A program made the position numbers and the translations under genes. Under the pieces are notes generated by a model that saw nothing but the letters and a program-made list of their open reading frames with translations, was not told the DNA's origin and did not search any database. From Shouchella miscanthi (GTDB lineage Bacteria; Bacillota; Bacilli; Bacillales; Bacillaceae_D): 64,000 nucleotides of DNA. Position 1 is the stretch's first letter. Each line of letters starts with the position of its first letter. Below are positions 1 to 64,000 of this stretch, piece after piece. Location: positions 310,001 to 374,000 of the forward strand of contig NZ_CP042163.1 of assembly GCF_007725405.1 (NCBI RefSeq), given 5' to 3'.

Positions 1-2
1 TT

Positions 3-632
3 GTAGCCGTGGACGCCCATTTATTGTCTTTTATACCTGATAATATGACTTCTGTAGAGGCGGCAGCTGTTCCTCTTGCAGGACTAACGGCATGGCAGTC
101 ACTCTTTACCTATGGCCATTTAACAAAAGGAGATCGAGTGTTAATTCACGCTGGCGCAGGTGGTGTCGGTCACCTGGCAATTCAACTAGCAAAACATGCA
201 GGGGCATACGTTTATACGACCGCTAGTAAAAAAAACCATGAGCTCGTTAAAAAATTAGGGGCTGATGAAGTGATTGATTATAAAACGGAATCGTTTGAAG
301 AGCGCTTATCCGAGCTAGATCTTGTTTTTGATACAGTTGGAGGAGATGTCCAGTTCAATAGCTACAAGGTGCTAAAAAAGAAAACCGGTCGACTTGTTAC
401 AATTGTGGGCGTACCAGACGAAAAGGAAGCCGCTAGGTACGATGTTAAAGCCCATGGTGTATGGCTAAAACCTGACGGTGAACAATTAAAACGGCTAGCA
501 GGCCTTATGGAAGAAAGCCAGCTAAAAGTGGTCATTCATGCGTCTTATCCTTTTGGGGAAAAAGGAATAAAAGACGCCCACTCTCTTAGTGAAACGGGCC
601 ATGTATCAGGAAAAATCGTCATTACGTTTTAA
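3..632 (+). CDS. NAD(P)-dependent quinone/alcohol oxidoreductase, 5'-truncated by window edge
   Basis: C-terminal part of a zinc-independent medium-chain dehydrogenase/reductase (quinone oxidoreductase type), a cytoplasmic NADPH-dependent reductase. The frame is open through the left edge (GTA-GCC-GTG at 3-11), so the catalytic N-terminal GroES-like domain lies outside the window. What remains is the Rossmann domain: the AAAVPLAGLTAWQSLF region that precedes the nucleotide site, then the glycine-rich AGAGGVGHLAIQLAKHAGA motif, and a C-terminal FGEKGIKDAHSLSETGHVSGKIVI segment typical of the family. The GTG at 9 is internal, not the start. A strong terminator follows directly, so it ends its own transcript. 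Substrate is not readable from sequence; the family assignment is secure. Confidence 0.85.
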   Translation, partial: VAVDAHLLSFIPDNMTSVEAAAVPLAGLTAWQSLFTYGHLTKGDRVLIHAGAGGVGHLAIQLAKHAGAYVYTTASKKNHELVKKLGADEVIDYKTESFEERLSELDLVFDTVGGDVQFNSYKVLKKKTGRLVTIVGVPDEKEAARYDVKAHGVWLKPDGEQLKRLAGLMEESQLKVVIHASYPFGEKGIKDAHSLSETGHVSGKIVITF

Positions 633-641
633 TGAAAGTGG

Positions 642-679
642 AGTTCTTCTTTCTCGCAAAGAAGGACTTTTTTTTATTT
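642..679 (+). terminator. Rho-independent terminator after the oxidoreductase
   Basis: Stem AGTTCTTCTTT / AAAGAAGGACT with loop CTCGC, followed by a run of eight T. It sits 10 bases after the stop codon of the oxidoreductase and separates it from the mur operon. Confidence 0.85.
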
Positions 680-720
680 TTTCTAACTGAAATAAAATTT
701 TATTTATAATGATTTAATAA

Positions 721-749
721 TTGACATATAATTTCAGTAGAATGATAAT
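721..749 (+). promoter_or_regulatory. Sigma-A promoter of the murQ operon
   Basis: TTGACA at 721-726, a 17-bp spacer and GATAAT at 744-749: a near-consensus vegetative promoter about 100 bases before murQ. The long leader between it and the gene contains a small dyad (800-811), which may be an operator. Confidence 0.65.
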
Positions 750-799
750 AAGAGTAGGTAACAAGCTTTTAATGGACTCCTTTCAACTTTTCATGTGAA

Positions 800-811
800 T
801 AACGTTCGTTA
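800..811. promoter_or_regulatory. Short dyad in murQ leader, possible operator
   Basis: Inverted repeat TAACG-TT-CGTTA, about 50 bases downstream of the -10 box and 45 bases before the murQ start. MurR-type (RpiR family) repressors control mur operons in relatives, but no murR lies here, so the binding protein is unknown. It is short and could be chance. Confidence 0.25.
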
Positions 812-855
812 AAAGTGTTTTGGCTTATTAGGAACTAGAGTGAAGGATGTGAGCA

Positions 856-1749
856 GTGTTGTTAGACAAATTACAGACGGAACTACGAAACATTCGTTCC
901 ATGAATCTCGACGAAATGAATCGCTACGATATTCTCAAGTTAATGAATGAAGAAGATGCGACAGTGCCAACAGCAATTGAACGCGCACTTGAAGAAATTG
1001 AAGCAGCGACAACCCTTGTCATTGATTCCCTTTCTTCTGGTGGCAGGCTTATTTATGCTGGTGCGGGAACATCTGGACGTTTAGGCGTGCTAGATGCAGT
1101 TGAGTGCACACCAACATTTGATATGCCGGCAGAGCGGGTGTTAGGTCTTATAGCAGGAGGAGAGGGTGCTTTTTTAAAAGCAGTTGAAGGAGCTGAAGAC
1201 GAGCGTATTCTTGGTGCGAATGAATGTAAGCGCATTAATGTATCCGAGAAAGATACTATTATTGCGTTAGCAGCAAGTGGGCGCACCCCTTATGCAATTG
1301 GTGTATTAGAGGAAGCAAACAAAAGGGGCGCTCATACGGTAGCGATTAGTTGTAATCGTCATGCAGAAATGAGTCCCTATGCAGATGTTGCGATAGAACT
1401 GGAAACGGGTCCAGAAGTACTGACTGGCTCAACCCGCTTAAAAGCAGGAACGGCGCAAAAGCTTGTATTAAACATGATTTCGACGGTTTCCATGATTGGT
1501 ATTGGCAAAGTGTATCAAAATTTAATGGTAGATGTTCAGCCGACGAATGCAAAGCTTGTTGAACGCTCAAAACGAATTGTCATGGAAGCAACCGATGCGA
1601 ATGCAGGAGATGCCGAACGTGCTTTACAAGAAGCGGATGGTCATGTGAAAACGGCGATCGTCATGCTACTGTTAGACTGCACTGGACACGAGGCAAAAGC
1701 GAAATTAGAAAAGGCGAATGGGTTTATTCGAAAAGCAGTGAATTCATAA
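856..1749 (+). CDS. murQ: N-acetylmuramic acid 6-phosphate etherase
   Basis: MurQ cleaves the lactyl ether of MurNAc-6-phosphate to give GlcNAc-6-phosphate and D-lactate in cell-wall recycling. The 297-residue protein has a SIS sugar-phosphate isomerase fold with the family signature AGAGTSGRLGVLDAVECTPTF (about residues 67-87) and a second conserved block around LTGSTRLKAGTAQK. The start is GTG at 856, seven bases after AGGATG; the next codon, TTG, is a less likely alternative. It is the first gene of an operon with the MurNAc PTS permease, 16 bases downstream, and a 6-phosphomuramidase. Length matches the family (about 300). Function is secure from both motif and context. Confidence 0.95.
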   Translation: MLLDKLQTELRNIRSMNLDEMNRYDILKLMNEEDATVPTAIERALEEIEAATTLVIDSLSSGGRLIYAGAGTSGRLGVLDAVECTPTFDMPAERVLGLIAGGEGAFLKAVEGAEDERILGANECKRINVSEKDTIIALAASGRTPYAIGVLEEANKRGAHTVAISCNRHAEMSPYADVAIELETGPEVLTGSTRLKAGTAQKLVLNMISTVSMIGIGKVYQNLMVDVQPTNAKLVERSKRIVMEATDANAGDAERALQEADGHVKTAIVMLLLDCTGHEAKAKLEKANGFIRKAVNS

Positions 1750-1765
1750 GAGGAAGGTGAAGTGC

Positions 1766-3121
1766 ATGAACAAAGACCAACAAATGGCCTCAGCTATTTT
1801 AAAGCATGTTGGTGGAAAAGAGAATGTTGACAACCTCACGAACTGCATGACAAGAGTACGTATTAGGGCAAAAGACGACACGGCGGTGGATAAGGAAGGC
1901 TTAAAAAAAATTGATGGGGTTATGGGTGTAGTAGAAGACGATACATGGCAAATTGTCGTCGGCCCAGGAACGGTGAATGTCGTCACAGCAGAAATTCAAA
2001 AGCTTATAGGTGAAGATAACGAGTTATCATTTGAAGAAAAAAATGCCAGGGATGCTGCAGCTCGAAAAGAACGAAATAAAACACCGTTTAAGCAGTTTTT
2101 AAGACGACTCGGAAATATCTTTATTCCGCTTATTCCTGGTTTAGTTGCGTCAGGTATTATAAATGGCGTCGCACAATTCTTAATTAACTATGGGTTGAGA
2201 ACGGAAGATCACACTTGGCTCCTGTTGATGACGATTCTTGGCGGCGGCTTGTTCATGTATCTAGCGATTTTAGTAGGTTGGAATACAGCAAAAGAATTTG
2301 GTGGAACACCGGTTTTAGGGGCCATCGCAGGTATGTTTATTTTTAATCCGGCTCTTGAGCAGGTAACGATTTTTGGTGAGCAGCTTCAGCCTGGACGTGG
2401 TGGACTGTTTGGCGTTATTTTCGCTGCATGGCTAATGGTCTTCTTTGAACGAACCATTCGGAAGGTTATGCCAAGATCAATCGATATCATATTTACATCT
2501 CTATTTACAGTATTAATCGTAGGAGCGCTTTCTATTTACGCTGTCATGCCTGTAGCAGGTGTGTTAGCAGAAGGCATTACATCAGGTATCAATTCGGTCT
2601 TATCAATTGGAGGCCCACTTGCAGGAGCAGTAATGGCAGGTTTCTTCTTACCGCTTGTAATGGTTGGGCTTCATCACGGCTTAACGCCTATTCATTTAGA
2701 GCTCATTAACACGTTTAATTTTACAACATTACTACCTATTCTAGCGATGGCAGGAGCAGGTCAAGTTGGTGCTGCTATTGCGATCTTTATTAAAACGAAA
2801 AACCAACGTTTACGCACTATTATTAAAGGTGGTTTGCCTGTAGGGTTTTTAGGAATAGGTGAACCGTTATTATATGGCGTAACCCTTCCTTTAGGACGAC
2901 CGTTTATAACAGCGAGTATGGGAGCTGCTGTCGGTGGAGCCATACAAGCATCGTTTGGAACAGGGGCGCTAGGGATTGGTGTTTCAGGCCTATCGCTGAC
3001 GCCACTCATTGCGGAAGGGAATTACGTGCAATATTTAATTGGAATTGCTGTAGCGTATTCATTAGGCTTTCTATTTACGTACTTGTTCGGCTTCAAAGAA
3101 GAAATGGCTAAAGGAATCTAG
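1766..3121 (+). CDS. murP: MurNAc-specific PTS transporter, EIIBC
   Basis: Integral membrane PTS permease that imports and phosphorylates N-acetylmuramic acid or MurNAc-containing disaccharides. The N-terminal EIIB domain (residues 1-85) shows the phosphocysteine motif NLTNCMTRVR (Cys27). The EIIC domain (about 105-450) has around ten hydrophobic helices, the LHHGLTPIHLELINTF block and the GEPLLYGVTLPLGRPF loop typical of glucose-superfamily EIIC. The ATG at 1766 is preferred because it lies 6 bases after AGGAAGGTGA; an in-frame GTG at 1757 overlaps that ribosome site. No EIIA domain is fused, so a general EIIA must serve it. Its place between murQ and mupG sets the substrate; by sequence alone a sucrose/trehalose-type EII could not be excluded. 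Confidence 0.9.
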   Translation: MNKDQQMASAILKHVGGKENVDNLTNCMTRVRIRAKDDTAVDKEGLKKIDGVMGVVEDDTWQIVVGPGTVNVVTAEIQKLIGEDNELSFEEKNARDAAARKERNKTPFKQFLRRLGNIFIPLIPGLVASGIINGVAQFLINYGLRTEDHTWLLLMTILGGGLFMYLAILVGWNTAKEFGGTPVLGAIAGMFIFNPALEQVTIFGEQLQPGRGGLFGVIFAAWLMVFFERTIRKVMPRSIDIIFTSLFTVLIVGALSIYAVMPVAGVLAEGITSGINSVLSIGGPLAGAVMAGFFLPLVMVGLHHGLTPIHLELINTFNFTTLLPILAMAGAGQVGAAIAIFIKTKNQRLRTIIKGGLPVGFLGIGEPLLYGVTLPLGRPFITASMGAAVGGAIQASFGTGALGIGVSGLSLTPLIAEGNYVQYLIGIAVAYSLGFLFTYLFGFKEEMAKGI

Positions 3122-3135
3122 GAGTGTGAGCAATC

Positions 3136-4191
3136 ATGAAACTCGGTGCATCGGTTTATCTTCATGTACCAATTGAAGAACAGCTACCCTATTTAGAAAA
3201 AATCAATGAATATGGTTTTCAAACACTCTTTACATCCCTTCATATTCCAGAAGACGATGTCAGTCTATATGCCGAGCGCTTGAAACGGCTAGGTCGTTTT
3301 GCAGAAGAGAAGGGGATGGCACTTGTATGCGATGTATCCCCTCAGTCAATGGCTCATCTACAACTAACTTGGGAAAATGCTAGTCTTTTACGAGATTGGG
3401 GTGTAACCGGATTGCGAATCGATTATGGTATGGAGGCAGAAATTGTTGCTGATATCTCCAGATCCTTAGCGATTATTGTCAACGCAAGCACCGTAAAGGC
3501 GGAAGACATTGCAGCATTAAAGCAAGCAGGGGTGTCGTTTGACCACATTGAGGGATGGCATAATTTTTATCCTCGTCCAGAAACTGGGTTAGGTCGAGAG
3601 AATTTCAACAACATGAATGAGCGCTTACAACAGGCGGGCTTTAAGCGAATGGCGTTTATTCCTGGCGATGGAAAGCGAGGACCACTCTATGAGGGACTGC
3701 CAACGTTAGAAGCGCATCGCCGTTGGAGTCCATTTGCCGCTTGGCTTGATTTATATAGCCATAAAGCCGTAGATACGGTAATCGTCGGTGACCCTCAATT
3801 AAATGAGAGTAGTTTACAACAGTTAGCGGTTTTTCAACAGCAAGGCGTTATTTTATTGCGAGCAAAAGCGTATGTGGACGTTCCTCCTATCATTGATAAA
3901 CATTGTAATCGACCCGACGAAGCAAGAGATGTTATTCGTTCAGTCCAATCACGAGGAATGGCTCAACAAACGAAACAAAAGGTTAAACCAAACCAAACCA
4001 TTGAGCGTTTGGTTGGTTCAATAACCATGGATAATGAACGGTACGGACGCTATCAAGGAGAAATTCAACTAACAAAGCGGGATTTACAAGCCGATGCGAA
4101 AGTGAATGTTATTGGTAGAGTGATTGAAGAAGATCGTCCTTTACTGAACTACCTAAAGGCCAATCAACCGTTTTGTATTAAATGGATCTAG
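3136..4191 (+). CDS. mupG: 6-phospho-N-acetylmuramidase (MupG/DUF871 family)
   Basis: DUF871-family protein of 351 residues, the length of the characterised Staphylococcus aureus MupG, which hydrolyses MurNAc-6P-GlcNAc inside the cell after PTS uptake. The N-terminal TIM barrel (about 1-230) begins with MKLGASVYLHVP and includes conserved YGFQTLFTSLHIPEDD and GWHNFYPRPETGLG blocks; the C-terminal part is a smaller beta-rich domain. It starts 14 bases after murP with a ribosome site GGAGTG. The order murQ-murP-mupG differs from staphylococci and lacks murR. This means the operon can take up the phosphorylated disaccharide, split it and degrade the MurNAc-6P half. Family identity is sure; enzymatic role is by homology. 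Confidence 0.88.
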   Translation: MKLGASVYLHVPIEEQLPYLEKINEYGFQTLFTSLHIPEDDVSLYAERLKRLGRFAEEKGMALVCDVSPQSMAHLQLTWENASLLRDWGVTGLRIDYGMEAEIVADISRSLAIIVNASTVKAEDIAALKQAGVSFDHIEGWHNFYPRPETGLGRENFNNMNERLQQAGFKRMAFIPGDGKRGPLYEGLPTLEAHRRWSPFAAWLDLYSHKAVDTVIVGDPQLNESSLQQLAVFQQQGVILLRAKAYVDVPPIIDKHCNRPDEARDVIRSVQSRGMAQQTKQKVKPNQTIERLVGSITMDNERYGRYQGEIQLTKRDLQADAKVNVIGRVIEEDRPLLNYLKANQPFCIKWI

Positions 4192-4204
4192 CATGTGATG
4201 AAAG

Positions 4205-4240
4205 CCGGGCATAGAAAGAAGTATGCCCGGTTTATTTTTT
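4205..4240 (+). terminator. Terminator of the mur operon
   Basis: Perfect stem CCGGGCATA / TATGCCCGG with loop GAAAGAAG and a T-rich tail, 13 bases after the mupG stop. Confidence 0.9.
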
Positions 4241-4307
4241 ATGACCAATTGCAACTTTTCAATCCATTGCACCGTATAATAGAATAGAAGAAAAGGGGGA
4301 GCGAGTA

Positions 4308-6731
4308 ATGAATAGAAGGAAACAACGTATCATGTTAATCTTTGTTGTACTCTGTCTCGTATTCATGTTTCCGATGCAGGCGTTTGCGAGTGTTACCGTT
4401 GACGATGAAGCAAATTTCTTTTCTGCTGAGGAGATTGCTGCTATTGAAGCAGCCGCAAACGATACATACTTTAATTATTATGTCACTACAGTAGAAGGTA
4501 CGAATGGGCAATCTCCTTCAAACGCGGCACTAGAGGTCATTGAACGTGTCGGTAGTGAAGGCTATCACTATTCCATTTTTATTGACGCAGAGGCAAGTGA
4601 AGTGTATTTAAACTACATACCTAATGGAGAAGCGGAGTCTGTTATTGGCAATGAGCGAAATGCCGTGCAAATTATTGATAATGAGTTCTTGCCAGCGGCT
4701 TCTACAGGAGAATACGGTCAGGGCGTTATAAATATAATGGATCATCTTGAAAGAGAGCGAACGAGTGGGACAGTTGCTGCGTTTTTATTTGTTGGAGCCT
4801 TAGGGATTGCCCTTATCGTTTCGTTGTTTTACCTACGAGCACAGAAGAAAAAGCGTCTAGCGCATGTTCACTCTCTTCTTGACCGACAAAAGCGAATTTT
4901 AGCAGATGTTTTAAAGCCTTATCACGAAGCAAAAGAGCGTGTGGAGCTTTCTCGTGGTAATACGCAGCAATTGTTTATTGACAAACAAGAAGAGCTTTTT
5001 GCGATTTTAACAAACGCTCAAGAACAAGAACAGGAACTAAAAACATGGCTTGACGGAGCTGGTAAGAAAAAGAAAAATGACGTTTTACAAGCAACAGTTG
5101 ATTTCACGAACAGCATTACTGCTCAAGAAGAACAACTTGAAACGAAAAAAGAACAATTAAAAGAAATGTTCGATCAGGAGCTGAAAATTTCAGGGTTAAT
5201 CAAAGCGATTGAAGAGAAAGTAACAGGTATAAGAGACACGCTTGAAGAGATGAAGCGCAAAACAAATCTTCCGTATACGTACTTGGAAAGTGATATCCAA
5301 GCGGCAGAAGAAAAAATGGCGGAAATGTCGGCAGCTGATGATTCACTTGACTATCTGTATGCTGCGCAATTAGCAGAGGCAGCCGAGGAGGCATGTGCGA
5401 CAGCAGAAACACATGTTGACCAAATTAAGACGCTTTTAGCGAAAGAAGCTGAATTGATCGAACGAATTGACAAGCAAGGTAGAGAGATTGATCAAATTGT
5501 AGAGCGAGAGCAATTACGCTTAAAAGAGGAAGACCCTCACGCATTATTAGAAGCTGCTCGACAATCCCATTCTCAGCTACACCATGCAATAGAGGTCGGA
5601 AACGCGAAAGAAGCGATCCACATCTACGATTCAATGGATGCAGCAATTAACGATGCGCTTCAGCGAGTAAAGCAGTTACTTGTGTACCGAGATGAAACAA
5701 AAAGAGAACTAAGCGAATTACAGGAGAGTATGCGGGCCATTCGACTTGATCCAGAATCGTTTCGCATTCAAATGGATAAAGTGCGTCATACGTATCACTC
5801 CTCCCATTGGCATTCGATAGAATCCGATTATCATGAGGCAACCAATTTGTATGATCGTATGCTCCATACGATGAATGACGTTGACAAGATGCTTCAGCTC
5901 GACAGCCAAGAATATAAAAAGGCCAATCAAACCATGCAGGACTTATTGGCACAATATAAAACATTAACCGAATTACATGGGCAAAGCTTCTATCTATTTG
6001 ACCGGTTAGAACAGCAGAAACAATCTCTATATAGAGAAGCGAGAGCGATGAATGATGATATTCAATCATTGGAGCATCAGCTTCACCACCATCGACTTCG
6101 GTTTAACAGTCATCGCATAGAAGAATTGTATCGTTCTGTGACGAATGCTATTCGCTTATTAGACGTTACGCCAATCCAGTTATTTTCCGTAGAAGATGAA
6201 TTAGAGCACGTAAAGCAAGAGTTTCCTTATGTCCAAAAAGAAGTGCAATCGTTTATTCAAGATAAAGAGCGATTGGAGCGAGAGTGGCGAGATGTCTCTT
6301 CTTCCTATCAGCATATGTCCCGAAAGCTAGGTTTGAATTTTAGCCAGTCGACGTTCAAAAGGCGCTATGATGAATCTGCTCGACAAGTGGACTATTTGAT
6401 TACGGAGGGACAATTTGCAAGTGCTAAACGAGAGATTGATTTAACACGGAGATTAGTAGATGAAATGCGTGATGAAGAACGAAGAATGGCAAGGAAAGCT
6501 GCTCAAACAGCAGCAGTACTTCATACAGTAAACCGAAACAATAACCGTGGCTCACGAGGAGGAGGTTCAGGCGGTTCACGCGGGGGTGGTTTTGGAGGTT
6601 CCGGAGGCTCGCGAGGAGGCGGCTTTGGAGGTTCCGGTGGCTCAGGCGGTTCGCGAGGAGGCGGTCGAAGTATGGGCGGCCGCGGAGGTGGATCCAGCTT
6701 CCGAGGAAAAGGTGGCGGACGAAAGTTTTAG
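4308..6731 (+). CDS. Membrane-anchored TPM-like/coiled-coil protein with Gly-rich tail
   Basis: 807 residues with an unusual layout. A signal peptide (1-27, MFPMQAFAS) is followed by an extracellular TPM-like domain (about 30-150; VDDEANFFSAEEIAAIEAAA, IFIDAEASEVYLNYI). A membrane segment lies at about 154-176 (VAAFLFVGALGIALIVSLFYL) and ends in RAQKKKR, which points the rest inwards. Then come nearly 550 residues of charged coiled coil, reminiscent of EzrA-type spectrin-like repeats, and a C-terminal tail of GGSRGGGFGG repeats (about 747-807), as in YgcG-type TPM proteins. RBS AAGGGGGAGCGAGTA precedes ATG 4308. It is monocistronic with a terminator on each side. No function is known to me; a structural role at the membrane or division site is inference from architecture only. 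Confidence 0.7.
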   Translation: MNRRKQRIMLIFVVLCLVFMFPMQAFASVTVDDEANFFSAEEIAAIEAAANDTYFNYYVTTVEGTNGQSPSNAALEVIERVGSEGYHYSIFIDAEASEVYLNYIPNGEAESVIGNERNAVQIIDNEFLPAASTGEYGQGVINIMDHLERERTSGTVAAFLFVGALGIALIVSLFYLRAQKKKRLAHVHSLLDRQKRILADVLKPYHEAKERVELSRGNTQQLFIDKQEELFAILTNAQEQEQELKTWLDGAGKKKKNDVLQATVDFTNSITAQEEQLETKKEQLKEMFDQELKISGLIKAIEEKVTGIRDTLEEMKRKTNLPYTYLESDIQAAEEKMAEMSAADDSLDYLYAAQLAEAAEEACATAETHVDQIKTLLAKEAELIERIDKQGREIDQIVEREQLRLKEEDPHALLEAARQSHSQLHHAIEVGNAKEAIHIYDSMDAAINDALQRVKQLLVYRDETKRELSELQESMRAIRLDPESFRIQMDKVRHTYHSSHWHSIESDYHEATNLYDRMLHTMNDVDKMLQLDSQEYKKANQTMQDLLAQYKTLTELHGQSFYLFDRLEQQKQSLYREARAMNDDIQSLEHQLHHHRLRFNSHRIEELYRSVTNAIRLLDVTPIQLFSVEDELEHVKQEFPYVQKEVQSFIQDKERLEREWRDVSSSYQHMSRKLGLNFSQSTFKRRYDESARQVDYLITEGQFASAKREIDLTRRLVDEMRDEERRMARKAAQTAAVLHTVNRNNNRGSRGGGSGGSRGGGFGGSGGSRGGGFGGSGGSGGSRGGGRSMGGRGGGSSFRGKGGGRKF

Positions 6732-6733
6732 AT

Positions 6734-6760
6734 GAGGCTTACTCCTAAGCCTCTTTTTTT
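6734..6760 (+). terminator. Terminator after coiled-coil gene
   Basis: Stem GAGGCTTA / TAAGCCTC, loop CTCC, then seven T; begins three bases after the stop codon. Confidence 0.9.
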
Positions 6761-6825
6761 AGTATGTACCAATAAGTCTGGTATGATCTGGATAAGTATA
6801 GTTTAAGAAAGAAGGCGAGCGCTCA

Positions 6826-7119
6826 ATGAAGATTGTCATAAGCGATCCAGCGGCAAAATGGTTTAAAGAAGACTTTTCGATGGGGAAAAACGATAAGATT
6901 AAATTCTTTTCGAAAGTGTATGGTTCTAGTCCTGTACAAGAAAACTTTGCCCTAGGTTTTACAGCAGAGGATGCACCAAATAAAATGGCTGTAAAAACGG
7001 AGAGGAATGGCGTTGAATTTTTTGTTGAAGAAGAAGATGTCTGGTTCTTCGACGGGCACGATCTGTATGTTGATTATGATGAAAAAGAAGATGAGTTACT
7101 TTTTGATTATAAGAAATAG
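6826..7119 (+). CDS. yneR: HesB/YadR/YfhF-family protein (YneR-like)
   Basis: Small acidic cytoplasmic protein of 97 residues with the compact beta fold of the HesB/IscA-like family. The opening MKIVISDPAAKWFKEDFSM, the central SSPVQENFALGF and the FFVEEEDVWFFDGHDLYVDYDE block match the Bacillus YneR branch. It contains no cysteine, so unlike true A-type carriers it cannot hold an Fe-S cluster through Cys ligands, and its role is unknown. Start ATG 6826 follows GAAGGCGAGCGCTCA. It stands alone between a terminator and the Nudix gene, which starts 75 bases later with its own strong ribosome site. Confidence 0.8.
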   Translation: MKIVISDPAAKWFKEDFSMGKNDKIKFFSKVYGSSPVQENFALGFTAEDAPNKMAVKTERNGVEFFVEEEDVWFFDGHDLYVDYDEKEDELLFDYKK

Positions 7120-7194
7120 AACCTACCTAAAACAAGCTAGCTCCTAACAATACGATTAGAGATCAAACACTTCAGGTTCTTAAAGGAGGAGAAA

Positions 7195-7641
7195 ATGGCA
7201 GATTATATTAAAGAGATGCGAGCATTAATTGGGCGACGACCATTTATTCTCGTTGGCGCAACCATTCTGGTCTATAATCGTGCAGGGGAAATCTTGCTAC
7301 AACATCGGAAAGATACGGATGAATGGGGATTGCCCGGTGGGGTCATGGAACTTGGGGAAAGTTTTGAAGAAACGGCAGCAAGGGAGTTATGGGAAGAGAC
7401 AGGCTTGCAGGCGAAAGCTTTCACATTCGTCGATTTAGTTTCAGGTAAAGACTATTACTTTCAATATCCCAACGGTGATGAAACCTATAATGTAAGCGCG
7501 GTTTACCGAGCTGAGGAAGCGTTCGGAACATTAGGTGGTAGTGATGGCGAGAGCTTAGCGCTTGCATACTTCCCTAAGGAAGATTTACCAGCAAAAATGG
7601 ATTCGCGTGCAGTTCTTATCTTAAAAAAGCAACTGAAATAA
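7195..7641 (+). CDS. Nudix hydrolase
   Basis: 148-residue Nudix-fold pyrophosphohydrolase. The Nudix box is complete: G-x5-E-x7-R-E-L-W-E-E-T-G-L, beginning at GVMELGE (about residue 52), with all Mg-binding glutamates. The N-terminal helix MADYIKEMRALIGRRPFILVGATILV is typical of the Bacillus group acting on nucleoside diphosphate derivatives or damaged nucleotides; the substrate cannot be told from sequence. Start ATG 7195 follows AAAGGAGGAGAAA. No terminator of good quality follows; a weak AGCAG...CTGCT pair with a T run lies at about 7725-7769. Confidence 0.9.
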   Translation: MADYIKEMRALIGRRPFILVGATILVYNRAGEILLQHRKDTDEWGLPGGVMELGESFEETAARELWEETGLQAKAFTFVDLVSGKDYYFQYPNGDETYNVSAVYRAEEAFGTLGGSDGESLALAYFPKEDLPAKMDSRAVLILKKQLK

Positions 7642-7789
7642 ATAAGGATAAGTGAACAAAGCGATCCGTACCTGTTTGTGACAAAATCTATCGTCACGAC
7701 TAAGGCAACCATAAATAATGACTAGAGCAGGCTAACGCTACTATACGAGTGTAAACTGCTTTTTTTTTCGTCTTTGTTTCGTTTAGGGA

Positions 7790-7838
7790 TTGCTATTCTT
7801 TAAGGGAGTAGTATAATCGTAAATGAGTATCATTATCA
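7790..7838 (+). promoter_or_regulatory. Promoter with Fur box for siderophore uptake genes
   Basis: -35 TTGCTA (7790-7795), 16-bp spacer, -10 TATAAT (7812-7817), then TGAGTATCATTATCA at 7824-7838. This matches the Bacillus 7-1-7 Fur box TGATAATNATTATCA at 13 of 15 positions. The box covers the transcription start region, so iron-bound Fur would block initiation: iron-starvation induction. Confidence 0.75.
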
Positions 7839-7861
7839 TTTGGTTTATGGGGGAGAATAGA

Positions 7862-8845
7862 TTGAAGACAGCGAGTAAATTTTTATCTGTACTATCGATT
7901 GGCTTGTTAGCAGCATGTGGCGGTGGAGAAACAAATTCTGACCAGTCTTCTAACCAAGGCAACAGTGAAGAAAGTATAACAGTTTCAGACATTCACGGTG
8001 AACATACATTTGAGTCAATACCTGAGAAAGCAGTTGTTCTTGATTGGATTTTTGCGGAAAATCTTCTATCTCTAGGAATAGAGCCAACAGGAATGGCTGA
8101 AATTGAATCCTACCAAGAATGGGTAGATATTGGTTCAGAGGGATTAGAAAATACAGTAGATGTTGGTTCACGATCAGAACCGAATCTAGAAGCTATTGCC
8201 CAACTAGAACCAGATGTCATCTATGCGATTAATTTTAGGGCGGATGCGATGATGGAAGAGTTGGAGAAGATCGCGCCAGTACTTGTATATAATCCTTATC
8301 CAGAGGAAGAACTTGGTCAAACACAGTACGAAGAGATGGAAGAAACGTATCTAGAAATGGCTAAATTATTTGATAAGGCCGATGAGGCGAACGATGTGCT
8401 AGCTGATTTAGAGACGACATATGAAGAAGCACAACAGGCACTGTCTGAAATAGAGTTAGACACAAAAGAATTTGCGTTAACGATGGCATACAGTGATAAT
8501 CAAGCACCTGCTTTTCGCATTTCTACACCGAATGCCCTAGCTGTTGAGATTTTAGAACGAATGGGGTTAGAAAATGTCTACGATTCAGGAAGCTTTGAGC
8601 CTTACGGATTCTCAACAGTAGGTGTGGAAGAGTTTACTAAAGTAGAAGATGCAAATCTCTTACATATTGTACAAGGTGATGACAATGTGTTTGAAAATCA
8701 ACTAAAAGATAATTCTGTCTGGAATGACCTTACGTTTACGAAGGAAGATCGTGTTTATGCTCTTGGTGGCGACACATGGCCATACGGTGGACCGTTATCA
8801 GCAGAAAAACTAGTACACCGCACGTTAGAAGTGTTAGATCAATAG
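7862..8845 (+). CDS. Iron-siderophore ABC transporter, substrate-binding lipoprotein
   Basis: Cell-surface lipoprotein that captures ferric siderophores. The signal peptide ends in the lipobox LLAAC followed by a GGGETNSDQ linker; the mature part is a periplasmic-binding type III (FhuD/BtuF-like) protein with ITVSDIHGEHTFESIPEKAVVLDW and NLEAIAQLEPDVIYAIN. The TTG at 7862 is chosen: it follows GGGGGAG by 6 bases and gives a normal signal peptide. A longer frame from ATG 7823 would start inside the Fur box. The permease follows three bases later. Length is 327 residues. The siderophore class (hydroxamate, catecholate or citrate) cannot be settled from sequence. Confidence 0.88.
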   Translation: MKTASKFLSVLSIGLLAACGGGETNSDQSSNQGNSEESITVSDIHGEHTFESIPEKAVVLDWIFAENLLSLGIEPTGMAEIESYQEWVDIGSEGLENTVDVGSRSEPNLEAIAQLEPDVIYAINFRADAMMEELEKIAPVLVYNPYPEEELGQTQYEEMEETYLEMAKLFDKADEANDVLADLETTYEEAQQALSEIELDTKEFALTMAYSDNQAPAFRISTPNALAVEILERMGLENVYDSGSFEPYGFSTVGVEEFTKVEDANLLHIVQGDDNVFENQLKDNSVWNDLTFTKEDRVYALGGDTWPYGGPLSAEKLVHRTLEVLDQ

Positions 8846-8848
8846 AGA

Positions 8849-10819
8849 ATGGCTGTAATGAAATACCAAAAAAATAAGTCCGCTCTGTCTTTTTTGCTAG
8901 GGAGCTTGATTCTAATTGGGTTGTCTATTGTTCATCTCATACAAGGTCAAGCGGATTTAACAATCGTTGATTTGTTTTCAAGCTGGGATCAGCGAACCGA
9001 GGCGATTATGGGTGTACGCTTCCCTCGGTTAATTGTTGGGATCCTTGCTGGAGGCTGTTTAGCTATGGCTGGTTTGGTTTTACAGACAATGACGAAAAAT
9101 CCATTAGCCTCTGCCGGAACATTGGGTATTAATGCAGGGGCTTATCTATTCGTTGTCATTGGTACCCTGTTCTTTCCAGGTGTGAACGCATCTTTTCTTT
9201 TTTCGTTTTTAGGAGCTTGTTTTGCGGCTTTTCTTGTCTTTATGCTAGCTGGAAAAACGATGTCACCGGTGCGGGTTGTACTAACAGGTATGATTATTAC
9301 ATTACTGTTCGGCGCGTTAACAAGCAGTCTCCAGCTCATGTATGAGCAAGAATCCAATGGCTTGTTTTTATGGGGTGCGGGTACATTAATGCAAAATGAC
9401 TGGTCTGGTGTCGCTTTTATTTGGCCGTTTGCGCTCCTATTGGGACTACTAGCCATCCTAAGTGGAAAGAAATTTGATCTTATACATTTGGGTGATGAAG
9501 CGGCAAAAGGCTTAGGTTTACCTTTAGGATTTGTTAAGACATGGGGATGGGCACTAGGAATTCTGCTTGCGTCTGCAACAGTCAGTGTAGTTGGACCGAT
9601 TGGTTTTATTGGATTAATGGCACCACATCTTGTCCGATTAATGGGTATTCGTGGACACCGTCTACAGTTTGTCCATACGTTTATGTGGGGGGCTGTTATT
9701 CTTATTGCAGCAGACGTGCTTTCGCGATTCATTTCACCGAATAGTGAACTTCCTGTTGGGGCGATGACCGCTTTTATTGGAAGTCCGTGGTTAATGTATT
9801 TAGCCTACAAAGCTGCTCGGAAAATGAGAAGCGATAAACAAAAGCTAAATAGTTCAAAAAAAACGTTGAACCCTGTTGTTGTTACTACTTCTCTTATATG
9901 TGTATCACTTCTAGTCGCTTATGTGTCCATTTCTTTTGGAGGTGGACAATTCACGAGTATACAAGAAATGTTCACAGGCAAAATAGTTGATCAAGTCATG
10001 GTTCAGTTTCGTTGGCCAAGGGTCTTGGTTTCCTTTTTGGTCGGAGCATTGCTCGCTTTATGTGGAGCACTCTTGCAGAACGTCTTAAAAAATCCATTAG
10101 GCGATCCGTCTATTATTGGCATCACCTCTGGAGGTGGGGCTGGTGCACTTCTTATTCTTGTGTTATTTCCATCGTTACCGTACTTCTTTTTACCGTTAGG
10201 TGCTGTAATAGGCTCCATTATTGCCGTTTTAATCGTCATTTTGGCGACGAAAAAATCTGGTTTTGAGCCAATCTCTTTGGCACTAATGGGCGTGGCGGTA
10301 TCAGCGATGGCTTCCGGTGTTATTCAAATCTTAACGGTCAAAGCGAGTTTAAGTGTCTCGCCTGCGCTTGTATGGTTAGCGGGAAGTACATACAGTTCCA
10401 CCTGGAACAATGTCTTCATGTTATTGTTGATGCTGCTCATACTTGTTCCGTTTACTCTTTTCTTGAGCAAGCATTTAAATGTACTTGCTTTCTCAAATGA
10501 AGTATCGATTTCATTAGGTTCAAAAGTAAAGCTGTTGCGAATCACGTCCATTGTCATAGCCGTTTTAATCGGCGCAGTATGTGTGTCGATTGTGGGAGCA
10601 ATTGGTTTTGTCGGCTTATTAGCGCCACATGCAGCTCGAGCATTAGTAGGATCGTCGTTTCAACGAGTTATTCCTGTTTCGATGATGATTGGCGGCACTT
10701 TACTTATTATCGCTGACTTTTTAAGTCGCTATATTCTGTACCCTACAGAAATTCCGTCTGGTTTGCTCGTGGCATTAGTCGGAGCACCGTATATTCTTTA
10801 TGTGATGAGGAAGCTGTAG
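8849..10819 (+). CDS. Double-length FecCD-family iron-siderophore permease
   Basis: 656-residue integral membrane protein made of two tandem FecCD domains, each about 320 residues and about nine helices. Each half carries its own copy of the family blocks: RFPRLIVGILAGGCLAMAGL and VGPIGFIGLMAPHLVRL in the first, RWPRVLVSFLVGALLALCGA and VGAIGFVGLLAPHAARAL in the second. The architecture matches enterobacterial FhuB; Bacillus transporters usually encode the halves separately. Start ATG 8849 is four bases after the previous stop; ATG 8858 is possible and neither has a strong RBS, so translational coupling is likely. No ATPase gene follows, and a shared FhuC/YusV-type ATPase elsewhere must energise it. 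Confidence 0.9.
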   Translation: MAVMKYQKNKSALSFLLGSLILIGLSIVHLIQGQADLTIVDLFSSWDQRTEAIMGVRFPRLIVGILAGGCLAMAGLVLQTMTKNPLASAGTLGINAGAYLFVVIGTLFFPGVNASFLFSFLGACFAAFLVFMLAGKTMSPVRVVLTGMIITLLFGALTSSLQLMYEQESNGLFLWGAGTLMQNDWSGVAFIWPFALLLGLLAILSGKKFDLIHLGDEAAKGLGLPLGFVKTWGWALGILLASATVSVVGPIGFIGLMAPHLVRLMGIRGHRLQFVHTFMWGAVILIAADVLSRFISPNSELPVGAMTAFIGSPWLMYLAYKAARKMRSDKQKLNSSKKTLNPVVVTTSLICVSLLVAYVSISFGGGQFTSIQEMFTGKIVDQVMVQFRWPRVLVSFLVGALLALCGALLQNVLKNPLGDPSIIGITSGGGAGALLILVLFPSLPYFFLPLGAVIGSIIAVLIVILATKKSGFEPISLALMGVAVSAMASGVIQILTVKASLSVSPALVWLAGSTYSSTWNNVFMLLLMLLILVPFTLFLSKHLNVLAFSNEVSISLGSKVKLLRITSIVIAVLIGAVCVSIVGAIGFVGLLAPHAARALVGSSFQRVIPVSMMIGGTLLIIADFLSRYILYPTEIPSGLLVALVGAPYILYVMRKL

Positions 10820-10827
10820 ATTCATTA

Positions 10828-10855
10828 AAGGCCACGCTGATGTGTGGTCTTTTTC
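10828..10855 (+). terminator. Terminator of siderophore operon
   Basis: Stem AGGCCAC / GTGGTCT (one G-T pair) around a short loop, followed by five T; nine bases after the permease stop. Confidence 0.75.
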
Positions 10856-11009
10856 ATCGTTTCATGATGAATAGCAATGTTGCATACAATAAGGTCATTT
10901 ATTGGCGAATGATCGTGAAAATAGTGTAAAAAATAGCGAATTACCAGTTATTAGTCTTCTTTTGTCAGAATGTTTGTGTAATAATGGTGTGAAACGAGGA
11001 GGGATCAAA

Positions 11010-11213
11010 ATGTTTGTTCTATATCGCAATTTAAACGGGAATCAATGGTTTTTAACGAGTGGTAATAAGCGTAAATTCTTTTCTAGCTACGAAGAGGCTT
11101 ATTTATTAGCGGTTAAACTGAATAGCATGCTTCTAAAAGAAGTAGATCCATCAGACTATTGGACGGTAGCGTATATAGAGAAACATTCCTCTCTCATTAT
11201 CCCTTGTGAATAA
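11010..11213 (+). CDS. Small hypothetical protein, 67 aa
   Basis: Unrecognised small soluble protein. The start at ATG 11010 is set by the strong ribosome site GAGGAGGGATCAAA; a longer frame from 10902 has no such site and its extra residues look non-coding. The protein has many aromatic residues (MFVLYRNLNGNQWFLTSGNKRKFF; YWTVAYIEKHSS). It has no signal peptide, membrane segment or metal motif. Its stop codon lies inside the loop side of a terminator hairpin, so this is a compact one-gene unit. Function cannot be inferred. Confidence 0.6.
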   Translation: MFVLYRNLNGNQWFLTSGNKRKFFSSYEEAYLLAVKLNSMLLKEVDPSDYWTVAYIEKHSSLIIPCE

Positions 11214-11224
11214 GGGATTTTTTA
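11199..11224 (+). terminator. Terminator overlapping the stop codon of the 67-aa gene
   Basis: Stem ATCCCTT / AAGGGAT with loop GTGAAT, then a T run. The TAA stop (11211-11213) is at the loop/stem boundary. Confidence 0.85.
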
Positions 11225-11277
11225 ACCTAGTTACCTAGAGGATATTCCTTAATAAGAGAAGAGGATGTGCTTAGAAT

Positions 11278-12102
11278 ATGCGCTATATATCGTTAACAAC
11301 ATGGAGTTTAAACAGATTATTAGGCCCTCTTTATTGGAATGAATGGGATGAAGAGAATCAAAAGATTACGACAAGAATAGAAGAGAGACCAGCAGTCCAT
11401 TCTTTAGAGGAGCTGCCACAAGTGCTATCGCAAGAAGGATTTCACGCTTTGGAAGTGATACACCCACACTTCTCTTCAACAGATTCGCATTACTTACAAC
11501 GTGTACGAGCTGCTTTTGAAAAATCGTCTATTCAGCTATTCTCAATATTAGTCGATTATGGTGATTTAAGCCATAAAGATCCTGTTAGACGATCTGCTGA
11601 TCAAGCATTTCTTAAAAAATGGATTGATAGTGCCGCTGAAGTTGGAGCAACTTGCATTCGCGTAATTGGTGGAGAGGCGCGACCTGACGACAAAGAAAGC
11701 TTGAAAAGAGTATCTCATGAGTTGACGGAATTAGCAGCATATGGAGAACAGAAAGGAATTGGTATCCTTACTGAAAACTTCAAGAGCCTCACATCGACGG
11801 CTGAGAACTGCTTGTTTTTACAGAATAACTCTGACATTAAAGGGTTAATAACGGACTTCGGTAATTTTTCTGGTCAAGGAAAAAAGAACGACATTCGTAA
11901 AACACTACCATATAGCAAGTCAATCCATGTAAAAGCATTACGTAATCAAGACGGTACAATGAATAAAGCTGAACTTGAAGAAAACTTAGAGTTAGTCAAA
12001 CAAGCAAAATATGCAGGTCCTTTAACGATTGTGTACGATGGACCAGACGATATGTGGGCAGGTATTAATGAAGTGAAACAAGTTGTAGAGGGATATTTAT
12101 AA
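11278..12102 (+). CDS. Sugar phosphate isomerase/epimerase, TIM-barrel family
   Basis: 274-residue xylose-isomerase-like TIM barrel (AP endonuclease 2 superfamily). Recognisable elements are the start MRYISLTTWSLNRLLGPLYW, the strand ATCIRVIGGEARP, GIGILTENFKSLTS and the C-terminal VKQAKYAGPLTIVYDGPDD, which supply the usual metal-binding acidic and His residues. It probably isomerises or epimerises a small carbohydrate; the substrate is unknown. ATG 11278 lies 9 bases after GAGGATG. Single gene with its own hairpin; the neighbours give no pathway clue. Confidence 0.8.
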   Translation: MRYISLTTWSLNRLLGPLYWNEWDEENQKITTRIEERPAVHSLEELPQVLSQEGFHALEVIHPHFSSTDSHYLQRVRAAFEKSSIQLFSILVDYGDLSHKDPVRRSADQAFLKKWIDSAAEVGATCIRVIGGEARPDDKESLKRVSHELTELAAYGEQKGIGILTENFKSLTSTAENCLFLQNNSDIKGLITDFGNFSGQGKKNDIRKTLPYSKSIHVKALRNQDGTMNKAELEENLELVKQAKYAGPLTIVYDGPDDMWAGINEVKQVVEGYL

Positions 12103-12107
12103 AGGGA

Positions 12108-12145
12108 ACAAAGCCGCTGCGATAAATTGTAGCGGCTTTGTCTTA
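12108..12145 (+). terminator. Hairpin after epimerase gene
   Basis: Perfect 11-bp stem ACAAAGCCGCT / AGCGGCTTTGT with a 12-base loop; the T tail is poor (CTTAG), so it may be a weak terminator or an mRNA 3' end stabiliser. Confidence 0.65.
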
Positions 12146-12220
12146 GTAAACTGGTAAAGTTGTGCCATAGTGCTGAATGAATTGGTATGGTAGAATGGTA
12201 CATTATTAAAGAAAGATTGA

Positions 12221-12237
12221 TCGGAAATATTTTCTGA
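12221..12237. promoter_or_regulatory. Imperfect dyad upstream of pxpB, possible operator
   Basis: Seventeen-base imperfect palindrome with half-sites TCGGAAA and TTTCTGA about 40 bases before the pxp operon. It does not match the TnrA consensus. The usual regulator KipR is not encoded here. Confidence 0.25.
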
Positions 12238-12276
12238 CTATTTTAATTACATAGGAATTTTAAAGGTGGTTTTTGA

Positions 12277-12990
12277 ATGGAAGAGACACCCTCTTTTTAC
12301 TCACTTAGTGAAACATCGGTTACGGTGAATCTTGGTAGTACCGTAAGTCCTGCTGTACAAGCTCGTGTTCAACAGCTACTCATGAATCTTAACCACGAAC
12401 CGTTTCCCGGTTATCAAGAATCGGTTCCGAGCTATATTGGCTTAACGGTTTTTTATGATCCAATGAAGGTAACAACAAAAGCGGGCAGTGTCGCTACCGA
12501 AGTGAAGGCCATATTGAGAGAACGAGTCTCTCACATTGGCAATGAGTCTAATAGGCAAAAAGGCAACCACGTAACGATTCCAGTTTGTTATGACCTTGAA
12601 TTTGGACCTGATTTAAGCGATGTTGCGACAAAGAACGGCTTATCGAGAGAAGAAGTGATTCAGATTCATACATCTGGGAAGTATCTTGTTTACATGATTG
12701 GCTTTGCACCAGGCTTTCCTTTTCTTGGGGGAATGGATGAGCGCATTGCAACACCGAGGCACGCTCAGCCTAGAACAGAAATCCCAGCAGGTTCTGTTGG
12801 CATTGCAGGCAGCCAAACAGGAGTATACCCCATTGCAACGCCTGGGGGATGGCAGCTTATTGGTCAAACACCTTTAACCCTCTTTTCAGCGAATCGAGAG
12901 GTTCCAAGCTTACTAAGTGCGGGGGATCACGTCACATTTAAACAGATTACAAAAGAAGAATTTATACAGATGAAAGAAGGGGAACGATGA
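12277..12990 (+). CDS. pxpB: 5-oxoprolinase subunit PxpB (KipI family)
   Basis: One of three subunits of the ATP-dependent 5-oxoprolinase that opens the ring of 5-oxoproline (pyroglutamate), a spontaneous damage product of glutamine, to glutamate. The 237-residue protein is a full-length AHS1/KipI domain with the conserved YLVYMIGFAPGFPFLGGMDE and IPAGSVGIAGSQTGVYPIATPGGWQLIG blocks (about residues 140-205). In B. subtilis the homologue also inhibits the sporulation kinase KinA; whether it does so here is open. ATG 12277 follows AAAGGTGG. It overlaps pxpC by four bases (ATGA), implying coupled translation. Confidence 0.93.
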   Translation: MEETPSFYSLSETSVTVNLGSTVSPAVQARVQQLLMNLNHEPFPGYQESVPSYIGLTVFYDPMKVTTKAGSVATEVKAILRERVSHIGNESNRQKGNHVTIPVCYDLEFGPDLSDVATKNGLSREEVIQIHTSGKYLVYMIGFAPGFPFLGGMDERIATPRHAQPRTEIPAGSVGIAGSQTGVYPIATPGGWQLIGQTPLTLFSANREVPSLLSAGDHVTFKQITKEEFIQMKEGER

Positions 12991-14021
12991 GTATTTTAGT
13001 TGAAGAGGGAGGTTTATTTACGACCATTCAAGATTTGGGTCGAAGAGGTTATCTTCATCAAGGTGTGTTAGAAAGTGGTGCAATGGATCGTCAGTCTGCT
13101 CGTAATGCGAATGTAGCCGTTGCTAATGATGAAAATGAGGCAGTTCTTGAGATGACCTTAATTGGCCCGGTGCTTACGTTCCAATCAACAGCGCTAATTT
13201 GCATGACAGGAGACGGTATGACTCCTTTTCTTGATGGTGATCCATACCCAGTTGGTTATCCTCTCATTGTTCCAAAGGGGACGACTTTATCGTTTAAAGC
13301 AAAAAAAGAAGGCATGCGAACCTACTTAGCGGTTGCAGGTGGATTCAATGTTCCGAACGTGATGGATAGTAAAAGTACATATATACGAGCCGGTATAGGT
13401 GGTTATAAAGGGAGAAACCTAAAAAAAGGAGATGACCTTGAGCTAGGTAATCCAAATAAACTGGTTCAACCAGTTATCGAAAAGATAGAGAAGGATAATC
13501 AAGTCTGGAGATCGGACTGGCATGTTAATGGTCCGATCGATGAAGCAAATGAACTGAACCGAAACGTGATTCGTGCTATTCCTGGAACACACTTTGAACG
13601 TTTAAACGAGGAAAGTAAGCACCAGTTGTTTAAAACGAGATTCACTGTTAAAAATCAATCGGATCGAATGGGGTACCGCTTGCAGTCTCAAGCCCGTATT
13701 GAGTTTAACGATTCGTTTAGTCTGTTATCAGAAGCGGTTGCACTTGGTACGGTTCAAGCGCCGCCAGATGGTCAGCTTATTATTTTAATGGCAGACCGTC
13801 AAACGACAGGCGGTTACCCGCGTGCGCTTCAAGTAGCTTCTGTTGATATATGCAAAATAGCCCAACTACGTCCAGGACAGTCATTTACATTTACGGAAGT
13901 CTCGCTGAAAGAAGCAGAACGTTTGTATGTAGAGTACGAAAGAGCAATAACGATTAGGAAGCATGGGATTCGATTAAAGTGGAAACAGTGTGGAAGTGAG
14001 TATGGAGAAAGGAGTCGATGA
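12987..14021 (+). CDS. pxpC: 5-oxoprolinase subunit PxpC (KipA, biotin-dependent carboxyltransferase fold)
   Basis: 344-residue AHS2-domain protein, partner of PxpB in 5-oxoprolinase. Characteristic stretches are the N-terminal GGLFTTIQDLGRRGYLHQGV, AVAGGFNVPNVMDSKSTYIRAGIGGYKGR, and a C-terminal QSDRMGYRLQ with AVALGTVQAPPDGQLIILMADRQTTGGYPR. The fold resembles carboxyltransferases, but the partner context shows the oxoprolinase role. It overlaps both neighbours by four bases (ATGA on each side), so pxpB, pxpC and ycsI are translated as one coupled block. Confidence 0.93.
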   Translation: MSILVEEGGLFTTIQDLGRRGYLHQGVLESGAMDRQSARNANVAVANDENEAVLEMTLIGPVLTFQSTALICMTGDGMTPFLDGDPYPVGYPLIVPKGTTLSFKAKKEGMRTYLAVAGGFNVPNVMDSKSTYIRAGIGGYKGRNLKKGDDLELGNPNKLVQPVIEKIEKDNQVWRSDWHVNGPIDEANELNRNVIRAIPGTHFERLNEESKHQLFKTRFTVKNQSDRMGYRLQSQARIEFNDSFSLLSEAVALGTVQAPPDGQLIILMADRQTTGGYPRALQVASVDICKIAQLRPGQSFTFTEVSLKEAERLYVEYERAITIRKHGIRLKWKQCGSEYGERSR

Positions 14022-14806
14022 ATATGGCGCAAAGTGAACGAGAGCAACTTATGACCGACATTCGAAATGGACTCTATACAGGCCCAACATCTGGGCTAGC
14101 AAGAGGATATGCCCAAGCTAATTTAGTTGTGCTTCGAAAAAAAGATGCGTATGACTTCCTGCTTTTTTGCCAGCGAAATCCACAATCGTGTCCATTATTG
14201 GATGTAACGGATGTTGGTTCGGCTATTCCAAAAATGATGGGCACTCATGCAGACTTACGAACGGATCTTCCACGCTATTGTGTTTATCGAGGCGGTGTTT
14301 TAACAGAGGAGCGAACGGAAATAGGTGAGCTTTGGGAAGAGGATATGGTTTGTTTTCTTATTGGCTGTAGCTTTACGTTTGAAGAAGCACTACTTGCTAA
14401 TGGAATACCAATACGACATCAAGAAGAGAATGTCAATGTACCGATGTATCTCACCTCCATCCCTTGTGAACAAGCCGGATCTTTCCATGGCAATATGGTC
14501 GTTAGCATGCGACCGATGTCACAAGCGTTCGCCATTCGAGCATCCCTTGTAACCGCGCGTTTTCCTTCTGTCCATGGGGCGCCTGTTCATATTGGTGATC
14601 CAGCTGCAATTGGCATTGAAACGATTCAAGAACCTGACTTCGGGGGTCGAGTCACGATTAAAGAAGGAGAGGTTCCCGTGTTTTGGGCTTGTGGCGTAAC
14701 TCCTCAAGCTGCTGCAATGGCGAGTAAACCAGATCTAATGATTACCCATGCCCCAGGCCATATGTATATTACAACGAAAAAAAATGAACAATTAGGAGTC
14801 TTGTAG
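14018..14806 (+). CDS. ycsI: Putative hydro-lyase, YcsI/DUF1445 family
   Basis: 262-residue member of the DUF1445 family, often called putative hydro-lyase (D-glutamate cyclase-like). Visible family blocks are TGPTSGLARGYAQANLVVL, FLLFCQRNPQSCPLLDVTDVGS, CFLIGCSFTFEEALLANGIPIRHQ and VFWACGVTPQAAAMASKPDLMITHAPGHMYITT. The DUF1445 family includes mitochondrial D-glutamate cyclase, which makes 5-oxo-D-proline. That would fit feeding the 5-oxoprolinase subunits around it; this link is inference. ATG 14018 (RBS AAAGGAG) is used; ATG 14024 is possible. It is directly followed by ycsG. Confidence 0.88.
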   Translation: MNMAQSEREQLMTDIRNGLYTGPTSGLARGYAQANLVVLRKKDAYDFLLFCQRNPQSCPLLDVTDVGSAIPKMMGTHADLRTDLPRYCVYRGGVLTEERTEIGELWEEDMVCFLIGCSFTFEEALLANGIPIRHQEENVNVPMYLTSIPCEQAGSFHGNMVVSMRPMSQAFAIRASLVTARFPSVHGAPVHIGDPAAIGIETIQEPDFGGRVTIKEGEVPVFWACGVTPQAAAMASKPDLMITHAPGHMYITTKKNEQLGVL

Positions 14807-16018
14807 ATGAACCATCCCATTAGCGAAAAAGATCGCAGAAAGTTTTTAACTGGTGCTATTTTCTTAATGGCAACGTCCGCCATTGGACCTGCATTTTTAA
14901 CACAGACCGCTCGATTTACAGAACAATTTCTAGCGAGCTTTGCCTTTGCTATCCTAATCTCACTTATTATCGATATTGGTGTGCAAATGAACATTTGGCG
15001 GGTTATTTCGGTATCAGGAAAACGGGGTCAAGAGATTGCAAATGCACTTCTCCCTGGATTAGGCTATGTCATTGCAGGGCTAATTTTATTTGGGGGTTTT
15101 GCGTTTAATATCGCGAACATCGGTGGTGCAGCTCTAGGACTAAATGTATTGTTTGATTTACCTTTGACCATTGGAGGCTTAATCACAGCGGTTTTAACGA
15201 TTGGCTTATTTATGTTTAAACGATTTGGACCGGTGATGGACCGAGTCATGCAAGTGTGTGGCATCATTATGCTATTAATGGTCGGGTATGTCATGTTTAA
15301 TAGTAGTCCACCTGTTCAAGAAGCCGCCTATCGAGCCATTGTACCAGAAGGTTACATGATGCTTCTGTTGCCGATTGTCACCATTGTTGGTGGCACAGTC
15401 GGCGGGTATATCTCCTTTGCTGGAGGGCACCGCCTTGTTGATGCAGGGATTACAGGAAAAGAAAACGTCAAATTTGTTGGTCGAGCAGCAAATTTAGGTA
15501 TACTGACTACAGGTGTTATGCGGGTGTTTTTATTTTTAGCTGTACTCGGCGTTGTAACAGCTGGTTACAGTTTGGATGAGAACAACCCAGCAGCAACCGT
15601 CTTTCAAGTAGGCTTAGGGGATGTTGGCTATTATTTGTTTGGTCTTGTGTTGTTTGTAGCAGCGATTAGTTCAGTGATTGGTTGTGCGTACACGAGTGTA
15701 TCGTTTTTGCGTTCCTTTCATCCCATTTTTGCGAAGAAGAACAACTTATTCATCGCAGGATTTATTATTATTTCAGCGCTTATCTTTTTGACGATTGGCC
15801 AACCTGTTCAGCTACTGATTTTAGCAGGTGCGTTGAACGGTTTGATTTTGCCGGTTGTGCTAACGACCATTTTAATTGCTTCGAGAAAAAAATCGATTGT
15901 CGGTGATTATCATCATCCAACGTGGTTAATTGTATTTGGAGCTTTAACGGCAATTGTCACAATGGGTGCGGGTTATATTGCACTTGAAGGCATAGTCAAT
16001 TTATGGACTGGCAATTAA
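14807..16018 (+). CDS. ycsG: NRAMP-like transporter YcsG
   Basis: 403-residue integral membrane protein with about eleven hydrophobic helices, related to the NRAMP metal transporter fold. The N-terminal FLMATSAIGPAFLTQTARFTEQF corresponds to the first NRAMP helix, but the canonical DPGN metal-binding motif is absent. It is therefore probably not a metal transporter; its constant place in pxp clusters suggests import of 5-oxoproline or a related compound (inference). The ATG starts right after the ycsI stop and pxpA follows 21 bases later. The B. subtilis homologue sits in the same cluster. Confidence 0.85.
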   Translation: MNHPISEKDRRKFLTGAIFLMATSAIGPAFLTQTARFTEQFLASFAFAILISLIIDIGVQMNIWRVISVSGKRGQEIANALLPGLGYVIAGLILFGGFAFNIANIGGAALGLNVLFDLPLTIGGLITAVLTIGLFMFKRFGPVMDRVMQVCGIIMLLMVGYVMFNSSPPVQEAAYRAIVPEGYMMLLLPIVTIVGGTVGGYISFAGGHRLVDAGITGKENVKFVGRAANLGILTTGVMRVFLFLAVLGVVTAGYSLDENNPAATVFQVGLGDVGYYLFGLVLFVAAISSVIGCAYTSVSFLRSFHPIFAKKNNLFIAGFIIISALIFLTIGQPVQLLILAGALNGLILPVVLTTILIASRKKSIVGDYHHPTWLIVFGALTAIVTMGAGYIALEGIVNLWTGN

Positions 16019-16039
16019 CGAACGAGAGGAGAGAGGTTC

Positions 16040-16804
16040 ATGGGAAAAGTAGTAGATATGAATAGTGATATGGGTGAAAGTTTTGGCGCGTATACTCTAG
16101 GAAATGATCAAGAGTTAATGGCCTATATTTCATCTGCAAACGTTGCGTGTGGCTTTCATGCAGGCGATCCGAAGACAATGCGTGAGACTGTGAAACATGC
16201 ATTGGAATCGGGAGTTGGCATAGGTGCACACCCTGGATTGCAAGACTTAATTGGGTTTGGACGAAGACCAATGGAGATTACGCCTGAGGAAGGCTACGAT
16301 CTCGTGCTCTATCAAATTGGCGCGCTTTTAGGAATGACCAAAGCAGAAGGTGGAACATTGCATCATGTAAAGCCTCACGGCGCTCTTTACAACATGGCTG
16401 CAAAGAATAAAGAACTTGCTATGGCCATCGCCAAAGCCGTTTACCATCTCGATTCAACGCTTGTATTATATGGCCTTGCAGGGAGTGCTCTTATTGAGGC
16501 AGGGAACGAAGTCGGGCTTCAAACAGCAAGTGAAGTGTTTGCCGATCGTACGTATCAAGCAGACGGGAGCTTAACATCGCGACGGTCACCTGATGCCCTT
16601 ATCCATGATCCTGAACAAGCGAGTAAACAGGTGCTACGTATGGTGAAAGAAGGCAAAGTCATGACCCAGCAAGGCGAGGATATTGATATTGTAGCAGACA
16701 CAATCTGTATACACGGTGATGGTGCACACGCCCTTGCATTTGCAAAAGACATTCACGCAAAGATGACAGCCAGCGGTATAACAGTGCAACGAATAAAGGC
16801 ATAA
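16040..16804 (+). CDS. pxpA: 5-oxoprolinase subunit PxpA (LamB/YcsF family)
   Basis: 254-residue LamB/YcsF protein, the third 5-oxoprolinase subunit. The signature is clear: [40 protein letters not shown] at the N-terminus, [32 protein letters not shown] and the C-terminal [14 protein letters not shown] 16040 follows GAGAGGAGAGAGGTTC. It closes the operon, giving the order pxpB-pxpC-ycsI-ycsG-pxpA, whereas B. subtilis begins with the pxpA homologue. A large terminator follows. Confidence 0.95.
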
Positions 16805-16886
16805 TGCCATTGGTTTAGTTGAAGAAGAGGTTGAGACATAACTGATTTTATAACTGAATGAGATATGTATTTTAACTTATTATAAA

Positions 16887-16949
16887 ACAAAAAGCCGAAC
16901 TATAACTGCATGCCTCTAAGGCATTTCAGACAACAGTTCGGCTTTTTCA
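16887..16949. terminator. Bidirectional terminator with a nested hairpin
   Basis: Outer stem AAAAAGCCGAACT (16889-16901) / AGTTCGGCTTTTT (16935-16947); the loop itself holds the hairpin ATGCCT-CTA-AGGCAT. A-rich on the left and T-rich on the right, so it can stop both pxpA (plus) and the convergent DUF3231 gene (minus). Confidence 0.9.
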
Positions 16950-16982
16950 TCGCTAAGAACCTTTTGTCCTAGCCTCTCTTCT

Positions 16983-17495
16983 TTAGTTATCTTCCGTTTT
17001 ACTATGGTGAAGTGGCGGTGGAATGAGCCAACCTTTTTCTTTCGTAAGTTTTAAAAACTTACCACCTAAAGTTGCTTTGGCTACATGGAATTGACCGAAC
17101 ATCATTGCGATATCTTCACGAATGGACTGACCCATGATCTGACTACAAGTTACTAGGCCAGTTGCTAATCCCATTGATGCAGTTGCTGCAACATCGGCAT
17201 CAGGGTATCTCGCGCCAACAGGAATGTCATTTAATTCTACAGTTGGTGGTTCTGGAGCGGCTGGAGGTAAAGCGACTCCATTCGCTTTTAAGATTTCTGA
17301 TACTTGTTTCACTTCTGATTGAGCGGCTTCAATCACTTCATTGAGCAACTTTTTCAGATCGTCATCACCAGTGTGATTGACTGCCATTTGTGTATCAGCA
17401 ATTGTTTTATTCGCTGTCATCACGTAATTCCAAGTGCTGAATACCTCGCCATAGTGCATCGGTTCGTCTTGTGGATTTCCACTTAATATACCCAT
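16983..17495 (-). CDS. DUF3231-family protein
   Basis: 170-residue four-helix, ferritin-like protein of the DUF3231 family. It opens with MGILSGNPQDEPMHYGEVFSTWNYV, the usual family start, followed by a helix with HTGDDDLKKLLNEVIEAAQSEVKQ. The start at 17495 is fixed by AGGAGGATTACG; a longer frame reaching 17540 runs through that ribosome site. Family members from bacilli commonly have two such domains; this one has a single domain. It lies 108 bases downstream of the manganese catalase on the same strand, so both may be read together, perhaps in sporulating or stressed cells (inference). Confidence 0.75.
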   Translation of the reverse strand: MGILSGNPQDEPMHYGEVFSTWNYVMTANKTIADTQMAVNHTGDDDLKKLLNEVIEAAQSEVKQVSEILKANGVALPPAAPEPPTVELNDIPVGARYPDADVAATASMGLATGLVTCSQIMGQSIREDIAMMFGQFHVAKATLGGKFLKLTKEKGWLIPPPLHHSKTEDN

Positions 17496-17603
17496 CGTAA
17501 TCCTCCTAATTAATTTCATCGTATTCAAAAAAAGTGCCACCTTTCATTCTTGCACGGTTGTAGCATGCCCAACGGGTGAAATAATTATTTATGCGCAACC
17601 CTT

Positions 17604-18458
17604 TTAGTTATTTAAATCATTTGTGCCGGGGCTATGTTCATTTGGCATGTCAGGCATTTGTGGAACCGGAAATCCTTGTGGTGGAGGTGTTACCGTTAAC
17701 TCGCCACCGTTTCTGCTAGGTGATTGTCCAGTTAAGATCTCTGCTATTTTCGTCTCGTCTAATCTAAAATTAAATTGGGCATTATGGTAGCCCATATCTA
17801 CGAATTTTCTACACTCAGGATACTTATTAATGTCGTAATTAGGAATTGGGAACAATTTACCCCAATCCACGCCTAGGGTTTCGAGGGCTTTTGCAAATGC
17901 GTTTTGGTGAGCATTGTCTCGGACAATAAGAAAACCAAGTGTTTCTCTAAAGGTCTTATTTGAACTCATCTCGTAAATGCGTGTTTTTTGCAATACACCG
18001 GTTGATTCTAGCGCTACGTTGTTAAGTAAGTCTGCAGCAAGATTTCCGTGGTCATATACCCAAGAACCATTCCACGGATTACCGGAAGCATCAACAGGTA
18101 AGGAGGCTTGAGCACCAATAATATAATGGTGTGGATTAGCATCTAATGTGGCTACATCAAGGGGAGTTCCTGAAGGTGATTGGTTTCCTACACCTGATTC
18201 ACCGGACTCGTCTAATAAGGCATTAATGGTGCTTTGTACTAGTTCTACATGGGCAATTTCTTCTAAAAAGACTCCTCGTAACAAATCGCGATACTTTTTC
18301 TCTTTTCCTCTAAAGTTAGAGCTTTGAAAAAAATACTGCATCATGGTTCGCATTTCGCCATAGTGACCACCGAGAATCTCTTGAAGCACTTTAGCAGCGG
18401 CAGGATCTGGCTTATCTGGTTGTATGATATTGATCAATTCTTCTTTGTAGTAATACAT
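17604..18458 (-). CDS. Manganese catalase
   Basis: 284-residue di-manganese catalase (YdbD/CotJC type) that dismutates hydrogen peroxide. Four-helix ferritin-like core with the expected ligands: Glu35 (GGHYGEMRTMMQYFFQ), Glu67 and His70 (FLEEIAHVELV), a Glu near residue 147 (LLNNVALESTGVLQK) and a His near 183 (VRDNAHQNAFAKALE). The C-terminal tail is proline-rich (PPPQGFPVPQMPDMP). ATG 18458 follows AAAGAGGTG. Homologues in bacilli are often general-stress or spore-coat proteins. The ligand set is complete, so it should be active. Confidence 0.93.
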   Translation of the reverse strand: MYYYKEELINIIQPDKPDPAAAKVLQEILGGHYGEMRTMMQYFFQSSNFRGKEKKYRDLLRGVFLEEIAHVELVQSTINALLDESGESGVGNQSPSGTPLDVATLDANPHHYIIGAQASLPVDASGNPWNGSWVYDHGNLAADLLNNVALESTGVLQKTRIYEMSSNKTFRETLGFLIVRDNAHQNAFAKALETLGVDWGKLFPIPNYDINKYPECRKFVDMGYHNAQFNFRLDETKIAEILTGQSPSRNGGELTVTPPPQGFPVPQMPDMPNEHSPGTNDLNN

Positions 18459-18590
18459 AAAACACCTCTTTGTAAGATTTGTGTACTAGCTTGCACCAAA
18501 CGTGAAAGAATTAATCATCGATACACTCATATAAGACATAAGTTGTTTATAGCCGAGGGAAAATGAAGGTAGTGAATGTTTTAGAAGTCA

Positions 18591-18629
18591 AAAAAACAAC
18601 AAGAACCTTTACGGCTCTTGTTGTTTTTT
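18591..18629. terminator. Terminator between chemoreceptor and catalase genes
   Basis: Long inverted repeat with arms AAAAAACAACAAGA and TCTTGTTGTTTTTT (inner part AAGAACC / GGCTCTT with one mismatch). On the minus strand it lies just after the chemoreceptor stop and ends in a T run; symmetrical, so active both ways. Confidence 0.88.
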
Positions 18630-18639
18630 GTATCGCTCA

Positions 18640-20646
18640 TTAAACGGTATCTGTATCAACGTCAAATTGGCGAATTAATTGTTTTAATTCATCTGCTACT
18701 TCACTTAATTGTTCGACAGAAGCAGAAATTTCCTCCATGGAAGCAAGTTGCTCTTCTGTAGAAGCTGAAATGTTTTGCATACTTGCTGAAGCCGTCTCAC
18801 TTATAGAAGAGAGATCTTGGAAAGTAGTGACAAAGGCCTCACTATCTTTCCCAAGAGAAGCTACATTTTTGGCTGATTCATTCACTTCTGTTGCGACAAC
18901 TTGAACAAATTGCTTCATCTCTTCAAACGATAGCCCAGCAGTCTGTACCACTTCAATCCCTTTGTTCACTTGGTCTGAGCTCGTATTCATTTGTTCAATG
19001 GTTCTCTCGGTGTCTTGCTGCACGGATAGAACCAGTTCAGAAATGGTTTCAGTTGAAGATGCCGTCATATCGGAGAGTTTTCTCACTTCATCTGCCACGA
19101 TTGAGAAACCTCGTCCGTGTTCTCCTGCTCTTGCCGCTTCAATTGCTGCATTTAATGCTAAAAGGTTTGTTTGTGTAGCAATTCCTTTAATGGTTTCAGT
19201 TACTTCTTCAATTTCGCTAGAGCGCTTTCCTAATGTATCAATGTGTATCGATAAATGTTTAAACGTGTCTTTAATTTGAGTCATTTGTTCAATAGCATCG
19301 GTAATAGCGTCATTTCCTTTTGAAACAGTTATGGCAGCGTTATCGGTAGTGCTATGAATATGGTTGGTCTTTACCACGACATCATTTACGTCGTTTGACA
19401 TATCACTGGCCACTTTTTCACTTTCCCGTACGCTTGTGCTTTGCTTTTCGACGCCGCTTGCTACTTCTTGAACAGCCTCTGTAATTTGTTCAGTTGCACT
19501 CATATTTTCATGTGTAATGGACGCTAATGTATCGGCTGCTTGAGAAAGGTCAGTCGATTTGTCTTGAATGTTTGTAATCATGAGCACTAGGGATGCGCGC
19601 ATTTTTTCAAACGAACGACCAAGACGCCCAATTTCGTCTGTTTGTTTTGGATTTACTTCATAGGCAACTGACAAGTTACCTCCTGCCATACGTTCGGATA
19701 CGCTTATTAATGTTTGGATAGGTGAAGTGATGGACCTAACTAGAAAATAGATAACGGTACCTCCGATTAAAATAGCAATCGACAGCACGGTAATAGCGCT
19801 AATGAGAATCGGCATAACCGCTTCATTCATCTCTTCCTCATACATCGATGCGGCGATTGTCCAACCAGTGATTTCATTGGATTTAAAGGTTAAAAGTTGA
19901 TCGTCTCCGTTAGATGTATAAGATAGAAAGCCTTCGTTATTTTCACTATAGGATAGAAAAGATTCATCAGCTTCAGTTCCCGGCTCTTCATAAGGATGAG
20001 ATACATAAGTATTGTTTTCATCTAATAAAAATACGTAGCCTGTTTGGCCAATGGAGATACTGGATAAAAGATCTGAGATAACGGTTAACTCTAAATTAAG
20101 AGCGGCAACACCTAATCCGTCATCTGTCGTACGGGCAATGGTTGTTACAGGTTGTTCGGAAGACTGAGAGATATAAGGCGATGTGATGATAACGTCTCCA
20201 GACTGTTCCATCGCACGTTGGTACCAAGGTCTTTCCCTTGGATCATAGTCAGGTGGATTTTGAAAAGACGAGGGTGAGTTAATGAAATCGCCAGTTTCCA
20301 TACCAACATAAGTTTGTTCAACATGGTTTTTAGTTGCTTGGAAAGAATCAAGCAAGAATCGCTGAGCTCCTGGGTCGTCCTCGGAGAAATCTGCTAAATC
20401 ACTGGCTGAAGCAATATAGTCAATATTCTCTACTTGAGATTCTATAAAAAGACTAAGGGTTTCATCTACAATGGCAAGGCTCTCCTCGGTAGCAGAAGTC
20501 ATTTCATCCATTACAGCTTCTTTTGCATTTTGATAAGAAATAACCCCAATGAGAGAACTTGGAATGACTAAAATAGCAGTAAAACCAATAAATAATTTCG
20601 TTCGTAACTGCATAAATTGGATACTTTGTAAAAACCGTTTCAACAT
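18640..20646 (-). CDS. Methyl-accepting chemotaxis protein, dCache sensor
   Basis: Transmembrane chemoreceptor of 668 residues. Order: TM1 (about 13-35), extracellular double-Cache domain (about 36-280, with the [20 protein letters not shown] and [17 protein letters not shown] blocks), TM2 (about 282-306), HAMP, then a coiled-coil signalling domain. The signalling tip reads [39 protein letters not shown]. It signals to CheA/CheW through CheA-binding tip residues. The start is ATG 20646, 10 bases after AGGAG; TTG 20652 is an alternative. The ligand is unknown, but dCache domains of this kind usually bind amino acids or small organic acids. Monocistronic. Confidence 0.93.
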
Positions 20647-20691
20647 AATCAATCTTCTCCTAACTGTTTTACATAAACCGCAACACCCTTA

Positions 20692-20718
20692 ATATCGTCA
20701 TGAATAAATGTATATTGA
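20692..20718 (-). promoter_or_regulatory. Candidate SigD (flagellar sigma) promoter of the chemoreceptor
   Basis: On the minus strand TCAA, 15 bases, then GACGATAT, close to the SigD -10 consensus GCCGATAT. It lies about 46 bases before the start, as expected for a chemotaxis gene. One mismatch in each box keeps this tentative. Confidence 0.4.
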
Positions 20719-20781
20719 ACCTTTTATATGAAAATAATCAAATCAAATTAAATAACGGAAACGACGGTGAAGCTAGAAAAT

Positions 20782-20815
20782 AAAAAAAGGATGATCAACT
20801 GATCATCCTTTTTGG
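20782..20815. terminator. Terminator of pspA
   Basis: Perfect 14-bp arms AAAAAGGATGATCA / TGATCATCCTTTTT with a two-base loop segment AC, directly after the pspA stop on the minus strand; symmetric and probably bidirectional. Confidence 0.9.
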
Positions 20816-20817
20816 TA

Positions 20818-21492
20818 TTATTTATTACTATTCAGCTTTGCTTTTAGAGCGGCAAGTTCATCGTCAACCCCGCTTGATTGATCAAGGGCAGCTAATTCAT
20901 CATCAAGTGATTTATTAGCGCTTCTAAGCTCGCCTTTCGCGTCGGCCTCTGCTTCTTGGCGCATGACTTTCTCTTCCATTCGGTTAAAGCCACCGCGCGC
21001 ACCGCTATTACCAATAGATGAAAGAGACTCGTTCACTTTAGCACGTGCTTTAGCGCTTTCTGAACGTGCTTTCAGTGAATCTTTCTTCATATTCATATCA
21101 CGGTATTCGTCTTTCATTTCACGGAGCTTATCTTTTAGTTCTTCTGATAATTTCGCTGATTCAGCATGAGACTCTTGTAGTGCATCGCGTTGCCCTACAT
21201 GTTTATTCTTGTCTTCTAATACACGACGAGCGAGATCTTCATCGCCAGATTCAAGTGCGCGCATGGCTTGCTCTTCTCGTTTAGAGACGAGTTCAGTAGC
21301 CTCATCGGCTTGTTTTTTGAGCATTTTTTCGTTAGCGATTTGTTTAGCAACAGCAGCCTCAACCTCAGAAATGTCTTTCTCCATATCAAGCAAATATTGA
21401 TCAAGCATCTTGCCTGGATCTTCTGCTTTGTTTAACATTGAATTCATTTCGGAAGAGACAATAGTACGAACACGATTAAAGAAACGAAACAT
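20818..21492 (-). CDS. pspA: PspA/IM30-family membrane stress protein
   Basis: 224-residue ESCRT-III-like coiled-coil protein that binds and stabilises the inner leaflet of the membrane under envelope stress. Typical N-terminus MFRFFNRVRTIVSSEMNSMLNKAEDPGKMLDQYLLDMEKD (amphipathic helix plus AEDP-x-x-MLDQ), then long heptad helices. Met at 21492 is preferred because it follows AAAGGGGGAAGATCC; a longer frame to 21585 has implausible leader residues. It could equally be called LiaH-like; no liaRS genes are adjacent. Transcribed alone towards its own terminator. Confidence 0.9.
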   Translation of the reverse strand: MFRFFNRVRTIVSSEMNSMLNKAEDPGKMLDQYLLDMEKDISEVEAAVAKQIANEKMLKKQADEATELVSKREEQAMRALESGDEDLARRVLEDKNKHVGQRDALQESHAESAKLSEELKDKLREMKDEYRDMNMKKDSLKARSESAKARAKVNESLSSIGNSGARGGFNRMEEKVMRQEAEADAKGELRSANKSLDDELAALDQSSGVDDELAALKAKLNSNK

Positions 21493-21688
21493 CGGATCTT
21501 CCCCCTTTAAAATAAGTACCCCTAAGATAGCATATCTTGCTTGCTTATAGATGTAAATACGTAAAGGAAATCGAAATGGTTTCATTTTTTATTTCGAGTA
21601 ACGATTGTAAAAAGACGGCCGCTGCTTCTTTCAAGCTGTCTCTCTATGGTATGCTTAAGGTAAAGACAGAAGTCAGGGAGTGGGACGT

Positions 21689-22213
21689 ATGAAGCGAATT
21701 GCCATTGATATGGATGAAGTGATGGCCGATTTCACAAAAAAACATCTTGCACTTTTTAATGCGGATTATAATGAAGCCATTACGGTGGAAGATTTACAAG
21801 GGAAGAAACTGAGGGATTTGCGTCCACATTTAGTAAATGAGATTAGAGAGTATTTAAAAGACCCTACCTATTTTCGCGATTTAGACGTGATGAAAGATGC
21901 GCAAGAGGTGATAAAAGAATTAAGCGAGTCGTTTGAAATTTATATTGCGACAGCGGCGATGCATTTTCCATCATCCTTTACTGCGAAGTATGAATGGCTT
22001 CAAGAGCATTTTCCATTTTTAGATGACCAGCATTTTGTCTTTTGTGGCGATAAGAGTGTCATAAAAGCAGATTACTTAATTGATGACAATGTGTATCAGC
22101 TTGAACGATTTACTGGAGAGGGTATTCTTTTTACAGCACCTCATAATATTCATGAGAATCGTTTTACACGTGTGAATTCTTGGGCAAATGTAAGAAACTT
22201 TTTTCTGAAATAG
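21689..22213 (+). CDS. 5'(3')-deoxyribonucleotidase-like HAD phosphatase
   Basis: 174-residue HAD-superfamily phosphatase of the NT5C type. Motif I is IDMDEVMADF (nucleophile Asp7, acid Asp9), motif II lies in IYIATAAMHFP, and motif IV in KADYLIDDNVYQLE. It probably dephosphorylates deoxynucleoside monophosphates in the cytoplasm. The ATG 21689 follows CAGGGAG by 8 bases; an upstream in-frame GTG (21680) is less likely. Single gene followed by a terminator. Confidence 0.85.
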   Translation: MKRIAIDMDEVMADFTKKHLALFNADYNEAITVEDLQGKKLRDLRPHLVNEIREYLKDPTYFRDLDVMKDAQEVIKELSESFEIYIATAAMHFPSSFTAKYEWLQEHFPFLDDQHFVFCGDKSVIKADYLIDDNVYQLERFTGEGILFTAPHNIHENRFTRVNSWANVRNFFLK

Positions 22214-22217
22214 AGCC

Positions 22218-22265
22218 AATGTAAGGAGAACCGGACATCATTTCGGATTTCCTTGCATTTTTTTA
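22218..22265 (+). terminator. Terminator after deoxyribonucleotidase
   Basis: Long imperfect stem (AATGtAAGGAgAACCG against CGGATTTCCTTGCATT) followed by seven T. Confidence 0.8.
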
Positions 22266-22482
22266 TTCATTCTTCCTAAGCGTGCAGCTCTTGTATGTAT
22301 GCTGTAAAGGTGTGGATAGAAAGAATGACCGTTAGCAAAAATGCGTTGTAGAAAGAGAACGTCGTTTGTTGCGGCAAGGAGCAAATCTCAAGCGTTAAAC
22401 TTGAGCACACGACCCTAGCTTTATTTCATTAGATTCACAACCACTCTTTACGAGGTAGTACTAAAACATAGGCAAAGTAAAA
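22266..22482. other. Intergenic stretch without recognised genes
   Basis: No convincing reading frame on either strand. The only structure seen is a small hairpin CTCAAG-N7-CTTGAG at 22387-22405. Confidence 0.5.
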
Positions 22483-22508
22483 AGAGCAGAGGGTTCATCC
22501 TCTGCTCT
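22483..22508 (-). terminator. Terminator of the small membrane protein gene
   Basis: Perfect 10-bp stem AGAGCAGAGG / CCTCTGCTCT with loop GTTCAT; on the minus strand it is followed by TTTTTAC and lies six bases after the stop at 22514. Confidence 0.85.
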
Positions 22509-22513
22509 GTCCG

Positions 22514-22660
22514 TTACCCTTTTCGACGACCAGAAATTAATTGGAAAATAAGCACAACTAGTGCAACGACCAATAAAATGTGAACAAGGTTTCCACCTAT
22601 TTCGCCAATAAATCCAAGTAACCATAAAACTAAAATAACAATAAGTGCAGTCCAGAGCAT
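22514..22660 (-). CDS. Small membrane protein, lmo0937 family
   Basis: 48-residue two-helix membrane protein, too short for routine gene calling. It begins MLWTALIVILVLWLLGFIGE, has a GGNLVH turn, and a second helix ILLVVALVVLIFQLISG ending in RRKG. This pattern (MLWTI...WLLGF...G....LIH.LLV.A) is that of the Listeria lmo0937 family. ATG 22660 follows AAGGAGGGCTGAATC and its own terminator follows. The Listeria member belongs to the SigB general stress regulon, and a SigB-like promoter is visible upstream here. The molecular role is unknown. Confidence 0.85.
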   Translation of the reverse strand: MLWTALIVILVLWLLGFIGEIGGNLVHILLVVALVVLIFQLISGRRKG

Positions 22661-22693
22661 GATTCAGCCCTCCTTAATATCGATAGGTTATGG

Positions 22694-22718
22694 TTTCCCT
22701 CTAAATCTCAAAGTAAAC
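22694..22718 (-). promoter_or_regulatory. Candidate SigB promoter for the lmo0937-like gene
   Basis: On the minus strand GTTTAC (22718-22713), 13-bp spacer, GGGAAA (22699-22694), against the SigB consensus GTTTAA-N12-15-GGGTAT. Nine of twelve positions match and it sits 34 bases upstream of the start codon. Confidence 0.4.
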
Positions 22719-22758
22719 TGAGACTTTCTTCCATATTAGGAGACTCCAAAGTCTTTAA

Positions 22759-22863
22759 ATGCAACCGACTAGTCTGAGGGATCCTGATGGAAATGAATGG
22801 GAGTATTTTTATACGAAGGAAGATGTCGATGTAAAAGACGGCTTTACTTGGTGTAAAGAATGA
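22759..22863 (+). pseudogene. C-terminal remnant of an ArsI/YqcK-type glyoxalase-fold lyase
   Basis: A 34-codon frame preceded by an in-frame TAA. Its body reads DPDGNEWEYFYTKEDVDV, which matches the C-terminal end of the VOC-fold protein found in Bacillus ars operons (YqcK/ArsI, DPDGNEWEFFYTK). The metal-binding N-terminal and central parts are missing. It lies just upstream of arsR in the position where an ars-operon gene could have stood, so it is best read as debris of a larger ars cluster. ATG 22759 has no ribosome site, so I do not call it a gene. Confidence 0.7.
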
Positions 22864-22867
22864 ACCG

Positions 22868-22923
22868 TATATAAGTAAATATTAATATATAGATTGACTT
22901 ATATAATTATTTACTTATATAAT
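22868..22923 (+). promoter_or_regulatory. ars promoter with ArsR-type operator
   Basis: -35 TTGACT (22894-22899), 18-bp spacer, -10 TATAAT (22918-22923). A perfect 14-bp inverted repeat, TATATAAGTAAATA (22868-22881) and its complement (22908-22921), flanks the -35 box. ACTTATATAAT also occurs twice as a direct repeat (22897 and 22913). ArsR repressors bind AT-rich dyads over promoters, so this is very likely the autoregulatory operator. Confidence 0.75.
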
Positions 22924-22947
22924 GGCTATCAGAGAGGTGAGTCATAC

Positions 22948-23289
22948 ATGGAAAGTACAACATTAACAATGACGGAGCTAACTACATGCTTAAAGGTTAT
23001 TGGTGATCCAACTCGTTTTTTAATGCTTAAATTAGTTGAGAAGAAGACCTATTGTGTGTGTGAGTTCGTTGAAATGCTTGGGCTCAGTCAACCAGCTGTG
23101 AGTCAGCATTTACGGAAATTAAAAGATTTAGGGGTACTAACAGAAGAAAGAAGAGAGCAATGGCGTTATTTTACTCTCAATACGACCTCTACTTATTTTC
23201 CTGTGGTCCGTGATCTTCTTCAATATAGTGACGATCAAGATGAACGCTATCTTCAAGCTTTAGAAAAAGAAGGGCTTGCGAGTTGTTAA
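22948..23289 (+). CDS. arsR: ArsR-family arsenic-responsive repressor
   Basis: 113-residue winged-helix repressor that leaves its operator on binding arsenite or antimonite. The metal site is CVC at residues 36-38 in TYCVCEFVEML, the classical ArsR position; the recognition helix is LSQPAVSQHLRKLKDLG followed by the wing VLTEERREQWRYFTL. Start ATG 22948 follows GAGAGGTGAG; the longer frame from 22894 would run through the promoter. First gene of arsR-arsB-arsC, 13 bases before arsB. Confidence 0.95.
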   Translation: MESTTLTMTELTTCLKVIGDPTRFLMLKLVEKKTYCVCEFVEMLGLSQPAVSQHLRKLKDLGVLTEERREQWRYFTLNTTSTYFPVVRDLLQYSDDQDERYLQALEKEGLASC

Positions 23290-23302
23290 AGGGGATTAGA
23301 AA

Positions 23303-24601
23303 ATGGTAGATGTGATCATAGCTTCGTTGATCTTTGTTGTAACATTAGTGTTTGTTATTTGGCAACCAAAAAACTTGAACATTGGATGGTCAGCTTGTGG
23401 GGGAGCCGTACTTGCTCTTTTACTTGGTGTGGTTCATTTTACTGATGTGATTGATGTAACAGGAATTGTTTGGAACGCAACACTTACGTTCATTGCCGTC
23501 ATTATTATCTCGCTCATTTTAGACGAGATTGGCTTTTTTGAATGGTCAGCTCTACATATGGCGAGGGTGGCTAAAGGAAATGCCGTTCTTATGTTTATTT
23601 ATGTCTGTTTACTAGGTTCGGTTGTTGCCGCTTTTTTTGCCAACGATGGGGCTGCACTAATTTTAACGCCTATTGTATTAGCAATGGTTCGTTCGTTAAA
23701 TTTTAATGAAAAGATGGTATTTCCATTTATTATTGCAAGTGGATTTATTGCTGACACAACGTCACTTCCACTTGTCGTGAGTAATTTAGTCAATATTGTT
23801 TCAGCTGATTATTTTGGTATTGGCTTTATTGAATATGCCACCCATATGATCGTGCCAAACCTTTTTGCTCTAATCGCAAGTATTATTGTCTTGCTTCTTT
23901 ATTTTAGAAAGAGCATCCCGAGGCGGTATGATTACGCTCAACTAAAAGAGCCGATGTTGGCGATTAAAGATCGAAGAATGTTTCGCCTCTCTTGGGTGGT
24001 ATTAGGATTACTTCTTGTTGGGTATATGGGCAGTGAATTCGTTGAAATTCCAGTATCGATTGTTGCTGGTGTCATTGCTATGTTATTCTTACTTATTTCT
24101 AGAACGAGCTCTGCCGTAAATACAACAGCTGTCCTAAAAGGGGCTCCATGGAATATCGTTTTCTTTTCCATTGGAATGTATGTCGTGGTTTATGGACTAC
24201 GCAATGTCGGGTTAACGGATGTATTAGCAGATGCTATCTTTATCATAGCGGATCAAGGGCTTTTTGTTGCGACAATGGGAATGGGGTTTATAGCCGCTAT
24301 TCTTTCATCCATTATGAACAACTTGCCGACGGTTTTAATTAATGCCATTGCAATAGGTGAATCAGGAACGACTGGATTGACGAAAGAAGCCTTAATTTAT
24401 GCCAATGTTATTGGCGCGGACTTAGGGCCGAAAATTACCCCAATTGGTTCACTTGCTACGTTGCTTTGGTTACATGTGCTTTCTAAAAAAGGTGTAAAAA
24501 TTTCATGGGGAACGTATTTCAAGACAGGTATCATTATTACGATTCCTGTTCTATTCCTTACCTTACTTGGCTTATATATATGGCTATTAATCATTTACTA
24601 A
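23303..24601 (+). CDS. arsB: Arsenite efflux transporter, ArsB family
   Basis: 432-residue membrane protein with about twelve helices of the ArsB/NhaD ion transporter superfamily. Blocks typical of ArsB are [72 protein letters not shown] and [15 protein letters not shown]. It exports arsenite as an H+ antiporter or with an ArsA pump; no arsA is present here. ATG 23303 follows AAAGGGGATTAGAAA. It is not Acr3, which belongs to another family. Confidence 0.93.
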
Positions 24602-24614
24602 AGGAGAATGAAGC

Positions 24615-25031
24615 ATGAAAAAAACAATCTACTTTTTATGTACTGGAAACTCATGCCGCTCGCAAATGGCAGAAGGGTGGGCAAAGTATTATTTGCAAGA
24701 TGAATGGGATGTATATAGCGCAGGCATTGAAGCGCATGGTTTAAATCCAAATGCTGTTAAAGCAATGGAGGAAGTAGAGGTTGACATTTCCAACCAAACG
24801 TCAGACATGATTGATAATACATTGCTTAACAACGCAGACTTCGTTGTAACATTATGTGGAGATGCGGCTGACAAATGTCCAATGACTCCACCTCACGTAA
24901 AGCGTGCTCATTGGGGATTTGATGATCCTGCTAAAGCAGAAGGTTCCGAAGAAGAAAGATGGGCAGTCTTTCAACGTGTCCGTGATGAGATTGGTTTAAG
25001 GATAAAAGCATTTAAAGAAACAGGGAAATAA
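24615..25031 (+). CDS. arsC: Arsenate reductase, thioredoxin-coupled
   Basis: 138-residue low-molecular-weight phosphatase-fold ArsC, reducing arsenate to arsenite for export by ArsB. The P-loop [14 protein letters not shown] starts with the nucleophile Cys9; the redox pair CGDAADKC (about Cys81 and Cys88) is intact, followed by [12 protein letters not shown]. It uses thioredoxin, like the B. subtilis enzyme. ATG 24615 follows AAAGGAGAATGAAGC and lies 13 bases after arsB. Last gene of the operon, followed by a terminator. Confidence 0.96.
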
Positions 25032-25034
25032 AGT

Positions 25035-25072
25035 GAAAAACACAGCTCCTTTGCAGGATTCTGTGTTTTTTG
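25035..25072 (+). terminator. Terminator of the ars operon
   Basis: Stem AAAACACAG / CTGTGTTTT with inner TCCT / AGGA pairing, followed by six T, a few bases after the arsC stop. Confidence 0.88.
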
Positions 25073-25138
25073 TACGAGCAGAAGACAACCAAATGACATG
25101 ATGGCTTAAATAAAATGATAAAGGTGAGTGAAGAAATA

Positions 25139-25936
25139 ATGGAGGAAACGTATTCTAATTTAAAAGATGTATTATCAAATTCGACAATAACAATTTCAAA
25201 TGAATTAATTACTACCATGTTACATTCAATTGGAAATACTGATTCGGTTTTAAGAGATGATCTGATATACGGTACTTTTCATAAATGGATTAGTAATAAA
25301 CAATTAGAGCGCAATCAAGTCAACTTTATACTAGAGGTTTGCAACAGTAATTTGTTAAAAGGATTAGGTGAAAAAGAGACTGATTCTGTTTTTAAAAGGT
25401 CTTTCTCAGCTATTGTGTGTGCTGCAATTTTAAACGCTCGATACACGGTGAACGACGACATGTTAAAAGATCTAGCGGATAATAGTCTAAAGGTGATGGT
25501 GAATGAAAAAGATCTACGGGGCTATGTAGAAAATAAAGGATGGGCACACTCAATTGCGCATACAGCGGATCTACTGGATTCAATTGTTCATTACTCTTTG
25601 TTCGGTAGAAAGATACTGTCTAGTTCCATAAATAATATGGTGGAGCCTTTGTTAAAAGGGAACGTATTTATAGATGATGAACAAGAAAGAATAGCGATTC
25701 CTTTAACAAGTATTCTTTCTTTAAGTGAAACACAAACAGAGTTAAACGAATTATTCGTTTGGATGAAACAGAAATTAGAACTAGAGAGAAATGTAGCTGG
25801 ATTGTCTTTTTACAGGGTACGAACAAATTATATGGCACTTTTAAACGCTATCTATTTAAATTTACTAGAAAAAAAGGTTAACACCGATATATCGAATAAC
25901 ATTTTAGCTGAGCTTTTTTATATTCGTAACCTTTAA
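25139..25936 (+). CDS. DUF2785-family protein
   Basis: 265-residue (273 if the ATG at 25115 is used) helical, soluble protein of the DUF2785 family. The diagnostic motif is DLRGYVENKGWAHSIAHTADLLDSIV around residues 125-150, with conserved His residues that could bind a metal. ATG 25139 is preferred because AAGGTGAG lies about 10 bases before it; the ATG at 25115 has no ribosome site. The family has no known function. It lies downstream of, but is terminated from, the ars operon, and shows no functional tie to it. Confidence 0.75.
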   Translation: MEETYSNLKDVLSNSTITISNELITTMLHSIGNTDSVLRDDLIYGTFHKWISNKQLERNQVNFILEVCNSNLLKGLGEKETDSVFKRSFSAIVCAAILNARYTVNDDMLKDLADNSLKVMVNEKDLRGYVENKGWAHSIAHTADLLDSIVHYSLFGRKILSSSINNMVEPLLKGNVFIDDEQERIAIPLTSILSLSETQTELNELFVWMKQKLELERNVAGLSFYRVRTNYMALLNAIYLNLLEKKVNTDISNNILAELFYIRNL

Positions 25937-26070
25937 ATGTTCCGGCGTGGGCATACGAAAAATGTAAGGTGCATAGTCAGGTATTTATTTTCTAATTCGG
26001 CCTGTTGTTGTTGCGGGGGTTTCACACAGGTATAGAAGCCAGTTCTATGGCCGATGTTCTTCTTTAATCT

Positions 26071-27246
26071 TTATTTAAATCCAGAATGAGAAGGAACCTC
26101 GGATCTAAATGAGACAGTTACTACGATAAACGATAGCACTAAAGCAAAACCAGCTAAAAGAAAAGAAAATTGGAAATGTATGAACTCAATAAATATACCG
26201 GCAACAGAAGGTCCTATAATTTGCCCGAAAGCGTAAATCACGGTTAATCCACTCACGAGATTTTTACTACCTTTAAATTGCTTACTTATACTCATAGTAA
26301 GAGTTATAATTCCTAAAAATGTTGCTCCAAAAAGGAATGCTGAAACGATTATTAAAAGTAAATGTTGTGATAACACTGGTATGAAGACTGATAGGATTTG
26401 AATAAAGTATGCGTATTTTAATGCTCTTGAATCTGATATTTTCTTTCCAAGCCAAGACCAGATGATACAGGATGGAATCGCTCCTAGACCTACAACTGCC
26501 CATACATAAGAGGCTTCTAAAGAAAAGCTATTGTGCGTCAGTAGCCCAGTAATGAAAGTGGCATAGATAATGTATCCAAACCCTTCAAACAAATAGGATA
26601 AATAAAGGGCAGTCTTTTTTTTCTTCCCTTGATACTTATACTGAGGCTGTACTGAAAAGGTCATCTGTGTCTTATTGTGTGCCATCTTTTTCACTATGAG
26701 TGTGATGACAACTGTCAAAAGTAGACTAATGAAGCCAAAGAATAGCCAAGTAAATGACCAGTTAACAGAATTGGTGGTGAAAGGTGTAAAGGTTCCAGTT
26801 AACAAAATGCCAAAACCGACACCACTATATAAATAGCCAGCGTATTGAGTTTTGTTTTGTTGAACTAAACGGCCTAAAACAAGATTGGTGGCTAATACGA
26901 AAATGAAACCGCTACTAATACCTGATAAAAATCTAAGCAAAATCCACATGAAATGGTCATCAAATAGTCCCATTAGTACGGTTGTTAGGGCATTTATAAA
27001 TAATAAAAGAATGACTGCTTTACTTGTAGGCTGGACTTTTCTGGATACAAATGCTCCTATAAAATATCCAATATAGTTCCAAGTTGCTAACATTCCTAAT
27101 GCTGAAAAAGATTGGCTTGTGTCAACCTCCATATAAGGAAGTATCGGGGTATAGAGAAATCGTCCAATACCAATGACGATAGTAAGGCTAAAAAAACCAA
27201 TAACGATTAAACGAAGGGTTTCTCTGTTATTCAAATGTGTCCCCAC
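26071..27246 (-). CDS. MFS transporter, YbfB/YjiJ family
   Basis: 391-residue, twelve-helix major facilitator permease. The N-terminal helix LIVIGFFSLTIVIGIGRFLYTPILPYM and the loop GMLATWNYIGYFIGAFVSRK are typical of the YbfB/YjiJ branch, whose substrates are unknown (candidates are drugs or small metabolites). It is divergently transcribed from a LysR-type regulator across about 106 bases, the usual arrangement for regulator and target. ATG 27246 follows GGTGGGGAC closely, so the ribosome site is only moderate. Confidence 0.85.
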   Translation of the reverse strand: MGTHLNNRETLRLIVIGFFSLTIVIGIGRFLYTPILPYMEVDTSQSFSALGMLATWNYIGYFIGAFVSRKVQPTSKAVILLLFINALTTVLMGLFDDHFMWILLRFLSGISSGFIFVLATNLVLGRLVQQNKTQYAGYLYSGVGFGILLTGTFTPFTTNSVNWSFTWLFFGFISLLLTVVITLIVKKMAHNKTQMTFSVQPQYKYQGKKKKTALYLSYLFEGFGYIIYATFITGLLTHNSFSLEASYVWAVVGLGAIPSCIIWSWLGKKISDSRALKYAYFIQILSVFIPVLSQHLLLIIVSAFLFGATFLGIITLTMSISKQFKGSKNLVSGLTVIYAFGQIIGPSVAGIFIEFIHFQFSFLLAGFALVLSFIVVTVSFRSEVPSHSGFK

Positions 27247-27352
27247 CTATCAAAACGTTTTATTGCTTCAGTTTACTCTACTTGTGGTATCATTAATAAT
27301 GTTTTTATTTCATATTAGAGTTCAAAAAAAATGATAAGAGAGGGGTCATGAG

Positions 27353-28216
27353 TTGAGAATTGATGATTTAAGAACATTTGTTGAAGTATCAAAGCATAGT
27401 AGTATGTCGAAAGCTGCTGAAGTTTTTAATGTCGGTCAATCAAATGTCACAATGAAAATGAAACGGTTGGAAGCGTATTATCAGTCTAATCTTTTCGTGC
27501 GTACCCCTCACGGTGTAAGACTTACGAACGAAGGTAAAGTTTTGTATGAACGAACGGTTACGATGTTGCATTACTGGGAACAAACAAATGAAATGATGAG
27601 CAAGAAAGAAGTGTTTAAAGAATTATTTATTGGGTCAATGGAAACGACAGCAGCCATAAGGCTTCCATCTCTTTTAGCGGAGGTCTATCGTATGTATCCT
27701 AATGTAATGATCAACTTGGAAACAGGAACGACGGAACAGGTTTTAAACAAATTAATGAGTTATGAAATAGACGCTGGATTTATCGCAGGGCCAGTTAAAC
27801 AGTCAGGCGTTAAAGGTTTTCCATTCTTCAAAGAAGAAATGGTTTTACTTACATCAAAGGATTTAGGGGAGAGGCTTGATTCTACTTTTATACAGTTAGA
27901 AGGTCAGAATATGCTCACCTTTAAGACAGGGTGTTCCTATCGACGGTTGTTAGAAACATTCTTATATGACCATGCGCTTACTACTACTCGGAAAATGGAA
28001 TTCGGATCAATTGAGGCCATCATTGGTTGTGTGAAAAATGGAATGGGTATTTCCATTTTGCCTTATTCTGTAGTGGAAAATCATAACAATGTTACTTTAA
28101 CGGCCTTACCTTCAAAATATAGTATGGTTGAGACATATTTTGTCTATCGAGAAAATGAATGGCTGTCACTATATGATGTGATTGAGAATTTCGGAAAAAA
28201 TGATAAGGACGGTTGA
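27353..28216 (+). CDS. LysR-family transcriptional regulator
   Basis: 287-residue LysR-type regulator: N-terminal winged helix (MRIDDLRTFVEVSKHSSMSKAAEVFNVGQSNVTMKMKRLE, residues 1-40) and a periplasmic-binding-like effector domain (about 88-285). The start is TTG 27353 after AGAGAGGGG; an out-of-frame ATG five bases earlier ends at once (ATG-AGT-TGA). It probably controls the divergent MFS gene; the effector is unknown. Confidence 0.88.
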   Translation: MRIDDLRTFVEVSKHSSMSKAAEVFNVGQSNVTMKMKRLEAYYQSNLFVRTPHGVRLTNEGKVLYERTVTMLHYWEQTNEMMSKKEVFKELFIGSMETTAAIRLPSLLAEVYRMYPNVMINLETGTTEQVLNKLMSYEIDAGFIAGPVKQSGVKGFPFFKEEMVLLTSKDLGERLDSTFIQLEGQNMLTFKTGCSYRRLLETFLYDHALTTTRKMEFGSIEAIIGCVKNGMGISILPYSVVENHNNVTLTALPSKYSMVETYFVYRENEWLSLYDVIENFGKNDKDG

Positions 28217-28409
28217 TCAAAAAGTCCGTGCACAAAACAAAGAACGGTAATTTTCTAGTATAGAGTTTCAGTAGTGTGTGTAAACCGTGATTGATTTTTA
28301 AAGAAGAACGACTTATGAATGAATTAGTACCATTATTAATTGATCAAAAACAAGGAGAGTAGCGGTTTCATGTGGCTCCTTGACTTGACTCGATGGTTCA
28401 AGACTTAAT

Positions 28410-28445
28410 CAACAAGAGCTGATGCCTAAGCATCAGCTCTTGTTT
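28410..28445. terminator. Perfect hairpin downstream of ferredoxin gene
   Basis: Perfect 15-bp arms AACAAGAGCTGATGC / GCATCAGCTCTTGTT with loop CTAA. The plus side ends in TTTT and the minus side in TTGATT, so it can end the minus-strand ferredoxin transcript, though the T tails are short. Confidence 0.7.
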
Positions 28446-28451
28446 TGGGTG

Positions 28452-28784
28452 TCATTCCTCTGGTCGAGTACCAGGGTCCATTTGTTCGCTTGTTGCTGTT
28501 CGCAAAGGCTTCACTTTTAAATCTTTCTCAATACGAATTTGGCAGGATAGGCGTAAATGTTCGGCTGTAATCCCTTTTTTCTCTCGGGCAGCAGCTTCTA
28601 ATTCGCCAATTGGACCAGCATCACCGTCAACAATTTCACAGAGACACGTCGTACAGCGTGCTTTCCCGCCACAGCGGTGAAGGATATCAACGCCGTTATC
28701 CTCTAGAGCAAGAACAAGTTTCTTCCCTTGTTCCGCACGGAAGCTGTGATAGCCCTCAGCATGAATCATTGGCATCGTGTTCAT
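28452..28784 (-). CDS. 2Fe-2S ferredoxin
   Basis: 110-residue plant-type [2Fe-2S] ferredoxin, a small soluble electron carrier. Cluster ligands are Cys38, Cys44 and Cys47 (HRCGGKARCTTC; C-x5-C-x2-C rather than the plant C-x4-C) and Cys81 (RLSCQI); Cys49 is an extra cysteine next to the cluster. The start may be ATG 28784 or, with better spacing from AGAAGGG, ATG 28775. It stands alone; its redox partner is not evident nearby. Confidence 0.9.
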   Translation of the reverse strand: MNTMPMIHAEGYHSFRAEQGKKLVLALEDNGVDILHRCGGKARCTTCLCEIVDGDAGPIGELEAAAREKKGITAEHLRLSCQIRIEKDLKVKPLRTATSEQMDPGTRPEE

Positions 28785-28897
28785 TCCCTTCTACATACAG
28801 GCTCTTTATAAGTTTAGCATGAAAGTGAAGGAAGTAGAACGATGTTTCTAAGAGGAGAGAAGGCGTAGGTGTGTTGTGCTGCGTAACACAATAGGAT

Positions 28898-29143
28898 TTA
28901 GCTGTTTTCATAGTTGTATAAGAAAATGATGCTGGTGAACAGAACAAAGAGTGGCACAAAAAAGATGGGTAAAGAGCCAAGAATGGTATAAAAATCGGAA
29001 CGGAAAAGGAATAGTAGAGATAATAGAAGAGAAGTGATGCTCACTAATCAAAAGAAATAATGTGTGGAGGTAGTCCATTTTTTGACTAACAGGTAGATGG
29101 CCATGATGGCAAATCCACTTAACAAGTAGAGAAGACTGGTCAT
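28898..29143 (-). pseudogene. Small membrane protein gene split by an in-frame UGA
   Basis: An 82-codon frame that begins at ATG 29143, overlapping the previous stop (ATGA). It codes for one hydrophobic helix (MTSLLYLLSGFAIMAIYLLV) and KKWTTSTHYFF, then meets UGA at 29050-29048. The same frame stays open for 49 more strongly hydrophobic residues (SITSLLLSLLFLF, LPIFFVPLFVLFTSIIFLYNYENS) before TAA at 28898. Continued membrane-like coding after the stop suggests a recent nonsense mutation (for example from TGG) or a second small protein starting at the GTG 29044. Unknown family. Confidence 0.5.
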
Positions 29144-29328
29144 ATAATCGTTTCAGCATTCACAATGGCCCTTTCCCCTATATGTGCCATTACTTTAGTC
29201 CAGAAATAAAGAAATGGCAGAAAAACGAGTATATGTACACATGCTGTTTTTTTCTTGCCTAAATAGAGCAGAAGAATGGGACTTAATAAGAAGAGGCCAA
29301 TAAGGATGGTTGAAAATAGACTTTCCAA
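29140..29328 (-). CDS. Small membrane protein, 62 aa
   Basis: Hydrophobic two- or three-helix protein starting at TTG 29328, eight bases after the strong ribosome site AAGGAGG, which is the main evidence that this is a gene. Helices: STILIGLFLLSPILLLYLG and VHILVFLPFLYFWTKVMAH. No family recognised. It overlaps the following split membrane frame by four bases and follows the 62-aa soluble protein by 37 bases, so three tiny genes form one unit. Confidence 0.6.
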   Translation of the reverse strand: MESLFSTILIGLFLLSPILLLYLGKKKTACVHILVFLPFLYFWTKVMAHIGERAIVNAETII

Positions 29329-29365
29329 GTATAGGCCTCCTTATAGAGAAGTATGTATAGGCCGT

Positions 29366-29554
29366 TTATTCAAGGCCATAATGGACGAGTAGCTGTGTCT
29401 CGAGATGTTCTGCTTGTTCAAAAGGAAGTACGTTACGCTTTTTACGAACATATTCTTCAATAGCGCGCAAGTATGCAGATAATTCGCTTGTAGCGGTTGG
29501 CAAAAACTGTTGTGCACGTTCTTCAACTGCTTGTAAATCTTCTGCTGTATACAT
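29366..29554 (-). CDS. Small hypothetical protein, 62 aa
   Basis: Soluble, helical, acidic protein MYTAEDLQAVEERAQQFLPT... ending HLETQLLVHYGLE. The ATG 29554 follows GGAG by eight bases; an upstream GTG at 29563 is less likely. No family recognised. It heads the mini-operon of small proteins running to 28898 on the minus strand and is divergent from glutaminase. Confidence 0.6.
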   Translation of the reverse strand: MYTAEDLQAVEERAQQFLPTATSELSAYLRAIEEYVRKKRNVLPFEQAEHLETQLLVHYGLE

Positions 29555-29759
29555 GATCTTCACTCCTAAGAGATTTCTTATCTCTAGTTTATGGCAGAAG
29601 AGGTCCCATAACTAGTTAAGAGCTGTTAAAGATTACGTAAAACTGTCTTAACAGATTGAAAAGTAGCGGAGGAAAGGTCTTGGATGTTTCAAATCAAGCT
29701 TTTCGTGGGATAGCGGATAAAATAGGTGAAATGATATAGAGAAAGAGGGAGTGGTTGCG

Positions 29760-30689
29760 ATGCTGTGCCAATCGAATGATGAATTACAGTTATTAGTGAA
29801 TCAAGCAAGAGAGGTAATTGAGGATGGAAACGTAGCAGACTATATACCAGCACTTGCCAAAGCAGAACAGAACAAATTGTCTGTAGCATTATTCTATCCA
29901 GATGGGCGGCTCTATTCTGCAGGGGATACAAGTGAGAATTTTACTTTGCAAAGCATCTCAAAGGTGCTAGCCTTAGCCCTTGCGTTAATTGATCATGGAG
30001 AAGAGTATGTGTTCCAACGTGTCGGAAAAGAGCCGACAGGAGATCCGTTTAATTCAATTGCGAAGTTGGAAACAAATAAGCCGTCTAAACCGTTAAATCC
30101 GATGATCAATGCAGGCGCCCTTGCCGTTACTCATATGATAAAAGGAGAATCTGTTGGTCATCGTTTTGAACGGTTGCTTGAATTTATTCGTTGCTTATCA
30201 AGCAACGAGACCATATCGTACAATGAAGAAATTGCCAAATCTGAGTATGACACAGCGGATTTAAATCGCGCGCTTGCGTTCTTCATGAAACAGCATGATG
30301 TCATTACAGAAAACATTGAAGGCTTAATGGATCTTTATACGAAGCAATGCGCAATCGAAATGAATTGCAACGATTTAGCAAGAATCGGCTGTGTGTTGGC
30401 GATGGATGGACGTAACCCCGAAACAGATGAACAAATTATCCCTGTAGATGTCGCCCGTATTTGTAAAACGTTTATGGTGACATGTGGAATGTATAATGCA
30501 TCGGGGGAGTTTGCGATTAATGTCGGTATTCCAGCAAAAAGTGGAGTAGCAGGAGGGATTATGGGTTCAATTCCTAAAAAATGTGGCATTGGCATATTTG
30601 GTCCATCCTTAGATGATAAGGGAAATTCAATTGCGGGCATTCGGTTGTTAGAAATGATGTCCAGGCAATATTCGTTATCGATGTTTTAA
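29760..30689 (+). CDS. glsA: Glutaminase
   Basis: 309-residue glutaminase A, hydrolysing L-glutamine to glutamate and ammonia in the cytoplasm; the length equals that of B. subtilis YlaM. It belongs to the serine-dependent beta-lactamase-like fold: S65-x-x-K68 in TLQSISKVLAL, then NPMINAGALAV, the NDLARIGCVLAMDGRNP block and KSGVAGGIMGSIPKKCGIGIFGPSLD. ATG 29760 follows AGAGGGAG; the GTG at 29751 overlaps that site. Single gene closed by a terminator. Confidence 0.95.
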   Translation: MLCQSNDELQLLVNQAREVIEDGNVADYIPALAKAEQNKLSVALFYPDGRLYSAGDTSENFTLQSISKVLALALALIDHGEEYVFQRVGKEPTGDPFNSIAKLETNKPSKPLNPMINAGALAVTHMIKGESVGHRFERLLEFIRCLSSNETISYNEEIAKSEYDTADLNRALAFFMKQHDVITENIEGLMDLYTKQCAIEMNCNDLARIGCVLAMDGRNPETDEQIIPVDVARICKTFMVTCGMYNASGEFAINVGIPAKSGVAGGIMGSIPKKCGIGIFGPSLDDKGNSIAGIRLLEMMSRQYSLSMF

Positions 30690-30777
30690 GCCAAGAGGAG
30701 GGAGAATAGCTATAACGATAAGCAATATCGACATTAAGTCTAAGGCTTTTTAATTTTATATCGCTAAACCGGGAACA

Positions 30778-30816
30778 ATAAAAAACAAGAGAGACTCGTT
30801 CCTCTCTTGTTTTTTC
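30778..30816. terminator. Bidirectional terminator between glsA and the EamA gene
   Basis: Perfect 14-bp arms AAAAAACAAGAGAG / CTCTCTTGTTTTTT around ACTCGTTC, between two convergent genes. Confidence 0.92.
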
Positions 30817-30826
30817 CTTAATTAAT

Positions 30827-31713
30827 CTAACCTTTTTCATGATCCTTGTCTTTTAGCACTAGCATGACACCAACCAAAATGAATAAGCAACCTATCCAAA
30901 ATGTAATGGTGATCGTTTCCCCTAATAGGAACCATCCTAATAACGCTCCAACTACTGGTTGAAAGAAAAAGAAAATTCCTCCACTTGAAGCATTTAATAG
31001 GTGTAATCCGCGATTCCATAATAAAAACGCTATTGATGTCGAAATAACTCCTAAATATAAAAGACCACCGAGAATAACTGGGTCTTTAAAAACGTGGAAA
31101 TCTAGTTCATGTAGTGTAGGCAAAACAATTGGCGTTAGGACTACCACTGCTATTAGCGTAGCATATGTTGTTACAACTATTTGTGAGTAATGACTTGGTA
31201 ACAGTTTAATTAAGACTGACATTAGCGCCCATGTTAATGCTGCTAAGACTAATGTTAAACCACCAATCATACTAGAAAACTCAATACGATCTATCCCTAC
31301 AATAGTAATAACCCCTATAGTTGCTAACAAAACAGAAATTGCTTTTTTTACTGTTAATCGTTCCTTTAAAATGAGGCTAGCAAAAACAACCATAAAAGCT
31401 GGGGTTGTCGCAGTAATAATAGCGCCCATTTGAGGGTCGAGAGCATCGTACCTGTTTCTTGAGCGACAATCGAAATGACATATCCTATCACTGCAATCAA
31501 TAAAATAATAAGCAAGTGATTTTTTTTGATTCTCCATTTCTGTTTGGATATCAAGCCAATAATGACCAATGCCACAAGTGCGATGAGATATCTCAACCAT
31601 ACAAGCTCTAGTGGTGGAATGACGGCTACTAATAGTTTTACAACAACATACATTCCGCCCCAAATGCTTGATGCAAGTATAAGAAATAAAGAACCTGATA
31701 GTGATTTTTTCAT
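30827..31713 (-). pseudogene. EamA/DMT-family exporter, frameshifted
   Basis: Ten-helix drug/metabolite transporter read in two frames. The N-terminal half (MKKSLSGSLFLILASSIWGGMYVVVKLL... to VISIVAQETGTMLST) ends its good frame near 31440. The rest (PQMGAIITATTPAFMVVFASLILKERLTVKK ... KDKDHEKG) continues in the +1 frame. Adding one C to the CCC run at 31434-31436 would restore STPQMGAIITATTPAF, so a single-base deletion in a homopolymer explains it. It could be a true mutation or a sequencing error. The start ATG 31713 follows CGGAGGG. Upstream lies a leader-peptide region that can hide this ribosome site. The substrate is unknown. Confidence 0.8.
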
Positions 31714-31866
31714 TTTTTACCCTCCGAATAGTTTGACTCATTGATTTGAGCCTAACGGAGAGTGGTATTTCTCATTTGTATTCTCCCCATTAAGCCTTGG
31801 AGAATACAAATGGTACATCATTTTCAAAAAGCGGTTTATAAAACATGGAATTACCTCCTTTATTGA
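31711..31866 (-). promoter_or_regulatory. Candidate translational attenuator with two leader peptides upstream of the EamA exporter
   Basis: Reading the minus strand: AAGGAGG (31856-31850), then the leader ORF described separately. Its last codons form the 5' arm of a perfect 14-bp hairpin (31812-31799 with 31786-31773). The 3' arm contains a second ribosome site GGGGAG and start ATG (31775) of a mini-ORF MRNTTLR ending in TAG at 31752. Inside that mini-ORF CTCTCCG can pair (7 bp, one G-U) with CGGAGGG, the ribosome site of the exporter. A ribosome stalled on a leader would open one helix and expose the next site. This nested arrangement resembles erm, cat and tet(L) leaders. It is inferred from sequence only. 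Confidence 0.55.
31790..31846 (-). CDS. Leader peptide, 18 aa (MFYKPLFENDVPFVFSKA)
   Basis: ATG 31846 follows AAGGAGG by seven bases, a strong ribosome site for an 18-codon frame. Codons 12-16 (CCA-TTT-GTA-TTC-TCC) are the 5' arm of a 14-bp hairpin, and the stop lies in the loop, a geometry typical of regulatory leader peptides of antibiotic-resistance genes. I do not recognise the peptide. Confidence 0.5.
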   Translation of the reverse strand: MFYKPLFENDVPFVFSKA

Positions 31867-31949
31867 ATACTGCCACCATAACACAGAATGTTAGTAAGAT
31901 TATTAATAAAATATGCCTTTATCTTTTCGATATTCGCTTGAAGAGAAAA

Positions 31950-32129
31950 ACCTTTGGGGCTTTAATAGGTGGAATGCTAGGGGAGATGTTTGCAACAGAA
32001 ATACCCATTCTCATCTGTGGGGTTTCCATGATGCTATTTAGCCTTTCTTGGTTAAGTAGTTCTGCATTGCGTAAACTTCCAAGTATAGACCACGTTAAGC
32101 TTTTCCAAGAATCGAACGTTCAAGCATAG
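31950..32129 (+). pseudogene. C-terminal remnant of an MFS transporter
   Basis: About 60 codons ending in a normal stop. TFGALIGGMLGEMFATEIPILICGVSMMLFSLSWL followed by SSALRKLPSID resembles the last two helices of a major facilitator permease. Upstream the frame continues back to 31845, but those residues are not MFS-like and have no ribosome site, and the other ten helices are missing. Debris of a deleted transporter; the truncation point is about 31950. Confidence 0.6.
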
Positions 32130-32227
32130 GCTTTATTCAGAAGTTGACAAATGGAACATGAGGACTTGTAGATGACAAAGTTTAGTTGAAGATTTGCGCT
32201 GCCCTTTACGTTTGTTTAAATAAAGCA

Positions 32228-32262
32228 GAGGACATTTCTAAATTGAAATGTCCTCTTAGTTG
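32228..32262. terminator. Hairpin downstream of the SDR gene
   Basis: Perfect 12-bp arms AGAGGACATTTC / GAAATGTCCTCT with loop TAAAT; T tails on both sides are weak. Nearest user is the minus-strand SDR, whose stop is at 32271. Confidence 0.6.
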
Positions 32263-32270
32263 TAGTTCTT

Positions 32271-33122
32271 TTAATTCTCTGGGTGTGGAATGGCTTTTTC
32301 AGCAGAACGACTTACCGTTTCCCAATCTTTCCATGTCTTTACTTTACTCAATTCATGTTCAATGGCTGCATCAAAGACGTGACTCCCTAAAATGAGTCTT
32401 AAAGGTGGCTTCTCGTTATGAATCAGTTTTAGTAATGCAGTGGCGGCTTCCTTAGGGTGGCTATCTTTACTTTCATCGTTTTGTGTTTCTAAAAATTCTC
32501 GAACAGGATTATATCCTTCATGTATAGTAGTGAACTGCATGTTTGTATATAAATTTGTCCAATATCCACCTGGCTCTACAATAGATACATGAACCCCAAA
32601 ATGAGAGACCTCTTGTGCTAATGCTTCACTAAAACCTTCTAATGCGAACTTACTTGCACTGTAGATTCCAGTCATTGGGCCAGCAAGAATGCCTCCTATA
32701 CTCGATATTTGTATAATGTGACCAGACTTTTGTCTTCTTAGGTGAGGTAAAACAGCTTGGCTAACCCAAACGGCACCATAAAAATTAGTTTCGATTTGTT
32801 GTTTAATGTCACCCTCAGTAAATTCTTCAACCATTCCCAATACCATGTTACCGGCATTGTTTACCACTACATCAAGTTTACCAAAATGATTAATGGCTTC
32901 TTCAACAACCTCAAAAACAGATACCCGTTCAGTGATATCCAACTTAACAGATTTAAAGGTAGTTTTATACCTTTTTTCCAATTCTGTTAATGGCGCTATA
33001 TTTCGAGCAACTCCGACTACTTTATCTCCTAAGCTAAGTGCTGCTTTCGTAAATTCAAGTCCTAATCCGCTACTTGCACCGGTGATAAACCAGACTCTTG
33101 GTGTTGATTTGGTTTGTTTCAT
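32271..33122 (-). CDS. Short-chain dehydrogenase/reductase
   Basis: 283-residue classical SDR. Cofactor motif TGASSGLG (residues 14-21), NNAG (about 90-93), catalytic Ser in QISSIGGI and YSASK (Tyr/Lys about 157-161). It is an NADP-preferring SDR of the type annotated as oxidoreductase or YusZ-like; the substrate is not predictable. ATG 33122 lies downstream of GAGGAGTG. Single gene. Confidence 0.9.
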   Translation of the reverse strand: MKQTKSTPRVWFITGASSGLGLEFTKAALSLGDKVVGVARNIAPLTELEKRYKTTFKSVKLDITERVSVFEVVEEAINHFGKLDVVVNNAGNMVLGMVEEFTEGDIKQQIETNFYGAVWVSQAVLPHLRRQKSGHIIQISSIGGILAGPMTGIYSASKFALEGFSEALAQEVSHFGVHVSIVEPGGYWTNLYTNMQFTTIHEGYNPVREFLETQNDESKDSHPKEAATALLKLIHNEKPPLRLILGSHVFDAAIEHELSKVKTWKDWETVSRSAEKAIPHPEN

Positions 33123-33537
33123 TATTCATTCACTCCTCATTTATTCCTTCATCTTCATCATAAAAAGAAATAGAACAGTGTCTCTAAGACGTTCATTTTA
33201 GAGGGGAGGAAAGTCAATGTATATAAAAAAGAGCATGGGGGATAGACCACCACACTCTTCAATAATCGATTTAGAGATATAAATGGACAGACAATTTCCG
33301 CTAAACTCTGAAATGTAATCCAGAGCCACTGAACTATAAAGTTAGCTGTTCAATGCGCGGATAATTACGATCATCTATAATCCCTCCTTCATTTAGTTGT
33401 TTCATAATAGCTTATAAAATCGTACTAGTCAAATCGATGATTAACTTGATCCATCTGTGTAAATGAGGGTAACAATAGGATATAATAAGCAAAAAACGAT
33501 CGTACACATGTATAGCCAAAGAAAGGGATGGATAGAA
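33123..33537. other. Intergenic stretch with one possible mini-ORF
   Basis: No ordinary gene. At 33217-33282 (plus) a 21-codon frame, MYIKKSMGDRPPHSSIIDLEI, follows a strong ribosome site AGGGGAGG; its middle contains a GAGCATGGGG/CCACCACACTC hairpin. It may be chance or a short leader. The rest is AT-rich without visible signals. Confidence 0.4.
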
Positions 33538-33996
33538 GTGAACGGTATTAAGCCAATAGATCAATTGAATCGTAATCGAGAAACTAAACTGCTACAAATA
33601 TGGGAATCTGGTGTTAACGAAACACACAGCTTTTTATCGTCTTCAGATATAGAACAAATTAGACCTGATGTTCTGTTAGGCATAAGAAGCGTAGAACATC
33701 TTCTTTGTTTTTATAAGAATAGTCAGGTTGTAGGTTTTATTGGTGTTGACAATAAAAAAATAGAGATGCTATTTATTGATTCCGCAGTAATGGGAGAAGG
33801 AATAGGAAAGAAATTGCTGTCTTATGCAGTTGAAACGTTACACGCTACAGTAGTAGACGTTAATGAACAAAATACCCATGCGGTTCAGTTTTATAAACAT
33901 ATGGGATTTAAACAAATTCATCGTTCTGAACACGATGATAGAGGAAGACCTTTTCCCATACTAACGATGAAAATGGCAAGCTCAATCATTAGCTAG
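33538..33996 (+). CDS. GNAT-family N-acetyltransferase
   Basis: 152-residue acetyl-CoA-dependent N-acetyltransferase. Acceptor part LLQIWESGVNETHSFLSSSDIEQI at the N-terminus, motif A LFIDSAVMGEGIGKKLLSYAVE with the acetyl-CoA loop (G-E-G-I-G-K), and the C-terminal VNEQNTHAVQFYKHMGFKQIHRSEHDDRGRPFPILTMK. GTG 33538 follows AAAGGGATGG; the longer frame from 33463 has no ribosome site and unlikely residues. The family often acetylates amino compounds or antibiotics; substrate unknown. Confidence 0.85.
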   Translation: MNGIKPIDQLNRNRETKLLQIWESGVNETHSFLSSSDIEQIRPDVLLGIRSVEHLLCFYKNSQVVGFIGVDNKKIEMLFIDSAVMGEGIGKKLLSYAVETLHATVVDVNEQNTHAVQFYKHMGFKQIHRSEHDDRGRPFPILTMKMASSIIS

Positions 33997-34220
33997 AGTC
34001 GTTTGTTCTATCCCTTCGAAATAGGTTTTATTTCAAAAAAACTTGTTAAACGAAGGCATTTTCTATTTAGTTATCGTATTTTGCATACACGAAAGTCTAA
34101 GTTAGTGTCTAGCTAAGACGTAGGAGGCTATTTTTAAAACACCTAATATTATGCAAATAGTTAGATAACGTTTAAACTAAGTAATAAGTTAAGTAAAACG
34201 TTAAGAAGGAGCTGAGGGAA

Positions 34221-35204
34221 TTGCAATATAGACAATTGGGAGACACTGATTTAAAGATTAGTCAGCTAAGCTTTGGAACTTGGGCAATAGGTGGATCGTG
34301 GGGAAAGACGAATGACAAAGAATCTTTGAAAGCGCTTGAAACAGCAATGGATCATGGTGTGAATTTTTTTGATACGGCTGATGTATATGGGGACGGTCAT
34401 AGCGAAGAGCTTCTTGCACAAGCAACGAAGGGGAAAGAAGATGATGTCTATATTGCCACAAAATTTTGTCGAGCAGGGGATATCTTTTCACCTGATACGT
34501 ATTCTGCTGAGCGAGTGCGTTCATATTGTGAAAATAGCCTGAAACGTTTAAAGAGGGAGCGCTTGGATTTATACCAGATTCATTGTCCACCTCTTGACAT
34601 TCTTAAGAATGGAGAAGTGTTTGCTGTACTTGATCAGCTTCAAGCTGAAGGAAAGATACGAAATTATGGAGTAAGTGTTGAAACCATAGAGGAAGGTCTA
34701 TTATGTTTAGAAAATCCGAATGTGAAGGCACTGCAGGTTATCTTTAATCTTCTTAGACAAAAGCCCCTTGAGACACTATTACCGAAGGCAAAGGAGCGAG
34801 GAGTGGGAATTATTGCGAGAGTTCCTTTGGCAAGTGGACTTTTAACAGGCAAATTTATAAACACGCACACGTTTGAAAAAGACGACCACCGGAATTTTAA
34901 TCGTGATGGGAATTCATTTAATGTTGGTGAAACGTTTGGTGGGATTGAATTCGAGAAGGGAGTCCAACTGGCTCAAAACCTATCTTGGATTAAAGATGGT
35001 CGTAAGCATCTTTCGAGTGCTGCGCTTCGCTGGATACTAGATCAAGAAGAGGTAACAACTGTAATACCTGGATTTAAAACTGTTGAGCAAGTAGAGAAAA
35101 ATCTAGAGGCTATACATGAGCCTAAATTCACAGCCGAGGAATTGAAAAATCTGGCCGCGTTTTATAAGTCAGAAGTTGAGCAGCATATTCGAGGACCTTA
35201 CTAA
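34221..35204 (+). CDS. Aldo/keto reductase
   Basis: 327-residue NADPH-dependent aldo/keto reductase with (beta/alpha)8 fold. Catalytic tetrad visible as Asp and Tyr in FFDTADVYGDGHSEELL, Lys in YIATKFC and His in YQIHCPP. C-terminal cofactor site WILDQEEVTTVIPGFKTVEQVEKNL. Start TTG 34221 follows AAGGAG; no ATG is available. It reduces aldehydes or ketones; a DJ-1-type protein under an aldehyde-type MerR promoter lies nearby, but the two are not co-transcribed. Confidence 0.9.
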   Translation: MQYRQLGDTDLKISQLSFGTWAIGGSWGKTNDKESLKALETAMDHGVNFFDTADVYGDGHSEELLAQATKGKEDDVYIATKFCRAGDIFSPDTYSAERVRSYCENSLKRLKRERLDLYQIHCPPLDILKNGEVFAVLDQLQAEGKIRNYGVSVETIEEGLLCLENPNVKALQVIFNLLRQKPLETLLPKAKERGVGIIARVPLASGLLTGKFINTHTFEKDDHRNFNRDGNSFNVGETFGGIEFEKGVQLAQNLSWIKDGRKHLSSAALRWILDQEEVTTVIPGFKTVEQVEKNLEAIHEPKFTAEELKNLAAFYKSEVEQHIRGPY

Positions 35205-35285
35205 GTAATAATAAAAGATACATTTTAAACAGGAAAAAGTATTAGAAATGCTAAAAATGGTTGCCTAATTCATTCAAGTATATGA

Positions 35286-35322
35286 CACAAAAACAACTGA
35301 CTGATCATCGGTTGTTTTTGTG
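35286..35322. terminator. Terminator after aldo/keto reductase
   Basis: Arms CACAAAAACAAC / GTTGTTTTTGTG with an inner TGA/TCG pairing; T-rich on the right, A-rich on the left. Confidence 0.8.
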
Positions 35323-35434
35323 TATATTTTGACCTGAAAAGCTTTTAGTACAAACCTTTTAGCAGTACTGTACACGAAGTGAGCCGTTGAATACAGCTCC
35401 AATTAAGCATAAGATCGTTCGTTGCGCTAAAAAA

Positions 35435-36115
35435 TTATTTTAGAAGTTGTTTGATGACAAGATCTGCCACAGGACCTCCTGAAGCTGGGTTTTGTCCTGT
35501 CACAAGACGACCGTCTTCTACTGCATAAGGTTCAAATGCGTTGGCTTTTTGGAAGTTTGCACCACGATTGATTAGCTCTGTTTCAGTTAAATATGGCACA
35601 TATTGATCTAACTCCGCCATTTTCTCTTCTTCATTTGTAAACCCTGTCACGGTTTTACCCTCGACCAAGTACGCTCCATCAACTGTTTTAATATTTAAAA
35701 GCCCAACGGCTCCATGACAAACAGAGGATATGATCCCGCCATTAGAATAAATCGCTTGGCTAATTTGTTGAAGTTCTTCGTTTTCAGGAAAATCCCATAT
35801 GGTTCCATGGCCACCTGCGTAATAAATTACTCCATAATCATTAGCATTTATTTCGCTCGGTTTAAGTGTACTTCCTAAACGTTTCATGAAATCTGGATTT
35901 TGATAGTATTTCCAATCTATCTCCTCTGCTTCAGCAAGGCTATGTGGATCAATTGGTGTATAACCACCTAACGGGCTAACATAATCAACTTCATAACCAG
36001 CTTGCTCCACTTTATCGACAAAGTGAACTGCTTCACCTAACCATAACCCGGTTGCTCGGTTTAACCCTGGATATTTTGGATGGCTACTAACAACTACTAA
36101 TATTTTTTTGGACAC
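35435..36115 (-). CDS. DJ-1/PfpI-family protein (type 1 glutamine amidotransferase-like)
   Basis: 226-residue DJ-1 superfamily protein of the Hsp31/glyoxalase III-like branch, acting on reactive carbonyls or damaged proteins. Nucleophile elbow SSVCHGAVGLL (Cys followed by His), the Glu-bearing segment LWLGEAVHFVDK, and YYAGGHGTIWDFPENEEL. Start GTG 36115 follows AAAGGAG by eight bases; the longer frame to 36124 runs into that site. It is transcribed from the MerR-type promoter it shares with the divergent regulator at 36198. Confidence 0.88.
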   Translation of the reverse strand: MSKKILVVVSSHPKYPGLNRATGLWLGEAVHFVDKVEQAGYEVDYVSPLGGYTPIDPHSLAEAEEIDWKYYQNPDFMKRLGSTLKPSEINANDYGVIYYAGGHGTIWDFPENEELQQISQAIYSNGGIISSVCHGAVGLLNIKTVDGAYLVEGKTVTGFTNEEEKMAELDQYVPYLTETELINRGANFQKANAFEPYAVEDGRLVTGQNPASGGPVADLVIKQLLK

Positions 36116-36144
36116 AAATACCACTCCTTTTTAATGATGAATCG

Positions 36145-36175
36145 ATTATACTAGTTAAAGTTAACTTTAAGTCAA
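36145..36175 (-). promoter_or_regulatory. MerR-type promoter, 19-bp spacer with AdhR-like operator
   Basis: On the minus strand: TTGACT (36175-36170), 19-bp spacer, TATAAT (36150-36145). The over-long spacer contains the perfect palindrome TTAAAGTTAACTTTAA (36155-36170), overlapping the -35 by one base. This is the diagnostic layout of MerR-activated promoters. The dyad fits the CTTAAAG-N4-CTTTAAG operator described for the B. subtilis aldehyde regulator AdhR, with one mismatch. It drives the DJ-1/PfpI gene. Confidence 0.85.
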
Positions 36176-36197
36176 GAACAAAGGGTGGTAGAACATT

Positions 36198-36599
36198 TTG
36201 GCAACTTACACTATGTCTGAAATTGTTGAAATAGTTGGTTTAACAGCCTCAACACTTCGATATTACGAAAGTGAAAAATTAATTCCGAAAATTAAAAGAA
36301 ACTCATCTGGACGAAGGTATTATAGCGATACAGACGTACAGTGGATTCTTTTTATTAAAGCATTACGGAATACAGAAATGCCAATTGAGCAGATTAAAAA
36401 ATACGTTTTGCTGTTTAAACAAGGGAATGAAACTATACATGAAAGAAAGATGTTTATTGAAGCACACACTAATAAGGTTGAAAAAGAAATTGAGGAAAAA
36501 GTGAATAACTTAGAAACGTTGAAGAAAAAACTGAAGTATTACGAACTCATGGACAAAAGGAAACAGAGATTAAATCGTAGAGCATTTGATCAAACTTAA
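36198..36599 (+). CDS. MerR-family regulator, AdhR-like
   Basis: 133-residue MerR-type regulator: winged helix TMSEIVEIVGLTASTLRYYESEKLI with RNSSGRRYYSDTDVQWILFIKALRNTEMPIEQIKKYV, then a long dimerisation helix (about 85-130). It lacks the cysteines of metal-sensing MerR proteins, like the aldehyde-responsive TnrA/AdhR subgroup. TTG 36198 follows AGGGTGG by nine bases. It is divergent from the DJ-1/PfpI gene and probably activates it in response to reactive carbonyls (inference from operator and neighbour). Confidence 0.85.
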   Translation: MATYTMSEIVEIVGLTASTLRYYESEKLIPKIKRNSSGRRYYSDTDVQWILFIKALRNTEMPIEQIKKYVLLFKQGNETIHERKMFIEAHTNKVEKEIEEKVNNLETLKKKLKYYELMDKRKQRLNRRAFDQT

Positions 36600-36620
36600 A
36601 GGAGTTTACAATTCCTATTT

Positions 36621-36652
36621 ACCCCGCTCAACTGTTGGAAACTGAGCGGGAA
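36621..36652 (+). terminator. Hairpin after the MerR gene
   Basis: Stem CCCGCTCA (36623-36630) / TGAGCGGG (36643-36650); no T run follows, so termination strength is uncertain. Confidence 0.5.
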
Positions 36653-36846
36653 TAGCGTTAGGATTTGTTTTTTTCAGGACAATACTCCTGCACAACTCGG
36701 AATGCTTATGTCTTACGTATGAAAAAAATTGCCTAATAATACAAGTAGATAACTTCTTTTTTAAGGTTGGAGTGTGCTAATTAACTGTTAATTTGCCCCA
36801 ATTATTTCACAAAAAAAGCTTCGTTTCATTTTAAAGGCAAGCATCA

Positions 36847-37545
36847 CTAAATAGTTCTTTTTTCTTGCTTCTCTGATGCAAAGAGTCCATTTAAAATAAC
36901 CTTTAACCCCCATATTAATCGCTCATTCTTTGCTTTATCACCAGAAAATAAGTCATTCTTATACGCAAAAATAGCAGGGAATTGACTAGCATCTACTGAT
37001 AATAGGGACTCTCTCATTGAATGAAATGATTTAAGGTCATTTTTTTTCCAAGAAGCATGTTCAAAACTTGAAGATACTACATACATCATTAAGGCGTCCA
37101 TACCCCATGCTACAGTCATCGGCTTTAACCCGCTGAATGACAGTTGCTTAAGTAAATATTCCATTAGAACGATTGAATTTTTACCAAGTGGTACGGTGGT
37201 CATGGCCAGTTCAGCTACACCAGGATGTTGATATAACCTATCATGGTAAGATAACAATACTGCTATCAGGTTGTCTCGCCACGTTTTTTTACTTTCCGGA
37301 TTATTGGGGAAGGTAATGTCAGACAGGCTGTAGTCTAACACATAAGAACACAATTCTTCTGAGTTTTTTACATAGACATATAAAGATGATGCACCAGTGT
37401 CAAGAGCTTTTGCCACTTTACGCATCGTCAGTCCGTTAATTCCTTCATTTGTAAGCAATAAGTAAGCTTCTTTAATAATACGTTCTTTGCTTAGTGGGTC
37501 TTTAGCCGGTCGAGAACGACGGCTAGAACGGTTGTCATTATTCAT
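36847..37545 (-). CDS. TetR/AcrR-family transcriptional regulator
   Basis: 232-residue TetR-type repressor. N-terminal HTH IIKEAYLLLTNEGINGLTMRKVAKALDTGASSLYVYVKNSEEL; a long C-terminal ligand-binding domain of the TetR_C type (from about residue 75). ATG 37545 follows GGAGTAGAGAGTAG. It lies 32 bases after the Tet(X)-like monooxygenase on the same strand, so both are probably one transcript controlled by the palindrome at 38811-38851. Confidence 0.9.
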   Translation of the reverse strand: MNNDNRSSRRSRPAKDPLSKERIIKEAYLLLTNEGINGLTMRKVAKALDTGASSLYVYVKNSEELCSYVLDYSLSDITFPNNPESKKTWRDNLIAVLLSYHDRLYQHPGVAELAMTTVPLGKNSIVLMEYLLKQLSFSGLKPMTVAWGMDALMMYVVSSSFEHASWKKNDLKSFHSMRESLLSVDASQFPAIFAYKNDLFSGDKAKNERLIWGLKVILNGLFASEKQEKRTI

Positions 37546-37577
37546 GCTACTCTCTACTCCTATATTACTAACATTTT

Positions 37578-38741
37578 TTATTCCTTAAAAGAATTCATTA
37601 ACGCTCCTAATTTAGCTGCAGCATCTTCTGAAAAGAAAAGGTCCATATTCTCTTTTGTTTCTTTTGAAGCCTTTGCAGCCTTTGCAGCATAATCGAACAT
37701 TTTCTTTTCATATTCTCTGATTGCTGTTTCTTGATTGTCAGTATTTATGATCGATAATGCGAGCTCTGCCCCGTCTAACATGGCTAGATTTGCACCTGCA
37801 CCTGCAAATGGAGACATAAGATGTGCGGCATCTCCTATTAATGTCACGCCCTTTTTATTCTCCCACTTATGAGCTACTGGTAACATGTAGATTCGTCTTG
37901 GGGTAATTTCTTCATTAGCACAAATAATATATTGTTTGAGTTCATCAGACCAGTCTGAATATAAGTTTAACAATGTCTGCTTAGCGATCTCAGGTTCGTT
38001 ATTCGATAGCTCTAACGTTTCTAAAAAGTTAGCTTCGGCTTTAAAACCTAAATAAATACGAATACGTCCATCACCATTCATTTGTGCAATGATTGTCTTA
38101 TAATCACTTAAAGCATACACTGTACCTGGACCATTATGAGCAACGAGCTCAGGAAAAAGCTCCTCTGCATTTGTAATGTTCAATTCGACCATACTTATTC
38201 CAGAATACTTTGCTTTTTCATCACTTACTAAAGGTCGAATACGAGAGAAAGCCCCATCGGCCGCAATGATAAGATCAACAACATCGGTATGGCCATTCTC
38301 AAAATGAAGTTCATACTTCGTATCATCAATTGGTACCGCACCAGTACATGTATGACCCCATAAAATCGTATCGGATTGTAATGAATCCAGTAACAAATTC
38401 CTTAGTTCTGTTCTATCTACTTCTGGACGAGAGCCCCCTTCTGCTGTTGGTAATACATCACGATCTTCATGATAAATCTTTCCGTTCTTATCCAACGTCT
38501 TACTACTCTGACCTTCAAAGCGGCATACTTCATAAAATAAATCGAGCAAACCTGCTATTTTTAACGCCCTTTGCCCTGTGTGTGTTTCAAGGTCAAGTGT
38601 CCCACCTTGTGGACGTACATGTCTAGAAGCTTCCCCTTCGTATATTACAGGGGTATATCCTGCATTTTGTAAAATTTTTGCTAGTGTTAGTCCACCAAGT
38701 CCAGCGCCAATTATAGCAATCCGATGAGATAGGTTATTCAT
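37578..38741 (-). CDS. FAD-dependent monooxygenase, Tet(X)-like
   Basis: 387-residue flavoprotein hydroxylase of the PHBH fold. FAD motifs: IGAGLGGLTLAKILQNAGYTPVIYE (8-32), the Arg-bearing PEVDRTELRNLLLDSLQSDTILWG, and VTLIGDAAHLMSPFAGAGANLAMLDGAELAL. Alignment by eye to Tet(X) is good along the chain (RPQGGTLDLETHTGQRALKIAGLL; GDAAHLMSPFAGAGANLAMLDG). It may inactivate tetracyclines or hydroxylate another aromatic; chromosomal Bacillus homologues are mostly untested. ATG 38741 follows GGAGTGAAGGAAA. Co-transcribed with a TetR regulator. Confidence 0.85.
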   Translation of the reverse strand: MNNLSHRIAIIGAGLGGLTLAKILQNAGYTPVIYEGEASRHVRPQGGTLDLETHTGQRALKIAGLLDLFYEVCRFEGQSSKTLDKNGKIYHEDRDVLPTAEGGSRPEVDRTELRNLLLDSLQSDTILWGHTCTGAVPIDDTKYELHFENGHTDVVDLIIAADGAFSRIRPLVSDEKAKYSGISMVELNITNAEELFPELVAHNGPGTVYALSDYKTIIAQMNGDGRIRIYLGFKAEANFLETLELSNNEPEIAKQTLLNLYSDWSDELKQYIICANEEITPRRIYMLPVAHKWENKKGVTLIGDAAHLMSPFAGAGANLAMLDGAELALSIINTDNQETAIREYEKKMFDYAAKAAKASKETKENMDLFFSEDAAAKLGALMNSFKE

Positions 38742-38804
38742 TTTCCTTCACTCCATATAGTGTAAGATTTGAAAAAGATTTTCTATAAAAAAGGAATCAA
38801 ATAA

Positions 38805-38851
38805 GTTATACCACAACGAACACCGTTCGTAAAGAACGGTGTTCGTTGTGG
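38805..38851 (-). promoter_or_regulatory. Promoter covered by a 41-bp perfect palindrome (TetR operator)
   Basis: Arms CCACAACGAACACCGTTC (38811-38828) and its exact complement (38834-38851) with a 5-base centre. On the minus strand the palindrome covers the -35 (TTTACG) and the whole 17-bp spacer and abuts the -10 TATAAC (38810-38805). TetR binding there would block RNA polymerase. The arms are longer than a usual TetR site, and the transcript would not contain the full hairpin. Confidence 0.7.
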
Positions 38852-38984
38852 CTGGTGATTTTTTGCCGTTCCAGGTTCTTTGGTCACCTGTTCCTTTTTT
38901 TTATAGGGCAGATGGGCAAGAATAGGGAGAGTTTATGTTTTATAGTATAATGGTTATAAATTGGGAAAGAGAAAGAGGAAACAG

Positions 38985-39659
38985 ATGCCTACTATACTGG
39001 TTGCTGATGACGATGAGAACATTCGCGAACTCGTTTGTTTATTTCTGCGGAATGATGGATATACAATAGCCGAAGCAGCGGACGGAAAAGAAGCGTTAGA
39101 CGTCTACGCCTCGACTGATGTGGATTTGGTTGTGCTCGATATTATGATGCCGGTCATGGATGGATGGACTTTATGCAAGGAGTTACGACGAGCAAACCCT
39201 AAATTGCCCTTGCTTATGCTGACGGCCAGAGGCGAAACATGGGAGAAAGTAAAAGGGTTTGAGCTTGGCACAGATGATTATTTGACGAAACCATTTGACC
39301 CGCTAGAGTTGATGGCTCGCGTTCAGGCGTTGCTGAAACGATATCGAATTGGGGTGACGCAGACGATCCAATTTGAAAACGTTACTCTTGACCGGCAGAC
39401 ATATAAAGTAACAAGAGGAACAGAATCCCTTACTTTGCCGTTGAAAGAGTTCGAATTGCTGTATAAGCTCGCTGAAACGCCGGGACAAGTTTATACTCGA
39501 GAGCAGTTAATTGATCAAATTTGGGGGATTGATTACACAGGCGATGAACGGACAATCGATGTCCACATCAAGCGCCTGCGTGAGAAGTTTGCAGACACAC
39601 CTGATTTTCAACTGGAAACCGTCCGTGGTCTTGGTTACCGGCTTGGGGTGTATAAATGA
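38985..39659 (+). CDS. Two-component response regulator, OmpR family
   Basis: 224-residue response regulator. Receiver domain (1-120): acidic pair in LVADDDENIREL, phosphoacceptor Asp in LVVLDIMMPVMDGW, and the Lys in YLTKPFDPLEL. C-terminal winged helix (about 130-224) ends RTIDVHIKRLREKFADTPDFQLETVRGLGYRLG. ATG 38985 follows AGAGGAAACAG; the longer frame from 38961 is rejected. It overlaps the kinase gene by four bases. A likely target is the hydrolase at 41208, in front of which lies an 11-bp-period direct repeat. Confidence 0.95.
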   Translation: MPTILVADDDENIRELVCLFLRNDGYTIAEAADGKEALDVYASTDVDLVVLDIMMPVMDGWTLCKELRRANPKLPLLMLTARGETWEKVKGFELGTDDYLTKPFDPLELMARVQALLKRYRIGVTQTIQFENVTLDRQTYKVTRGTESLTLPLKEFELLYKLAETPGQVYTREQLIDQIWGIDYTGDERTIDVHIKRLREKFADTPDFQLETVRGLGYRLGVYK

Positions 39660-41035
39660 TCAGCTCCTTATATACACGAGTTGTTCTAATCTTTTTGTCC
39701 TCTGTTATTGGAGGGACGGTCATTGCGTTTTTTGTGGCAACGTGGATATTTGAAGAGCAATTAAACGAAAACCTGCAAATTACCTTGCTCGATTTTGGAC
39801 AAGATATTGCTCAACTGTATGAGGCTTTTCCATTAGAAGAAGCGGATTCATTTGTTTCTGGAATGAAACAGCTCAACTCTTATCACATTCGAATCTATGA
39901 AGAAACTGGAGAACTCCAATCTTATGGATCATTTGATGAAGATAGTATTTCAAGGGTGACCAAGGAAGAGGTAGAGGAAGTACTATCGGGAGAACTGGTG
40001 CAAGTTCCAACAAACGGGATCAATCCGATTCGCTTAGGAATGCCATTGACCACGGAAGCGGGAACAAAAGCCATGTTTGTCGAATCTGTATCACCGTCTT
40101 CCTCTTCCTTTCTTGTGAAGTGGATTTTTTATTTCTTAGCTTTTTCCTTAATTTTTGGAAGTTTATTGGTTTTAATTGCTGCAAGGTTTTTGGTTAGGCC
40201 GATTAAAAAACTAACCGAAGCAACTAGACGGGTCGCAGGGGGAGATTTTAACGTCAAACTAACGATTAAGCAAAAAGGCGAGTTAGGCATACTGGCTCGC
40301 AGCTTTGAAGAAATGATGCGGGACTTACAGCAGCTTGAACAAATGCGAAAGGAATTTGTTTCCAATGTCTCGCACGAAGTCCAATCACCGCTTACCTCGA
40401 TATCAGGTTATGCAGCAGCTCTGAAACAAGTGGACCTTGAGGCGGACAAGCGAAATCGTTATCTTGAGGTAATTATTGCCGAAGCGGGACGTATGTCGAA
40501 GATGAGTGACAGTCTGTTAAAACTAAGCTTACTCGAATCAAATTCGCAGCAGGTGCATCTGACCACGCTCAATCTTGATGAACAAATTAGGCGGGTTATC
40601 GTTGCCATTCAGCCGCAATGGTCAGCTCGTGACATTCGTTTTGAGCTGGATTTAAGAACGGTTGCGATAACGGCTGATCATGAACTGTTGAACCAAGTAT
40701 GGACGAACCTCCTTGGCAATAGCATTAAGTTTTCTGAGGAGAACAGCACGATTGATGTCAGCATTCAACAAGATTCAAAAAACGTAACGGTTCGAGTATC
40801 TGATACAGGTATTGGTATTTCTCTTGAAGATCAGAAACGTATATTTGAACGCTTTTTTAAGGCTGATCGATCGCACAGCCTTAAGTATGGTGGAAGTGGT
40901 ATGGGGCTTTCTATTGTGAAACAAATCGTCACGCTTCACCAAGGTGAGATTCGAGTAGAAAGTGAGCTTAACCGAGGAACAACGTTTATTGTCACGCTGC
41001 CTGTATCAATGGCTTCATCTAATCTAGGAACATAA
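39656..41035 (+). CDS. Sensor histidine kinase
   Basis: 459-residue membrane kinase: TM1 (about 8-30), extracytoplasmic sensor (about 31-155), TM2 (LVKWIFYFLAFSLIFGSLLVLIAARFLV), HAMP, dimerisation domain with the phospho-His in FVSNVSHEVQSPLTSISGYA, and an ATPase domain with N box NQVWTNLLGNSIKFSEEN, G1 DTGIGIS and G2 GGSGMGLSIV. HEVQSP replaces the commoner HELRTP, a known variant. ATGA overlap with the regulator. The signal is unknown. Confidence 0.94.
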   Translation: MISSLYTRVVLIFLSSVIGGTVIAFFVATWIFEEQLNENLQITLLDFGQDIAQLYEAFPLEEADSFVSGMKQLNSYHIRIYEETGELQSYGSFDEDSISRVTKEEVEEVLSGELVQVPTNGINPIRLGMPLTTEAGTKAMFVESVSPSSSSFLVKWIFYFLAFSLIFGSLLVLIAARFLVRPIKKLTEATRRVAGGDFNVKLTIKQKGELGILARSFEEMMRDLQQLEQMRKEFVSNVSHEVQSPLTSISGYAAALKQVDLEADKRNRYLEVIIAEAGRMSKMSDSLLKLSLLESNSQQVHLTTLNLDEQIRRVIVAIQPQWSARDIRFELDLRTVAITADHELLNQVWTNLLGNSIKFSEENSTIDVSIQQDSKNVTVRVSDTGIGISLEDQKRIFERFFKADRSHSLKYGGSGMGLSIVKQIVTLHQGEIRVESELNRGTTFIVTLPVSMASSNLGT

Positions 41036-41070
41036 CTAGGATTATTTTACGCTTTCGACTACTCCTTTTT

Positions 41071-41102
41071 GCTGCAGCACCGTGTGAGGCTGTAGCTTTT
41101 TT
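41071..41102 (+). terminator. Terminator after the two-component genes
   Basis: Stem GCTGCAG / CTGTAGC (one G-T pair) followed by six T. Confidence 0.75.
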
Positions 41103-41105
41103 ACT

Positions 41106-41126
41106 TGTTCATATTCTGTTCATATT
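41106..41126 (+). promoter_or_regulatory. 11-bp-period direct repeat, probable response-regulator site
   Basis: TGTTCATATT occurs twice (41106-41115 and 41117-41126), one helical turn apart, about 80 bases before the hydrolase. OmpR-type regulators bind tandem direct repeats of this spacing, and the two-component genes are directly upstream. Confidence 0.5.
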
Positions 41127-41207
41127 GGCGTCATTAAGAGTACATATTAATCGTATAAACTTTCATTAACGGATAAGAGTTGTACAACAAGATATCGACA
41201 GGAGAAG

Positions 41208-42191
41208 ATGAAAGTGAAACAAAAAGAGACTGAAAGCAGAACAAGTAAAAAAACAAAGAAAGTGTTATCCATTCTTCTAAAAATAGTGGCAGCCATCATT
41301 CTAGTCATCGCCCTGTTCTTTGCAGTTGTTTTTATTATCAATCTGATCAGCAGTAAATTTGAGGAAGCCCAGATTGAATCGTATGGACAGCTTGTGCAAG
41401 TGGATGGCGAAACTATGAATGTGCTAATTGAGGGAGAGGGTGAAGAAACGATTGTTCTTCTCCCAGGCTATGGAACAGCTGCGCCTGCTCTTGATTTTAA
41501 ACCGCTTATCGAAGAGCTTGCTCCATTTTATAAAGTCGTTGTTGTCGAACCTTTTGGCTATGGATTAAGTGATCATACAGATAAAGAAAGAACGACAGAA
41601 AACATTGTCTTTGAAATCCATGAAGCGCTGCAAAGTCTAGATATTGATGAGTACATTTTAATGGGGCACTCCATTGCCGGCATTTATGGACTCAATTATG
41701 TGAACAAATACGAAGATGAAGTACAAGCGTTTGTTGGTATTGATACGAGCGTACCAACACAAGGTGGGATGGACGAGGAACTTCCAATCAGTACCTTTCA
41801 CTTCCTGAGAAAATCTGGTTTAGGCAGACTGGTCATTAACCTAGGTGATGACCCATACGAAACACTGCCTTTTGATGAAGAAACAAAAGAACAGATGAGA
41901 TTGATCACACACAAAAATTTGTTTAACGCGAGCAATTTGAATGAAATGAAGCATTTTAGTTCAAATTTTAAGGAGGCACAATCATTGGCTTTCCCTGATG
42001 AACTTCCGTTGCTCCTCTTTATACAAGCGGATAATTCAGACGTGGAAGGATGGATTCCACTACATGAAGAGCAAGTAGAGAATTCCTTGCATGGCAAGAC
42101 GATGCTAATTGATGCAGACCATTATTTGCACCATACGAAATCAAAGGAAATGGTTGATACCATGAGAGTATTTTTAGGAGAAACAGAATAA
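41208..42191 (+). CDS. Membrane-anchored alpha/beta hydrolase
   Basis: 327-residue alpha/beta-hydrolase with an N-terminal membrane anchor (about 17-45, VLSILLKIVAAIILVIALFFAVVFIINLI) and the catalytic domain outside. Oxyanion loop IVLLPGYGTAAPALDF, nucleophile elbow MGHSIAGIYGLNYV, and a C-terminal His in DADHYLHHTK. ATG 41208 follows ACAGGAGAAG. Probably an esterase or lipase-like enzyme acting at the cell surface; substrate unknown. Likely regulated by the adjacent two-component system. Confidence 0.85.
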   Translation: MKVKQKETESRTSKKTKKVLSILLKIVAAIILVIALFFAVVFIINLISSKFEEAQIESYGQLVQVDGETMNVLIEGEGEETIVLLPGYGTAAPALDFKPLIEELAPFYKVVVVEPFGYGLSDHTDKERTTENIVFEIHEALQSLDIDEYILMGHSIAGIYGLNYVNKYEDEVQAFVGIDTSVPTQGGMDEELPISTFHFLRKSGLGRLVINLGDDPYETLPFDEETKEQMRLITHKNLFNASNLNEMKHFSSNFKEAQSLAFPDELPLLLFIQADNSDVEGWIPLHEEQVENSLHGKTMLIDADHYLHHTKSKEMVDTMRVFLGETE

Positions 42192-42602
42192 AGAGAGAGG
42201 GGACTTTAGCTCTCGTTCATCTATGCACGGTAAAGAGTGATTACGATAATATGTACTCACTTTGTTGACCGTAGTTAAAAGTGGTAACTGTAGTAGAGGA
42301 GGGCCTGTATTTAGGAGGGCTGTAAGGGGACACCGTGTTGTCTTGCCCATTAATGTTTCACGTGGTCATTGCTTTTTTGCCAACATGAAATGGAAAGCTA
42401 ATACGATAATTCAAACCCTCATGATGATTCTGACGATTACTTTGGTTATACGGAGAAATTCGGTAACCATGGTGGGCAAGGTGAATATGTAACAGCGTGT
42501 GTCTACTGCAAAGCTCCGTTCAAGATGAAGCGTTTAAGTGTATTGAAAAAAGCGGTGAACCTTAAAGGTTCATCGCTTTTTAGTTGTTACTTAAACGATT
42601 AA
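42192..42602 (+). other. Intergenic region with possible decayed coding sequence
   Basis: No convincing gene. A 66-codon frame open from 42402 (just after a TAA) to 42602 has a protein-like middle (HDDSDDYFGYTEKFGNHGG, then TACVYCKAPFKMKRLSVLKK) but no start codon before its middle. The frame before it (from about 42331) could join it by a frameshift near 42400. The end overlaps a terminator. Read as a possible gene remnant of unknown family. Confidence 0.35.
42546..42582. terminator. Bidirectional terminator downstream of iolR
   Basis: Arms AAAAAGCGgTGAACC / GGTTCAtCGCTTTTT (one mismatch); lies 21 bases after the iolR stop on the minus strand. Confidence 0.85.
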
Positions 42603-43352
42603 TTAAACTGTGTGTATCGCGATATTTTCTTCATGACAGAATGCTTCATATGATTCATCTAATGGGGCAGATGTGATAATGTGGTCCAATCGGGACAAAG
42701 GAGCATATGTAAGCATAGTTGACTTACCGAACTTTGAAGCATCGGCTAATAGAAAAAGCTCATTTTCTTTCTGTACAATGCTTTTTTTCACTTCGTATTC
42801 ATGAAGGTCTGCGTTGGTTAACCCTTTAGAAATACTAGCTCCAGTACAAGCCATAAACGCTTTGTCTACATTATACTTATTAAGCGAAAAACCACTCATA
42901 CTAACGAATGAACGTGTTTTGACCTGATAATGGTTCCCTAATACAAATAGTTCAATGTTCTCTTTTTCAGACACAGCGTTGATGACGTCTAAATTATTGG
43001 TCAGAATTGTAATAAACTTATCATCAGGAAAGTTATCAAACATCCATTTCGTTGTGGTACCTGAGTCAATGTAAACAAAGTCTTGATCTTCTATAAAGGA
43101 TGCTGCGTGTAAAGCGATCCGGACTTTTTCATCGTTATAGACATGGTGGCGGTTTTGAAATGGAATTAACGGTTTATCCGTTGCAGTAACTCCCCCGTAT
43201 ACTTTTTCAATGACCCCTTTTTCTGTCAAACGATTAATATCCCGTCGAACTGTATTTTTAGATACGTCGAAACGGTTGCATAAATCGTCAATGGAGACTG
43301 TACCGTTTGCAAGAATGTAATTTTCCATTTCTTGAATTCTAACTAACTTCAT
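42603..43352 (-). CDS. iolR: DeoR-family repressor of inositol genes
   Basis: 249-residue DeoR-type repressor, close in length to B. subtilis IolR (251). N-terminal HTH QEMENYILANGTVSIDDLCNRFDVSKNTVRRDINRLTEKGVIEKVYGGV, then a sugar-phosphate-sensing domain (DSGTTTKWMFDNF; LTNNLDVINAV; ADASKFGKST). The inducer of IolR is 2-deoxy-5-keto-gluconate-6-phosphate, made by IolC. ATG 43352. It is divergent from the iol operon, with two tandem consensus operator units in between. Confidence 0.93.
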   Translation of the reverse strand: MKLVRIQEMENYILANGTVSIDDLCNRFDVSKNTVRRDINRLTEKGVIEKVYGGVTATDKPLIPFQNRHHVYNDEKVRIALHAASFIEDQDFVYIDSGTTTKWMFDNFPDDKFITILTNNLDVINAVSEKENIELFVLGNHYQVKTRSFVSMSGFSLNKYNVDKAFMACTGASISKGLTNADLHEYEVKKSIVQKENELFLLADASKFGKSTMLTYAPLSRLDHIITSAPLDESYEAFCHEENIAIHTV

Positions 43353-43464
43353 TCTATTACTCCCTACATCGCAAATTCTTATTTCATACTATACCACTAT
43401 ACTCAAAATATAATCAACACCTATATTTGTAAGCGGATTCAAAAGAAAATATTCAGGTAAAATA

Positions 43465-43547
43465 TTGACACATATCCAAAATGTTATTAATATATAACCA
43501 ATAAGTAACCAATATTTTTATGTTCGCTTATAATGTAAGCGATTACC
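43465..43547 (+). promoter_or_regulatory. iol operon promoter, tandem IolR sites and candidate cre
   Basis: -35 TTGACA (43465-43470), 17 bp, -10-like TAATAT (43488-43493). Directly after it TAACCAATAAG (43495-43505) and TAACCAATATT (43506-43516) stand in tandem with an 11-bp period. The first matches the B. subtilis IolR unit WRAYCAADARD completely, the second at 10 of 11 positions. TGTAAGCGATTACC (43534-43547) fits the CcpA cre consensus with one mismatch and overlaps the dyad TCGCTTA-TAATG-TAAGCGA. This implies inositol induction and glucose repression. Confidence 0.75.
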
Positions 43548-43575
43548 AATATGTTTAATAGGTGGAGGGATTGTT

Positions 43576-45054
43576 GTGGCAGAAACAATAAGTAAGGTAC
43601 GCACATTAAAAAACTACATAAATGGAAAATGGGTCGACAGTTTGACCACAGAATATGAGGAAGTGGTTAATCCGGCGACGAAGGAAGTTCTCTGTAGAGT
43701 GCCACTTTCAACAAAACAAGAGCTTCATTATGCAGCCGAAATTGCGAGGGATGCTTTTAAGGCGTGGTCAAATGTTGCTGTACCTCGTCGTGCACGTGTG
43801 CTTTTTTCCTTTCAACAGCTATTGCAACAACATAAAGAAGAATTAGCTCAACTCATTACAATGGAAAATGGCAAGAATTTAACAGAAGCTCGTGGTGAAG
43901 TACAGCGTGGGATTGAGAACGTTGAATTTGCTGCTAGTGCTCCTTCACTTATGATGGGGGATTCGTTGCCTGCCATTGCTACAAACGTAGAGGCGAGTAA
44001 TTATCGTTATCCAATAGGTGTTGTTGGCGGTATTACACCGTTTAATTTCCCGATGATGGTGCCTTGTTGGATGTTTCCAATGGCGATTGCTCTTGGGAAT
44101 ACATTTATTCTAAAACCATCAGAGCGTACACCTTTGCTTGTCGAAAAATTTGCAGACTTGCTAAAGGAAGCTGGTCTACCTGATGGTGTGTTTAATATCG
44201 TTTACGGCGCCCATGATGTGGTAAACGGTATTCTTGATCACCCAGAAATTAAAGCGGTTTCCTTCGTTGGATCGAAACCAGTTGGAGAGTATGTCTATAA
44301 ACGAGGTAGCGAAAATTTGAAACGTGTGCAAGCGCTAACAGGAGCGAATAATCATACAGTTGTTTTAGGGGATGCGGACCTTGATACAGCAGTGAATGAT
44401 ATTGTTGGTGCGGCTTTCGGTTCTGCCGGTGAACGTTGTATGGCCTGCGCGGTTGTGACGGTTGAAGAGGTTATTGCAGATGAATTTATTGCTCGTTTAA
44501 AGGAAAAAACAGATAACTTGGAAATGGGAAATGGGCTTGATGATGGTGTTTTCTTGGGTCCTGTCATTCGTGAAGAGAATAAAAAGAGAACCATTTCCTA
44601 TATTGAAGCCGGGGTTGAAGAGGGGGCAACACTGCTTACAGATGGAAGGGATCGATTGAGTGATGACGGTTACTTTGTTGGTCCAACAATCTTTGACCAC
44701 GTTACAACTGATATGAAGATCTGGAGAGATGAAATTTTTGCGCCTGTACTTTCGATTGTCCGTGTGAAGCATCTTAAAGAAGCGATAGCGACTGCAAATC
44801 AATCAGAGTTTGCGAACGGTGCTTGTATCTTTACGAAAGATGCGCAAGCAATCCGTTATTTCCGTGAAAATATTGATGCAGGAATGTTAGGAGTAAACCT
44901 CGGTGTTCCAGCTCCTATGGCGTTCTTTCCATTTTCAGGGTGGAAATCATCTTTCTTTGGAACGCTTCATGCAAATGGAAAAGATAGCGTTGATTTTTAT
45001 ACACGTAAGAAAGTTGTAACAGCGCGTCTTGTTGACCCTGTTTTTGAAGATTAG
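43576..45054 (+). CDS. iolA: Methylmalonate-semialdehyde dehydrogenase (acylating)
   Basis: 492-residue CoA-acylating aldehyde dehydrogenase converting malonic semialdehyde to acetyl-CoA and CO2, the last step of myo-inositol breakdown. Blocks: [63 protein letters not shown], and the catalytic Cys in [17 protein letters not shown]. The missing general-base Glu of hydrolytic ALDHs (replaced around TGANNH) is typical of this subfamily. GTG 43576 follows GGTGGAGGGATTGTT. First gene of the iol operon; iolB starts nine bases later. Confidence 0.95.
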
Positions 45055-45063
45055 GAGGTTCGT

Positions 45064-45888
45064 ATGGCTAAATTATTACGGAAACCAAAACGAAACCCTT
45101 TATCGAAAGGAGTATGCATCGTTCATGATGTAAAAGAGGGAAACACCCCTCTAGAATATGTAGGTTTTTCTGTTATTGACTTAGATAAAGGTGCGGTTTT
45201 TGAAGAAATGTTAACAGATCAAGAGTGCTGTGCAGTGATTTTAACTGGAAAAGCCACAGTGACAGCAGGTGAGCAGACGTTTGAATCTCTTGGAACAAGA
45301 GAAACTGTATTTGAAAAAGTACCAACAGATAGTGTCTATATTACAAAAGAAGAAACGTATCGTATACAAGCAGAGACGGATACGCGGGTTGCGCTATGTT
45401 ATGCGCCTGGGCTGACAAAACGTCCTAACCGTTTGCTTTCTGCTAAAGATATTCAACCAGAGCATAGAGGAATAAAAATGAATCAACGGTCTGTGCATAA
45501 TATATTGCCTGATTCACTAGATGTGGCGGACTCGTTATTGGTTGTTGAAGTGTATACAGAGAGTGGGAACTTTTCGAGTTATCCTCCACACAAGCATGAC
45601 CAAGACAATTTACCGTATGAGTCGCTTTTAGAAGAAACGTACTACCATGAACAAGATCCACCTCAAGGCTTTGTGTTCCAACGTGTCTATACGGATGATC
45701 GTAGTCTTGATGAAAGCATGGCCGTTGAAAATGAAGATGTTGTACTCGTACCAGCAGGCTATCACCCAGTTGGGGTTCCAGATGGCTATACTTCGTATTA
45801 TTTAAATGTAATGGCAGGTCCTAAACGGATATGGAAATTTCATAATGATCCAGCACATGAATGGATCTTAGATCGTGAGGATTCATAA
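45064..45888 (+). CDS. iolB: 5-deoxy-glucuronate isomerase
   Basis: 274-residue bicupin isomerase that converts 5-deoxy-glucuronate into 5-dehydro-2-deoxy-gluconate. Metal-binding cupin residues appear in YPPHKHDQDNLPYESLLEETYYH, and the C-terminal NVMAGPKRIWKFHNDPAHEWI is the family's signature end. ATG 45064 follows TTAGGAGGTTCGT. The order iolA-iolB-iolC is as in B. subtilis. Confidence 0.95.
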   Translation: MAKLLRKPKRNPLSKGVCIVHDVKEGNTPLEYVGFSVIDLDKGAVFEEMLTDQECCAVILTGKATVTAGEQTFESLGTRETVFEKVPTDSVYITKEETYRIQAETDTRVALCYAPGLTKRPNRLLSAKDIQPEHRGIKMNQRSVHNILPDSLDVADSLLVVEVYTESGNFSSYPPHKHDQDNLPYESLLEETYYHEQDPPQGFVFQRVYTDDRSLDESMAVENEDVVLVPAGYHPVGVPDGYTSYYLNVMAGPKRIWKFHNDPAHEWILDREDS

Positions 45889-45889
45889 T

Positions 45890-46876
45890 ATGACAATGAC
45901 GTTTTCAACAGATAAACGATTTGACTTAATTGCAGTTGGGCGCGCGTGTATCGATTTAAATGCTACAGAGTACAATCGTCCGATGGAAGAAACAATGACG
46001 TTCTCGAAGTATGTTGGTGGGTCACCTGCAAATATTGCCATTGGTTCATCAAAACTAGGGTTAAAGACAGGGTTTATTGGAAAAGTGTCTGACGATCAAC
46101 ACGGTCGTTTTATTCAATCCTATATGGAAAAAGTCGGCGTCGACACTTCACAGATGGTGAAAGATACAGAGGGCCATAAGTCAGGATTAACGTTTACGGA
46201 AATTAAAAGCCCTAAAGAGTGTAGTATTCTAATGTATCGTACCGATGTCGCGGATTTAAACCTTCGTCCAGAAGACGTATCAGAAGGGTATATCGCTCAA
46301 GCAAAAATACTTCTTATTTCTGGAACGGCACTGGCAAAGAGTCCTTCCCGAGAAGCGGTTTTTCAAGCAGTTGATTATGCAAAACGACAAAATGTTCCGA
46401 TTGCCTTTGAATTAGATTACCGTCCCTATACGTGGCAATCAGAGGAGGAAACGTCCGTCTATTATAAATGGGCAGCTGAACAGTCTACTATTGTCATTGG
46501 TACCCGGGATGAATACAACATTCTTGAGAATTCTGAAGGCAACTCTGATGAGCAAACAGCAGAAGCGCTTCTTTCATCACGAGCTGAGCTGGTTATCATC
46601 AAGCATGGTGTAGACGGTTCTATTGCATTCGAAGAAGATGGCACGATTACCCATGCAAAGGCATATCCTTCGAATGTGTTGAAAACATTTGGAGCAGGAG
46701 ATTCTTATGCATCTGCATTCCTTTACGCATTATTGAATGGAAACTCTGTCAGAGAGGCGTTGCAGTTTGGTGGTGCATCCGCAGCAATCGTTGTAAGCAA
46801 GCATAGCTCTTCAGAAGCAATGCCTACGGTTGAGGAAATTAAAGCACTCTTGGCACAGCACGAGCAGAGTGTGTAA
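45890..46876 (+). CDS. iolC: 5-dehydro-2-deoxygluconokinase
   Basis: 328-residue PfkB/ribokinase-type kinase that phosphorylates 5-dehydro-2-deoxygluconate; its product is also the IolR inducer. Motifs: SKYVGGSPANIAIGSSKLGLKTGFIGKVSDD near the N-terminus and the PfkB end signature KTFGAGDSYASAFLYALL with the catalytic Asp. The ATG 45890, after GAGGATTCATA, is chosen over the GTG at 45875, which would overlap iolB. Confidence 0.95.
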   Translation: MTMTFSTDKRFDLIAVGRACIDLNATEYNRPMEETMTFSKYVGGSPANIAIGSSKLGLKTGFIGKVSDDQHGRFIQSYMEKVGVDTSQMVKDTEGHKSGLTFTEIKSPKECSILMYRTDVADLNLRPEDVSEGYIAQAKILLISGTALAKSPSREAVFQAVDYAKRQNVPIAFELDYRPYTWQSEEETSVYYKWAAEQSTIVIGTRDEYNILENSEGNSDEQTAEALLSSRAELVIIKHGVDGSIAFEEDGTITHAKAYPSNVLKTFGAGDSYASAFLYALLNGNSVREALQFGGASAAIVVSKHSSSEAMPTVEEIKALLAQHEQSV

Positions 46877-46893
46877 AAGGAGGTTGTGAGATC

Positions 46894-48804
46894 ATGGCAG
46901 AAACAATTCGTTTGACAACAGGGCAAGCACTTGTGAAATTTTTAAACAACCAATTCATTTCAGTAGATGGGAAAGAGGCGCACTTTGTTGAAGGCATATT
47001 TAACATTTTTGGTCACGGCAATGTGCTAGGAATTGGTCAAGCACTTGAACAAGACGCTGGCCATCTCAAAGTCATTCAAGGAAAAAACGAACAAGGAATG
47101 GCACATGCAGCCATCGCCTATTCAAAACAAATGCTTAGAAAGAAAATTTATGCTGTTACCACTTCTGTTGGTCCGGGAGCTGCTAACTTAGTAGCTGCGG
47201 CTGGAACGGCTTTAGCGAATAATATCCCAGTCCTGCTACTTCCAGCTGATACGTTTGCAACGCGGCAGCCTGATCCCGTCCTGCAACAGTTCGAGCAAGA
47301 ATATAGTGCAGCAATTACTACAAATGATGCATTGAAACCGGTATCTCGCTACTGGGATCGTGTGGTTCGACCAGAACAACTAATGAGTAGCCTACTTCGA
47401 GCATTTGAAGTGATGACAGACCCAGCAAAAGCGGGTCCGGCCACGATTTGTATCGCCCAAGATGTCGAAGGAGAAGCGTACGATTACCCAACATCTTTTT
47501 TTGAAAAAAGAGTACATTATGTGGATCGATATGAACCTACTTCTCGTGAGCTTAATCAGGCTGTTCAATTAATACGTAAGAGCAGAAAACCTCTTATTAT
47601 TATTGGGGGTGGGGCAAAGTATTCAGAAGCCCGAGAAGAGTTAGTCGCTTTTTCCGAAACATACCGAATTCCTATGGTTGAAACACAAGCCGGTAAATCG
47701 ACCGTTGAAAGCAATCACCCGTTTAATTTAGGTGGTGTTGGTGTTACCGGTACAAAACCAGCGAATCTCGCAGCAAAAGAAGCGGATTTAGTCATTGGAG
47801 TAGGAACACGATACACGGATTTTACATCTTCATCCAAAACAGCTTTCTCTTTTAACAACGCATCATTCCTAAACATTAATATTAGTCGGATGCATGCATA
47901 TAAGATGGACGCTGTACAAGTCGTAGCAGATGCGAGAGTAACGTTATCAATTCTTTTTGGAGAATTAACCGGCTATAGAAGTAAGCATATTTCTATCGAT
48001 TCTTGGAAACATGAATGGCTTCAGGAAAGAGAGCGATTGTCGTCTATCTCATTTGATCGTGAAGCGTTTAAACCTGAAATTGAGGGACAGTTTTCGCAAC
48101 AATTATTAAATGAGTATGCAGATACATTAGATACCGAATTTCCACAAACAACTGCTTTAACGGCACTTAATAAAGCACTATCTAAAGATGCAGTAATCGT
48201 TTGTGCTGCTGGATCTCTGCCTGGAGACCTTCAACGTTTGTGGGATACGGAAACACCAAATACATATCATCTAGAGTATGGCTACTCTTGTATGGGTTAC
48301 GAAATTGCAGGAGGTTTTGGTGCGAAGTTAGCTGAACCCGAAAAAGAAGTCTATTCGCTCGTAGGTGACGGCAGTTTTCTTATGATGCATTCGGAGTTTG
48401 TAACAGCCATTCAGTATGGTTATAAATTAAATGTTGTCTTATTTGATAACGCTGGATTCGGCTGTATAAGTAATTTACAAATGGATCATGGTAGCGGTAG
48501 TCATGGTTGTGAATTTCGCACACATAGAGGCGACATCATGAACATTGATTACGCCAAAATTGCCGAAGCATATGGCGCAAAAGTCTATCGGGTATCGTCA
48601 GTGGAACATCTTCAAAAAGCAGTGGAGGATGCAAAGTGTCAAGAGGTTTCCACTCTTATTGAAATCAAAGTTCTCCCAAAAACAATGACAGATGGGTACG
48701 AGAGCTGGTGGAATGTAGGTGTCGCAGAAACCTCAAATGTAACGGCTGTGCAGCGTGCACATCAAAAACACCAAACGAAATTATATGCAGCAAAGCTCTA
48801 TTAA
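46894..48804 (+). CDS. iolD: 3D-(3,5/4)-trihydroxycyclohexane-1,2-dione acylhydrolase
   Basis: 636-residue thiamine-diphosphate enzyme, one residue shorter than B. subtilis IolD (637), hydrolysing the ring of the diketo-inositol to 5-deoxy-glucuronate. TPP-fold blocks: VEGIFNIFGHGNVLGIGQAL, the Glu in QGKNEQGMAHAAIAYSKQ, central domain IIIGGGAKYSEAREELVAF, and the C-terminal TPP/Mg site SLVGDGSFLMMHSEF...LFDNAGFGC. ATG 46894 follows AAAGGAGGTTGTGAGATC. Confidence 0.96.
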   Translation: MAETIRLTTGQALVKFLNNQFISVDGKEAHFVEGIFNIFGHGNVLGIGQALEQDAGHLKVIQGKNEQGMAHAAIAYSKQMLRKKIYAVTTSVGPGAANLVAAAGTALANNIPVLLLPADTFATRQPDPVLQQFEQEYSAAITTNDALKPVSRYWDRVVRPEQLMSSLLRAFEVMTDPAKAGPATICIAQDVEGEAYDYPTSFFEKRVHYVDRYEPTSRELNQAVQLIRKSRKPLIIIGGGAKYSEAREELVAFSETYRIPMVETQAGKSTVESNHPFNLGGVGVTGTKPANLAAKEADLVIGVGTRYTDFTSSSKTAFSFNNASFLNINISRMHAYKMDAVQVVADARVTLSILFGELTGYRSKHISIDSWKHEWLQERERLSSISFDREAFKPEIEGQFSQQLLNEYADTLDTEFPQTTALTALNKALSKDAVIVCAAGSLPGDLQRLWDTETPNTYHLEYGYSCMGYEIAGGFGAKLAEPEKEVYSLVGDGSFLMMHSEFVTAIQYGYKLNVVLFDNAGFGCISNLQMDHGSGSHGCEFRTHRGDIMNIDYAKIAEAYGAKVYRVSSVEHLQKAVEDAKCQEVSTLIEIKVLPKTMTDGYESWWNVGVAETSNVTAVQRAHQKHQTKLYAAKLY

Positions 48805-48816
48805 GGGGAGATTATT

Positions 48817-49734
48817 TTGACCAGTAAGCAGATCAAATGGGGGATTGCGCCCATTGGTTGGCGTAATGACGATATGCCAGAAATAGGGGCAGGTAATACA
48901 CTTGCCCATCTTCTCAGTGATGTAGTTGTCGCAAAATTCGAAGGAACAGAAGTTGGAGGCTTTTTTCCTGAAGCTTCTATTTTAAATAAAGAAATAGAAC
49001 TTCGGCAGTTAAGAATTGTTGGTCAATGGTTTTCGAGCTATCTCATTCGTGATGGCGTAAGTGCAACGGCAGCTTTGTTTCACGAGCATTGTGCATATCT
49101 GCAGGAAGTGAATGCAGAAGTCGCTGTTGTGTCGGAACAAACTTATAGTGTTCAAAACGAAGAGCGAAACGTTTTTGCATTAAACCTTAAGCCAATTCTA
49201 ACAGATGAAGAGTGGGAAATAGTATGTCAAGGCGTGGACATATTAGGTGGAATTGCTAAAACCTATGGTTTGAAACTTGCTTACCATTCTCATATGGGGA
49301 CGGTTGTACAGACGAAAGAAGAGGTGAAGCGGTTAATGGAGGGGACAGATCCGAATCTTGTTGGGTTGCTGTACGATACGGGTCATACGTTTATTGCTGA
49401 CGGTGAGTACTTATCCGTGTTAGACACACACTGTCAGCGAATAAACCACGTTCATTTTAAAGATGTTCGCAAAGATGTCCTGACAACATGTGAACAAAAA
49501 GGTTTAACTTTCAGACAATCATTCTTAAGAGGAATGTTCACGGTTCCAGGAGATGGTTGCATTGATTTTGAACCTGTGTTTTTACGTTTAGTAGAGAAGG
49601 GTTATCAAGGTTGGATCGTTGTTGAAGCGGAGCAAGACCCAGAAATTGCTCATCCATTGGAATACGCTTTAAAAGCAAGACAGTACATTGATAGTAAATT
49701 ATTAAAGAAGAGTATTGGAACAGTCGATAGTTAA
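48817..49734 (+). CDS. iolE: Inosose dehydratase
   Basis: 305-residue TIM-barrel dehydratase that removes water from 2-keto-myo-inositol. N-terminal [30 protein letters not shown], then [38 protein letters not shown] and [14 protein letters not shown] carry the metal-binding His and Asp residues. The start is TTG 48817 after GGGGAGATTATT. It is followed nine bases later by the iolG frame. Confidence 0.94.
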
Positions 49735-50799
<1,065 letters not shown>

Positions 50800-50814
50800 A
50801 GAGGAGTGGGTATC

Positions 50815-51672
50815 ATGGCGTTTGCTTTCATGAAAGAGCTACTCGTAGAAGCAAAAAGAAACCACTATGCAATCGGTCAATTTAATATAAATGGATTGCA
50901 ATGGACCAAAGCAATTCTTCTTGCTGCTGAGGAAGAACGATCACCTGTTATCGCAGCAGCATCAGAGAGAATGATTGATTACTTAGGTGGTTATCGTACA
51001 GTCGTTTCTTTTGTCGACTCTTTAGTCAATGAATTGAATATAAACGTTCCCGTTGTTTTGCATCTTGATCATGGTAGAAGTGTTCAATCATGTTTTAAAG
51101 CCATTGACGCTGGGTTTAGTTCCGTCATGATTGATGGATCGCACCTATCTATTGAAGAAAACATTGCGATGACAAAAGAAGTTTCGGATTATGCTGTAAA
51201 GTTTGGTGTTAGCGTTGAAGCAGAAGTTGGGACGGTTGGTGGAACGGAAGATGGTGTAACTGGTGGCGTTTCATATGCGAATGTCGACGAATGCGAGCGT
51301 TTAGTTACAGAGGCGAATATTGATGCGTTAGCAGCAGCGTTAGGTTCGGTTCATGGTCGTTATTATGGAAAACCTAAGCTAGGATTTAAGGAAATGGAAC
51401 AAATCTCAAAGGTAACAGATATTCCGCTTGTGCTTCATGGTGCTTCAGGCATTCCAAGTCATGATTTAGAGCGAGCCATTCAGTTAGGGCATGCCAAAGT
51501 GAATATTAATACAGAATGTATGATTGCTTGGTCTGATCAACTAAGGAAACAGTTGATTGAACAACCAGATGCATTTGAGCCTGCCATTTTATTAACCCCG
51601 GCCATTCATGCTGTTCAAGAAGCTGTACAGCAGAAGCTGAAGGAATTTGGCTCAACTCACAAAGCGAATTAG
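50815..51672 (+). CDS. iolJ: 6-phospho-5-dehydro-2-deoxy-D-gluconate aldolase
   Basis: 285-residue class II aldolase that splits the IolC product into malonic semialdehyde and dihydroxyacetone phosphate. Zn-binding and catalytic blocks: VPVVLHLDHGRSVQSCFKAIDAGFSSVMIDGS, VEAEVGTVGGTEDG, IPLVLHGASGIPSHDLERAIQLGHAKVNINTE. ATG 50815 follows GAGAGGAGTGGGTATC. By sequence alone fructose-bisphosphate aldolase would be possible; the operon decides for IolJ. Confidence 0.92.
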   Translation: MAFAFMKELLVEAKRNHYAIGQFNINGLQWTKAILLAAEEERSPVIAAASERMIDYLGGYRTVVSFVDSLVNELNINVPVVLHLDHGRSVQSCFKAIDAGFSSVMIDGSHLSIEENIAMTKEVSDYAVKFGVSVEAEVGTVGGTEDGVTGGVSYANVDECERLVTEANIDALAAALGSVHGRYYGKPKLGFKEMEQISKVTDIPLVLHGASGIPSHDLERAIQLGHAKVNINTECMIAWSDQLRKQLIEQPDAFEPAILLTPAIHAVQEAVQQKLKEFGSTHKAN

Positions 51673-51704
51673 GCTATGCCGAAGTTTTAGAAAGGATGTT
51701 TTAA

Positions 51705-52736
51705 ATGAAGAAGCGTATAAATATAGCAGTACTTGGACTCGGTCGTCTCGGTTATTCACATACCAAAAATCTATTAACCGAAGTACATGGGGCAAATTTA
51801 TATATGGTTGTGGACCCACTATCAGGCAGAGCGAAAGAAGTAGCGGAAGAATTCGGAATTGAGTTTCATTCTACCAAGATTGAGGATGCTCTTACTCATC
51901 CAGAGGTAGATGCTGTTGTGATTGTAACGCCAACGAGCACTCATGCTGACATTATAAAAAGTGCTGCATATCATCGAAAGCATATTTTTGTTGAAAAACC
52001 ATTAACGTTAAATCTAGAAGAATCGGAAGAAGTTTCAGTGGCAGTGGAAAAAGCCGGTATTATCTGTCAGGTTGGCTTTATGCGGCGATTTGATCCTGGG
52101 TATGTGGATGCCAAACGTCGAATTGATAAAGGTGAAATTGGACGACCACTCTATTTTAAAGCATTCACAAGGGATCCGGGATCACCCCCACCGGAATTTA
52201 TAAAGAACAGTGGGGGCATCTTTGTTGATTGTTCCATTCATGATTATGACATTGCTCGTTACTTATTTAATACAGAGATTACCTCGGTTGCCGCTCATGG
52301 AAACGTATTAAAATATGATTTCATGAGAGAGTTTAATGATATTGACCATGGGTTGACATACGTGGAGTTTGCAAATGGTGCTATTGGCGACATGGAAGTA
52401 TCTAGGAATTCTCCTTATGGCTATGATATTCGTGCTGAAGTTATTGGTACAGAAGGTGCTTTATTTGTAGGCGATTTGAGAGAACAGCAGGTAACCGTAT
52501 TGAACCAAGGTGGAAGTCATTTTAAGGTGTTTCCTAATTTCCAATCAAGGTTCCGTGTGGCATATATTGAAGAATTGAAGCATTTTATTTACTGTATACA
52601 GACTGGTGAAAAGCCGATTGTGAACGATCGAGATGCCACTCAAGATTTGCGAGTTGCTTTAGCCGCAACACACGCTTACCAAACAGGAAAAAAAGTTGTT
52701 GTAGAAGAGTTTGCGCCAGAAAAAACTCACCTATAA
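51705..52736 (+). CDS. Second IolG-like inositol dehydrogenase (Gfo/Idh/MocA)
   Basis: 343-residue NAD(P)-dependent dehydrogenase related to iolG upstream. Rossmann motif IAVLGLGRLGYSHTKNLL, IFVEKPLTLNLEESEEV with catalytic Lys, and DCSIHDYDIARYLF for substrate binding. It may oxidise another isomer (scyllo- or D-chiro-inositol), as IolX and IolW do in B. subtilis; the exact substrate cannot be read. ATG 51705 follows AAAGGATG. Confidence 0.88.
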   Translation: MKKRINIAVLGLGRLGYSHTKNLLTEVHGANLYMVVDPLSGRAKEVAEEFGIEFHSTKIEDALTHPEVDAVVIVTPTSTHADIIKSAAYHRKHIFVEKPLTLNLEESEEVSVAVEKAGIICQVGFMRRFDPGYVDAKRRIDKGEIGRPLYFKAFTRDPGSPPPEFIKNSGGIFVDCSIHDYDIARYLFNTEITSVAAHGNVLKYDFMREFNDIDHGLTYVEFANGAIGDMEVSRNSPYGYDIRAEVIGTEGALFVGDLREQQVTVLNQGGSHFKVFPNFQSRFRVAYIEELKHFIYCIQTGEKPIVNDRDATQDLRVALAATHAYQTGKKVVVEEFAPEKTHL

Positions 52737-52795
52737 AAAGGAAGCGTATAACATGCGCGCTCACCTTATTAGGTTAAAGAAGGGGGAAATTGGTT

Positions 52796-54385
52796 TTGAA
52801 CGCTTTTGCGATAGCCACGTTTCTTTTTATTGTTGTGGCGATATGGATTTTTGCTTATCGAAAAAGTAGGACGATCGATAATTCAAGCTCAGAAGGGTAC
52901 TTCTTAGGTGGTCGTAGCTTAACTGGTATTGTAATCGCGGGTACTGTAATTGGTACGAATCTATCAACAGAACAGATTGTTGGTCAAAACGGACAAAGCT
53001 ATGTTGCTGGTATGGAAGTAATGGCTTGGGAAGTAACCTCGGCAATTGCGATTGTCGCCCTTGCGTTAATTTTCCTTCCAAAATATTTAAAGCATGGCGT
53101 AGATACGGTTACCGACTTTATAGAAGTACGCTTTGACAAAACTACAAAGAAGATTGCATCTGCTTTATTCATATTTACATATGTTGTATCTTTCTTACCT
53201 GTCGTTCTTTATTCGGGCTCCTTAGTGTTTAATCAAATCTTCTCTGTTGATGAAATGCTTGGAGTCGATCCACTAATAGCGATTGCATTAATTGCTGGTG
53301 GAATAGGCATTGTGGGTCTTGCATACTTAATGTTAGGTGGATTAAGGCTAGCCGCATTTAGTGATACGATTTATGGAATTGGCTTACTTATAGCTGGTCT
53401 ATCTGTACCAATTTTTGGTTTGATGCTGTTAGGAAATGGAAATATGTTGTCAGGCTTTGAGACAATACGTCAAAACACTCCTGAAATGCTTAATGCGATT
53501 GGAGCAGTTGATTCTGCTTATGTACCATGGCCAACGTTATTTTTAGGGATGTTTTTTAACAACTTATTTTTTTGGTGCACAAACCAAATGATTGTGCAAA
53601 AAGTATTAGCGGGAAGAGATCTTCGAGAGGGTCAAAAAGGTGCATTGTATGTAGGTTTTTTCAAGATATTCGGGGCTCTTTTCCTTGTCTTTCCAGGCAT
53701 TATTGCATTAAATATGTTTGGGGACGGCATCTCTAATTCTGATAATGCTTACCCAATGTTGGTATCTGCTGTTTTACCTGAATGGATGTTTGGTGTGTTC
53801 GCTGCTGTCATTTTCGGAGCCATTTTAAGTTCATTTATTGGCGCGTTAAATGCTGCTTCGACACTACTCACACTTGACTTTTATAAGCCAATAGGCAAAG
53901 AGAAAACAGATAAGCAAATTGCCCGTGTTGGGAAAATTTTCACGATTGGTGTCGGTTTAACAGCAACAATTATTGCTCCACTCATTTCGTTTGCACCTGC
54001 TGGTTTATACCATGTTGTTCAACAATTTAACGGTTTGTATAGCATGCCACTTCTTGTTATTGTGTTATTAGGTTTTTATTCAAAATATGCAACGCCTTTT
54101 GCTGCTAAATTTACATTCATCTTTCATGTAATGGTTTATGGAGCATCACAGTTATTTTTAGACATCCATTACTTATATGTATTTAGTGTTATGTTCTTTG
54201 TTGACTTGTTTATCTTATGGGGTGTCAGCCGATTGCAAAAGAATACAACTCCGTTTGTATTCGAGTCAGGCAAGCAAAAAGTTGACCTCACCCCTTGGAG
54301 ACATCGTTATTGGGTCAGTGCCGTTGTGATCATCACTGTTCTTGGTACATACCTTATCTTTTCACCATGGGGGATTGCACAATAG
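52796..54385 (+). CDS. Sodium/solute symporter, probable inositol transporter
   Basis: 529-residue SSS-family Na+ symporter with about thirteen or fourteen helices. The family pattern is seen in SSEGYFLGGRSLTGIVIAGTVIGTNLSTEQIVGQNGQSYVAGMEVMAWE and in the middle MFFNNLFFWCTNQMIVQKVLAGRDLREGQKGALYVGFFK, and FGAILSSFIGALNAASTLLTLDFY. TTG 52796 has the better spacing from GGGGGAAA; TTG 52790 is possible. At the end of the iol operon it takes the place of the MFS transporters IolF/IolT of B. subtilis. Confidence 0.88.
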   Translation: MNAFAIATFLFIVVAIWIFAYRKSRTIDNSSSEGYFLGGRSLTGIVIAGTVIGTNLSTEQIVGQNGQSYVAGMEVMAWEVTSAIAIVALALIFLPKYLKHGVDTVTDFIEVRFDKTTKKIASALFIFTYVVSFLPVVLYSGSLVFNQIFSVDEMLGVDPLIAIALIAGGIGIVGLAYLMLGGLRLAAFSDTIYGIGLLIAGLSVPIFGLMLLGNGNMLSGFETIRQNTPEMLNAIGAVDSAYVPWPTLFLGMFFNNLFFWCTNQMIVQKVLAGRDLREGQKGALYVGFFKIFGALFLVFPGIIALNMFGDGISNSDNAYPMLVSAVLPEWMFGVFAAVIFGAILSSFIGALNAASTLLTLDFYKPIGKEKTDKQIARVGKIFTIGVGLTATIIAPLISFAPAGLYHVVQQFNGLYSMPLLVIVLLGFYSKYATPFAAKFTFIFHVMVYGASQLFLDIHYLYVFSVMFFVDLFILWGVSRLQKNTTPFVFESGKQKVDLTPWRHRYWVSAVVIITVLGTYLIFSPWGIAQ

Positions 54386-54386
54386 C

Positions 54387-54420
54387 GTTAAACCAGTAGT
54401 CTTATAGACTGCTGGTTAAC
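54387..54420 (+). terminator. Hairpin at the end of the iol operon
   Basis: Eleven-bp stem ACCAGTAGTCT / AGACTGCTGGT (one G-T pair) with loop TAT, directly after the transporter stop. There is no T run, so it may be only a weak terminator. Confidence 0.6.
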
Positions 54421-54530
54421 ATAGAAAACCTCATAGTCTCTTTTCAGCGACAACAACCCTCCTGCTTTTTTCCTGTTTTCTACTTACACGGCATCGCGTA
54501 TAATTGGTGGTTGGAATAAGGAGAGAAAAC

Positions 54531-56654
54531 ATGAAGCCAACTATTCAATTGGGTTTGTTTGAACTAAAAGAAGAGATGAAGCAGCGAAAGCATCAGCGAA
54601 TGACCATTAAAATGCGCTCGTTTATGAAGCGAATCGGTCAAAAAAGACGTACGGAGCATATGGTTGCTACTGTAAACAAGCATTTGAAGCGATTAAAGGT
54701 ACGAGTGTATTCATCAACAGGAACGCAATGGCATCGTCTGAAAATGGAAGAGTGGGTGACCTTTTCTTTTCAAGAGATGGAACATTCTCCTCATCTTGTA
54801 AAGGTGAGGACCAGTGATTTTCCTTTTCGCCTCTATGTGCATCAAGAAGAAGCGCTCCGGCGGTTAGACAAGATCCCCCTGCCGTTTTCTGGTATCTTGT
54901 CGATCCCAACAGGCGGTGGGAAAACAGTCGTCGCTGTGCATTGGCTATTGAAAGAGGGAGTGAGCAAAGGGCGCAAAGTGCTGTGGTTGACACATCGACA
55001 TGATTTACTTGATCAAGCTTTTTCTGCCATTCGTACCCTAGCGACAGACGATTTAGTGGAAAAGGTCAAATCCATTTCGTGCCGGCTCATATCAAGTGAA
55101 GAAACACATGAATCGGTAAAGGCTATTCAGGCAGTCGATCAAATTGTTATTGGCACGAATCAAAGTATTGCAGGACAATTATCGTTGCTGCAAGAAAATT
55201 GGTTAAAGGCGAATGAGGACTTATTGATTATCGTGGATGAAGCGCACCATGCAGTGTCTGAAACGTACGAGCTCATTCTAACCACATTATCTAAAAAAGC
55301 AAATCCGACTATTTTAGGTTTAACTGCTACCCCTTTTCGGACTATAGAAGAAGAAAAAGGATTGTTAAAGAAACGATTTCCTGCTGATATTGTCTATAAG
55401 CTAGATGTTGCCACGTTAATTGCTAGAGGCATTTTAGCAGAGCCGTTTTTTAAAGAGCTTAAAACTGGTGTGGAAAAATTGCCGACTTTATCAGGAGTAG
55501 ACATTCAGCACATTCATACAGCCGATCGTCTACCTCCTAAGGTTGAGCATTATTTGGCTGTCCATCAAGCGCGCAATACGCTTATTGTAAAAGAGTATGG
55601 CGATCATAAACAGGTGTATGGCAAGACGCTTGTGTTTGCGATGAACCGCAAGCATGCCATCCTTTTGACAGAACAGTTTGTAGAGGCGGGCATCTCTGCT
55701 GACTATTTCATTTCAGGAGAAGAGAAGAAAGAAGATGCATTAAAACGGTTTAAAGAAAATGAACTAGATGTGTTAGTGAATGTGAACATGTTAACCGAAG
55801 GAACGGACTTACCAGATGTTCAAACCGTCTTTTTAGCTCGACCAACAACGTCTGCTATTTTAATGACGCAAATGATCGGAAGGGCGATGCGAGGTGTCGA
55901 AGCTGGAGGAACGGCGTCAGCGCGAATTGTCCATTTTCATGATGATTGGCCAGAAACGATTTCGTGGATTACGCCTAGTGAGCTCTACCGAGATGAGGCG
56001 GCTGTAATCAAGCAGCGGAGTTTTGAGAATCAAGAGATGCCATTATCGACTTCAATTGTTGACAAGTGGTATAAGAGTCTTCCTACACAAGAAGCGGAAG
56101 CCCATCGTTTTGTTGAAACGATTCCTGTTGGTGTGTACTCGTTTATCGATCCTTCCTTGCAGCAGACAATCGACATTCTTGTGTACGAGCATTTGGCTAC
56201 TGCTTATGAAGCGTGGCTTGAAAACTTGAAGCCAGTAGCGAAAAATGAAGTGAGTGCAATGCTTGATAAAACAGCCAAAACCTACTTCAAAGAAAAAAGA
56301 CATACATTTGGCTTTCATGAACAAGATCTTGCAGCCCTTTACCGCTATTTTAGGGCAACGCAGCAAAAGCCAGTTTTACGCTGGTTGAAAGACCGGGATA
56401 AAGTGGATATCACAAGAATGGCAGAAGAGATTAAGCAAAGAGGGCTTTATGGTGATGAGAAAAAACACTTTATTGATACTCTTTGGAACAAAGAGCAATC
56501 CTTTATAGCGGTTTATTTTGGGTTTGATAAGCTTGAATTTCGAAAGCGTTTAGAGCTGGAGCTTATTCGATTAGAAGAGCCGGAGTTATTTAATAGAAAC
56601 GAACCAAATGATTCAATTATAGATGGAGGTCGTCACGACCTGCCCTCTGTATGA
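54531..56654 (+). CDS. SF2 DEAD/DEAH-box helicase
   Basis: 707-residue superfamily 2 helicase. An N-terminal basic region (about 1-100) precedes the motor: Walker A in SIPTGGGKTVVAV (about residue 125), motif II IVDEAHHAVSE (about 233), motif III LGLTATPFRT, and motif VI QMIGRAMRGVE. A C-terminal helical region of about 200 residues is without a recognised domain. ATG 54531 follows AAGGAGAGAAAAC. It resembles the XPB/type III restriction-like DNA translocases but has no methylase or nuclease partner here. Monocistronic with a terminator; role in DNA repair or defence is unknown. Confidence 0.88.
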   Translation: MKPTIQLGLFELKEEMKQRKHQRMTIKMRSFMKRIGQKRRTEHMVATVNKHLKRLKVRVYSSTGTQWHRLKMEEWVTFSFQEMEHSPHLVKVRTSDFPFRLYVHQEEALRRLDKIPLPFSGILSIPTGGGKTVVAVHWLLKEGVSKGRKVLWLTHRHDLLDQAFSAIRTLATDDLVEKVKSISCRLISSEETHESVKAIQAVDQIVIGTNQSIAGQLSLLQENWLKANEDLLIIVDEAHHAVSETYELILTTLSKKANPTILGLTATPFRTIEEEKGLLKKRFPADIVYKLDVATLIARGILAEPFFKELKTGVEKLPTLSGVDIQHIHTADRLPPKVEHYLAVHQARNTLIVKEYGDHKQVYGKTLVFAMNRKHAILLTEQFVEAGISADYFISGEEKKEDALKRFKENELDVLVNVNMLTEGTDLPDVQTVFLARPTTSAILMTQMIGRAMRGVEAGGTASARIVHFHDDWPETISWITPSELYRDEAAVIKQRSFENQEMPLSTSIVDKWYKSLPTQEAEAHRFVETIPVGVYSFIDPSLQQTIDILVYEHLATAYEAWLENLKPVAKNEVSAMLDKTAKTYFKEKRHTFGFHEQDLAALYRYFRATQQKPVLRWLKDRDKVDITRMAEEIKQRGLYGDEKKHFIDTLWNKEQSFIAVYFGFDKLEFRKRLELELIRLEEPELFNRNEPNDSIIDGGRHDLPSV

Positions 56655-56671
56655 AGGGAATAAGAAAAAAT

Positions 56672-56699
56672 GAGAGCAAATGAGGGCTCTCTTTTTTTT
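56672..56699 (+). terminator. Terminator after the helicase gene
   Basis: Stem GAGAGC / GCTCTC followed by eight T. Confidence 0.85.
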
Positions 56700-56870
56700 A
56701 TGCCCTGAATTAGGAGAGATGATTCATTTTTCTAAAAATAGGTTTAGAATGACAAGTACTGGTAAATAGAGTAGCAAGAAGGAACGATGGGTTCTTTGGA
56801 AAGAGGTGACACGAAACGATTTAACAAAGGTTTGGGATAACGGAAGAACGCTCACTATAGGAGGGATTAC

Positions 56871-58085
56871 GTGGCAAATAATCGCGGTGTTGTATACATG
56901 GGTAAAAAAGGTGTACAAGTACAAGATATTGAGTACCCAGAATTGGTGTTAAAAGATGGCCCAGGAGTTCCTAAAGCGAATGTCGGTCGGAAATGTGAGC
57001 ATGGTGTGATTTTAAAAGTCATCGTTACGAATATTTGTGGTAGCGACCAGCATATGGTACGTGGGCGGACTACTGCTCCAGAAGGTCTCGTATTAGGTCA
57101 TGAAATTACTGGTGAAGTGGTGGAAGTCGGTAGAGATGTGGAGTTTATTGAGAAAGGTGACATTGTTTCAGTCCCGTTTAATATTGCGTGTGGTCGCTGT
57201 GTAATGTGTCAGGAGCGAAAAACGCACATTTGTTTAAATGTTAATCCAGACCGTCCAGGTTCGGCCTATGGCTATGTTGATATGGGCGGATGGGTTGGAG
57301 GTCAATCAGAATACGTCATGGTTCCTTATGCTGATTTTCAATTACTTAAGTTTCCAAACAAAGAGAAAGCTATGGAAAAAATCCTTGATTTGACCATGTT
57401 AACAGATATTTTCCCAACTGGATTCCACGGTGCTTATACAGCTGGTGTCGGTATTGGTTCAACCGTTTATGTAGCTGGCGCAGGACCGGTTGGTTTAGCG
57501 GCGGCACATTCTGCTCAGCTTCTAGGTGCGTCAAGTGTCATTGTTGGTGATCTTAACGAAGAGAGATTGGCGCAAGCCCGTAGCTTTGGCTGTGAAACAG
57601 TCGATCTTTCCAAACATGATCGACTCGGGGAACAAATAGAAGCGATCTTAGGTGTGCCCGAGGTGGATGCAGCTGTAGATGCTGTAGGGTTTGAGGCATC
57701 AGGTCACGGTGAACATGGAGGTGAACAGCCGGCAGCCGTACTCAATGCGATCATGGATGTGACCCAAGCTGGTGGGAAGTTAGGAATTCCAGGGCTTTAT
57801 GTTACCGAAGATCCAGGTGCAACAGATGAAGATGCAAAGACAGGCTCGTTAAAAGTTCGGTTTGGACAAGGCTGGGCAAAGGCGCATACATTTGTTACAG
57901 GTCAAACGCCGGCCATGCAGTATAATCGACAGCTGATGAAGCTTATCTTATCTGGCAAAGCGTCCATTGCAAAAGCCGTCAACGCAACGGTTATTTCTCT
58001 AGATGAAGCACCGGATGGCTATGCTGATTTTGATGGTGGTGCAGCGAAAAAGTTTGTCATTGACCCGCATGGGACCCTTAAATAA
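56871..58085 (+). CDS. fdhA: Glutathione-independent formaldehyde dehydrogenase
   Basis: 404-residue zinc-containing medium-chain dehydrogenase of the Pseudomonas putida FdhA type, oxidising formaldehyde to formate with tightly bound NAD. Catalytic zinc ligands lie in NICGSDQHMVRGR and VLGHEITGEVVEVG; structural zinc in CGRCVMCQERKTHIC; cofactor site VAGAGPVGLAAAHSAQLLGA. The central NPDRPGSAYGYVDMGGWVGGQSEYVMVP insertion and DAVGFEASGHG are characteristic. Start GTG 56871 follows TAGGAGGGATTAC. Single gene. Confidence 0.93.
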   Translation: MANNRGVVYMGKKGVQVQDIEYPELVLKDGPGVPKANVGRKCEHGVILKVIVTNICGSDQHMVRGRTTAPEGLVLGHEITGEVVEVGRDVEFIEKGDIVSVPFNIACGRCVMCQERKTHICLNVNPDRPGSAYGYVDMGGWVGGQSEYVMVPYADFQLLKFPNKEKAMEKILDLTMLTDIFPTGFHGAYTAGVGIGSTVYVAGAGPVGLAAAHSAQLLGASSVIVGDLNEERLAQARSFGCETVDLSKHDRLGEQIEAILGVPEVDAAVDAVGFEASGHGEHGGEQPAAVLNAIMDVTQAGGKLGIPGLYVTEDPGATDEDAKTGSLKVRFGQGWAKAHTFVTGQTPAMQYNRQLMKLILSGKASIAKAVNATVISLDEAPDGYADFDGGAAKKFVIDPHGTLK

Positions 58086-58142
58086 AAAACAAAGCTACTA
58101 TACTCTTTTCTTGGGAGAAGAGTGGGGCTACTGTATATAAAT

Positions 58143-58177
58143 CCGAGCAGGAGATCTTCCTTGCTTGGTTTTTTTTT
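58143..58177 (+). terminator. Terminator after fdhA
   Basis: Stem CCGAGCA / TGCTTGG (one G-T pair) over a GG-AGATCTT-CC inner part, followed by nine T. Another small hairpin (ACTCTT/AAGAGT) lies just before it. Confidence 0.85.
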
Positions 58178-58217
58178 GGCATAATAAGAAGACTTAAAGA
58201 AAAAAGGAGCGTTTGCA

Positions 58218-58412
58218 ATGGATCAGCATGAGGCACAGCAGATTTTAGGACAATTGCGTAGTGGAGAGATAAAAGAAGTGGTTGTGACAAAAGAGCAATT
58301 TACTCTTTTTCGCGAGGTGTTAGTGGAGCAAGATGATAAGAAGGATTTTCGTGGTAATGCGCAGCATCGTGGAGCTGTCATTTATACGTATCAACCTGGT
58401 TGGACGGCTTAA
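58218..58412 (+). CDS. Small hypothetical protein preceding the sigma-54 activator
   Basis: 64-residue soluble protein: MDQHEAQQILGQLRSGEIKE, VVVTKEQFTLFREVLVEQDD, then a basic region and a C-terminal GAVIYTYQPGWTA. ATG 58218 follows AAAGGAGCGTTTGCA. Its stop is 12 bases before the regulator's start, so both are co-translated. No family recognised; the pairing suggests it takes part in signal sensing or in modulating the activator, but this is inference. Confidence 0.7.
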   Translation: MDQHEAQQILGQLRSGEIKEVVVTKEQFTLFREVLVEQDDKKDFRGNAQHRGAVIYTYQPGWTA

Positions 58413-58424
58413 GGAATGAGCCGT

Positions 58425-59987
58425 ATGAATCATTCAGTAAAAGGGAGTGATTCTCTTTCAGCAGTTATTGTTGCAATGGTTAAAGGGGATCATATTTCAA
58501 TTGAAGTCGTTCATCATGACGGTACGGTGCTAGGTACATTATTTCTGTCCGATGTACGCAACGCCATTCAATTAGGTCGAGAAGGCGATACAGCTGCCTC
58601 TCTTCTCGATCACCGCCCAGAATTAGTCGCATCCCATCAGTTTGAATCGTTACTCAAAAGTGAGATGTTTGCGATATTAATGAATTCTCTCTATGACGGT
58701 GTGTACGTAACGGATGGAAAAGGCGTAACGTTAAAAGTAAATAAAGCGTACGAACGAATAACAGGTATTCCGGCGCAAGCCATTATCGGCATGCATATGC
58801 GTGATATGGAAAAAGCCGGCTATATTTCCCGTTCAATCTCCCTTGAAGTCATTAAGCAAAAAAAAGTAGTGACTCGGATGCAGCGTTTAGCGAGTGGAAG
58901 AAACGCTATGGTGTCTGGTACGCCGTCATTTAACGGTCATGGAGAGATTGAATATGTCGTAAGCGTGGTTCGTGATATGACCGATCTTATGAACATGCAG
59001 GCTGAGTTGGAAGGGTTTAAGGAACAACAAGCCGAGCTTGATCGCTTCATTGGAAAAGGGGACGAAACGCCTCTTGTTGCAGAAGACGAAAAAACAGTTG
59101 CGTTTCTTGCTACGGCCAAACGTGTCGCACAAACGACAGCAACCGTCTGCCTCCTTGGTGAAAGTGGTGTCGGAAAAACAAAAGCAGCCGCTTATATTCA
59201 TGAACATTCGCAGCGAAAAGATAAGCCCTTCGTCGTCGTAAACTGTGGAGCTATTAGTGAGACCTTGATTGAAGCTGAATTATTCGGTTATGGACCTGGT
59301 GCTTTTACAGGAGCTCTAGCAAAAGGAAAAAAAGGTCTTATTGAAGCCGCACATGGTGGGACGCTTTTTCTTGACGAAGTGGGGGAGCTGCCACAAGGGA
59401 CGCAAGTGAAGCTGTTGAAGGTGTTGGATGAGCAACGGTTTACACCAGTTGGTTCAACTACGGAAAAACACGTGGATGTTCGTCTCCTATCGGCAACTCA
59501 CCAGAATCTTTCCAGTCTAGTGAAAAAAGGGGTCATGCGAGAAGATTTTTACTATCGAATTGCGGTCGTGCCGCTTTTCATTGAGCCGCTACGTGAGCGA
59601 CCGAAAGAAATTGATCGCTTAGCACGCTTCTTTTTACAAGAATTAAATGGGCGCTATGGAAGAAAGGTTGTACTAGAGTCAGATGCCGTCTTAGCGTTAC
59701 AGAAAAGACAATGGCCAGGAAATATTCGTGAGTTAAAGAATGTGATTGATTTTGTTGTTGCTACGAGCCCTAACCCTGTCATCCATGCAAGTAATTTACC
59801 GCAACCATTTATTCAACATGAGAAACAGATGCAGGCACCTACGCTAAAGGAAGCTGTAGTACAACTAGAGCAAGCGATGATTACTCAAGCATTGCATGAC
59901 CATAAAACGACCCGAAAAGCAGCTGAGGCATTAGGAATAAGCCAAGCAGCACTTGTAACGAAGCGGAAAAACTACTCATTTGATTAG
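58425..59987 (+). CDS. PAS-domain sigma-54 (SigL)-dependent transcriptional activator
   Basis: 520-residue enhancer-binding protein. PAS sensor (about 75-190: ILMNSLYDGVYVTDGKGVTLKVNKAYERITG), AAA+ domain (about 215-440) with Walker A GESGVGKT, the sigma-54 contact loop GAFTGA and Walker B GTLFLDEVGELP, and a C-terminal HTH (TTRKAAEALGISQAALVTKRKNY). The ATG 58425 has proper spacing from AAGGA; ATG 58416 is too close. It sits immediately upstream of a perfect -24/-12 promoter, so the operon from 60107 is its evident target. Confidence 0.94.
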   Translation: MNHSVKGSDSLSAVIVAMVKGDHISIEVVHHDGTVLGTLFLSDVRNAIQLGREGDTAASLLDHRPELVASHQFESLLKSEMFAILMNSLYDGVYVTDGKGVTLKVNKAYERITGIPAQAIIGMHMRDMEKAGYISRSISLEVIKQKKVVTRMQRLASGRNAMVSGTPSFNGHGEIEYVVSVVRDMTDLMNMQAELEGFKEQQAELDRFIGKGDETPLVAEDEKTVAFLATAKRVAQTTATVCLLGESGVGKTKAAAYIHEHSQRKDKPFVVVNCGAISETLIEAELFGYGPGAFTGALAKGKKGLIEAAHGGTLFLDEVGELPQGTQVKLLKVLDEQRFTPVGSTTEKHVDVRLLSATHQNLSSLVKKGVMREDFYYRIAVVPLFIEPLRERPKEIDRLARFFLQELNGRYGRKVVLESDAVLALQKRQWPGNIRELKNVIDFVVATSPNPVIHASNLPQPFIQHEKQMQAPTLKEAVVQLEQAMITQALHDHKTTRKAAEALGISQAALVTKRKNYSFD

Positions 59988-59998
59988 TTTTGTAATCA
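59981..59998. promoter_or_regulatory. Dyad upstream of the sigma-54 promoter, possible enhancer site
   Basis: TGATTA-GTTTTG-TAATCA, 60 bases upstream of the -24 box and overlapping the end of the activator gene. Sigma-54 activators bind dyads about 60-150 bp upstream of promoters, so it could be the upstream activating site. Six-base arms are short. Confidence 0.35.
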
Positions 59999-60058
59999 TT
60001 CGATTCATATAATGATCAATAAGGGCAATAAAACCGCTCTATACACCTATGTCATAAG

Positions 60059-60075
60059 TTGGCACACTTTTTGCT
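60059..60075 (+). promoter_or_regulatory. Sigma-54 (-24/-12) promoter
   Basis: TTGGCAC-ACTTT-TTGCT, a full match to the SigL consensus TTGGCAC-N5-TTGCT, 31 bases before the iron alcohol dehydrogenase start. Confidence 0.92.
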
Positions 60076-60106
60076 TCTACCTATAAAAAGATAGGGGGAA
60101 GTAAAG

Positions 60107-61273
60107 ATGAATCAGCAACAATTTAAAAGCGCTTACAAAATTTGGACAGGATCAGGTTCTACAAAGCAAGTGAAACACGAGGTTGAGCGCTTAAAGATGA
60201 AGAAGCCGTTAATCGTTAGTGATCGCATTATTGCGAATGCAGGCTTGCTAGATGAAGTCTGTGCTCACTTAGACGAAGTCTCATACGGTACATTTTTGGA
60301 AGTGGAACCAGAACCAGCTTTTGCCGTCATTGAATCATGTAAACGTGTTTTTTTAGAAGGGAATTACGATGGATTTATTGCAATTGGTGGGGGAAGTGCT
60401 ATTGATACGGCAAAGGCGGCTTCTGTGTATGCAACGTATGACGGCGCCTTAAGTGACTTTGTTGGCACCGATCTCGTTCCGGAGAAAGGTGCACCCCTTA
60501 TCGCCATTCCTACAACAGCTGGTACAGGTTCGGAAGTCACGAATATTGCGATTTTATCGGACAAAGAAGCACAATTGAAGAAGGGAATTGCGAGCGATTA
60601 CTTATTACCTGATGTGGCAATTGTGTCACCTGAAATGACCCGCACCGCACCACAACATGTCACAGCAGCAAGCGGCATTGATGCCATGGTTCATGGAATT
60701 GAAGCTTATTTATCTGTAAATGCCTCACCACTTACAGATGCGCTCGCACTTCAATCGATTACGATGATCGCTCGGAGTTTACCGAAAGCATATTCAAATG
60801 CCCATTTTTTAGAGGCCAGAGAAGAAATGGCGACAGCAAGCTTAATGGCTGGAATGGCATTTGGAAATGCCGGTGTAGGAGCGGTGCACGCACTAGCCTA
60901 TCCGCTAGGAGGTCGTTTTAATATGGCTCATGGGGTGAGTAATGCGTTGCTATTACCGTTTGTAATGGAAGTAAACAAACCTGCTTGCCTAGAGCGTCTT
61001 GGGGATATTGCAACAGCGCTAGGAGAGGAAACGACAGGACTAAGTCTAAATGACGCAGCTGACCGTGCTATTCTTGCGATGACGCGGTTATGTGCACAGG
61101 TGAATATTCCTGCAAGTTTGAAGGCATTTGATATTGAAAAAAGCGATTTAGAAGCAATGGCTGATGATGCGTCGAAAATTGATCGTCTCTTAAAAAATAA
61201 CCCACGCCAATTAACGAAAAAGGAAATCTATGAAATCTATCAAGCGGCATATGAAGGAAGGACAGCACGATGA
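60107..61273 (+). CDS. Iron-containing alcohol dehydrogenase
   Basis: 388-residue group III alcohol dehydrogenase. NAD site GFIAIGGGSAIDTAKAASVYA, then IPTTAGTGSEVTNIAILSD, and metal ligands Asp/His in SGIDAMVHGIEAYLS and AVHALAYPLGGRFNMAHGVSNALLLPF. Likely oxidises an alcohol or hydroxy acid to an aldehyde; with an aldehyde dehydrogenase downstream, 4-hydroxybutyrate or a diol are candidates (inference). ATG 60107 follows AGGGGGAAGTAAAG. It overlaps the permease by four bases (ATGA). Confidence 0.9.
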   Translation: MNQQQFKSAYKIWTGSGSTKQVKHEVERLKMKKPLIVSDRIIANAGLLDEVCAHLDEVSYGTFLEVEPEPAFAVIESCKRVFLEGNYDGFIAIGGGSAIDTAKAASVYATYDGALSDFVGTDLVPEKGAPLIAIPTTAGTGSEVTNIAILSDKEAQLKKGIASDYLLPDVAIVSPEMTRTAPQHVTAASGIDAMVHGIEAYLSVNASPLTDALALQSITMIARSLPKAYSNAHFLEAREEMATASLMAGMAFGNAGVGAVHALAYPLGGRFNMAHGVSNALLLPFVMEVNKPACLERLGDIATALGEETTGLSLNDAADRAILAMTRLCAQVNIPASLKAFDIEKSDLEAMADDASKIDRLLKNNPRQLTKKEIYEIYQAAYEGRTAR

Positions 61274-62649
61274 AATGGAGACAACGGCAGTTTGGTCAGG
61301 AAACACCTTATCAGCCATTAGGTCCGTTTAAACTAAGAGTCCCCTTCTACCATTACCGTTTTGAGTGGCCAGATTATGTGCAGGGGCTATTGATGTGTGC
61401 GGTTGATTTAGCCGCCATTCCGTTATTAATGGAACTGCTCGGTATGCCATTTGAGGCGGCGCTTGCCATCGTTATTTTGAATGGGCTATTTTATTTAACT
61501 CACCATTTGCTTGGGGATCCGGTTGTGCCAGGTTGGATTACACCAGCCATTCCGCTAATTATGATTTACGTCTCTTCGTTTCCAGAAGATGAACGAGTTC
61601 ATGCATTAATTGCGTTTCAATTAACGTTAGGGCTCATTTCCATCTTTTTAGGAGCGACGGGCTTAGCGAGTAAGGTGGTTCGATATGTTCCTAGTGCGAT
61701 TAAATCGGGTGTTATTTTAGGAGCAGGAATTATTGCGGTGATTACGATTTTCGAAGTAGGAGGTCGTTTTGAGTCGTTTCCGTGGACCATCTCAATTGCA
61801 ATCGGTATTGGCTTTTATCTAATGTTTTCAAAGCATTTTCAACGTCTGAAAACAAGCGGTGGCATTTACGGTTTAGTAGGGAAACTAGGAATCTTACCTA
61901 TCATTCTTCTTGCCGTTGTGGTTGCACCCTTATTCGGTGAGGCACCTTGGCCATCAATTGAGTGGGGGTTCTCGAAGCCTGACTTTATTACCCTTTGGAA
62001 TGAATACACCTTGTTTGGGGTTGGTTTTCCGCCGCTTATGATGTTCTTAACCTGTTTGCCAACTGTATTTGCTGCTTACCTCGTTTTATTTGGCGATATT
62101 CTCCAAGCAAAAGCCATTCTTAAAGAGGCGGATGAAGTACGCGAAGATGAAAAAGTCGATTACAACCCGAACCGTGCTCATCTTATATTTGGTGGGCGTA
62201 ATAGCTTTATGAGCATAATTGGTCCTGATGTAACGATGGCAGGACCAACGTGGGCGGCCATGCAAGTTGTGATTACTGAGCGTTTTAAAGAAGGAAAGAA
62301 ATCGATGCATTCCATCTTTGGTGGAATGGGTTCATTCCGATTAGGGACAAATACAGGCCTATTATTATTACCAATTGTAAGCTTAGTTGAGCCAATTCTT
62401 GGAGTGGCAATGGCGCTAACCTTATTAATCCAAGGCTATGTAAGCGTTCGAATCGGGATTTTAGAAGCGAAAAGCCAGCGCGATTTAGGGATCGCTGGCG
62501 TAATAGCGGCTATTTTAGCAGTAAAAGGTGCGGCTTGGGCTTTTGCTGCAGGTGTCATTTTATGTTTACTGATTTATGGAAAGCAGTTCTTTGATGGAGA
62601 AAACGATGAAACCTTTGTAAAAGATCAGAATGAAAAAAGGAGTGCGTAA
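61270..62649 (+). CDS. Permease, probable substrate importer of the sigma-54 operon
   Basis: 459-residue integral membrane protein with about twelve helices, e.g. YVQGLLMCAVDLAAIPLLMELLG, VPSAIKSGVILGAGIIAVITIF, and LGIAGVIAAILAVKGAAWAFAAGVILCLLIYG. The arrangement resembles the NCS2/SulP-type solute carrier 23 or 26 fold, but I do not recognise a named family. The N-terminal 30 residues and the charged C-terminus face the cytoplasm. It is translationally coupled to the dehydrogenase and followed by the aldehyde dehydrogenase, so it probably imports their substrate. Confidence 0.75.
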   Translation: MKWRQRQFGQETPYQPLGPFKLRVPFYHYRFEWPDYVQGLLMCAVDLAAIPLLMELLGMPFEAALAIVILNGLFYLTHHLLGDPVVPGWITPAIPLIMIYVSSFPEDERVHALIAFQLTLGLISIFLGATGLASKVVRYVPSAIKSGVILGAGIIAVITIFEVGGRFESFPWTISIAIGIGFYLMFSKHFQRLKTSGGIYGLVGKLGILPIILLAVVVAPLFGEAPWPSIEWGFSKPDFITLWNEYTLFGVGFPPLMMFLTCLPTVFAAYLVLFGDILQAKAILKEADEVREDEKVDYNPNRAHLIFGGRNSFMSIIGPDVTMAGPTWAAMQVVITERFKEGKKSMHSIFGGMGSFRLGTNTGLLLLPIVSLVEPILGVAMALTLLIQGYVSVRIGILEAKSQRDLGIAGVIAAILAVKGAAWAFAAGVILCLLIYGKQFFDGENDETFVKDQNEKRSA

Positions 62650-62650
62650 T

Positions 62651-64000
62651 ATGAATCGAGCTCTATTTATTAACAATGGAGACGTTTGGACAAATCAAAC
62701 CATTGAAGTAGAAAATCCCGCCACCAAAGAAATCATTGGAACGATTGCCAAAGCAGGGCAGGAAGAAGCGAAGCAAGCCGTAGATGCTGCCGCTTCTGCA
62801 CTAAAAGCTTGGCAACGTAAAACCGCTGCTGAGCGAAGCGAATATTTGCTGAAATGGCACGAATTGATAAGACGAGATGAAAAGACCCTTGGTGAAGGGA
62901 TGACAATGGAGCAAGGTAAACCATTAGAAGAAGCCATTGGTGAAATTCGTTACGCCAATAGTTTTCTTTCATGGTATGCGGAAGAAGGTAAGCGGATTTA
63001 TGGAGAAACGGTACCCGCAAGTGCTCCGAATAAGCGAATATTCGTTCAAAAGCAGGCCATTGGCGTTATTGCAGCAATCACACCATGGAACTTTCCAGCA
63101 GCGATGCTCACGCGTAAATTAGGACCAGCGTTAGCCGCTGGCTGTACCGCTGTCGTCAAGCCTTCAGAATTGACGCCGTTTACTGCCTATTGCCTGGCCG
63201 ATCTTGCTTTAGAAGCAGGAATTCCAAAAGGTGTTATAAATGTCATTACAGGAGACGCGAAAGAAATTGGAGAAGCGTGGATGAACGATGATCGGGTTCG
63301 CAAAGTGTCGTTTACCGGTTCAACGGCAGTCGGAAAATTATTAATGAGACAGGCTGCGGATACAGTTAAAAAGCTCTCCCTTGAGCTTGGGGGACATGCA
63401 CCGTTTATTGTCACCCAACATGCTGATATCGAAAATGCAGTAGATGGATTAATTGGTTCAAAATATCGAAACGGTGGTCAAACGTGTGTATGCGCCAACC
63501 GCGTGTACGTACACGAATCCATTAAAGACAGTTTTTCAGAAGCATTTGTTCAGGCTGTCAAACAGTTGAAGACAGGTAATGGCTTAGCTGACCATTCAAC
63601 AATCGGTCCCCTTATCAATCAAAGCGCGGTAGACAAGGTTCAGAACCATCTTAGAGATGCGCAAGAAAAAGGCGCAACACTTATCTATGGACAAGAACCT
63701 GAAGAGACAAATGGTTATTATCAGACACCAGTTGTCGTTATGGATGCAACTGACGATATGCTTTGTATGAATGAAGAAACGTTTGGTCCACTTGCGCCAA
63801 TTACGACGTACCAATCAGTCGATGAAGTCATTCAACGGGCAAACGATACCCCTTTTGGTTTAGCCGCTTACGTATATTCAACGAATATAAGCGAAGCCTT
63901 TACCATTTCAGAAGCACTTGAATACGGAATTGTTGGGCTGAACGACGGGTTACCTTCTGTTGCGCAAGCGCCTTTTGGTGGTATGAAAGAGAGTGGACTT
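62651..64000 (+). CDS. Aldehyde dehydrogenase (succinate-semialdehyde type), 3'-truncated by window edge
   Basis: The frame is open from ATG 62651 (after AAAAAGGAGTGCGTAAT) to the window end, 450 codons without a stop, so the last 20-30 residues are missing. NAD-dependent aldehyde dehydrogenase: IAAITPWNFPAAMLTRKLGPALAAGCTAVVKPSE, SFTGSTAVGKLLM, general base Glu in LSLELGGHAPFIV, catalytic Cys in YRNGGQTCVCANRVYVHE (the CVCANR form typical of GabD-type enzymes), EETFGPLAPI and PFGGMKESG at the end. It completes the oxidation alcohol to aldehyde to acid with the upstream dehydrogenase. Confidence 0.93.
   Translation, partial: MNRALFINNGDVWTNQTIEVENPATKEIIGTIAKAGQEEAKQAVDAAASALKAWQRKTAAERSEYLLKWHELIRRDEKTLGEGMTMEQGKPLEEAIGEIRYANSFLSWYAEEGKRIYGETVPASAPNKRIFVQKQAIGVIAAITPWNFPAAMLTRKLGPALAAGCTAVVKPSELTPFTAYCLADLALEAGIPKGVINVITGDAKEIGEAWMNDDRVRKVSFTGSTAVGKLLMRQAADTVKKLSLELGGHAPFIVTQHADIENAVDGLIGSKYRNGGQTCVCANRVYVHESIKDSFSEAFVQAVKQLKTGNGLADHSTIGPLINQSAVDKVQNHLRDAQEKGATLIYGQEPEETNGYYQTPVVVMDATDDMLCMNEETFGPLAPITTYQSVDEVIQRANDTPFGLAAYVYSTNISEAFTISEALEYGIVGLNDGLPSVAQAPFGGMKESGL

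What the first reader, a model, noticed from the sequence alone, without database searches (positions are those of the whole stretch)
31711..31866. Possible two-step leader-peptide translational attenuator before an EamA exporter
Seen: on the minus strand a strong RBS starts an 18-codon leader whose last codons pair (14 bp, perfect) with a segment holding a second RBS and ATG of a 7-codon ORF. CTCTCCG within that second ORF can pair with CGGAGGG, the RBS of the exporter. Each helix would hide the next ribosome site. Known erm/cat/tet(L) leaders use this logic for antibiotic-induced expression. I know of no description for an EamA gene, so this may be a new ribosome-stalling sensor.
Basis: partly seen in the sequence, partly recalled or inferred. 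Interest (0 to 1): 0.8.

Follow-up and report, generated by a model that had tools for sequence, protein, structure and literature searches.

The report
Conserved leader peptide gating EamA exporter
A tiny conserved peptide (…LFEND[V/Q]P…) encoded just before a membrane exporter gene in many Bacillota very probably stalls its own ribosome to switch the exporter on; I found no description of it, and its trigger is unknown.

Summary
The leader belongs to a conserved family. In a search by exporter protein, blind to the leader, 43 of 49 matches in 397 genomes of the order carry an E-x-D-[V/Q]-P leader core. A pattern scan found it in many Bacillota families.

Relatives support an erm-like four-segment switch: 1:2 and 3:4 hide the exporter's RBS; a ribosome stalled at the end of the core frees segment 2, which includes the leader stop codon, to pair with 3. 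Partner-swap tests support all three helices. Simulated footprints open the RBS most when the P-site is on the D or V/Q codon before the last Pro, again in an independent FENDQP class.

The stall is inferred and the inducer unknown. csaA neighbours (12 of 125 loci, mostly one clade) and one leader before a B3/4 tRNA-editing-type protein hint at an amino-acid-like toxin.

The parts
31853..31860 (-). Leader Shine-Dalgarno AAGGAGGT
   Evidence: sequence
31790..31846 (-). Leader ORF MFYKPLFENDVPFVFSKA*, 18 codons plus TAA
   Evidence: family
31811..31834 (-). Conserved core codons PLFENDVP (family consensus F-E-N-D-[V/Q]-P). Predicted arrest with V11 (31816-31814) in the P-site and P12 (31813-31811) in the A-site
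   Evidence: the stall itself is inferred
31799..31812 (-). Segment 1 (CATTTGTATTCTCC), covered by a ribosome stalled at V11/P12
   Evidence: fold, swap test
31773..31795 (-). Segment 2: 31786-31773 pairs with segment 1 at rest; 31795-31783 (last codon, stop, TGGGGAG) pairs with segment 3 when the ribosome stalls
31750..31762 (-). Segment 3 (CTCTCCGTTAGGC), anti-Shine-Dalgarno, pairs with 4 at rest or with 2 when induced
31720..31726 (-). Segment 4: CGGAGGG, RBS of the EamA gene
   Evidence: 96.1% of cells paired with segment 3 in 45 sequences
31752..31775 (-).
30827..31713 (-). EamA (PF00892) exporter gene, the regulated gene; broken here by a one-base frameshift near 31430 (first piece ends at 31366), intact in the same-species genome G313; an intact paralogue with its own leader lies at G000:C1:3383305-3384213
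32227..32256 (-). Terminator-like hairpin just downstream of the upstream gene; none was found between leader and exporter

Best explanation
A cis-acting translational attenuator driven by a new arrest-type leader peptide. At rest the ribosome translates the whole leader and leaves; the RNA folds as 1:2 and 3:4, and helix 3:4 hides the exporter's RBS. Under an inducing condition (unknown), the nascent peptide ...LFEND[V/Q] stalls the ribosome, most likely with Val/Gln in the P-site and the conserved Pro in the A-site. The stalled ribosome covers segment 1. Segment 2, which contains the leader's stop codon, is then free to pair with segment 3, which releases segment 4, and the EamA exporter is translated. 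Shown by sequence comparison: conserved peptide core, conserved geometry, helices with compensatory change, no terminator-like site in the window copy. Inferred: that the leader is translated, the stall, its exact codon, the inducer, and that the exporter exports the inducer or a related compound.
For: (1) Survey by EamA protein: 43 of 49 matches have an E-x-D-[V/Q]-P leader core upstream (34 V-type including the window, 9 Q-type; one Q-type, L250, has the core but no ATG/GTG/TTG start). (2) The core stays while codons change: 29 distinct core DNA sequences among 42; residues after the Pro vary, as expected if they are not yet translated at the arrest. (3) All 24 matches of the core pattern in 397 genomes of the order are short leaders before an EamA gene; the pattern read backwards matched twice. 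(4) Native helix partners are more stable than swapped ones: 1:2 z -14.9, 2:3 z -12.8, 3:4 z -6.6 in 111 regions, and z -9.3, -9.7, -5.5 in 47 non-redundant ones, 0 of 2000 permutations each; core:2 and core:3 controls show nothing. (5) 2:3 by columns: covariation score 0.301 vs 0.227 shuffled (0 of 500) and at most 0.188 when slid; the second base of the stop codon pairs as A-U in 32 and G-C in 8 of 45. (6) Footprint simulation on 47 regions: mean RBS accessibility 0.07 free; mean gain +0.21 with the P-site on D, +0.20 on V, +0.11 on P, falling to 0.04 or less three codons either side of the Pro and about 0 beyond; in the window 0.001 to 0.49 at V. Leaders paired with another locus's region gain 0.07-0.09 against 0.20 native. 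(7) The nine FENDQP-class regions, not used to set up the analysis, peak at the same two codons (+0.24, +0.18), and their native 1:2 and 2:3 partners beat swapped ones (0 and 1 of 2000).
Against: No experiment; translation of the leader was not measured, and 17 of 111 leaders have no SD-like motif in the 20 nt upstream by a loose test. Helix 1:2 scored at fixed columns is not above its shuffles (covariation 176 of 500); only the register-free swap test supports it. For 2:3 the number of pairs with a change on both sides is not unusual (51 of 500), nor for 3:4 (76 of 500). RNAalifold on the alignment predicts only 3:4. The 1:4 control reached z -2.5 (7 of 2000) in the redundant set, -1.2 (227 of 2000) in the non-redundant one. 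In the Q-class, 3:4 partners are not clearly better than swapped ones (111 of 2000) and the free RBS is partly open in some (0.03 to 0.40). Some leaders lack the standard four segments (L100, L114, L129, L136). The footprint (-14 to +16) is an assumption, and the predicted gain is partial (above 0.3 in 32% of regions with the P-site on D, 26% on V). The sequences compared are related to each other, which swap tests do not fully correct for.
Confidence: 0.88

Rival explanations
1. Two-step relay: a ribosome on the leader frees the second RBS, the second mini-ORF is translated, and that ribosome breaks 3:4.
For: In the window the mini-ORF has an RBS-like GGGGAG and an ATG. Some second ORF with an upstream SD occurs in 41 of 111 regions, mostly a GTG mini-ORF in Bacillaceae and Paenibacillaceae. 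A second leader peptide is reported as needed for ermB (PMC8274638, passages read).
Against: ATG version in only 4 of 111, none by this test in 70 of 111 that keep the leader. The 2:3 helix, which includes the leader stop codon, covaries and has no role in a relay.
Confidence: 0.06
2. Transcription attenuation or Rho-dependent control instead of, or on top of, translation control.
For: Untranslated mRNA may also be cut short by Rho, as for toiL-topAI (PMC12121999, abstract and outline read).
Against: No terminator-like site between leader and exporter in the window; segment 4 is the RBS itself; the bases between the RBS and the start are mostly A-rich in the listed regions, with a few short U-runs.
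Confidence: 0.05
3. Plain uncharged-tRNA attenuation: the ribosome pauses at a starved codon in the leader, with no role for the peptide.
For: Several different codons in a short leader could all report starvation.
Against: The amino acids of an 8-residue stretch are kept with synonymous codon change, without the repeated regulatory codons of his/trp leaders (recalled); the conserved stretch ends where the footprint model places the ribosome.
Confidence: 0.07
4. About the inducer, with the same switch: it is a ribosome-targeting antibiotic and the exporter is a drug efflux pump.
For: Same architecture as erm leaders. The predicted arrest at residue 10-11 in the V-type is in the range of drug-sensing leaders (ErmBL stalls at the tenth codon: abstract of PMC8274638 in the listing).
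Against: The EamA scores below all NCBIfam cut-offs and its best matches are amino-acid/metabolite exporter models. csaA neighbours and one B3/4 protein under the same leader fit an amino-acid or tRNA theme better, weakly.
Confidence: 0.35

Closest known systems
ermC/ermB leader peptides (macrolide-inducible translational attenuation)
   Same: Short leader ORF; a resting hairpin hides the target RBS or start; a stalled ribosome lets an alternative hairpin form that shares a segment and frees it (PMC10219788 and PMC11264731, passages).
   Different: Leader peptide unrelated by eye to the ErmBL/ErmCL peptides as I recall them; target is an EamA exporter, not an rRNA methylase; inducer unknown; here the leader stop codon is part of the switch helix; the core is kept across many families.
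TnaC, SpeFL and similar metabolite-sensing arrest peptides
   Same: A nascent peptide senses a metabolite and controls genes that handle it (recalled; for TnaC the start of an abstract in the listing).
   Different: Those act on transcription (recalled); no ligand is known here.
SecM and other arrest peptides with proline in the A-site
   Same: Predicted arrest with proline in the A-site (SecM recalled).
   Different: Short chain of 7-12 residues (10-11 in the V-type), different motif, no link to secretion seen.
toiL uORF of E. coli topAI
   Same: uORF whose stalled ribosome unmasks a downstream RBS; senses several antibiotic classes (PMC12121999 abstract).
   Different: Different target and host; coupling to Rho not tested here; peptides not compared.

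Membership tests
Translational attenuators with leader peptide (erm type) | Leader ORF with RBS upstream of the target | tested here: met
   SD-like motif within 20 nt upstream in 94 of 111 leaders by a loose test; translation not measured
Translational attenuators with leader peptide (erm type) | Resting helix sequesters the target RBS | tested here: met
   3:4 paired in 96.1% of cells of 45 sequences; mean free accessibility 0.07 in 47
Translational attenuators with leader peptide (erm type) | Mutually exclusive 1:2/3:4 and 2:3 helices | tested here: met
   swap tests, 2:3 column covariation; 1:2 not significant at fixed columns
Translational attenuators with leader peptide (erm type) | No terminator between leader and target | tested here: met
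   scan of the window and of the paralogue L002: none; other relatives not scanned
Translational attenuators with leader peptide (erm type) | Inducer-dependent ribosome stall at a defined leader codon | not testable with these tools
   predicted only
erm / cat / tet(L) leader families proper | Leader precedes an erm, cat or tet(L) gene | tested here: not met
   target is EamA PF00892
erm / cat / tet(L) leader families proper | Leader peptide related to theirs | not tested
   judged by eye against recalled peptides only; no Rfam family reaches its cut-off, and the weak matches are miRNA and snoRNA families
Known EamA exporters (2A78, YedA, YddG, cysteine exporter, RarD) | Score above the curated NCBIfam cut-off | tested here: not met
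   best TIGR00950 112.8 vs 230.2 bits; YddG 50.7 vs 300 (L002 protein)

The most novel reading that the evidence does not exclude
FEND[V/Q]P is a nascent-peptide sensor for a toxic amino-acid-like compound or its effect on tRNA charging. It switches on a stand-alone exporter, and in some lineages tRNA quality-control proteins (csaA-type tRNA-binding partner, B3/4 editing-type protein) join the response. It would be a cassette that has moved to new target genes (a different EamA in L084, B3/4 in L132, an unassigned protein in L096).
Probability: 0.3. Interest if true: 0.88.

Novelty: new variant of a known kind. Interest (0 to 1): 0.74.

Why it matters
It adds a widely distributed arrest-type peptide family, with a short conserved core and a precise predicted arrest codon, so ligand screening, toeprinting and cryo-EM can start at once. 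It gives a handle on the substrate of an EamA exporter group without an assigned substrate, and may link export to tRNA quality control. It shows that erm-type logic can serve exporter genes across Bacillota.

Tried and rejected
Rfam: no family at its cut-off; the weak matches are miRNA/snoRNA families. No PDB sequence match and no PADLOC match. Covariance-model search for further targets: 7 of the 33 matches have E of about 1e-7 or better and all are leader-EamA; one search added only the Propionispira case (E 5e-18). Of the weak hits that became loci, none is a short leader with hairpins before an EamA: five hold similar letters inside ORFs of 81 codons or more (L178, L187, L193, L195, L206), L210 has FFENDVP near the end of a frame without hairpin or EamA, and L181 lies near a 48% EamA without the core; three weak hits gave no locus. 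Gene neighbours by Pfam: no dominant partner; tRNA_bind in 3 of 119 neighbours, followed up with csaA. B3/4 on plasmids: 28 records, all below 60% identity. Literature; searches found no paper, one unrelated paper, and none of the listed papers (20 of 163, 20 of 204, 20 of 175) holds EamA or DMT family transporter.

Rows dropped: 125 distinct leader rows; 12 without a standard exporter start (listed) leave 113; L007 and L072 lack the strong SD used and leave 111; 47 representatives below 0.86 similarity; L141 and L161 left out of alignment A3 (45 rows). Rows were selected by the peptide pattern, so peptide conservation in them is by construction; searches are the unbiased ones. In one search the E, D and last P are fixed by the regular expression used, as is V/I/Q; the six misses were read by eye, and one of them, L226, reads LFENDVH*. 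The tree is the quick one; the careful search did not finish.

Full report
What is there. On the minus strand of the window a strong RBS (31860-31853) starts an 18-codon ORF, MFYKPLFENDVPFVFSKA (31846-31790); its stop is followed after 76 nt by the ATG of an EamA exporter gene (31713). The exporter gene is broken in this assembly by a one-base frameshift near 31430; a genome of the same species has it intact, and the same genome holds an intact paralogue with its own leader, MFYAPLFENDVPVALSRS. The genus is probably that of Shouchella rhizosphaerae: a same-genus hit, G008, has the contig length and position of its record NZ_FRBS01000005.1.

The leader is a family. The back-translated core PLFENDVP matched 24 times in 21 of 397 genomes of the order; all 24 are short ORFs before an EamA gene (window, paralogue and same-species copy included). 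The pattern read backwards matched twice. Of the 104, 95 show an EamA-type motif just downstream. The other nine are: two cut by the end of the stretch (L045, L151), three EamA remnants (L078, L105, L135), one different EamA subfamily (L084, Lysinibacillus macroides), one leader with no exporter after it (L042), one before an unassigned protein with a Cys-rich end (L096, Propionispira; no Pfam match) and one before a B3/4-domain protein (L132, Lacticaseibacillus kribbianus; PF03483). Hosts include Bacillaceae, Paenibacillaceae, Alicyclobacillaceae, Sporomusaceae, Desulfitobacteriaceae, Peptococcaceae (families as printed) and lactobacilli (record titles). Of 11 plasmid records with a close EamA I read four; the two of Priestia megaterium and the one of Niallia taxi carry the leader, that of Selenomonas does not.

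Unbiased test. Searching by EamA protein alone, 49 matches in 46 of 397 genomes of the order (E up to 1e-70) were followed upstream: 34 have an E-x-D-V-P leader (window included), 9 have a variant FENDQP or LENDQP leader before a more distant EamA clade (one of these, L250, lacks a start codon), and 6 have none (one of them a decayed LFENDVH*). In the phylum-wide search (17 matches in 16 of 398 genomes, window genome included) 7 of 17 have the leader, all at 52% identity or more to the query; the 10 without it lie at 43-52%, with no E-x-D-x-P frame in 300 nt upstream. Among 42 cores of the order survey there are 29 different DNA sequences; the residues right after the Pro vary.

The RNA switch. 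Four segments recur with steady spacing: 102 of 111 leaders have 18 or 21 nt from the end of the Pro codon to the end of the stop codon. Segment partners taken from the same sequence pair better than partners swapped between sequences for 1:2, 2:3 and 3:4, in 111 regions and in 47 non-redundant ones (0 of 2000 permutations each); the peptide-core controls show nothing, and a 1:4 control is weakly positive in the redundant set only. By columns in 45 sequences, 2:3 has a covariation score of 0.301 against 0.227 in shuffles (0 of 500) and at most 0.188 when slid; the middle base of the leader stop codon pairs as A-U in 32 and G-C in 8. 3:4 pairs in 96.1% of cells (covariation reached by 1 of 500 shuffles). 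The count of pairs changed on both sides is not exceptional for either (51 and 76 of 500). 1:2 at fixed columns is not above its shuffles, probably because its register shifts between lineages, and RNAalifold predicts only 3:4. Several Alicyclobacillus leaders use wholly different letters for the same architecture (CCCTTCGC / GCGAAGG / CCCTTCGC / GCGGAGGG, e.g. L083).

Where the ribosome should stop. I folded each of 47 regions with a ribosome footprint placed on every leader codon. The exporter RBS is closed without a ribosome (mean accessibility 0.07) and opens most, on average, with the P-site on the D or V codon just before the last Pro of the core; in the window the peak is on V11 (0.001 to 0.49). 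Leaders joined to another locus's region lose more than half of this gain. The nine Q-class regions, found later and not used to set up the test, peak at the same two codons, although their 3:4 partners are not clearly better than swapped ones and their RBS is partly open in some. So the RNA alone points to the end of the conserved peptide, with proline at or entering the A-site. I take this as the strongest argument that the peptide is an arrest peptide; the stall itself has not been measured.

With an upstream SD, a second mini-ORF with ATG occurs in 4 of 111 regions and any second ORF in 41 of 111, mostly a GTG version. A relay is therefore not the family's common mechanism, though a second short peptide has been reported to matter for ermB (PMC8274638, passages).

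What it may sense. The exporter scores below all NCBIfam cut-offs and is nearest to amino-acid and metabolite exporter models. csaA, whose protein resembles Trbp111 and was suggested to bind tRNA (PMC11286949, passages), lies within about 1.3 kb on the same strand in 12 of the 125 leader loci (three of them partial matches; many loci hold only 1.5 kb of flank) and in two of four plasmid regions; in L002 its frame, taken from its first possible start, overlaps the exporter's end by 4 nt. Nine of the 12 fall in one clade of the EamA tree; Alicyclobacillus (L047), L020 and L146 lie elsewhere. One leader precedes a B3/4 protein; a stand-alone B3/4 protein that removes canavanine from tRNA-Arg and is upregulated by canavanine is known (PMC10018355, passages). 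These are hints at an amino-acid-like inducer, not proof. An antibiotic inducer stays possible.

Verdict. A real, conserved, apparently undescribed arrest-type leader family with erm-like translational attenuation of an EamA exporter. 'Undescribed' rests on the searches-74 of an open-access library only.

Noticed in passing
window 31366-31713 and 30827-31741: The window's EamA gene is split by a one-base frameshift near 31430; the same-species genome G313 has an intact copy, so it may be a recent mutation or an assembly error.
   Followed up: yes
L247-L250, L252-L256: Second leader class FENDQP before a more distant EamA clade, same switch architecture.
   Followed up: yes
L002:337-705, L047, L020, L211, L213 and others: csaA (Trbp111-like protein) neighbours the leader-exporter unit in 12 of 125 leader loci and two of four plasmid regions.
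   Followed up: partly
L132:5096-5835: The same leader before a B3/4 tRNA-editing-type protein in Lacticaseibacillus kribbianus, with a shorter intergenic region.
   Followed up: partly
L096:5936-6886: Leader and hairpin letters before an unassigned 270-aa protein with a Cys-rich end in Propionispira raffinosivorans.
   Followed up: partly
L084:1543-1674: Leader before a very different EamA subfamily in Lysinibacillus macroides, as if the cassette had moved.
   Followed up: partly
L100, L114: Compact lactobacillar version (MIAPLFENDVPF[VA]CR) with about 30 nt to the exporter.
   Followed up: no
L042, L078, L105, L135, L226: Relics: leader kept while the exporter is lost or internally deleted (L042, L078, L105, L135); in L226 the leader itself looks decayed.
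   Followed up: no
L018 and related loci, between leader stop and segment 3: GTG mini-ORF ending at the TAG inside CCGTTAG in many Bacillaceae/Paenibacillaceae regions; could be a second peptide or a by-product of helix letters.
   Followed up: no
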